IMG/VR virus record: IMGVR_UViG_3300007344_003299
Span: 1-26,529 of that record
DNA from: a virus
Length of the DNA stretch: 26,529 nucleotides
Reading direction: 5' to 3' (one strand)
Of the stretch, positions 1-26,529 are shown piece after piece (position 1 is the first letter of the stretch; each line of letters opens with the position of its first letter). A program made the translations under genes and the position numbers. The notes under the pieces were generated by a model, which saw only the letters and a program-made list of their open reading frames with translations, was not told where the DNA came from and did no database searches.

Positions 1-36
1 ATCACGATGGTCTCGTTCCACGAGGAGGAGAAGTGA
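1..36 (+). CDS. C-terminal end of an upstream phage gene (partial)
   Basis: An open frame enters from the left edge and ends at the TGA at 34-36, giving the last 11 residues ITMVSFHEEEK. The stop overlaps the ATG of the next gene (TGATG), the tight stop/start coupling seen throughout this window, so it is very likely the end of a real gene in the same operon. Its GAG-rich last codons (22-30) also serve as the ribosome binding site of the next gene. Too little remains to suggest a function. Confidence 0.6.
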   Translation: MTMVSFHEEEK

Positions 37-1136
37 TGGGCGATCTGTTCAACACCGTGATGGCCGCTCTTGCGCAACCGCGCAAGGGCATCTCCATGTA
101 TCAGTCGCACAAGTATTCCGAGGCTTCACGCAGGATGTGTCAGCAAGGTTTGATTGGTACGCAGAAGTTCACCGTCTGCAACAGTTTGCTTGAGCATGCA
201 GTGCTTGCCAGTTTCTGCAAGCCCAAAGCACTCGTAGACATGTGTGAGTTGGCTGTCCCACCTTTCCGCAACATGTGGATTGAGTGGGACGAGAAGCACC
301 GCATGGAGTTGTTGCGTCACCATGGCACTAAGTTGGGCTACTTTGACAACGGCTTTGAGTGGACGCCAGACACATGGGCAGACGAGGTGGGCTATCACAT
401 CTGGGATGACCCACCCATGCCGCACTTCTGCTACTCGCAATACTCGTTGAATGAGGGCCAGATACTTGTGCCACCTATGTCGTTCTCGATGGTGAACGAG
501 GGTGACATGGATGCGCGTAACTCTGACCACTTCACGACAGCGGGTAAAGTTGTGCCGCCTACGCTTGAAGAGGTGCGCAGACAACAGCGTAGGTTTGGCA
601 AGGTTCTGCTGAGTTCGCCATATGCGGAGAAGCACAAGGGCGATGCCAGTTTGGAGACGCTGTACTTCCGCATGAACCCAAGCATCTCGAACGCAGGGAA
701 CATGATTTTGCCAAGACAACTGGCGCGTGACCCTGAGATGCGCATGCAGTTGGCAGACCAGAGTGCCAAGGCATATGCGGGTGACATGCGCTTCCTGATT
801 ACCGTGCTTGCACTGGTGAATTACCCGCACACAATCATCGAACGCAAGGTCGAGAGGGGGCCAACACGGATTGCCTATGGCAGACGCGTGCCTCGCAATG
901 AGTTGCGTGTGTTGGAGATTGACCTGCCAAAGCCAAGAGGGACTACGCGATACGAGCGTATGTTCAAGGGTGGCGGCGGCAAGAAGCGTCGACATGTCAG
1001 ACGTGGGCATTGGCGTCGGTACAGACGCAAGGATGGCACTGTGACTACGCAGTGGATCGAAGAGCAATGGGTGGGAAGTGCCGAGGTTGGCACGATCACT
1101 CACGACTATGAACTCAAAAGCAAAGGAGCGAAGTAA
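36..1136 (+). CDS. Hypothetical phage protein with very basic C-terminal tail
   Basis: I do not recognise the family. I chose the ATG at 36 because it overlaps the previous stop (TGATG) and follows a strong GAGGAGGAG site; a GTG at 33 is in the same frame. The 366-residue product is soluble, with no signal peptide or membrane segment. Aromatic and proline-rich stretches fill the middle. Near the C-terminus a glycine run is followed by an Arg/Lys/His-rich patch of RRHVRRGHWRRY type and then an acidic end. I have a general memory of similar HxRGHWRR patches in uncharacterised phage proteins, but it gives no function. The basic patch suggests nucleic-acid contact (inference). The gene is translationally coupled to the next one (TAATG). 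Confidence 0.75.
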   Translation: MGDLFNTVMAALAQPRKGISMYQSHKYSEASRRMCQQGLIGTQKFTVCNSLLEHAVLASFCKPKALVDMCELAVPPFRNMWIEWDEKHRMELLRHHGTKLGYFDNGFEWTPDTWADEVGYHIWDDPPMPHFCYSQYSLNEGQILVPPMSFSMVNEGDMDARNSDHFTTAGKVVPPTLEEVRRQQRRFGKVLLSSPYAEKHKGDASLETLYFRMNPSISNAGNMILPRQLARDPEMRMQLADQSAKAYAGDMRFLITVLALVNYPHTIIERKVERGPTRIAYGRRVPRNELRVLEIDLPKPRGTTRYERMFKGGGGKKRRHVRRGHWRRYRRKDGTVTTQWIEEQWVGSAEVGTITHDYELKSKGAK

Positions 1137-1579
1137 TGAGCGCGATTGATAACGTGATGGTTTTCTGGGACGTGATGTCCACAGACGAGAAGAAAGAACT
1201 AATCCTACGCATTGGCGAGAAGGCACTCGAAGAAGGTATCGTGAACGCAGACGATATTAAGCCAGTGGGTGGCAAGAAGAAGCGGAAGAGTTCCTACAAG
1301 CCGTTCTGGATCAAGACTGCGGAGCGTATCGACCCCACGAAGAAGGGCATGTTCCGCGTCGAGGGCAACTGGGTGAACGATGTGCAGAGAGACGTGGCCG
1401 AGGGCAACCTCGTGATCATTGGCACGAAAGCACCCAAACATTATTGGGTTGGCAAGCGTCAAGATGGTGCGAACATGGACTTGATCAACGGTCTGGCAGT
1501 CGAGAACATCGCATATGTGACAGACGCCGACAACTTCTCTGGTATTGAGACCGCACTCGAAAATGCACTTGCGGCGTGA
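1136..1579 (+). CDS. Hypothetical small phage protein
   Basis: The start ATG overlaps the stop of the preceding gene (TAATG at 1134-1138), so the two form an operon. The 147-residue product begins with an acidic, helical section and has a lysine-rich linker (GGKKKRKSSYKPFW) near residue 50. The rest is mixed alpha/beta with several Trp and Tyr residues. No catalytic motif, signal peptide or membrane helix is visible. I do not recognise the family. Co-transcription with the preceding basic-tailed protein hints at a shared role, which is inference only. The coding run ends here and a long regulatory region follows. Confidence 0.7.
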   Translation: MSAIDNVMVFWDVMSTDEKKELILRIGEKALEEGIVNADDIKPVGGKKKRKSSYKPFWIKTAERIDPTKKGMFRVEGNWVNDVQRDVAEGNLVIIGTKAPKHYWVGKRQDGANMDLINGLAVENIAYVTDADNFSGIETALENALAA

Positions 1580-1595
1580 GTGATTACGTCGTAAG

Positions 1596-1615
1596 GTGTA
1601 TAGTGTGTTATACAC
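1596..1615. promoter_or_regulatory. Perfect inverted repeat GTGTATA-N6-TATACAC (operator-like)
   Basis: GTGTATA at 1596-1602 is repeated exactly in inverse at 1609-1615 with a 6-base spacer. The site lies 17 bases after the last gene of the left operon and about 290 bases before the LuxR-type gene. Size and spacing fit an operator for a dimeric repressor or activator. It shares TATAC/GTATA elements with the divergent promoter region near 11850. Which regulator binds is unknown. Confidence 0.5.
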
Positions 1616-1902
1616 AAAGGGTAGAAAAATGTTTCACAAAAAAGAAGAAAACAGAATGTCTTACCAACGATGGGTAGATGTTTTGTGTTATGGGGTCAGG
1701 TGTATTCCGCGTTATGGCCTCAGGTCTCGCGCACATGCGCACCTGACAACTACGCGTGACCACAACTCATTCTGTCTATTCCGTCAAGGAGTTTTGTTTT
1801 CTGGTGTACATATCAACCTAGACAACGACTGGGCTAACGCGCCACCCCTTGAATGTGTTGCTAATCTTAGATCGACAAACGAAGCAACCAGTAAGGGATA
1901 CA
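1616..1902. promoter_or_regulatory. Non-coding leader with iteron-like direct repeats
   Basis: No convincing gene is seen between 1580 and 1902. Two 15-base direct repeats, GTTATGGGGTCAGGT (1687-1701) and GTTATGGCCTCAGGT (1711-1725), match at 13 of 15 positions and start 24 bases apart. The core TCAGGT recurs inverted as ACCTGA at 1741-1746, so three cores sit 24 and 21 bases apart, close to whole helical turns. This fits cooperative binding by a regulator ahead of the LuxR-type/integrase pair, or an iteron-type element. A ribosome-binding-like AAGGGA at 1894-1899 precedes the ATG at 1903. Confidence 0.45.
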
Positions 1903-2346
1903 ATGGAAAATCAACTGGATCGGATCGAGTGGAAGCTCGACCAAATACTTGGTGCGTTAATGGCGAAAGCCTACGACGCGCCTACAAAAGGCGAAGCCTC
2001 GCCAACGGAAACCTCGAACCACCAAGCGCAAATGCCGCAACTTACAACCAAGCAACATGCGGCATTGCAAATGTTGCTAAGAGGAGCCGACAACGCAGAG
2101 ATTGCGGAGCGGTTCAACGTCAGCCCGAACACAGCCAAGATTTACGTGCGTGGCATAGCCAAGAAATTGGGTGTGAGTACGCGTGCGCAGATCGTGGTGC
2201 GTCTGTTGGACGTGTTCAATGACCTCGATGACAACAGTTATCGGGCAATGACTGGCGGTTTGCCGAAGGATTGGGACGCGACTTATGTGCATCCCGACCC
2301 ATTCGCAAGACTTTACAGAGTAGAGAGAGAGGAAAATGACACTTGA
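1903..2346 (+). CDS. LuxR/GerE-type HTH transcriptional regulator
   Basis: A 147-residue DNA-binding protein with a short helical N-terminus (1-20), a polar linker (about 22-46) and a C-terminal LuxR/GerE four-helix HTH at about 47-105. The HTH carries the family signature: LTTKQHAALQMLLRG, then NAEIAERFNVSPNTAKIYVRGI, then KKLGVSTRAQ. There is no receiver or autoinducer-binding domain, so it is a minimal regulator. I chose the ATG at 1903 because AAGGGA lies 3 bases upstream of it; the same frame extends further upstream without a better start. Its last 11 bases overlap the integrase start, so the two are co-expressed and the protein probably controls integration or the lysogeny decision (inference). 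The repeats upstream are possible binding sites. Confidence 0.85.
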   Translation: MENQLDRIEWKLDQILGALMAKAYDAPTKGEASPTETSNHQAQMPQLTTKQHAALQMLLRGADNAEIAERFNVSPNTAKIYVRGIAKKLGVSTRAQIVVRLLDVFNDLDDNSYRAMTGGLPKDWDATYVHPDPFARLYRVEREENDT

Positions 2347-3370
2347 ACTAAGACTACGAAACGATGTCTGGCAGGTATGCGGCACAGTCGTGAAGCCAGA
2401 TGGCGTGAAGGTTCGTGTGCGTAAGACTACGGGATACACGAAGCATCAGAAGCAATACGCGTCTGCCGCTTTGTCCCGCATTCTTCTGGACACAATGAAT
2501 GGGGTTGCGGAAGTCGAGAACGATGCCGCAACCCTCGAAGATGCAATCAACCAATATCTTTCCCGACCAAATCCGCCGGGGGAGACAGACGTCAGCATCC
2601 TAAATCGTCTGGGCAAACTGCAAGGTAAGACGCCGTTGGCTCGGCTCAAGACCAATGACCTGTACTCTTACGTGACTGGGCGTGGGAACAGTGCAGGTAC
2701 GGTTGCGCGTGAGATGAATACGATCAACGCCATGCTGAAACATGCGCGTGAGATTGGATTGGATGCGCCCGACATTACGTTGAAGCGTCCGTCTGTGGAT
2801 GATGCCAGAAGCAGGTGGCTGACTGAGGACGAGAGAGATCGCCTGATTGCGGCATGTTCGCCTGAGATTAAGGGACTGGTGACGTTCCTGTTTTATACAG
2901 GCGCACGGATTGGCGAGGCGTTCGCTTTAACTTGGCCAGAAGTGAGGGACAGACAGGCGTTCTTTACTTCCTACAAGGGCAAGATGCGCAAGAAACGTGT
3001 GAGAGGCGTGCCGCTTACACCGATTGCGTTGAGTGCAATGGGTTCGCCGACAGGCGACTACGTTTTCACGGCTCCGAATGGAGCGCAGTGGGACAGACGC
3101 AAGTTCTATGACTACTTCACGGTGGCATGTGATCGTGCAGGGATTGCAGATTTCACGCCGCATGACTGTAGGCATACGTTTGCGTCACATCTGGTGCAGA
3201 AAGGTGCCAGTTTGAGGGCGGTGGCAGACCTGCTTGGTCATACGTCACTGGCCATGGTGATGAGGTACAGCCATCTGGCACAAAATCACTTGAGTGACAC
3301 CGTCAACCTCTTGGGTGGTGGTGGCACAGACGGAACACACGGTTCCGTAAGTTACTTGAGGGCAGTGTAA
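2336..3370 (+). CDS. int: Tyrosine site-specific recombinase (phage integrase)
   Basis: Catalyses integration and excision between attP and attB through a 3'-phosphotyrosine intermediate. The 344-residue product has an N-terminal arm-binding region, a SAM-like core-binding domain (about 65-145) and a catalytic domain (about 160-325). The expected active-site residues are visible: R191 in TGARIGEA, a lysine in the beta-hairpin near 216-220, H276xxR279 in PHDCRH, H302 in LLGHTS and the nucleophile Y311 in MRYSHL. The ATG at 2336 follows a GAGAGAGGAAA stretch and overlaps the LuxR-type gene by 11 bases. The gene ends 5 bases before a tRNA-Thr 3' half, the usual place for attP next to int. Confidence 0.96.
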   Translation: MTLELRLRNDVWQVCGTVVKPDGVKVRVRKTTGYTKHQKQYASAALSRILLDTMNGVAEVENDAATLEDAINQYLSRPNPPGETDVSILNRLGKLQGKTPLARLKTNDLYSYVTGRGNSAGTVAREMNTINAMLKHAREIGLDAPDITLKRPSVDDARSRWLTEDERDRLIAACSPEIKGLVTFLFYTGARIGEAFALTWPEVRDRQAFFTSYKGKMRKKRVRGVPLTPIALSAMGSPTGDYVFTAPNGAQWDRRKFYDYFTVACDRAGIADFTPHDCRHTFASHLVQKGASLRAVADLLGHTSLAMVMRYSHLAQNHLSDTVNLLGGGGTDGTHGSVSYLRAV

Positions 3371-3375
3371 ACTGT

Positions 3376-3425
3376 AACCCTTGGTAAGGGTGAGGTCGAG
3401 AGTTCAATCCTCTCTCACAGCACCA
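3376..3425 (+). other. attP-like core: 3' half of a tRNA-Thr(GGT) gene
   Basis: The bases fold as the 3' half of a tRNA. The anticodon arm is AACCC-TTGGTAA-GGGTG (anticodon GGT at 3383-3385; the outermost pair is mismatched). The variable loop AGGTC follows, then a perfect T arm GAGAG-TTCAATC-CTCTC at 3398-3414, the acceptor strand TCACAGC, discriminator A and an encoded CCA at 3423-3425. The 5' half (acceptor, D arm) is missing upstream, where the integrase gene ends at 3370. Phages that integrate into tRNA genes carry just this half so the host tRNA is rebuilt on insertion. It is therefore the likely att core rather than a working tRNA. An attL/attR junction is possible if this is a prophage, but the absent 5' half favours attP. 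Confidence 0.85.
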
Positions 3426-3470
3426 TCCTTCACCCTTCCAAGCCTCAAGTTTAGTGGCAGACACCCAACG

Positions 3471-3486
3471 TGTTTCACGTGAAACG
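3471..3486. promoter_or_regulatory. parS-like: parS-like ParB-binding site
   Basis: TGTTTCACGTGAAACG matches the widely conserved chromosomal parS sequence (TGTTTCACGTGAAACA) at 15 of 16 bases and contains the full 14-bp palindrome GTTTCACGTGAAAC at 3472-3485. Chromosomal ParB proteins of alphaproteobacteria and many other bacteria nucleate on this sequence. No ParA or ParB gene is visible in the window, so the likely partner is the host ParB (inference). The site is 46 bases beyond the tRNA-Thr fragment in non-coding DNA. Confidence 0.7.
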
Positions 3487-3532
3487 TCTGCCGCGCCTTC
3501 GTGGTGTGTTGGTGTCACGTTCTTTGCACACA

Positions 3533-3579
3533 TTGGCACACTAAAAGATAACTTGTATCGTCTATAAGACACCTGTAGA
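3533..3579 (+). promoter_or_regulatory. Promoter and shared operator-like motif before the small plus-strand operon
   Basis: A sigma70-like pair TTGGCA (3533-3538) and TATCGT (3556-3561) is spaced by 17 bases. Slightly downstream, TATAAG (3563-3568) is followed at once by ACACCTGTAGA (3569-3579). The same arrangement, TATACT followed by ACACCTATAGA, occurs at 11854-11870 in the divergent promoter region. The shared block may be a repressor operator overlapping transcription starts. A good ribosome site (GAGGAG) and the ATG at 3600 follow within 21 bases. Confidence 0.5.
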
Positions 3580-3599
3580 GTGTTATTGAGGAGTGAGAT

Positions 3600-3878
3600 A
3601 TGAAACAGAAACTAAGCATTATTGGAAAGATCGAACCGCCGTTCACAGATGTGGACTACCGAGAAATAGATGTTCTTTGTGAGAAGCTGATCGAGACTTG
3701 TCAGCTTATGCAGAACAGAACTGCAAGCGTGTACGCAAAGAACACCGCCAGTGACATCATTGATGTGTTGGTGGACATCAAAGTTGACGTTCAAGAGCAT
3801 GGGAAAAAGCATGCGAAGAAGATGGACGATGATGGATTTGTAACCCTAGACAAGGAGCAGACACATGGCAGAGCCTAA
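3600..3878 (+). CDS. Hypothetical small acidic protein
   Basis: This 92-residue protein starts at an ATG preceded by GAGGAG and lies just behind a promoter. It is predicted soluble and mostly helical, with a charged C-terminus rich in His, Lys and Asp (about 65-80). I see no known motif. Its last 14 bases overlap the next start at 3865. Position in a short operon that ends in a winged-helix regulator, next to integrase and attP, suggests an early or lysogeny-related accessory role, but the sequence itself does not show this. Confidence 0.65.
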   Translation: MKQKLSIIGKIEPPFTDVDYREIDVLCEKLIETCQLMQNRTASVYAKNTASDIIDVLVDIKVDVQEHGKKHAKKMDDDGFVTLDKEQTHGRA

Positions 3879-4170
3879 TTTAATTAAAGTTGCAGACGTT
3901 TATGTCGTGCAACAAGACGAACAGTTTGTTGGCGTTGAGGTCGGTTTTACTGACGCAGTACGCAACAAGCGTGGGGCGGCAACGTCCCTCGACTTCATGA
4001 GGAATGCGTTGAGCAACAGCGGATGGATAGCACAGACAATCATGAGAGTTGAGGACAAGGAAGACGATGCACAGGCTAACGCACAACCAGAAGACAGTGG
4101 CAGTGAAGATACTCAAACACCTCCACAGCCAACCAAACGAGCAAAGACAAAGCCAACAGCAGATAGCTGA
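3865..4170 (+). CDS. Hypothetical small protein with disordered C-terminus
   Basis: A 101-residue product. Residues 1-60 look folded, with a beta-rich start followed by a helix around SLDFMRNALSNSGW. From about residue 64 to the end it is low-complexity (Asp/Glu/Gln/Pro/Thr, then Lys). That disordered tail is encoded by the same DNA that, in another frame, encodes the N-terminus of the winged-helix protein starting at 4067. The overlap is 104 bases. The family is not recognised. Confidence 0.6.
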   Translation: MAEPNLIKVADVYVVQQDEQFVGVEVGFTDAVRNKRGAATSLDFMRNALSNSGWIAQTIMRVEDKEDDAQANAQPEDSGSEDTQTPPQPTKRAKTKPTADS

Positions 4171-4336
4171 TGCCGTTGGTATGTCACAGTCGCAAGTGAG
4201 TAGGTATCTCAAGATATTTGATTACCTGCAAATCACAGACAACGTCGACAAGACCTACAAAGTTGGGTCGAAAGCAGACAAGTATCTGGCATATTGGGCC
4301 GTTTACTTCATGGAGCGAGGGGAAAAGAAAAACTAG
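4067..4336 (+). CDS. Small winged-helix DNA-binding protein
   Basis: An 89-residue protein with a clear helix-turn-helix at about residues 32-58 (QQIADAVGMSQSQVSRYLKI) and a following short wing, resembling MarR/IclR-like and phage replication-regulator winged helices. I chose the ATG at 4067, with AAGGAAG just upstream; a TTG six codons earlier (4049) is an alternative. It overlaps the previous gene by 104 bases in another frame and meets the convergent minus-strand gene in a shared palindromic CTAG (4333-4336), where both use TAG. Probably a regulator of this operon or of lysogeny (inference). Confidence 0.75.
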   Translation: MHRLTHNQKTVAVKILKHLHSQPNEQRQSQQQIADAVGMSQSQVSRYLKIFDYLQITDNVDKTYKVGSKADKYLAYWAVYFMERGEKKN

Positions 4337-4785
4337 AGCATGTTGTTGCGATACATGTAACCCCAGACAACGAGGCCACAGACGAGAACAATGCCGAAGA
4401 CAACGGCACACCAAAGTGCGATGGCCTCGATTGTTTCTTGACGTTGTTTCTTGGCCGCACGTTCTGCGGCCTTTCTTTCTTCACGGATTTGACCGCGCAG
4501 ACGTATGAGTTCTTGCCATGCGGAGAGACCGCGCGTGTATATTATGATTTCGCGCAAGTTGTGTTCCATGTCCTGCGCCTGTTGCTTTTGCATGAATGTG
4601 TCGAGGGCTTCCTCGTTCACAGAGCGGAACGGACTGCTTTTCTTTTTGTTGTGTTGGTTCTTGACGTCGTCGATGGCGTCAAACATCTTCCCGATTTCTT
4701 TGCCGAGAGATGCTATCTCCTTACCTGCTGAGACACCTGCCTTGATCGCACTGAATGCGGCCACGGCTGTCGTGATCGGCTCCAT
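4333..4785 (-). CDS. Phage membrane protein with C-terminal TM helix
   Basis: A 150-residue protein. The N-terminus is alanine/glycine-rich and helical. A long charged amphipathic region (about 45-115) is rich in Gln, Glu, Arg and Lys and probably coiled-coil. One hydrophobic segment lies at about 119-143 (ALWCAVVFGIVLVCGLVVW). It would be anchored in the inner membrane with most of the protein in the cytoplasm or virion interior. From memory, proteins of this pattern occur near structural genes in marine podoviruses and siphoviruses, but I cannot assign a role. The start at 4785 follows AAGGGG. It is the last gene of the minus-strand block and shares its CTAG stop with the convergent winged-helix gene. 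Confidence 0.8.
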   Translation of the reverse strand: MEPITTAVAAFSAIKAGVSAGKEIASLGKEIGKMFDAIDDVKNQHNKKKSSPFRSVNEEALDTFMQKQQAQDMEHNLREIIIYTRGLSAWQELIRLRGQIREERKAAERAAKKQRQETIEAIALWCAVVFGIVLVCGLVVWGYMYRNNML

Positions 4786-4844
4786 TAGACAACCCCTTGA
4801 ACAATATGTCCCAAGTTTAACAAAGGGAGTTGGTCAAGGTCGTC

Positions 4845-5024
4845 CTACGACATGCGTTTCCACATGGGGACGCAGACCGCACGTGCGTTGTCTTGGCGTT
4901 CGTGGTTAAAGGCTTGCGCCATTTCGATGCACTGTTCGAGCGTGAGGTCTTCGTAGATGGGTGGCGCGGCTTGAAACACCCCCGCCTGTATAATAACCAT
5001 TATAACGAAGGTGTATGTGAACAT
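4845..5024 (-). CDS. Tiny exported protein with signal peptide and two cysteines
   Basis: A 59-residue gene starting at the ATG at 5022-5024 behind a very strong TAGGAGG site and ending with TAG at 4845. The N-terminus MFTYTFVIMVIIQAGVFQAA is a hydrophobic signal sequence with a possible cleavage after QAA. The mature part is short and polar, with Cys32 and Cys51 that could form a disulfide in the periplasm. There is no lipobox, so it is not an obvious outer-membrane spanin. It starts 10 bases after the dioxygenase gene stop and is probably co-transcribed with it. Function unknown; superinfection exclusion or envelope modification are possibilities (inference). Confidence 0.7.
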   Translation of the reverse strand: MFTYTFVIMVIIQAGVFQAAPPIYEDLTLEQCIEMAQAFNHERQDNARAVCVPMWKRMS

Positions 5025-5033
5025 CGCCGCCTC

Positions 5034-5741
5034 CTACTTTCCTATGCCATAGAAAGACTTTTCCCATTCCTTGTGCCGCTTCAGTGGTTCGCGGACGTAT
5101 GGAAGCAACCAAGCCAGACGTAAGATTGTCCAGTTGATTAGGTTCCATGGGAAATATAGGGGGCGCATTGTATCCATGAACAAGACGACACGGAGTTCGT
5201 CTGTCTCATTGTGCGCCTCGTGCATGTAGGTGTCGTCAAAGTATACGACTTCTCCATTGCGCCAATAATATGGACGACCTGCAACACGGATGTGACAACG
5301 CCCTTCACGTGGAATTATGACACCCATGTGTGCGCGGAGTATCCCAGACCATGGCCCCTCATGCGGTGGTAGGGATTTGCGAGGGCCAAGGATTGATAAG
5401 TATGCGGAGCATATGATGGGATGCTTGTCGATGATCGCCATCGTCTTGGGCATCTGCTCTATGTTGCGCTTGAAGCGAATACCCGCCGCCTTGAGGAAGA
5501 ACATCTTCCACCTGTCGTCGTTAGAAAGGTCTAGTTGGTCGGGGCTGATCTCTTGGAATGGCGTTAGTTCGTCGTAGCGTTCAAGGACTTTCTCCACCTC
5601 GGCCCGTATCTCTGGATAAGCGGCCTCTAAGTCTGCGGTTGCAGGAAGTAAAGTCTTGTCAAAGAATGGTTGGTCGCCGATGCGACACCTGCGTCTGAAG
5701 TGTGGTTTGAGTGTTCGCTCTAGCCAATCTTGGAAGGCCAT
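5034..5741 (-). CDS. Aspartyl/asparaginyl beta-hydroxylase-like Fe(II)/2OG dioxygenase
   Basis: The family hydroxylates Asp/Asn side chains, or lipid A in the related LpxO enzymes, using Fe(II), O2 and 2-oxoglutarate. In this 235-residue protein the double-stranded beta-helix core (about 108-192) shows PPHEGPW (H127, G129), LRAHMGV, DDTYMHEAHN (H174) and R184 ten residues later as the 2OG-binding arginine. HxG in place of HxD is the pattern of human ASPH and its bacterial relatives, whereas LpxO normally has HxD. The C-terminus (about 194-225) holds an amphipathic or membrane-associating segment ending PYVREPLKRHKEW, typical of the bacterial subfamily. The start follows TTAGGATAG. The substrate is unknown; an envelope or virion target is inference. 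Confidence 0.87.
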   Translation of the reverse strand: MAFQDWLERTLKPHFRRRCRIGDQPFFDKTLLPATADLEAAYPEIRAEVEKVLERYDELTPFQEISPDQLDLSNDDRWKMFFLKAAGIRFKRNIEQMPKTMAIIDKHPIICSAYLSILGPRKSLPPHEGPWSGILRAHMGVIIPREGRCHIRVAGRPYYWRNGEVVYFDDTYMHEAHNETDELRVVLFMDTMRPLYFPWNLINWTILRLAWLLPYVREPLKRHKEWEKSFYGIGK

Positions 5742-5744
5742 CTA

Positions 5745-6569
5745 CTATCCTAACTTTAGAAACGGTACGGAAAAGCGTACACCTTGAGATTTGAATGGGT
5801 CGGGCGTCGAGTACGCGTCCATGGTTACTGTCTGTGTGACGACAGGCGCAGACGTCTGGGTGAGTTTGCGTCGGCTGTCTCGGTATGGATTGTCTTGCAT
5901 CATGTAAGCACTGTAGCTACGAGCGACGTTCTCGTTCGTACTGTTGTCAGAACTCTCATTCATCTCGTCTGAGGCGTCAGCGTTATGTCCGTCTTCCTCG
6001 GTGGTGGCGTCCTCAGACGCCGACACCGTCGAGGGTGCGTCACGATCTGGTGTGCTTTCGTTTAGGATTGCGGATGCGAGTGTAGTGATCTCGCCATCTT
6101 CTTCTGGATTGCCAGATATTGTAGAGACTGGTGTGTATTGAACGGAATTGCTTACGCCAGTTCCGTTTCCTGATCTGTCGTTGTGACCTGCAAATTCTAT
6201 ATGCCAAGGCTCCCAATCCATGCGGAAGTTTAGTCCATAGCGTGCGGCATTAGCGTGCGCCCACGCTTGCGCGGCTTCGTTGCCGTAAGATAAGTCTGCG
6301 GCATCGCCATGATTGTGTTGTGACCTGCCGGGAGGGGCGACCCATCTCCGGGCGGCGGCTTCTGAACCGTACCTCTCGACAGCGTTGGCGAATAGTTCGG
6401 CCTGTCTGTCTGTGGAGCGGTAGCCAGAATTGATTTGGATGTTATGTCCTGCTGACTGGGCGTCTTCGAGGAAGCGTGCCAAAGCACCGCCCATATCATC
6501 ATTGAAGTTTAAGTGTTCGTCGCCTCTGCCAGACGACAAGAATGGGGAGAGTGTTTCGCTGAAGCTCAT
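5745..6569 (-). CDS. M15-family (VanY-like) peptidoglycan peptidase, virion-type
   Basis: A D-alanyl-D-alanine carboxypeptidase or endopeptidase domain occupies about residues 1-130. GYRSTDRQAELF precedes the zinc motif SxHxxGxAxD (S83, H85, G88, A90, D92), with WE120PWH123IEF completing the site. The following ~140 residues are low-complexity (Asp/Glu/Ser/Thr/Asn) and end in a hydrophobic tip; there is no signal peptide. The long tail and distance from the holin suggest a virion-carried muralytic enzyme for entry rather than the lysis endolysin (inference). A separate M15 endolysin lies at 15040-15507. The start overlaps the stop of the preceding small basic gene (ATGA). Confidence 0.88.
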   Translation of the reverse strand: MSFSETLSPFLSSGRGDEHLNFNDDMGGALARFLEDAQSAGHNIQINSGYRSTDRQAELFANAVERYGSEAAARRWVAPPGRSQHNHGDAADLSYGNEAAQAWAHANAARYGLNFRMDWEPWHIEFAGHNDRSGNGTGVSNSVQYTPVSTISGNPEEDGEITTLASAILNESTPDRDAPSTVSASEDATTEEDGHNADASDEMNESSDNSTNENVARSYSAYMMQDNPYRDSRRKLTQTSAPVVTQTVTMDAYSTPDPFKSQGVRFSVPFLKLG

Positions 6570-6781
6570 TTTTTCTTCCAGCTAATACGCGCTGGCCCCT
6601 TCTTTTTCTTTGACGCACTGGTGCATTGCGCTTTCGTTGGGCGGCACGCAGGGTAAGGGCGTTTGCTTCCACCCTTCGCAGACTTACGTCCGCATGGCTT
6701 GCCTGTCTTGCAGTCGATCCAACCCTTGCCGTTGTTGCGGCTGAACCACTTCTTCAGGCTATCGCTTTTTGCTTTTGCCAC
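6566..6781 (-). CDS. Small basic Cys-containing protein (GWIDCKTGKPCGR motif)
   Basis: A 71-residue, very lysine-rich protein. I chose the GTG at 6779-6781 because GGGG sits 6 bases upstream; a TTG eight codons earlier lacks such a site. The core reads KKWFSRNNGKGWIDCKTGKPCGR, with a later YPACRPTKAQC, so four cysteines are in CxxxxxC-like spacing that could bind zinc. I recognise this conserved small family in bacteria, phages and some giant viruses (near what I recall as DUF5872) but know no function. High positive charge suggests DNA condensation or a virion-internal role (inference). The stop overlaps the M15 gene start. Confidence 0.8.
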   Translation of the reverse strand: MAKAKSDSLKKWFSRNNGKGWIDCKTGKPCGRKSAKGGSKRPYPACRPTKAQCTSASKKKKGPARISWKKK

Positions 6782-6923
6782 TGTTACCCCAATTCTTTGC
6801 GCCAACTTTGCGGCACTTCACGAGTGCGCCAGACGCGTATGCACTTGGCCATTTCGTGTAGCGCGACTTGACCTTGTGGTAACAGGCGTCACGCTTTGGC
6901 TTTTTTGCTGACTTTTTTGCCAT
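6759..6923 (-). CDS. Small basic protein (ACYHKVKSRY...WPSAYASGALVKCR family)
   Basis: A 54-residue basic protein starting at the ATG at 6921-6923. The core ACYHKVKSRYTKWPSAYAS and ALVKCRKVGAKNWGN is a recognisable conserved motif of short phage, bacterial and giant-virus proteins with two cysteines. From memory the motif is often found beside the GWIDCKTGKPCGR family, as here. The family function is not known to me. It overlaps the next small gene by 23 bases and the preceding 43-residue frame by 35 bases. Strong basicity fits a nucleic-acid-binding, possibly packaged protein (inference). Confidence 0.8.
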   Translation of the reverse strand: MAKKSAKKPKRDACYHKVKSRYTKWPSAYASGALVKCRKVGAKNWGNSGKSKKR

Positions 6924-7020
6924 TGTTACCACGCAAAACACATGGGCAAGACGCGTGTTGCATGTTGCCCGTCTGTGTTTTTCTTCCTAATGCACGAACA
7001 CGTGCGGTTGCTTGTGCCAT
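6889..7020 (-). CDS. Possible 43-residue basic protein
   Basis: An ATG at 7018-7020 overlaps the stop of the preceding gene (TAATG) and has GGAG six bases upstream. The frame runs 43 codons to TGA at 6889. The product is Arg/Lys-rich with one CPC pair (MAQATARVRALGRK...). Overlap with the downstream gene is 35 bases. Stop/start coupling and ribosome site support translation, but there is no recognisable family, so it could be a chance frame. Confidence 0.45.
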   Translation of the reverse strand: MAQATARVRALGRKTQTGNMQHASCPCVLRGNNGKKVSKKAKA

Positions 7021-7199
7021 TACCGTCTCCGAATGGTGCGAGTGCGCTGTCCAAACTTGGGTTGCTTGGTCTGTGCTGTGCGGCCAAACTGTGATGGCAT
7101 GTTAGACATCGCACGGTATGGGTTCGCCGCGCGGATAACGCGGTTGCCCATGGATGGGCCTTGTGTTCCAAAGATTACACCTCTGTTCTTCTTAATCAT
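7020..7199 (-). CDS. Small basic hypothetical protein
   Basis: A 59-residue gene from the ATG at 7197-7199 to TAA at 7020, following the CPYAR-motif gene by 3 bases. The composition is rich in Arg, Lys, Gln and Asn with glycine/proline turns, and the end is ...TRTIRRR. No cysteines, signal peptide or membrane helix. It opens the run of small basic genes (7199 down to 6566), all joined by overlaps. Likely nucleic-acid-associated or a virion component; the function is not shown. Confidence 0.6.
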   Translation of the reverse strand: MIKKNRGVIFGTQGPSMGNRVIRAANPYRAMSNMPSQFGRTAQTKQPKFGQRTRTIRRR

Positions 7200-7202
7200 T
7201 TT

Positions 7203-7841
7203 TTAATGCTCCGCTTCTTCGCCTTCGATCCTGCGTTGGAGGGCCGCTTCTTCGCGGCCTTGTTGGGCTTTCGCATCGACTTTTTCATTCCACGCATCGA
7301 ATATCTCCTTGCGTTTGTTGATGTACACCATGTCTTCATGCGGAAATTTGTTGTAGTACGCAGTCTCCCGCAGGTGTTCTGATGCTTCGATCAGATGACT
7401 GTATGATTGCACAAGAAGTAGGGCGTAGTCGTCCGCACCATTGCCAGAAAACTCTGGAGTTAGTGGGTCTTCTGGACTGTCTGGATGAAAGCCCATGATC
7501 CAGACGCCGAAATGATTTTCGTTCTGGTCTGCGATCCACTGGTCAAATTCATCCGCCGTCATCTCATCGAAGTTCGTCCAAGCCACGATGTGAAGAAGCT
7601 CGTCTGTGGGTGGGTGGAATGCTTTGATCTCGGCGACGGTCTCGATCTCTGGTGTGACGTGGATCATCACGCAGTTCTTCATCCATGCCATGCGTGCGTA
7701 TGGGCAAGGTGGTAGACCGCCGAAGAGTGGTGAGGGTTTCTCAAGGATGTCCTCAGACCACATCTGTATTTCTTGCGCGATCAGGACAGAGGCTTTGTCC
7801 CACGCTTCCACGCTACGAGTACCTTCCGTTTGCCACGCCAT
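7203..7841 (-). CDS. Hypothetical protein with GLPPCPYAR motif, partner of the dioxygenase
   Basis: A soluble protein of 212 residues if started at 7841, or 186 if started at the ATG at 7763, which avoids a 61-base overlap with the dioxygenase gene. The conserved-looking part begins at WSEDILEKPSPLFGGLPPCPYARMAW, and a charged helical C-terminus ends in KRKEIFDAWNEKV and a Glu-rich tail. From memory a PPCPYA/CPFA motif occurs in uncharacterised marine proteins, but I know of no function. The tight overlap with the upstream dioxygenase gene suggests that the two act together (inference). The start is uncertain because neither candidate has a strong ribosome site. Confidence 0.7.
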   Translation of the reverse strand: MAWQTEGTRSVEAWDKASVLIAQEIQMWSEDILEKPSPLFGGLPPCPYARMAWMKNCVMIHVTPEIETVAEIKAFHPPTDELLHIVAWTNFDEMTADEFDQWIADQNENHFGVWIMGFHPDSPEDPLTPEFSGNGADDYALLLVQSYSHLIEASEHLRETAYYNKFPHEDMVYINKRKEIFDAWNEKVDAKAQQGREEAALQRRIEGEEAEH

Positions 7842-8335
7842 ACTGGGTTTGCCCTATGCCATAAATGTGATGGAAATATTGCGGCATGCCCCCGTCCACG
7901 GGGAGCATGACGCTCCTTCGTCTGTCCATAAACTCTAAGCCTACCGCCCCAGTATTCGGATGGGTCAGAGAGTTGGATGACCATTGTTAGTTTACGTTCT
8001 GCGACTTGGTCAGCACCGTTGTCTGTGTGCGTGCCATAGAAATTACCGAAGCCGTACTCAAGATATTGTAGGGTTTCGAGTTCGCCGTCGATGTTGAAGC
8101 GCAGAGTTCTTTTGTTTACGTCGTCGAACAGACGCTCGACACGAGAGTAGAGCCAATCATTTGGCCCGTCACGTCTGAGCCAAGCCATCTTGCAGTTGCG
8201 AGAGAGCCTGCTGATTACGCTTTTGCCATCAATGACAGACGCAATAGATACCGTCTCTTGATCGCATAGTTGTTGGATTTTATCGCACTCGTCTGGGTCG
8301 AATGCTGGGAGAGAGAACCAGTTGTTTATGTGCAT
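7781..8335 (-). CDS. 2OG-Fe(II) oxygenase, prolyl-hydroxylase/PKHD-like
   Basis: A 184-residue Fe(II)/2-oxoglutarate-dependent dioxygenase of the P4Hc/PKHD-type fold. Metal ligands H103 and D105 lie in NFYGTHTDNG, the third ligand H160 in FPSHLWHRANPV, and R170, ten residues on in RGKRKVLVAWKRG, is the likely 2OG-binding arginine. EYWGGRLRVYG is the typical strand pair before PRGRGHAAIFPS. I chose the ATG at 8333-8335 because it overlaps the previous stop (TGATG) and the domain begins there (HINNWFSLPAFDPDECDKI); the same frame is open upstream only as a shadow of the preceding gene. The substrate is unknown; such enzymes are common in marine phages. It overlaps the CPYAR gene. Confidence 0.87.
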   Translation of the reverse strand: MHINNWFSLPAFDPDECDKIQQLCDQETVSIASVIDGKSVISRLSRNCKMAWLRRDGPNDWLYSRVERLFDDVNKRTLRFNIDGELETLQYLEYGFGNFYGTHTDNGADQVAERKLTMVIQLSDPSEYWGGRLRVYGQTKERHAPRGRGHAAIFPSHLWHRANPVWRGKRKVLVAWKRGTKPLS

Positions 8336-8610
8336 CAACACTTCCACCGTCTGCGTGCGGCGCAGATACGTTTCTTTGGTGTCTTCGAGCAGTTGATGTT
8401 GTGCATCTTCATCTGTCCTGCTGATCGAGAACAGTAAGATGTACGACGCTTGCCGCCAGACGGTTGTGGTGCCTTGAGTTTGGAGCCGCACGCTTTGTTA
8501 TATTTCGCCCTACCCTTGGCCGTAAGACCTGCGCCCTGCGATGCGGGTTTCTTTTCGCCCCGCCCGACAGACAGACTTACGTTGCAACGCTTTTTTTTCT
8601 TTGCGGCCAT
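8335..8610 (-). CDS. Small basic Cys-rich protein (GLTAKGRAKYNKA... family)
   Basis: A 91-residue basic protein with an AGGAGC ribosome site upstream of the ATG at 8610. The conserved stretch VGRGEKKPASQGAGLTAKG followed by RAKYNKACGSKLKAPQP and a Cys-containing end (RRTSYCSR, RRRWKC) matches a family of short phage and bacterial proteins I recall as DUF6321, of unknown function. The high Lys/Arg content suggests nucleic-acid binding or a minor virion protein (inference). Its stop is coupled to the dioxygenase start. It is the third conserved small-basic family in the block. Confidence 0.78.
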   Translation of the reverse strand: MAAKKKKRCNVSLSVGRGEKKPASQGAGLTAKGRAKYNKACGSKLKAPQPSGGKRRTSYCSRSAGQMKMHNINCSKTPKKRICAARRRWKC

Positions 8611-8619
8611 GGGTTGCTC

Positions 8620-9000
8620 CTACTTCTTGGTTAATCCCTCATGCCGCAAGTATGCCAAATAAAAGCGGAGGAAGTCGTCCAGTCTGAGTAAGACGAGACT
8701 GTCCCCAGTTTTCATTCTTGATTTGCGATTGATGACGACAGGACAGCTTTCTGATTTGGTCTTGTCGATATTAGTTTCTGCTTGTCGCAGTGCCTCGTGG
8801 AAGTTCAGACGCTCCACTCTCTTGGCTTCGATGAATAGTTCGGGAGTGCCGAGTATGTCTGCACCGCCAGCCATTCCGACTTTGCCGCCGCCAGACAGAG
8901 GTGCGCGAAACGATTGCAGACCAGTCGCTTGATTGATGTACGCCGCTAGTTCACGTTCGTACTTGTCACCCTTTTGTTTGCTTCCACGCCCACCACTCAA
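8620..9000 (-). CDS. PD-(D/E)XK nuclease, Holliday-junction-resolvase-like
   Basis: A 126-residue nuclease of the Hjc/phage resolvase type. The usual motif order is visible: KGDKYERELAAYIN with E15/E17, then GGADILG (D48), then FIEAKR (E58-x-K60). Such enzymes cut branched DNA during recombination or before packaging. The start is probably the TTG at 8998-9000, overlapping the stop of the HTH/zinc-ribbon gene (ATTGA); no ATG or GTG fits upstream of motif 1. Context with primase, SSB and Sak4-like genes fits a replication/recombination role. Confidence 0.78.
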   Translation of the reverse strand: MSGGRGSKQKGDKYERELAAYINQATGLQSFRAPLSGGGKVGMAGGADILGTPELFIEAKRVERLNFHEALRQAETNIDKTKSESCPVVINRKSRMKTGDSLVLLRLDDFLRFYLAYLRHEGLTKK

Positions 9001-9290
9001 TCTTCATATCCCATATCTTTGCGACATGGTTTGCAGAAGAACCAATTCTTGGGCCGCTTGTGTGTGTCCCCGCATGACATGCACGGACGTGTCCATTGTT
9101 TTTCCTCAAAGTCACGTCGGACTTGATACTTCGCTCCATCAAATTCTTGAAGACCTTCTCGGACGAGAATACGCTTCAGTGTGTCGACGCAACATCCTAT
9201 ACGACGTGCCATCTCTGAGTATGGTTCTGTGTTGTGGTTCTCTCGGAGCCAAGTCAAGTCCGCGTCTGACACGCGAACATTTCTCGGCAT
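8997..9290 (-). CDS. HTH / zinc-ribbon DNA-binding protein
   Basis: A 97-residue protein. An N-terminal helix-turn-helix (about 9-45; DADLTWLRENHNTEPYSEMA then RRIGCCVDTLKRILVREGL) is followed by a zinc-ribbon-like part with C70xxC73 and C86xxC89 (CMSC...CKPC). This suits a sequence-specific regulator or a nuclease accessory protein. It is the first gene of the minus-strand block downstream of the promoter at 9325-9353, with a 34-base leader, and is coupled to the resolvase-like gene. Which site it binds is unknown; the ACACCT motifs in its own upstream region are candidates. Confidence 0.75.
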   Translation of the reverse strand: MPRNVRVSDADLTWLRENHNTEPYSEMARRIGCCVDTLKRILVREGLQEFDGAKYQVRRDFEEKQWTRPCMSCGDTHKRPKNWFFCKPCRKDMGYED

Positions 9291-9324
9291 TTGAAATCTC
9301 CAAATATATTTTACCTGCGTCTAA

Positions 9325-9353
9325 AATGTAATACGCGTCAAGAAATTATGCAA
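9325..9353 (-). promoter_or_regulatory. Promoter for the minus-strand block 9290-4333
   Basis: Read on the minus strand, TTGCAT (9353-9348) and TACATT (9330-9325) are spaced by 17 bases, a good sigma70-like pair. Transcription would start near 9318, about 28 bases before the ATG at 9290, which is preceded by GAG. An ACACCT element overlaps the upstream edge. A second TTGACG nearby lacks a well-placed -10. Confidence 0.5.
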
Positions 9354-9369
9354 CACCTTTAATAACTTT

Positions 9370-9516
9370 AGGTGTCTGTGTGACACCTGTTGACTTATGC
9401 AGTCAAGATTGATAAAACTCTAGGCGTTGAGTTTGCGACGCCCCCGGTTTCCGGGGTCGTCGGGAATAAAACGAAACGACTGGAAACGCCAACGGCGTTG
9501 GGTGGAGAGTTTTATC
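9370..9516. other. Non-coding chain of stem-loops (candidate structured RNA or replication origin)
   Basis: Five helices follow one another in a gene-free stretch. AGGTGTC/GACACCT lies at 9370-9376/9382-9388 (7 bp, 5-base loop). TTGACT/AGTCAA lies at 9390-9395/9401-9406. An outer 11-bp pair GATAAAACTCT (9411-9421) / AGAGTTTTATC (9506-9516) encloses the last two: CGACGCCCCCGG/CCGGGGTCGTCG (9436-9447/9451-9462, one mismatch, TTT loop) and AACGCC/GGCGTT (9485-9490/9494-9499). There is no T-run, so it is not a simple terminator. The stem sits upstream of the small gene at 9556 and next to the primase-helicase gene. A three-way-junction RNA, a lagging-strand or phage origin, or an attenuator would all fit. 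Confidence 0.6.
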
Positions 9517-9555
9517 ACTTTCCGACAATCAGTAAACAAATCAATGAATTAGACT

Positions 9556-9768
9556 ATGACAGACGACAAGGATCGTGAAGAAAAAATACGCCGCAACCGT
9601 GAGAAATACCCAGAGATTGCGGCGTTAGTAGATGAAGTCAGGAAATATTTTCCCGAAGCGAAGGTAACTTCTATTCGGAAGTTGACACCTCAAGAACAGG
9701 AGCAGAGGCGTCAAGTTCTAACCAGTCGCGAACAAGGCGTAAGGGTCTGGCCAACTTCTGAGCGATGA
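9556..9768 (+). CDS. Small hypothetical protein opposite the primase 3' end
   Basis: A 70-residue charged, helical protein (REKYPEIAALVDEVRKYFPEA, then KVTSIRKLTPQEQEQRR) with natural-looking composition. The ATG at 9556 has only a weak ribosome site. The final 98 bases overlap the convergent 3' end of the primase-helicase gene, and the C-terminal end (after about residue 55) may simply be read-through of that overlap. It is the only plus-strand frame downstream of the stem-loop chain, so it might be expressed from a promoter near TTGACT (9390). No family recognised. Confidence 0.5.
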   Translation: MTDDKDREEKIRRNREKYPEIAALVDEVRKYFPEAKVTSIRKLTPQEQEQRRQVLTSREQGVRVWPTSER

Positions 9769-11611
9769 CGTCTGGGTCGTGACCATCTAATGCCATGTCT
9801 TTCGCACGTTGCTTGGTTGATCTGCTCGACACAACAATCTTCTCGTCTGTGATGTTGTGCGCCGCGTATCCAACCCACTGCACACGATCATGTAGGTCAG
9901 TCCATTCTCGGACTTTGCCATACCGTATCTCCATCACCATGTATAAGCGATAGTCAGACGGTAGCTTTGCTTGTAGCTGTGGCCAGATTGGGTGGTCATA
10001 GTTGCCATCGTACAGACCTGCGTTCTGTTTGGCTGTGTCCTCGTCATCAAAGACCTGCGCCACTCTGATCTGTGTCTCCAGCACAGTAAGCTGGTTTGTT
10101 GAACCCGCCTCTCGGCCAATGCCACTTTCAGATGGCTTGTTGCTGTGGTGGATCATGATCACAGACAGGCCAGAGTTGCGAAGTTTGACTGCCAGCTTGT
10201 TGATTTTTGCCCACTCGTCTGCGGAGTTTTCAGCCAGACCGGGATACGCAGACCGAATGGTGTCGATCACAACCACGTCTGGCTCTGCAAACTCAATCCA
10301 ACCTTGCAGTTCCATCAGCCCTTCACGTTGGTGGAGGTCGATTTCTTTCTTGTCTACGAAGGGTGTCCAGATGTTGAGGCGGTCTTGTGTGTCGCCATGT
10401 ATCTGCCGCATTTCGATTAGGCGTCTGGCGATTGTCGACATGCCCATCTCGAAGTCGAGATACAAAACTCGTGCAGGTCTGCCGATTTCAAATGGCCCGA
10501 AATACTTTCGCCCTGCACATAGTGCGGACATCGCATGCTGAACAAAAAGTGATTTGCCATGGCCAGAGTAACCGAAGACCTGCACGATTGTATTAGCAGG
10601 TAGCCAAGGCTCAATCAAATAAGATTTGGCGTCACTCTCAGATAATAATTGCTCGGCATCAGCCATTTGGATGAGGCGTCTATCCCTCTTTTCCTCTTGC
10701 TGTTTCTCATGCACATAAGGCTTGTAAATATAGTCGCCATTATCATTGAAACGATCAGGATGGTTGCGTCGTTCGGACTGCTCCATTGACTGAACCGTCG
10801 CCTCGAACTCGCGCTCGTCCAGTTGATCTGCGAAGAACTCATTCATGAAGGCGTGTCCGCGCAGACGCAGGTCTGGGCCAAAGTAACCTTCCAATATGCT
10901 CTCGCTGATGTGCCGCATCACTCGTTCGTTGCGGCCATTGCTCATGCCAGACGGTATCTTCAGAGTGTTGGGGAAGTTGTCACGCACATACTTTGCTGTG
11001 CGATCCCACTCACTAACAAACTCATCAGGCTGTAAAGGCTCAACAGACGACAGGTCAAGCTCATCAAAATGAAAGTCCCCGTCTGGTCTTCTCTCTTGCA
11101 GACAAGGCTTCCAGTCTTCCCACATTGGGAACTCATCCCAGTCTATGTACTGAGGGTAATCCCAAATGTAGTTGTTTGATGGGGGAAGTAGCGCATAGCT
11201 ACCGTCCCCACGGAAGTCGAGGCCGTTGATCTTTGGCCAATCTGCTCCCCGACTATTTATCCCTGCTCTCGGCCCACGCCGCACGCCATCACGCGGATGT
11301 TCAAAGTATAAGTGAACACCGCGCTTTGTTTTTACGCGGATGGGTGAACGCATACCCGCATCGAATGCGGCATGCAGTGCATCTTCGTTGTCACAATCGA
11401 CAACCACCACGCCACTGATTGCACCAGTGACGATTGCTATGTCGTGGTCTGGCCACTTCGTCCACCATTCTTCCACCTCTTCCTCGGTGGGGTGTCTGTC
11501 TTGGTAATCACGCCATTTAATAGCGGGTCTCTTCCCTTCTGGCTTGATTGGAATGATGCTCCAACCACGATCCAGATATTCAAGAGCCGCATCCAATTTG
11601 GTCTTGGACAT
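9671..11611 (-). CDS. Bifunctional primase-polymerase / RepA-like helicase
   Basis: A 646-residue replication protein. The N-terminal AEP-type prim-pol domain (about 5-165) has DRGWSIIPIKPEGKRPAIKW, the metal motif VVVVDCD (D72, D74), KRGVHLYF (H100) and GLDFRGDGSYALLPPS (D132). The C-terminal RecA/RepA-like ATPase (about 330-560) has Walker A GYSGHGKS (347-354), VLYLDFEM and Walker B VVVIDT (D450), with the MIHHSNKP motif after it. It would prime DNA and unwind it at the fork. I chose the ATG at 11611, with AGAGG six bases upstream, rather than the ATG at 11617 or the TTG at 11626. It overlaps the Cro-like gene by 32 bases and is in its operon. Confidence 0.93.
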   Translation of the reverse strand: MSKTKLDAALEYLDRGWSIIPIKPEGKRPAIKWRDYQDRHPTEEEVEEWWTKWPDHDIAIVTGAISGVVVVDCDNEDALHAAFDAGMRSPIRVKTKRGVHLYFEHPRDGVRRGPRAGINSRGADWPKINGLDFRGDGSYALLPPSNNYIWDYPQYIDWDEFPMWEDWKPCLQERRPDGDFHFDELDLSSVEPLQPDEFVSEWDRTAKYVRDNFPNTLKIPSGMSNGRNERVMRHISESILEGYFGPDLRLRGHAFMNEFFADQLDEREFEATVQSMEQSERRNHPDRFNDNGDYIYKPYVHEKQQEEKRDRRLIQMADAEQLLSESDAKSYLIEPWLPANTIVQVFGYSGHGKSLFVQHAMSALCAGRKYFGPFEIGRPARVLYLDFEMGMSTIARRLIEMRQIHGDTQDRLNIWTPFVDKKEIDLHQREGLMELQGWIEFAEPDVVVIDTIRSAYPGLAENSADEWAKINKLAVKLRNSGLSVIMIHHSNKPSESGIGREAGSTNQLTVLETQIRVAQVFDDEDTAKQNAGLYDGNYDHPIWPQLQAKLPSDYRLYMVMEIRYGKVREWTDLHDRVQWVGYAAHNITDEKIVVSSRSTKQRAKDMALDGHDPDVIAQKLARPLRLVRDWLELDASAPVLEVSTSE

Positions 11612-11807
11612 CTTCATCCTCTTCAAAGTATAGGTCTAAGTCTAGTTCTGGGTTCTCGGACTTGATTTTCTCCAAGACGACGCTCGACACATACTGTCTT
11701 GTAACCCACCCATAAGGCGCAGTGCGAACCACGCCCACGAGTTTAGCCACAGAAGATGCGCCGCCCAAATCATCTATAAGACGTTGGATGTTGAGCTTCG
11801 CTTGCAT
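11580..11807 (-). CDS. Cro-like HTH repressor
   Basis: A 75-residue small DNA-binding protein starting at the ATG at 11805-11807 behind AAGGAAAG; an ATG seven codons upstream is less well placed. The helix-turn-helix (about 8-50: RLIDDLGGASSVAKLVGV then RTAPYGWVTRQYVSSVVLEKI) has the Cro/YdaS pattern in which the missing DNA-contact helix is RTAPYGW. The end is acidic (DLDLYFEEDEDV). It is the first gene after the divergent promoters, in the place of a lambda-like cro, and probably represses one or both (inference). No CI-like partner gene with a protease domain is visible here. Confidence 0.82.
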   Translation of the reverse strand: MQAKLNIQRLIDDLGGASSVAKLVGVVRTAPYGWVTRQYVSSVVLEKIKSENPELDLDLYFEEDEDVQDQIGCGS

Positions 11808-11828
11808 TCGATCTTTCCTTTTTTTCAT

Positions 11829-11879
11829 TTGACACTTGCGTCAGTGTATAAGTTATACTACACCTATAGATGTTTGCAA
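11829..11879. promoter_or_regulatory. Overlapping divergent promoters with operator-like motif
   Basis: Plus strand: TTGACA (11829-11834) and TATACT (11854-11859), spacer 19 bases, leading to the gene at 11924. Minus strand: TTGCAA (11879-11874) and TATAAC (11857-11852), spacer 16 bases, leading to the Cro-like gene. The two -10 boxes overlap, so only one promoter can be used at a time. ACACCTATAGA (11860-11870) lies between them and matches ACACCTGTAGA at 3569-3579. This arrangement is typical of a phage lysis/lysogeny switch. Assignment of the binding protein is inference. Confidence 0.65.
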
Positions 11880-11923
11880 GACGTCATTCGTAGTTGCTGA
11901 CGTTATAACTAAAGGAGGTATGT

Positions 11924-12355
11924 ATGCCTGAGACTGATAGCTGGTCTGTCTTCGCTGACACATCCAGCCCCCCGAAGTCGTCCGTCTCCGCTAATCGGCT
12001 TGAGCCATTAGCAGAAGAGTTCGACAGACTAACCAAAGAGCGTGACGCGCTCGATGAACGCATAGGCCAACTCGAAAATGAGATCGCCTACCTTTTCCCA
12101 GAGGAAGCGGGTGAGATTGCCCAATCCACAGACAGGTTCGAGGTCGTGGTTACACGATCTGAGCGTTGGACGTGGAACAAGGAAGCACTCGAAAAGCAGT
12201 TTGGGGAAGGACAACTGCCAGACCATGTGAAGCGTAGTCTGACCGTTGATAAGCGTAAGTTCCAAAAGCTACCGCAACATGAGCAAGAGCCTTTGCGATA
12301 CGCGCTTACCCGAAAACTCGACCGACCAAAGATAAAGGTGATCCCAAATGTTTAA
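11924..12355 (+). CDS. Coiled-coil phage protein of the recombination operon
   Basis: A 143-residue protein with a perfect AAGGAGGT ribosome site at 11911-11918. After a disordered first 20 residues, a coiled coil (about 24-52: RLEPLAEEFDRLTKERDAL then DERIGQLENEIAYLF) leads into a small alpha/beta part with TRSERWTWNKEALEKQFG. Proteins of this layout regularly precede Sak4-like ATPases in phage operons, but I know no assigned role. It overlaps the next gene by 8 bases and would be the first gene from the plus-strand divergent promoter. Confidence 0.75.
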   Translation: MPETDSWSVFADTSSPPKSSVSANRLEPLAEEFDRLTKERDALDERIGQLENEIAYLFPEEAGEIAQSTDRFEVVVTRSERWTWNKEALEKQFGEGQLPDHVKRSLTVDKRKFQKLPQHEQEPLRYALTRKLDRPKIKVIPNV

Positions 12356-13112
12356 GACTATGAGTACATCGGACGTCGCACGCGACGAGCCGACCAAAAC
12401 TTTGCTGTATGCACATCACGGCTACGGCAAGACCTATCAATGTCGCTACTACCAGAAGCGTTATGGCAAGGGATTGATCATATCTGGTGAAGCAGGGCTA
12501 AAGTCTATTGAAGACGTGGCCATTGATTACCTGCCCTTCTCCTCATGGGATGGCAAGCATAACCCAGACGACGGTGTCTATTCGTTCCGTGGTATCTGGA
12601 AGATGATTGACAGCCCTGAGTTCAAGGAAGCAGGGTTCAAGTGGATTGCAATCGACAGTCTGACTGAGATGTCTGAGCGTCTGATTGAACACTTGGAAAA
12701 GGAACACGAAGGGAACAAGAACGGTTTCCAACTGTGGGGTGATTACAACCGCATTATGTTGGGTGCCTTGAAGACCATTCGTGACCTGCCTTTGCATGTC
12801 TATGTGACGTGTCTGGCAAAAGAAGAGAAGGATGCAAATGACGTCACTCACTATTGGCCGTTGGTCAAGGGTGGCTCTGTATCCAAACACGTACCTGCCC
12901 TGTTCGACCACGTGCTTTGTGGTGTTCGAGTGACAGAAACGAATGACCAAGGGAAACCAAAGGTAACTCGGTACATTGTCACAGACGAAGTGTCTGGTTG
13001 GCATGGCAAAACACGTGATCCACGCAACCGTCTGAAGCCATTTGAGAAGTGCGAAGACGTAACAGAACTCTTAAACCGAATGGTCGGTGAGGAAGAAGGA
13101 GAAAGTAAATGA
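12348..13112 (+). CDS. Sak4-like RecA-type recombination ATPase
   Basis: A 254-residue single-domain RecA-fold ATPase. The Walker A loop is AHHGYGKT (22-29), with histidines in place of the first glycine; SGEAG follows at about 46-50 and Walker B WIAIDSLTEM contains D103. QLWGDYNRIMLGALKTIRDL is followed by HVYVTCLAKEE, the usual Sak4/AAA_24 strand order, ending in a nucleotide-sensing GGSVSKHVP loop. Such phage ATPases promote single-strand annealing with SSB. The ATG at 12348 overlaps the previous stop (AATGTTTAA) with AAGGTGAT upstream. It is translated together with the SSB-like gene by an ATGA overlap. Confidence 0.86.
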   Translation: MFKTMSTSDVARDEPTKTLLYAHHGYGKTYQCRYYQKRYGKGLIISGEAGLKSIEDVAIDYLPFSSWDGKHNPDDGVYSFRGIWKMIDSPEFKEAGFKWIAIDSLTEMSERLIEHLEKEHEGNKNGFQLWGDYNRIMLGALKTIRDLPLHVYVTCLAKEEKDANDVTHYWPLVKGGSVSKHVPALFDHVLCGVRVTETNDQGKPKVTRYIVTDEVSGWHGKTRDPRNRLKPFEKCEDVTELLNRMVGEEEGESK

Positions 13113-13585
13113 GTGATTGGAATGGTTTCGGGTCATTAGACCTGTCCAATGTAGAAGCCAGTGGTGGTAGCGCACGTCTGCAACCCGGCACATATACCGT
13201 GAAATGTTCGGAAGCAAAGGTCGAACAGATCGGTAGCACAAACAACCGCAAATTGGTTGCAGACTTTGTAGATGTAGATGGATCAGGCGACATCCGCGTG
13301 AACTTCAACATCCTGCACTCAAGCGATCAGGCGCAAGAGATTGGCAGACGTCAGTTGAAGTCGTTCTTGATTGCCGCAAATCACCCCAACCCAGACAAGC
13401 CGGGCGACGTTGATAAGCTGAAAGGTCTTCAGTGCAAGATCATCGTTGGCATGGGTAAGCCATGGAAGGGTGATGATGGCGTTGAGCGTCAGTCAAGTGA
13501 GGTCAAGAAGTTCATGGCTATGGCTGAAGCGGCGGCGTCTGCTGGCTCAAAGTCAGACGACATGGACGACGACATCCCTTTCTAA
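13109..13585 (+). CDS. Single-stranded DNA-binding protein, DUF669/SSB-like
   Basis: A 158-residue protein with a beta-rich OB-like start (LQPGTYTVKCSEAKVEQ...) resembling phage DUF669 proteins, and the acidic tip DDMDDDIPF that almost exactly copies the SSB C-terminal tail used to recruit partner proteins. The order Sak4, SSB and nuclease is a recurrent phage recombination set. The role is to coat single-stranded DNA during replication and annealing. The start is coupled to the Sak4-like gene (ATGA). Confidence 0.85.
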   Translation: MSDWNGFGSLDLSNVEASGGSARLQPGTYTVKCSEAKVEQIGSTNNRKLVADFVDVDGSGDIRVNFNILHSSDQAQEIGRRQLKSFLIAANHPNPDKPGDVDKLKGLQCKIIVGMGKPWKGDDGVERQSSEVKKFMAMAEAAASAGSKSDDMDDDIPF

Positions 13586-13592
13586 GCCATAC

Positions 13593-13618
13593 AAAAAAAG
13601 GGGGGCGCAACGCCCCCC
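13593..13618 (-). terminator. Intrinsic terminator, oriented for minus-strand transcription
   Basis: GGGGGGCG (13600-13607), loop CAA and CGCCCCCC (13611-13618) make an 8-bp GC stem. Seven A's precede it on the plus strand (13593-13599), so read on the minus strand it is a stem followed by TTTTTTT, a textbook Rho-independent terminator. On the plus strand the stem is followed only by TAAATTG, a poor terminator, although it could still pause RNA polymerase. No minus-strand gene is known directly upstream of it, so it may stop read-through from the lysis genes. Confidence 0.7.
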
Positions 13619-13634
13619 TAAATTGAGGGAAGCC

Positions 13635-14450
13635 ATGAGCATAAAAGCTACCGAAGTTGTCTTCAAGATTGACGAAGGATATGACAGAAAAACCGAAGAG
13701 AGAGCGCGAGACTATATTGGGGCTTCGGGCATCGGACATCCCTGCGACGCCTACCAAGCCTACAGCCTACGCGGATTTCCCAACACTGAGCCAGACGCTC
13801 GCCTCAAGCGAATATTCCGCTTGGGCCACATCCTCGAAGACGAAGTCGTCAAAGACTTAAAGGAGAAGGCAGACGTTCGGGTCTGGGAAGTCGATGGTCT
13901 GACTGGTCGTCAGCACACATACGAAGAATGGAACGGTCATGTGGTCTGCCACATGGACGGACACATAGAACTAGATGATGGCGAACTGCGCGTCTTGGAG
14001 ATCAAGTCCATGAACGACGCATCGTTTAAGAAATTTCAGAAGGACGGAGTGAAATACTCGCATCCACGTTACTTTGCACAGGTGCAAATGATGATGGGGA
14101 TGTCTCAGATACATGAGACCTTCTTTATCGCTGTGAATAAAAACAACAGCGAATACCATGCGGAGATTGTAAAATATGATGAGTTTGAATTTGGACACAT
14201 CAAGGATCGGATACAGACAGTGTTCGATGGAAACGCAAAAAAGATCAGCGTCGACAACTCAGACTGGCGTTGCCGAGGGTGTTTCAAATCAGACGTATGT
14301 TGGGGCGACCGTAGTGTTCCCAAGTTATGTCAGACCTGTAGCTTTTCCCGTCCAAAGCCAGACGGTGGATGGCATTGTAGCAAGCATGACAAGGACACCC
14401 TTAACCCTTGCGAAGATTACAAATTGTTTGAGCCATTACCGAAGGAGTAA
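13635..14450 (+). CDS. RecB/Cas4-like PD-(D/E)XK exonuclease
   Basis: A 271-residue nuclease. The core has E68 (GHILED), D108 (HMDGHIE), E122-x-K124 (LEIKS) and a YFAQVQMMMG motif (about 146-155), the PD-(D/E)XK order of RecB and Cas4 nucleases. C37 in GHPCDAY together with a cluster of C-terminal cysteines (C213, C216, C222, C232, C235, C248, C259) may bind a 4Fe-4S cluster or zinc. I chose the ATG at 13635 with GAGGGA upstream; the open frame extends earlier but only as a shadow of the SSB-like gene. It probably resects DNA ends for Sak4/SSB-type annealing (inference). Confidence 0.85.
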   Translation: MSIKATEVVFKIDEGYDRKTEERARDYIGASGIGHPCDAYQAYSLRGFPNTEPDARLKRIFRLGHILEDEVVKDLKEKADVRVWEVDGLTGRQHTYEEWNGHVVCHMDGHIELDDGELRVLEIKSMNDASFKKFQKDGVKYSHPRYFAQVQMMMGMSQIHETFFIAVNKNNSEYHAEIVKYDEFEFGHIKDRIQTVFDGNAKKISVDNSDWRCRGCFKSDVCWGDRSVPKLCQTCSFSRPKPDGGWHCSKHDKDTLNPCEDYKLFEPLPKE

Positions 14451-14454
14451 CTGG

Positions 14455-14742
14455 ATGAAGCTAGAGGAGTTAAAGGAAAAACACGAGGCGATTGCAGAAA
14501 AGACCTCCACTCTTCTTGCCGAAATCGAAGCCAAGCAGAATGAAATCTTGTCGATTACTGAACGTCTGGATGAGATCAACATTCTGAAAGGTGAGGACAT
14601 CAAAGCGCAGAAGGCACGAGCGAAAGAGAAACGTGCGCGTCTGCGTGATGAGATCACAGACCTGCGACATAATGTACGTCTGTTGGATGGGCAGAAAGAA
14701 TGGCTAATGATCAAGGCGAAAGCTCTGGCAGGTGAACTATGA
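14455..14742 (+). CDS. Small coiled-coil protein
   Basis: A 95-residue protein from the ATG at 14455 with GAAGGAG upstream. It is almost entirely helical and highly charged (KLEELKEKHEAIAEKTSTLL ... EIEAKQNEILSITERLDEIN), with heptad-like leucines and isoleucines, so it is expected to be a coiled-coil dimer. No enzymatic motif. It is coupled to the following gene (ATGA at 14739). In this operon it may bridge recombination or replication proteins, but that is inference. Confidence 0.7.
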   Translation: MKLEELKEKHEAIAEKTSTLLAEIEAKQNEILSITERLDEINILKGEDIKAQKARAKEKRARLRDEITDLRHNVRLLDGQKEWLMIKAKALAGEL

Positions 14743-15101
14743 AGCGCGGCGAAATATTAGGCAAGGCTTCAGAATATGTTGATGGCCCAAGGGCAGACGA
14801 CTACGGCGACGCGTTCGAGAACTTTGAGCGGATTGCTGAAGGATGGAATATTATTCTCAAGAACGCCTTGAATACGCACGGATATTTCACAGCATCACAC
14901 GTCGCATTGATGATGGATTGGGTAAAGACAGCACGTCTATTGCACAACCTAGAAAGCGCAGACGGATGGATTGATAAGTGTGGATATAGCGCACTCGGTG
15001 GCGAGTGCGCTATGAAGAGCAGAGAGCGGAGTGATTACGCTAAGTCTCTAATTGAAAATGCGGCCCGTCCAAGAAAGGCCGACGACCCTGAGAGCGTCTG
15101 A
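14739..15101 (+). CDS. DUF6378-like phage protein
   Basis: A 120-residue, mostly helical protein. DDYGDAFENFERIAEGWNII, then MMDWVKTARLLHN, SADGWIDKCGYSALGGEC, matches the DUF6378 pattern (YGD...N..RIA..W, ALMM...K.AR, D.w.D..GY.AL..E) as I recall it. The family looks like a compact all-alpha, possibly nucleotide-binding fold, but its activity is not established to my knowledge. It overlaps the stop/start of the preceding gene. Its 3' end runs 62 bases into the convergent endolysin gene. Confidence 0.8.
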   Translation: MKRGEILGKASEYVDGPRADDYGDAFENFERIAEGWNIILKNALNTHGYFTASHVALMMDWVKTARLLHNLESADGWIDKCGYSALGGECAMKSRERSDYAKSLIENAARPRKADDPESV

Positions 15102-15507
15102 TGTCAACGTATTCCATCATCAACGCTTCACAAGTTCCCGCGTGATCCGTTAATTTCTTGTGCCATGCCGCTCCCCAAGTGAGTTCGCAACCAACTTCTT
15201 TGGCGGCAGACAAGAATGCGTCTGCAATCTCATCATACAAATTCAATTCCCAGACGCCATTTGAGCCAACATAGGCCATGGCGTCTATGGCGTGCGAGTA
15301 TCCGTCTGCCTGTGGTAGATGGTAAGACTTCATTGTCTTTGACCTGCCAGTGCGGACATTCTCCTCCTGCTCGGCTACAGTTCTGGTGCCGCAAATAATT
15401 CCGAAGTCGATCTTAGTACGACCGATGGCCAGTTTGCAGACGTCCACGAGTTGTGGATGTACGCCTTCTAGTTTTGACAGACTGCGGTTAGATAGTTTGA
15501 AGCTCAT
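15040..15507 (-). CDS. Endolysin: M15-family peptidase (VanY/L-Ala-D-Glu type)
   Basis: Cuts peptide stems of peptidoglycan to release progeny. A 155-residue enzyme like the T5-type endolysins. LSNRSLSKLEGVHPQLVDVC leads to IDFGIICGTRTVAEQ. The zinc motif is S61xH63 ... GYSHAID75 and D147xxH150 in DGPHFQL. There is no signal peptide, so it must pass through the holin pore. The start is coupled to the stop of the preceding membrane-anchored gene (ATGA at 15504-15507). The 3' end overlaps the convergent DUF6378-like gene by 62 bases. Confidence 0.9.
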   Translation of the reverse strand: MSFKLSNRSLSKLEGVHPQLVDVCKLAIGRTKIDFGIICGTRTVAEQEENVRTGRSKTMKSYHLPQADGYSHAIDAMAYVGSNGVWELNLYDEIADAFLSAAKEVGCELTWGAAWHKKLTDHAGTCEALMMEYVDIRRSQGRRPFLDGPHFQLET

Positions 15508-15977
15508 TCTGACGCCCCTCCTATGTTGAAGTTTAGGTTCGGGTGATCAGGGTATTGAACAACAACTGGCCCCTCTGGGCATGTGTAGTGTATGTATGCG
15601 ATAAGTGTTGCCGTGCCATCGCTTACTTTTTCTGGATCATCTATAGTAAACGTGTACGCAAATGTATCGACACGATTGTTTGCTGGCCCCATGAATGTAG
15701 TGATAGATGGGGTTACGTTATGAACAAGAAGTTCACTGTCTCGCACATTCAGTATGAAGTCATCGACGTTGCAGTCGTCGCGTAGCTTTACCCTTGCCAC
15801 CTCAACTTTGAATGGCCCGTTAGATGGGCCGTCTGTAATATTGAAGTATTCAGGCGACCACTCAAGTATGGGGCGTTTAAGCCAACCAAACTTGTCTGCC
15901 GCTTGATACCCGCCAGCAATCAATGCGACACTGGCAGTAGCTATACCGATGTACGTTTTGATGCTGTCGATGTCCAT
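15504..15977 (-). CDS. Membrane-anchored protein of the lysis cassette
   Basis: A 157-residue protein with an N-terminal membrane helix (about 9-27; YIGIATASVALIAGGYQAA) and a beta-rich domain from residue 40 with cysteines C69 and C132 that could pair in the periplasm. A role as a spanin-like or lysis-accessory component is inference from its place between holin and endolysin; there is no lipobox, and no long coiled coil. Translation is coupled at both ends (TAATG with the holin gene, ATGA with the endolysin gene). Confidence 0.65.
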   Translation of the reverse strand: MDIDSIKTYIGIATASVALIAGGYQAADKFGWLKRPILEWSPEYFNITDGPSNGPFKVEVARVKLRDDCNVDDFILNVRDSELLVHNVTPSITTFMGPANNRVDTFAYTFTIDDPEKVSDGTATLIAYIHYTCPEGPVVVQYPDHPNLNFNIGGASE

Positions 15978-16381
15978 TACTTGGCAACTCCTTTTGTCTT
16001 CTCGAATGTGCGCAGACCACCAAGGCCGAGCATGCCGAGCAACACAGTCATCAGGCTATCCATCTCAAACGATGGGAGATCACTCGGATGCAAGCCAGTT
16101 ACGTTGAATGAAACAAGCGCAAACACTACGATGGGATGAATGATGAAATGGTATGCTAACGCGACCGCGCAGACCCATCCGACCATCGGCCTCCACCCCG
16201 CAACGAATATACTGCGGTGTGCGGCTTCAGCCTTGTTCGTTTCGATTTGACCCATCGCCGCTTCGTGCGCATGTTTTTCTGCCATGGTTGCGATTTCGTG
16301 AGCGAGTTTGGCTCTTTGGTCTTTGTCCTCGATGAACTTGTCGAGAAGGCCAGTGACTGGCCCGATCAGTGCTTGCAACAT
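15977..16381 (-). CDS. Holin, GTA-type three-TM family
   Basis: A 134-residue membrane protein that would permit endolysin release. The helical, charged N-terminal part contains the family stretch NKAEAAHRSIFVAGWRPMVGW (about 49-69), followed by helices at about 68-92 and 108-124. This AHRSxFVAGWRP motif is typical of the holin family found with gene-transfer agents and phages of alphaproteobacteria (3TM GTA-type). I chose the ATG at 16379-16381 with AAGGAG upstream; an in-frame start 17 codons earlier lacks a ribosome site. Confidence 0.85.
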   Translation of the reverse strand: MLQALIGPVTGLLDKFIEDKDQRAKLAHEIATMAEKHAHEAAMGQIETNKAEAAHRSIFVAGWRPMVGWVCAVALAYHFIIHPIVVFALVSFNVTGLHPSDLPSFEMDSLMTVLLGMLGLGGLRTFEKTKGVAK

Positions 16382-16403
16382 GTTGGTCTCCTTGTTTTCT
16401 GCT

Positions 16404-16610
16404 TCACTTCTCATGTCCGATCCAGACGGCAAACGCGCCTGTCATCGCGCCCGTGACCGTTGCTGTCAGGGCTGTCGCTTGTGAGGTCATCGCTTCAGGT
16501 GGAAGACCCATGAACCAATGGAGGACTTCAATGTACATCCACGTCATGACGCCCATCATAATTCTGGGCATCAACTTCCAAGCGAGAACTCTCTCCATCA
16601 CTATCGTCAT
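16404..16610 (-). CDS. Small two-TM membrane protein, possible holin/antiholin
   Basis: A 68-residue protein with two hydrophobic stretches (about 14-33 and 46-63) and a polar end GHEK. The pattern MPRIMMGVMTWMYIEVLHWF then ALTATVTGAMTGAFAVWIG is familiar to me from small phage membrane proteins next to holins. The start ATG at 16610 follows GAGGTAG and the gene precedes the holin gene by 22 bases. It may be a second holin, antiholin or pore regulator (inference). Confidence 0.72.
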   Translation of the reverse strand: MTIVMERVLAWKLMPRIMMGVMTWMYIEVLHWFMGLPPEAMTSQATALTATVTGAMTGAFAVWIGHEK

Positions 16611-16618
16611 AAGCTACC

Positions 16619-19600
16619 TCAGTAGGACTTGTTCCAACTGCCCTGCCAGCCGCCTGAATTGCCGCTGTTAGGCTCGCCTGCGGCGGCATCCACTAAGCCC
16701 TCACGGAAGCGTCTGTTGCCTCCAAGGACTGGGATACGCGTCGCAACTTCGCGCATTGCAGACCGCTCTTTTGCGTTGCTGTTGTCGCCCTCATCGAAGA
16801 TGCCTGCGGCTACCTGCATTGTTGCGTTGCCAAGACCGAAGGATGGGCCAAGAACTGTCGACCACATACGCTGTTGTCCGTATGCGCCGTTATCGACTTG
16901 GCTGACTGCTGAGTGAATGACGTCACCGAGTAGACCAAGGCCACCCATCACCATCATACTTTCAACATACCAACCCATGAAGTCGTTCTCGCCGCCATGA
17001 ACTTTCTCGTCATAGCCAAGTGCTTTGAGCAGGTTACGTTTACGCAATTCAGAACTACGCTCGTCTTCACCGCCGCGTTGTTGAATGATGTCTTTCGCTG
17101 TCAGTGTTGCCGCACCAAAGAGTGGGCCAACAGACGCCAGATAAGCCAGTGGTTTGAGGTTGCCTTTGTTGGCTTCGCTCAAGACGTGACCAGTCAGACG
17201 TGACATCATCAACGGGAACGACTTCAACTGGAAGACCAGTGCGCCGATTGGCGTCTGCGCCCACAGTGGGATGTCGTTCGGGTTTGGCTGGAAGATTGCG
17301 TCGTCTGCAAACTTAATGATCGCCATGCGCAGGCCGTCTTCTTCCATGATAGACGGATCAATCATCTCTCCTGCTCGTTTTGCACCGGGCAAGAACTCAG
17401 ACAGACCGTAGTTTTTCAGGAAGCGGTGTGCAGTTTTGTACTGCGCAGACTGCTGTGCGTATGGGACACCTTCCTTGAACGTATCACGCGCCTTCATCTG
17501 CATGGTGCGGAAGGCTTCGTAGCCAGTCGCGCCTGCAATCATGCGGTTCATGTCTGTCCAAGGTGTCAGCAATGTAGCGTTGAAGAAGGCATGCGATGCC
17601 TTATTGTCTGGCGCACCGTACATGTGAACCATGCGCTCGTGAACAATGTTCTCCATCGCAACACCCACGTTGCGGATCATCTCTCTATAGTGCGGGTCTC
17701 TCAAGTTCTTGACGCCAGTTGCCCAAGATTTGAAAGAGCCAGAGCGGATAATTGGAAGCCCCAAGTCACCGATAGATGTCAGCGTCGTAAAGCCAAGAAG
17801 CGATACGTTGTTGAACATCCGAACCCCACGAGAGACACGCATTGCCGTCTTGTTGGTTCCGCGCATCGGCTTCTTCAGCAAGACTGACATCGCATCTTCG
17901 ACGTAACGCAAGCCTTCGTCTGTATCTACAGAGCCGGGTTTACCTTTGAAGTCTGCAAGTGCGCCAACGATTGCGTCTACACGCTTCTCGTATACTGGGT
18001 TCACACGGCCAGACGTGTCGAGTGGCGCAATGTCCATCAGCATCTGACGCGCACCAGACGGGCCAGATGTTTGCGCAACTTCAATCAGCGTATCAGCAAA
18101 TGCTGATGCTTCTTGCGCCGCGCCTTGGAATGGCATGCGGATTGTGTCGACCAGCGTCGCCACCTCGCGTCTGCCTTGCGGGTTCATTGCGGTGATGTCG
18201 TACTCGAACTGCTTATTCTTGGTAAGTAGATCGACGATGCCCTGCTTACCTTCGTTTGCGACCATCAGGTAATCAGACACAGCGTGGCTGTTTACACCGA
18301 AGCGTTTCGCAGACGTTAGGCGGCGTGAGCTACCCTCAAAATACTTGACCAAGAGACCTTCGAGGTTGCTTTCCAAGAATGGCTCAAGTTCTTTGAGCAT
18401 ATCTGGATACTTTTCGAGTTCGATAATCCGTGAGTAGTCGACGTTCTCGAAGGTTGAGTTCTTTGTAGTTCCCTTAACTGGGATGAAGATGCCATCATCT
18501 GCCTCATCCAACAGCTTGAGCATGACGCCTTCCGCAAATGCGGTTGCCTGCTCGTCTGTGAAGTCTTGGCCAAACTCTAGCTTCTCGCGCATATAGTAGC
18601 GACGCATCTTCTCGACAAACTCGTCGCGGTTTTTGGCAATCTTCTTCTGATCCCAGACCTGCGGCAAGTAGTTCGGGCCACGGTCGCCGACATGGTAGCC
18701 CTCTTTGATCAGTTCCATGCGCTCGTTTGCGAGGTTCGCGCGGATTTGCTTGTAGATCACGCGCTCGTCTGCACTCAGTGCTTTCTCTTGACGTGACCCA
18801 TCACCGTAGCGCAGTGCCTTAACAATACGGCTGTGCGACTTCGGCTGATCCTGACCAATGCTTGATGTCGAGCGACGGAAGTGTCCGCGCAAGATGCCGT
18901 CACTATCTGGCAGTCTGGATAGACGGTCAAATACAGGCATAATCTTCTTGGCGAAGCGTTGGTTCAGATCAGGGAAGTGTTCCTTGTACCTGTCACCAAG
19001 CCAGTTCATGCCCATATTCTTCATGCGTTGCGATGAACGCTCGAAGTATTTGAATGGGCCAGACTTACGGACTGCCGCTTCTTCTTGCACAGACATGTCA
19101 CGCTTGCGAAGCATTGACATGATCGCACCTGTCATAGTGCTGTTTGTACCTTCTTGCTCTAGCAGTTCGCCGAATTGTCCAACTGGGATGTCGTTGATGC
19201 TCTCAATGCTTTCATCCATCAGAGCCATTGTGACGTCGCCGTTCACTCCGCGAGGAATGATGCGCTCTTTCTCAACGATGTTGTTGTAGACCATCTCGTC
19301 GTTGATGTCGAAGTAGTCTGCGTCAACATGCTTGGCCTGCTCCGGGTTGAACAAGATAACGCTGGTGTGCGTTACAGACGATGCCCGGTAGGTGTCTGCA
19401 TTCTGCATCAGGTCTTCGCCAGACGACAGAGTATTGCGGTGTGTTGTGATCATTCCGTCATGACCAAGATCGTCGAGGAACCCAGTCAGTTCTTCCTGCG
19501 CCGCAACTCGGTTGCGGCCAGACTTCATGATTGAGTTCACCAGTTCGCGATACGCGACTGTCCCTTCAACATCCTTATCTAGCAGTGCGTCTGATAGGTG

Positions 19601-22600
19601 CTTGAATGTGCGCTCGTTGTAGTTACCGACTTCGTTCATCCGACCCATGATCGCTTTAATCGTTGGGTGGTTCAGGTTGTAGACGGTGGTTGAGCGGAAA
19701 TCGACAGGGCGACGCAGTTGGATCAACATCGGCATGACATATGGATCAATGTTTAAGCCACGAGCGGCAAGGCTTTCTGCCAGTGCCTGCTCATTCGCAA
19801 CCATCTCATCGAGAGTGTTGCGGAATGCGTCCAGCGTGCTGGTTGTCACGTCTGGGTCGACGCCAATGTTCTCCTCGATGACCGTGTATTCACGGCGCAG
19901 ACGAGAAATTTCACGGCGTGTTTCCACCATATCCCAGATGTCCCAATCGAGGTCTTCTTTCTCAGCCGCTGGAAGGTTTAGTTCTTCAGCCTGCTGGAAC
20001 ATAGCCTCCATAGTTGGGCGTCGTGAGTAGACTTGGGTCGCTACATGTGGATTTGCTGTTAGGTAGTAACCGGGGCCATAGTTTCCGCCCTGAGAACGTC
20101 TGAAGATTGCGTTCGGATTGTCGTCTGTGCGACGGAACACATACCCTTTTGGCGTTCCATGGTAGAAGACCACAGGAACCTCGGCCTCTGCGTTGTAACC
20201 AAAGCCACCTTTAGTGAAGTTCACCATGTTGACGGCGCGAGGCTTCGATGCTGAGTTGATTGCGTCTGCCGCGTAGTCTGCCGCGTATGATGGATGCGTA
20301 AGTGCGCCATCTACGGAAGCTGACATTGGGCGGCTCTCGCCATTAACGAACATATCTCCGTAGAATGTCAGACGACGGTAGCGTCCCTTAACATCTGCGC
20401 GTCCAATCTGTCCGTTTGTGACGTAAGCAGTGTACTCAATGGTACGATCAATAGCACGATCAAGAGTATTTCTCATGCGGATGTTATTGGCATCCCCAGT
20501 GATCACGCCCTCAAGGATTTGTCTGCGCGGTATATCCTCTCGTGTATACCGATTGACTGCATCAGCGAACCACTCGTTGGCGATTGCTTGCTCACGGATA
20601 TACTCAGGACGATCTGCGTATTTCGCGCCAATCAATCCTTCGATACGTTTGCGCATGCCGCTATCGAGAGAACGGTATGCTTCAATGATTGCTTCGCTTT
20701 CATCTGGTTTCAGTGCGCCAGAACGAACGACCATGTGCATTAGATCACCGACCGCTTCTTCTGGAGACGCATTACCTTTGTTCAAAGTTGATGCAATTCT
20801 GCGAGTTGCCTTGCGAAACTCGTTAAACTCAGGCGATCTGTAATCTCCGAATACTCCGTCACCTGCGAATGTCTCGTCACGGCCAGCCAGACGCGCAACG
20901 TCACCTGCCATCAAAGCATTCGTCTGTTCGTTTGTGCCACGGGCTGTTTTGCCCATGATGTTGTACAGACGATAAGCCATGGTGCGCAGTGTGGTTTGCA
21001 CATCGGCGTCACGGTGTGTGAGGAAAGATAGGTTCTCGCGAAGTGACGCGCGAGCGGAGGGAGGAATGCCGTCGCTTGTCATTACACCGACATTATCGTT
21101 CACTTCACGAGATATGATTAGGTTACTGTCACGGAATACTGGAGAGATAACTTTACCGCCATTCTTCATAGCTAGTTTCTTGTTAGCTCGACGCCCCAAC
21201 TCGTACAGTGCCATATTGAGAACGTCTTTGTTCCCTTCATATGCCGCTTCGAGTAGCGTCTGCTCCAGTTCCTGACCACCCATCGCGAAGATTTCGCGAG
21301 TGACAGGCACCTGTTTCGCAGGCAATGGACGCGCTTTTACTTTAGACGCGATCTCTATTGCCAGTTGATCCCCGTAGTCTGTGCCACGATGCTTGCGGTA
21401 AGCAGTGAACAGCTTGCGAAGTGATAAGTCTTTCGGGCTACCTGCCACAGACACATCAACTGCGGGAGTATTCTTGCCAGACGCACGTGCGCGTTTAGGT
21501 TTTGGAGTATTTGCATCTGCAACAGCTTGCGCTTCTGCACGTGCCGCTTGTGTTGCACGGTTTGCTTTTGCTTTTGCTTTGGTTGCTGATGGCTTTGCCA
21601 CTCCGTCTGCGTTACGAGGTGGGTCATTCTGCACTCGTGGCTTGGAACCAGCAGGCAAAGTTCCCTTGCCTTCAGCACGCTGATAGCCAGACGACAATGC
21701 GTCGTCGATGCTCTCGATCATGTGCTTAACGCTTGAATAACCCTTGTCGATAGCACGTTTGCTGATCTGACCCGGAATGCCGTTGGCAGGTTGCCACTTG
21801 CCAGCATAACCGTTGAAGTAGAAGTCTCGTAGGTTGTCTGCGATTTCTTGTGGGTTTCCGATAGACTGCAAACCTGCAAGATCGCCACCTTCTAGGAAGC
21901 GACGGGCAGATGCGGTGTCGTCAATGCTTGTAAGCTCAGACGTTTTGCCACCAAGGATTTCATCAATCGCCTTGAACTTCTCATTCAGAATTCTCAGCAG
22001 TGTATTCGGCTTGCCTTTCGGTGAACGCAAAGCCAGAAGTGGGCCAGAGCCACCCATACCTGCGACAGGCACACCTTCTTTATTGTTTACAGCGACACTC
22101 AGCAAGAACCGCTTCAGTTCTTGGAATGACGTTATGATGCCCTCTGCGCTATCAGACGCGAAGGCTTCGTTGATGTCTCTTTCCAATGCTTGAAGTTGTG
22201 CGTGTCGGCTTTGCAGTATCTTGCCTTCAGGGGTAACAGGCTTGCTGTCCACGCCCATTGCGAACTTCTTCTCCTGTACGCGGTCAGGTAGGATTTTTGC
22301 AAACAGCGGCTCAAGGCTTGGGTCGATTGTTTCTTTTGCAAAGAAGCGGTCAAAGACTGCCTGAACATAGTCAGTCATACGCTTCCAGAAACCAAGGTCA
22401 CGTACCTCTACGTCTGCATGTTTTTGCATTGCCCAGACTGAGAACTGATTTGCGAAGAACTCTTGTGGGCTGTCACCCGCATTTGTGCTGAGTGTGTAAC
22501 CACCACCGACATCCATACCTGTGTAGGTAGGAAGTCTGTCGTTGATCTTGCCTCCGTCTTTCTTCAGCTTCTGGCCTTTTGACCCAGTCACATAATACTC

Positions 22601-25600
22601 GGTCATATGATCCCAGAACTCGACGCGGTCTTCTGGTGTCAAGATATTGCGATACGCCCAGTGCGCGACCTCGTGATAAAGAGTAGCAATTCTTGGGTGC
22701 GTCTTCTTGGCTTGCAAGTTGATGTTGATGTATGCGCGGCCTTCAGACGTCATGTTGTGGTTATCACCACCACCATTTCTGCCACGGATTTCAGGCGCGA
22801 CGTTAGGGTCGCCACCAAGGTCACGGATCAAACGGTGCGCAGTGCTAAGTTCTTCAGCCGAGTAGCCTGAAAGAATGCCGTCAAGATTTTCGATCAGGTC
22901 TTTTCTTTCGACGTTAGTCAGCGTGAAACCCTGCGGATTTACACGGCGTTGTGCGGCGTAAAGAGTGCGCAGTGCCTGCGTGACCTCCATACGTTGCTTG
23001 TCGATCAAGGGCCAGCGTGTCTGTGTGTCGAGTGTAGACGTCAGCAAGCGGAGTGTCTGGAAGCTCATAGGCTTGCCTGATGACAGCATGCCCTCAACCT
23101 GACCTGTGTAACCTACCTTGCCAGCCGCGAGACGTAGTGCGGCCTGCTCTTCTGCTGTTGGCTCAAAGTTAAGTTTGTCTGCGTCTTTGACATCGAGTGG
23201 ATCGCCCATGCCTGTTGCGTCGCCTGCATTAAAGCGTGCGCCACGACCAGTTGCCGCTTCTTCAACGGGCAGACTGTCGAACAGGGCTTTCTTTGCCATA
23301 AGCGTCTTTGGATTTGCGTCCATTGGCGCATAACGGATTTCCCAGTTGTCTGGGTCAGATGCCTTACCACCCTTCTGGCCAATGATTGCGTAGATGTCTT
23401 TGCCATCTTCAACTTGTTGGCGTGAGATGAGACGAATGTCATCTGGGTTATCTTTGGAGCGAGCAATAAGTTTCTTATCGCCACGAGATGGAGGTGGTGA
23501 CGGCTTGACGTCTGCCGCCGGGACAACTTCCGGGGCGGCTGTTTTGTCTTTTGCCGCACGGCGCGTGCGAAGCTCGCGCAATAGCGCGTCTACGTCTGTC
23601 TCGTCTGCGTACTGATCAAGAAGAGCGGCGAGCGTCTGGTCTACAGACTTCTCAGCTTTTGGTGCCGCAGTCGGCTGTGCAGTGGATGGAGCATCGCCAC
23701 GTGCTTTCAGTGCGAAATCACGGCTAACATAGGCGCGGCCAGTTACACCGTCAGCCCATGCTGTGCCGCCCTTCTTGACTTCAACCAATCCAGTTGGGCC
23801 AAAGACTTGCTCAGTACCAGTTGTTTCGTATGGTACAAGGTCTTGTCCCTTACCTGACTTTGCTTGGATCATAGCCGCTTCACGACCAAACTCGTTCGGG
23901 CGAACCTGATAACCACCGCTTACAGTGTAATCAGAGCCTTTTGAGATGCGTGTGCCACGGCGTAGGAACGATTGGATGCGGCCAGTTTTTGCACGGCCTG
24001 CTGTCGTGTAGATTGATTTGTCGTCGATGGCCTTTTGAGTGCCGCGTTCGAGCGTTTTAGATGCGTTGCCACGCATTTCCATGACACGCGCTTCGGCCAT
24101 GGTGCGAGCGGCGTCATCGCTAATCCCTTCGATCTCGCCTTTGTACTTCTTAGATAGACGGTCGATTTGTTTTAGTTCTGTCTTAGTGTATTTACTGACG
24201 TTGCTCGCGTTGCTTTCTGTAGCATCGCGCATTCTGATCTCGTGATCGAGTAATGCCAGAAGGTCGTCTGCACTAGACTTAAACTCATCGGATGATCCGA
24301 GCTTGGCAACCCAAGTACGGATTTGATCGTCAGTTAATTCTTCGCCAAAACTGTCGAGAAGGTCGCCGATCTCGTCTAGTTCACGCTGTACAGTTAGTGC
24401 GTAGTCACTAGGTTTGGCATCGCCGCGTGTGCGAAGTGCCTTGCTTATAACGCCTTTTGTGATGCGGCCATCTTTTGAGTTCGCTGATGGCTGTAGGCTA
24501 CGCCAATCAAGACCTTCAGCAATAGCACGGCCACGCTGTTCAATAGAAATATCTGGGATGTTCGCTGTAGGAACGTCTGCATCCAAACCATTCTCACGGG
24601 CAAAGATTGCAACCAGTTCGTCTGGGTCTGCTTTTGCACCCACCTCGTTTGCGCGACGACGGATTGCGTCGAACGCTTCGAGAGGATTGTCCTTGTACAT
24701 GGGATCGCCCATGTCGATGGTCTGCAATATGCCTTCGAGTTCTTCACGAGGGGTTGGCGTTGCAGGAGTTTCTGCGTCACCGCCCAGCGCACGGGTAAGA
24801 TCGCGACCACCTTGGTCAATACCTTTCTTGGTACGGATGTCGCTGATGCTTTGCTTAACAAGCTGACCACGCTTGCCTGTTGTGATTAGGCCGCTTGCAA
24901 TGTCGCGAGCAAGGTCTGCTTCTGAGTATGTGTCGTCAAGCAATGCACGTGCTTGTGCCTCGACACGGCCAAATGCGATTGGCTGTGCAGGAGTTTCTGG
25001 TTCAGGAGCCGCTTCAGGTTCTGCTTCAGGCGTTTCAGCGCGAGCCGCAGGAGTTTCTGGAGCGTCAGTCATCGCGCCATCAGTTGATGGCGCGTCTGTC
25101 ATTACCTGTTCAGGCGGAGCTTCAGGTGCTGGTGCCAGTTCTTGTTCTGGTGCAGGAGCTTCGTCTGCCTGCTGACGCAGGCCAAAACCGTCTGCATCCA
25201 TACGGGCAAGCAACTCATCAGGCTCAAGTCCGTCTGCGGCGGCAAGTACCTGACGCACGTCTGCCATGTATGTTTCATAGCGACGACGAAGCTGTGCCGC
25301 TTTCTCGATGTCTCCAACAGCGTTCGATCCTTCGAGTTCGATAATCTGCTTTGCTTCACGTTCTGCACGCTTTTGTGCTGAACGAAGTGCCGCAATAGTC
25401 GCCGCCTCTTCTTCTGCACGCGCGATAGTATCTGCGTCTGCACCAGACGTGCGAAGGTCGTCGATAAGTTGGCGAGCGGCACGTGTCGCACCGTCGAGCG
25501 TTGCGTTTACTTTGGCTAGGTCTTCAGCGAAATCACCAAACTCGCCCGTATTAAATTGAGCGGTAGGTGTTTCTGCCTGTGCAGTTGGTGCCGCTTCTTC

Positions 25601-26452
25601 TACTGGAGCGGGTTGCATAAATTGGTCTACATCACGAGAACCAGTGACTAGATCGTTCAAGCCACGTGCGCCACCTGTGGCAAGCGTCTCGCGGATTTGC
25701 GCGTCTGTCATGCCACGAGCGCGTAAGCTCGCAACGTCGTCGATACCCTGACGTGCGCCAGCGATGCCTGATGGAATACCGATTGCACCACCAACGCCTG
25801 CGCCAAGCACACCGCCTGCCAATGCAGACACGCCAAGTTCTGCGCCACTAAAGCTGTCGCGTGCGCCAGTCTGGATGTCGCGAATTTGTTCGGCAGTGTT
25901 GACGATTGCTTCTTGGCCAGCAGAGATCGCGCCTTCTGATGCGGCGGCTCGGCCGACACCAGATACTGTGCATGGTGCGACTGGAGCGGATTTACCGGCG
26001 ACGTAGGCCGCACGGCCTGCGGTCGCGGCACCTTTGTAAGCCGCAACACCGGGAATAAGATTGAGAGGATCAGCAATGATTGCGCCAGCAATGTCACCAA
26101 GTGCGATTGCGCCACGGCCACCGTCTTGCCAGAAGTTTGGAAGTTGACGCCAGACGCTGTCGATGCGGCGCATACGTGCGCGTTGTTCTGCGGATGCAGA
26201 CGATGCTTCCATCGCGTCGCCGATTGCCCCAACTGTATTGAGGTCGCCCCACGTCTGATCGCTGTAGAACATGTCGATCAGGTGTTGGTCGTCTGCGAAG
26301 TATTGACCCTTCTCCCTGTAGTACGAACGAAGGTCGTTCAGGAAGCGTGGGTCTCGCATGATTTGGCGAGGATTTACAGTACCAGAATAGTCTTCAGTCG
26401 GCTGATTGCCGAAGTTTTGGATGTCAACTTGACCCTTAGTATAAAAGCTCAT
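16619..26452 (-). CDS. Giant 3277-residue polyvalent virion protein (zincin + ADP-ribosyltransferase-like)
   Basis: One unbroken frame from the ATG at 26450-26452 (GGAG upstream) to TGA at 16619, about 37% of the window. In order: N-terminal virion-type region (about 1-125), Gly-rich hydrophobic stretch (about 200-237), Pro/Ala/Glu-rich linker (about 430-488), long helical region, zinc-peptidase motif H1260EVAH1264 with a candidate third ligand E1331 (SPQEFFANQF), basic Ala/Lys linker (about 1618-1661), ADP-ribosyltransferase-like domain with FYH2098GT, GPGYYLT (2127-2132), GHDG (2330-2333) and FNPEQ (2368-2372), then a C-terminal region with hydrophobic segments (about 2867-2915, 3059-3120, 3158-3185) like internal virion and LPD-type domains. 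Polyvalent proteins of this kind are thought to be injected with the DNA and to disarm host functions. It precedes the lysis genes by 9 bases. Confidence 0.9.
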   Translation of the reverse strand: MSFYTKGQVDIQNFGNQPTEDYSGTVNPRQIMRDPRFLNDLRSYYREKGQYFADDQHLIDMFYSDQTWGDLNTVGAIGDAMEASSASAEQRARMRRIDSVWRQLPNFWQDGGRGAIALGDIAGAIIADPLNLIPGVAAYKGAATAGRAAYVAGKSAPVAPCTVSGVGRAAASEGAISAGQEAIVNTAEQIRDIQTGARDSFSGAELGVSALAGGVLGAGVGGAIGIPSGIAGARQGIDDVASLRARGMTDAQIRETLATGGARGLNDLVTGSRDVDQFMQPAPVEEAAPTAQAETPTAQFNTGEFGDFAEDLAKVNATLDGATRAARQLIDDLRTSGADADTIARAEEEAATIAALRSAQKRAEREAKQIIELEGSNAVGDIEKAAQLRRRYETYMADVRQVLAAADGLEPDELLARMDADGFGLRQQADEAPAPEQELAPAPEAPPEQVMTDAPSTDGAMTDAPETPAARAETPEAEPEAAPEPETPAQPIAFGRVEAQARALLDDTYSEADLARDIASGLITTGKRGQLVKQSISDIRTKKGIDQGGRDLTRALGGDAETPATPTPREELEGILQTIDMGDPMYKDNPLEAFDAIRRRANEVGAKADPDELVAIFARENGLDADVPTANIPDISIEQRGRAIAEGLDWRSLQPSANSKDGRITKGVISKALRTRGDAKPSDYALTVQRELDEIGDLLDSFGEELTDDQIRTWVAKLGSSDEFKSSADDLLALLDHEIRMRDATESNASNVSKYTKTELKQIDRLSKKYKGEIEGISDDAARTMAEARVMEMRGNASKTLERGTQKAIDDKSIYTTAGRAKTGRIQSFLRRGTRISKGSDYTVSGGYQVRPNEFGREAAMIQAKSGKGQDLVPYETTGTEQVFGPTGLVEVKKGGTAWADGVTGRAYVSRDFALKARGDAPSTAQPTAAPKAEKSVDQTLAALLDQYADETDVDALLRELRTRRAAKDKTAAPEVVPAADVKPSPPPSRGDKKLIARSKDNPDDIRLISRQQVEDGKDIYAIIGQKGGKASDPDNWEIRYAPMDANPKTLMAKKALFDSLPVEEAATGRGARFNAGDATGMGDPLDVKDADKLNFEPTAEEQAALRLAAGKVGYTGQVEGMLSSGKPMSFQTLRLLTSTLDTQTRWPLIDKQRMEVTQALRTLYAAQRRVNPQGFTLTNVERKDLIENLDGILSGYSAEELSTAHRLIRDLGGDPNVAPEIRGRNGGGDNHNMTSEGRAYININLQAKKTHPRIATLYHEVAHWAYRNILTPEDRVEFWDHMTEYYVTGSKGQKLKKDGGKINDRLPTYTGMDVGGGYTLSTNAGDSPQEFFANQFSVWAMQKHADVEVRDLGFWKRMTDYVQAVFDRFFAKETIDPSLEPLFAKILPDRVQEKKFAMGVDSKPVTPEGKILQSRHAQLQALERDINEAFASDSAEGIITSFQELKRFLLSVAVNNKEGVPVAGMGGSGPLLALRSPKGKPNTLLRILNEKFKAIDEILGGKTSELTSIDDTASARRFLEGGDLAGLQSIGNPQEIADNLRDFYFNGYAGKWQPANGIPGQISKRAIDKGYSSVKHMIESIDDALSSGYQRAEGKGTLPAGSKPRVQNDPPRNADGVAKPSATKAKAKANRATQAARAEAQAVADANTPKPKRARASGKNTPAVDVSVAGSPKDLSLRKLFTAYRKHRGTDYGDQLAIEIASKVKARPLPAKQVPVTREIFAMGGQELEQTLLEAAYEGNKDVLNMALYELGRRANKKLAMKNGGKVISPVFRDSNLIISREVNDNVGVMTSDGIPPSARASLRENLSFLTHRDADVQTTLRTMAYRLYNIMGKTARGTNEQTNALMAGDVARLAGRDETFAGDGVFGDYRSPEFNEFRKATRRIASTLNKGNASPEEAVGDLMHMVVRSGALKPDESEAIIEAYRSLDSGMRKRIEGLIGAKYADRPEYIREQAIANEWFADAVNRYTREDIPRRQILEGVITGDANNIRMRNTLDRAIDRTIEYTAYVTNGQIGRADVKGRYRRLTFYGDMFVNGESRPMSASVDGALTHPSYAADYAADAINSASKPRAVNMVNFTKGGFGYNAEAEVPVVFYHGTPKGYVFRRTDDNPNAIFRRSQGGNYGPGYYLTANPHVATQVYSRRPTMEAMFQQAEELNLPAAEKEDLDWDIWDMVETRREISRLRREYTVIEENIGVDPDVTTSTLDAFRNTLDEMVANEQALAESLAARGLNIDPYVMPMLIQLRRPVDFRSTTVYNLNHPTIKAIMGRMNEVGNYNERTFKHLSDALLDKDVEGTVAYRELVNSIMKSGRNRVAAQEELTGFLDDLGHDGMITTHRNTLSSGEDLMQNADTYRASSVTHTSVILFNPEQAKHVDADYFDINDEMVYNNIVEKERIIPRGVNGDVTMALMDESIESINDIPVGQFGELLEQEGTNSTMTGAIMSMLRKRDMSVQEEAAVRKSGPFKYFERSSQRMKNMGMNWLGDRYKEHFPDLNQRFAKKIMPVFDRLSRLPDSDGILRGHFRRSTSSIGQDQPKSHSRIVKALRYGDGSRQEKALSADERVIYKQIRANLANERMELIKEGYHVGDRGPNYLPQVWDQKKIAKNRDEFVEKMRRYYMREKLEFGQDFTDEQATAFAEGVMLKLLDEADDGIFIPVKGTTKNSTFENVDYSRIIELEKYPDMLKELEPFLESNLEGLLVKYFEGSSRRLTSAKRFGVNSHAVSDYLMVANEGKQGIVDLLTKNKQFEYDITAMNPQGRREVATLVDTIRMPFQGAAQEASAFADTLIEVAQTSGPSGARQMLMDIAPLDTSGRVNPVYEKRVDAIVGALADFKGKPGSVDTDEGLRYVEDAMSVLLKKPMRGTNKTAMRVSRGVRMFNNVSLLGFTTLTSIGDLGLPIIRSGSFKSWATGVKNLRDPHYREMIRNVGVAMENIVHERMVHMYGAPDNKASHAFFNATLLTPWTDMNRMIAGATGYEAFRTMQMKARDTFKEGVPYAQQSAQYKTAHRFLKNYGLSEFLPGAKRAGEMIDPSIMEEDGLRMAIIKFADDAIFQPNPNDIPLWAQTPIGALVFQLKSFPLMMSRLTGHVLSEANKGNLKPLAYLASVGPLFGAATLTAKDIIQQRGGEDERSSELRKRNLLKALGYDEKVHGGENDFMGWYVESMMVMGGLGLLGDVIHSAVSQVDNGAYGQQRMWSTVLGPSFGLGNATMQVAAGIFDEGDNSNAKERSAMREVATRIPVLGGNRRFREGLVDAAAGEPNSGNSGGWQGSWNKSY

Positions 26453-26464
26453 CGCGGCGGTTCT

Positions 26465-26500
26465 CCAGTTTACCTAGTGGCGATACCGCTAGATTACTGG
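26465..26500. promoter_or_regulatory. Stem-loop upstream of the giant gene
   Basis: CTAGTGG (26474-26480) and CCGCTAG (26486-26492) pair around a 5-base loop with one G-T pair, extended by CCAGT (26465-26469) with ACTGG (26496-26500). It lies in the 5' leader, overlapping the upstream edge of the ribosome site (GGAG), so it could be a weak terminator of a preceding gene or control translation. No T-run follows in either direction. Nothing else can be seen in 26501-26529. Confidence 0.4.
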
Positions 26501-26529
26501 AGTGAATGCCTATCGGTCGTCCTTACTGG

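Follow-up and report, generated by a model that had tools for sequence, protein, structure and literature searches.

A promoter-bearing three-way junction beside the primase-polymerase gene of Roseobacter phages and their relatives: a candidate replication origin

Hairpin elements near primases

To our knowledge, the replication origins of phages that encode a primase-polymerase (PrimPol) are largely unknown. The closest documented system is that of the Sulfolobus plasmid pRN1, which cannot replicate without a 100-nt stem-loop located 3′ of its PrimPol-helicase gene (PMC4234260). The fold of this stem-loop is conserved and changes in its sequence are tolerated, while the symmetry of the stem is needed; a similar stem-loop was noted in Bordetella phage BIP-1, where an origin was proposed too, and no specific binding of the pRN1 protein to its own stem-loop was seen (PMC4234260). 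In RSF1010, the RepB′ primase binds a single-stranded DNA hairpin, and the sites involved, ssiA and ssiB, one on each strand, are 40 nt long and combine a GTG start with a 21-nt hairpin (PMC4434180). Finally, in phage N4, hairpins whose loop contains a sheared G:A pair are extruded in living cells and silence a promoter of the host (PMC4496689).

The element described here lies in a 26.5-kb virus record (IMG/VR IMGVR_UViG_3300007344_003299; all 26,529 nucleotides, hereafter the window). Like the pRN1 stem-loop, it is about 100 nt long, lies within a few hundred nucleotides 3′ of a Prim-Pol gene, combines a long stem with additional inner pairing, and keeps its fold while its sequence has diverged. 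In both cases, the replication protein has an N-terminal Prim-Pol domain. By contrast, this domain is accompanied here by AAA_25 (PF13481) instead of an SF3 helicase and a winged-helix domain, the element is a three-way junction that encloses two defined hairpins, its stem incorporates a promoter, and it belongs to bacterial phages, those of Roseobacter and relatives, with a putative, rather than documented, origin. Since the SF3 helicase is missing, the element is classed as one that would work like a pRN1-type origin and not as a member of that group.

Comparisons with the other two systems are also partial. As in RSF1010, an AEP-type primase adjoins a hairpin that would form in single-stranded DNA; in contrast to the ssi sites, there is one multi-hairpin unit of 86–224 nt (108 nt and three stems in the window), and no conserved GTG was noted. 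The promoter hairpins of the N4 virion RNA polymerase, which extrude under supercoiling, have a trinucleotide loop closed by a sheared G:A pair, a geometry that the GNA loops in 13 of 29 relatives would share, the loop of the window itself being TTT; unlike the N4 hairpins, the element is a larger three-way structure and has a sigma-70-like promoter. An N4-type virion RNA polymerase promoter was rejected, because Pfam finds no RNA polymerase domain in the 3277-aa virion-like protein of the window. This giant protein (16619–26452, minus strand) shows a weak Pfam match to ART-PolyVal (ADP-ribosyltransferase), below the cut-off.

The conserved unit and its gene neighbourhood

All five inverted repeats that had been reported at 9370–9516 are present. 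The outermost has arms at 9410–9421 (TGATAAAACTCT) and 9506–9517 (AGAGTTTTATCA), both given on the plus strand; they are separated by 84 bases, as originally stated, and match over 12 exact bp rather than 11. This stem, P1, closes two hairpins to form a three-way junction of 108 nt. P3, at 9437–9461, is the GC-rich stem with one mismatch of the original prediction, GACG-C-CCCCGG(TTT)CCGGGG-T-CGTC, the mismatch being C9441/T9457, and P2, at 9485–9499, is an exact stem, AACGCC(AAC)GGCGTT. P1, P2 and P3 form one conserved unit, and the two left-hand repeats lie outside the fold. One of these is the palindrome AGGTGTCTGTGTGACACCT (AGGTGTC...GACACCT) at 9370–9388, which looks like an operator. The other, at 9390–9406, comprises the −35 box and part of the spacer of a promoter (see below), and as a hairpin it is not kept in relatives.

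The predicted RNA folding energy of the element is far below that of shuffled sequences on either strand (z −5.6 and −5.3), folding with DNA parameters yields z −6.0 on each strand, and the minimum among sliding 120-nt windows falls exactly at the element (z −3.4). No tRNA was found at the element. Rfam gave no match anywhere in the window at the gathering threshold, and none at the element in six relatives at E ≤ 1. The earlier remark that there is no terminator T-run was borne out, and an intrinsic terminator was rejected since the GC stem lacks such a run; an AT-rich run follows P1 on the minus strand in some relatives only.

The element lies 153 nt past the stop codon of the primase-polymerase/helicase gene (9671–11626, minus strand), on its 3′ side; the product carries Prim-Pol (PF09250, E 5.5e-29) and the AAA_25 domain. 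Upstream of this gene, a small protein (11580–11828, minus strand) has a weak match to Cro/YdaS-like DNA-binding proteins. Across the element from the primase gene, the first gene encodes a 97-aa cysteine-rich protein (8997–9290, minus strand), a neighbour that is kept in distant relatives, and is followed in the same conserved order by a PDDEXK/RusA-like Holliday junction resolvase (8620–9000, minus strand). Finally, a plus-strand ORF of 70 aa at 9556–9768 is convergent with the primase gene and overlaps its 3′ end. That it is a real gene, as had been assumed, is supported by homologues in many relatives; many share an N-terminal YxxWKRK motif, and the C-terminal motif of the family is NRxKYPEIAxxVDxVRxxFPxAKV. 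It had no match in Pfam or PHROG.

Relatives were retrieved by means of the primase gene (Prim-Pol plus AAA_25), which yielded 80 viral loci. Of these, 73 include 560 nt or more of sequence beyond the 3′ end of the primase gene, and 71 of the 73 have a P1-type inverted repeat there, with 10–14 exact bp and a span of 86–135 nt; two of these repeats sit 736 nt out. The number of such repeats expected by chance in a 700-nt flank would be well below one. The two inner hairpins likewise recur at the same place, and the signature was found in 113 of 126 loci, compared with 13 matches in the same sequences reversed. The element is absent within the available flank of L061 and L062. A blastn search of the element against phage records gave no match, because its sequence is not conserved. 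All relatives examined have the element in one orientation, so an invertible segment was rejected.

The closest cultured relative, and the only close one, is Roseobacter phage CRP-810 (OR671924), whose PrimPol is 81% identical. Its element, at 14439–14552, is unannotated, and the passages retrieved from the CRP-810 paper (PMC11288001) make no mention of it. An attP site was rejected, as CRP-810 integrates at tRNA-Thr and its tRNA-Thr lies beside the integrase gene, 5 kb from the element. Farther away, the fold is kept at PrimPol identities of 67% (L125), 65% (L136), 57% (L139) and 33% (L141); the repeat has 15 bp in L125 and 16 bp in L141, and the arm in the Poseidonocella prophage L139 reaches 20 exact bp. 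In the distant relatives L126, L127 and L140, the fold is unclear or nothing comparable was found. The order PrimPol, 97-aa protein, PDDEXK resolvase is conserved in L125, L126, L127, L139, L140 and L141, down to PrimPol identities of 31–39%. Three of these are bacterial contigs, namely Poseidonocella sp. HB161398 (L139) and two gammaproteobacterial bins (L140 and L141), and their gene order suggests related prophages beyond the marine Roseobacter CHUG phages.

In line with the original prediction, there is strong support from covariation and synteny for a three-way junction that is tied to the primase-polymerase gene. Over 29 distinct P1 arm pairs, 95.4% of cells are paired. Covariation reaches a score of 0.797, whereas shuffled arms give 0.179 (sd 0.024) and slid arms 0.05–0.16; 106 double-changed cells stand against 29.6 in shuffles, with changes on both sides in 11 of the 12 pairs. 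None of these numbers is to be read as a probability, since the rows come from related loci and the search for the arms required exact repeats. P3 aligned poorly in a MAFFT alignment of the whole element. Consequently, pairing was counted on the arms only and P3 was compared by hand, a set in which the register is wrong for L023, L028 and L030. In most relatives, P3 has a single mismatch or bulge at 5–9 bp from its loop.

A promoter within the closing stem

When 22 non-redundant loci are aligned on the left arm, a conserved promoter, TTGAC-17-TGATAnAAC, appears on the plus strand of the window. Its −35 box is TTGACT (9390–9395; TTGAC-like across the 22 loci), separated by a 17-nt spacer from the −10 box TAAAAC (9413–9418), which lies within the P1 left arm with TGA directly before it; thus, the arm is at the same time an extended −10 box plus discriminator. 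The original prediction, right about the fold, had overlooked this promoter inside the outer stem. Both the window and CRP-810 contain a single copy of the motif in its strict form. A pattern scan with E. coli rules called no promoter here, and the case for it is comparative, as is that for the fold, its covariation, its location and its overlap with the promoter, all of which the comparison of relatives demonstrates. From the spacing, transcription is predicted to start at about 9423–9426, inside P1. A transcript from this promoter would therefore lack the left arm, and P1 could not form in that RNA.

Downstream of the right arm, a partly conserved CYTTnnnTACA follows, present in the window as CTTTCCGACA (9518–9527, plus strand). 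In most relatives, an ORF of the NRxKYPEIA family is next on the plus strand, with its start codon commonly 5–50 nt past the right arm; for instance, a member lies at 14565–14882 (plus strand) in L083 and is unannotated in CRP-810. Nevertheless, this gene is replaced by a nuclease-like gene in L075, a RuvC-like gene in L078 and another ORF in L139, while the structure and the PrimPol remain. The promoter also varies in position: L139 has TTGATT-17-TTAACA at the start of the arm, in L125 a −10-like hexamer sits at the outer edge of the repeat, and in L141 the −10 box is apparently outside it. Given the varying plus-strand gene and the shifted −10 in L125 and L141, the fold is kept even where the small ORF, or the exact overlap with the promoter, has been lost.

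A second, divergent promoter, approximately TTGCAT-17-TACATT, points on the minus strand toward the 97-aa gene. AGGTGT/ACACCT repeats, at 9303–9390 in the window and 14390–14425 in L083, adjoin the −35 boxes of the two promoters and are candidate operators of a shared repressor.

Putative origin function and its rivals

Because pRN1 is the closest documented system, we propose that the element is a PrimPol origin that incorporates a promoter. The claim that a plus-strand DNA structure 3′ of the PrimPol gene is a site of replication initiation, and is either coupled to a sigma-70-type promoter or in competition with it, seems to us evenly balanced between right and wrong. Negative supercoiling, the opening of the overlapping promoter by RNA polymerase, or both, would expose the plus strand, which would fold into the three-way junction; the PrimPol-helicase, perhaps with the 97-aa protein, might then recognise P3 with its fixed mismatch and assemble there, and primers would be made on the exposed strand. 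With the −10 box forming the P1 left arm, extrusion of the structure should preclude transcription of the small plus-strand gene, and vice versa. More tentatively, and with real doubt, this may be a new class of bacterial-phage origin, in which the closing stem of a junction holds a host-type −10 box and the exclusion between transcription and extrusion times the loading of a PrimPol replisome.

Several observations count against an origin. The helicase class differs from that of pRN1, the protein of pRN1 did not bind its own stem-loop specifically, and the P3 loop of the window is TTT. In addition, a turn of the GC skew, put forward originally as a check, is seen neither in the window nor in the complete CRP-810 genome, where GC and AT skew track gene direction. 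Even so, a replication origin or primase site is the best supported of the three options first suggested, the others being a structured phage RNA and an attenuator.

The main rival, which we consider unlikely, is an element of about 105 nt that acts as RNA, either a structured non-coding RNA or a 5′ leader (riboregulator), transcribed from the plus strand or as read-through from the primase gene. It would account for the strong, covarying fold with its low RNA folding energy, and for the fact that, in most relatives, a conserved small ORF follows directly downstream. Against it, the conserved promoter would start transcription after the left arm, the fold is kept where the small ORF is replaced, and there is neither an Rfam family nor a terminator; the predicted start and the changed downstream genes likewise weaken the attenuator proposed for the gene at 9556. 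G-U pairs are also nearly absent, with none in 232 cells of the core P1 columns 4–11 and almost no G-T in P3 helices in the correct register. This scarcity is only suggestive of DNA, as seven tRNAs from the same loci, used as a control, have 3 G-U in 147 pairs (2%) and the P1 arms were found as exact repeats.

The loops bear on the same question. C-(GNA)-G triloops are stable in DNA, and GNA loops are possible in RNA too, as are GNRA loops. On the plus strand, P3 often carries such a triloop, the loop being GNA in the 13 relatives mentioned above, and one close group has GCA, GTA or GAA with the rest of the hairpin unchanged. A UNCG loop for P3 on the minus strand was rejected, since the register in L008, L011, L049 and L080 fits the triloop only. 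Together, the promoter start, the few G-U pairs and the GNA loops favour, rather than prove, a plus-strand DNA fold.

It is improbable, in our estimate, that the P1 arms are instead two inverted protein-binding sites, a promoter plus an inverted operator with DNA looping, whose sequences evolve together with a phage regulator, P3 and P2 being secondary. In favour of this, a −10 box forms the left arm, the region holds divergent promoters as well as AGGTGT repeats, and a gene for a small putative DNA-binding protein adjoins. Nevertheless, this leaves unexplained why P3 and P2 stay perfect hairpins as their sequence changes, the discriminator part of the arm is matched too, and the repeat persists where the −10 box is at the edge of the arm (L125) or apparently outside it (L141). 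Slimmer still are the chances of a cruciform at which cleavage by the nearby Holliday junction resolvase would initiate packaging or recombination-dependent replication. The inverted repeat is perfect and the PDDEXK/RusA-like gene, two genes away, is conserved even where the PrimPol is 33% identical; however, the PrimPol is linked to the element equally, and the RuvC-like gene directly beside the element in L078 means that the type of resolvase varies. Least probable of all is that hairpin-templated mutation (quasipalindrome correction) keeps the arms of a functionless fold perfect around a selected promoter: the core P1 columns do lack intermediates with single-side changes, but the three-hairpin layout, the position of the P3 mismatch and the loop type would have to persist unselected across many divergent phages, and the inverted repeat with PrimPols down to 33–57% identity.

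The putative PrimPol origin is a precise, single-copy candidate, with predictions for compensatory mutations, that is unannotated in CRP-810, a cultured member of a marine phage family with worldwide distribution. Should the element act as RNA instead, it would still be a strongly covarying structure that Rfam lacks. If the origin reading is true, the stem-loop origin of pRN1 would extend from archaeal plasmids to bacterial phages, with the addition of an overlap between promoter and origin.
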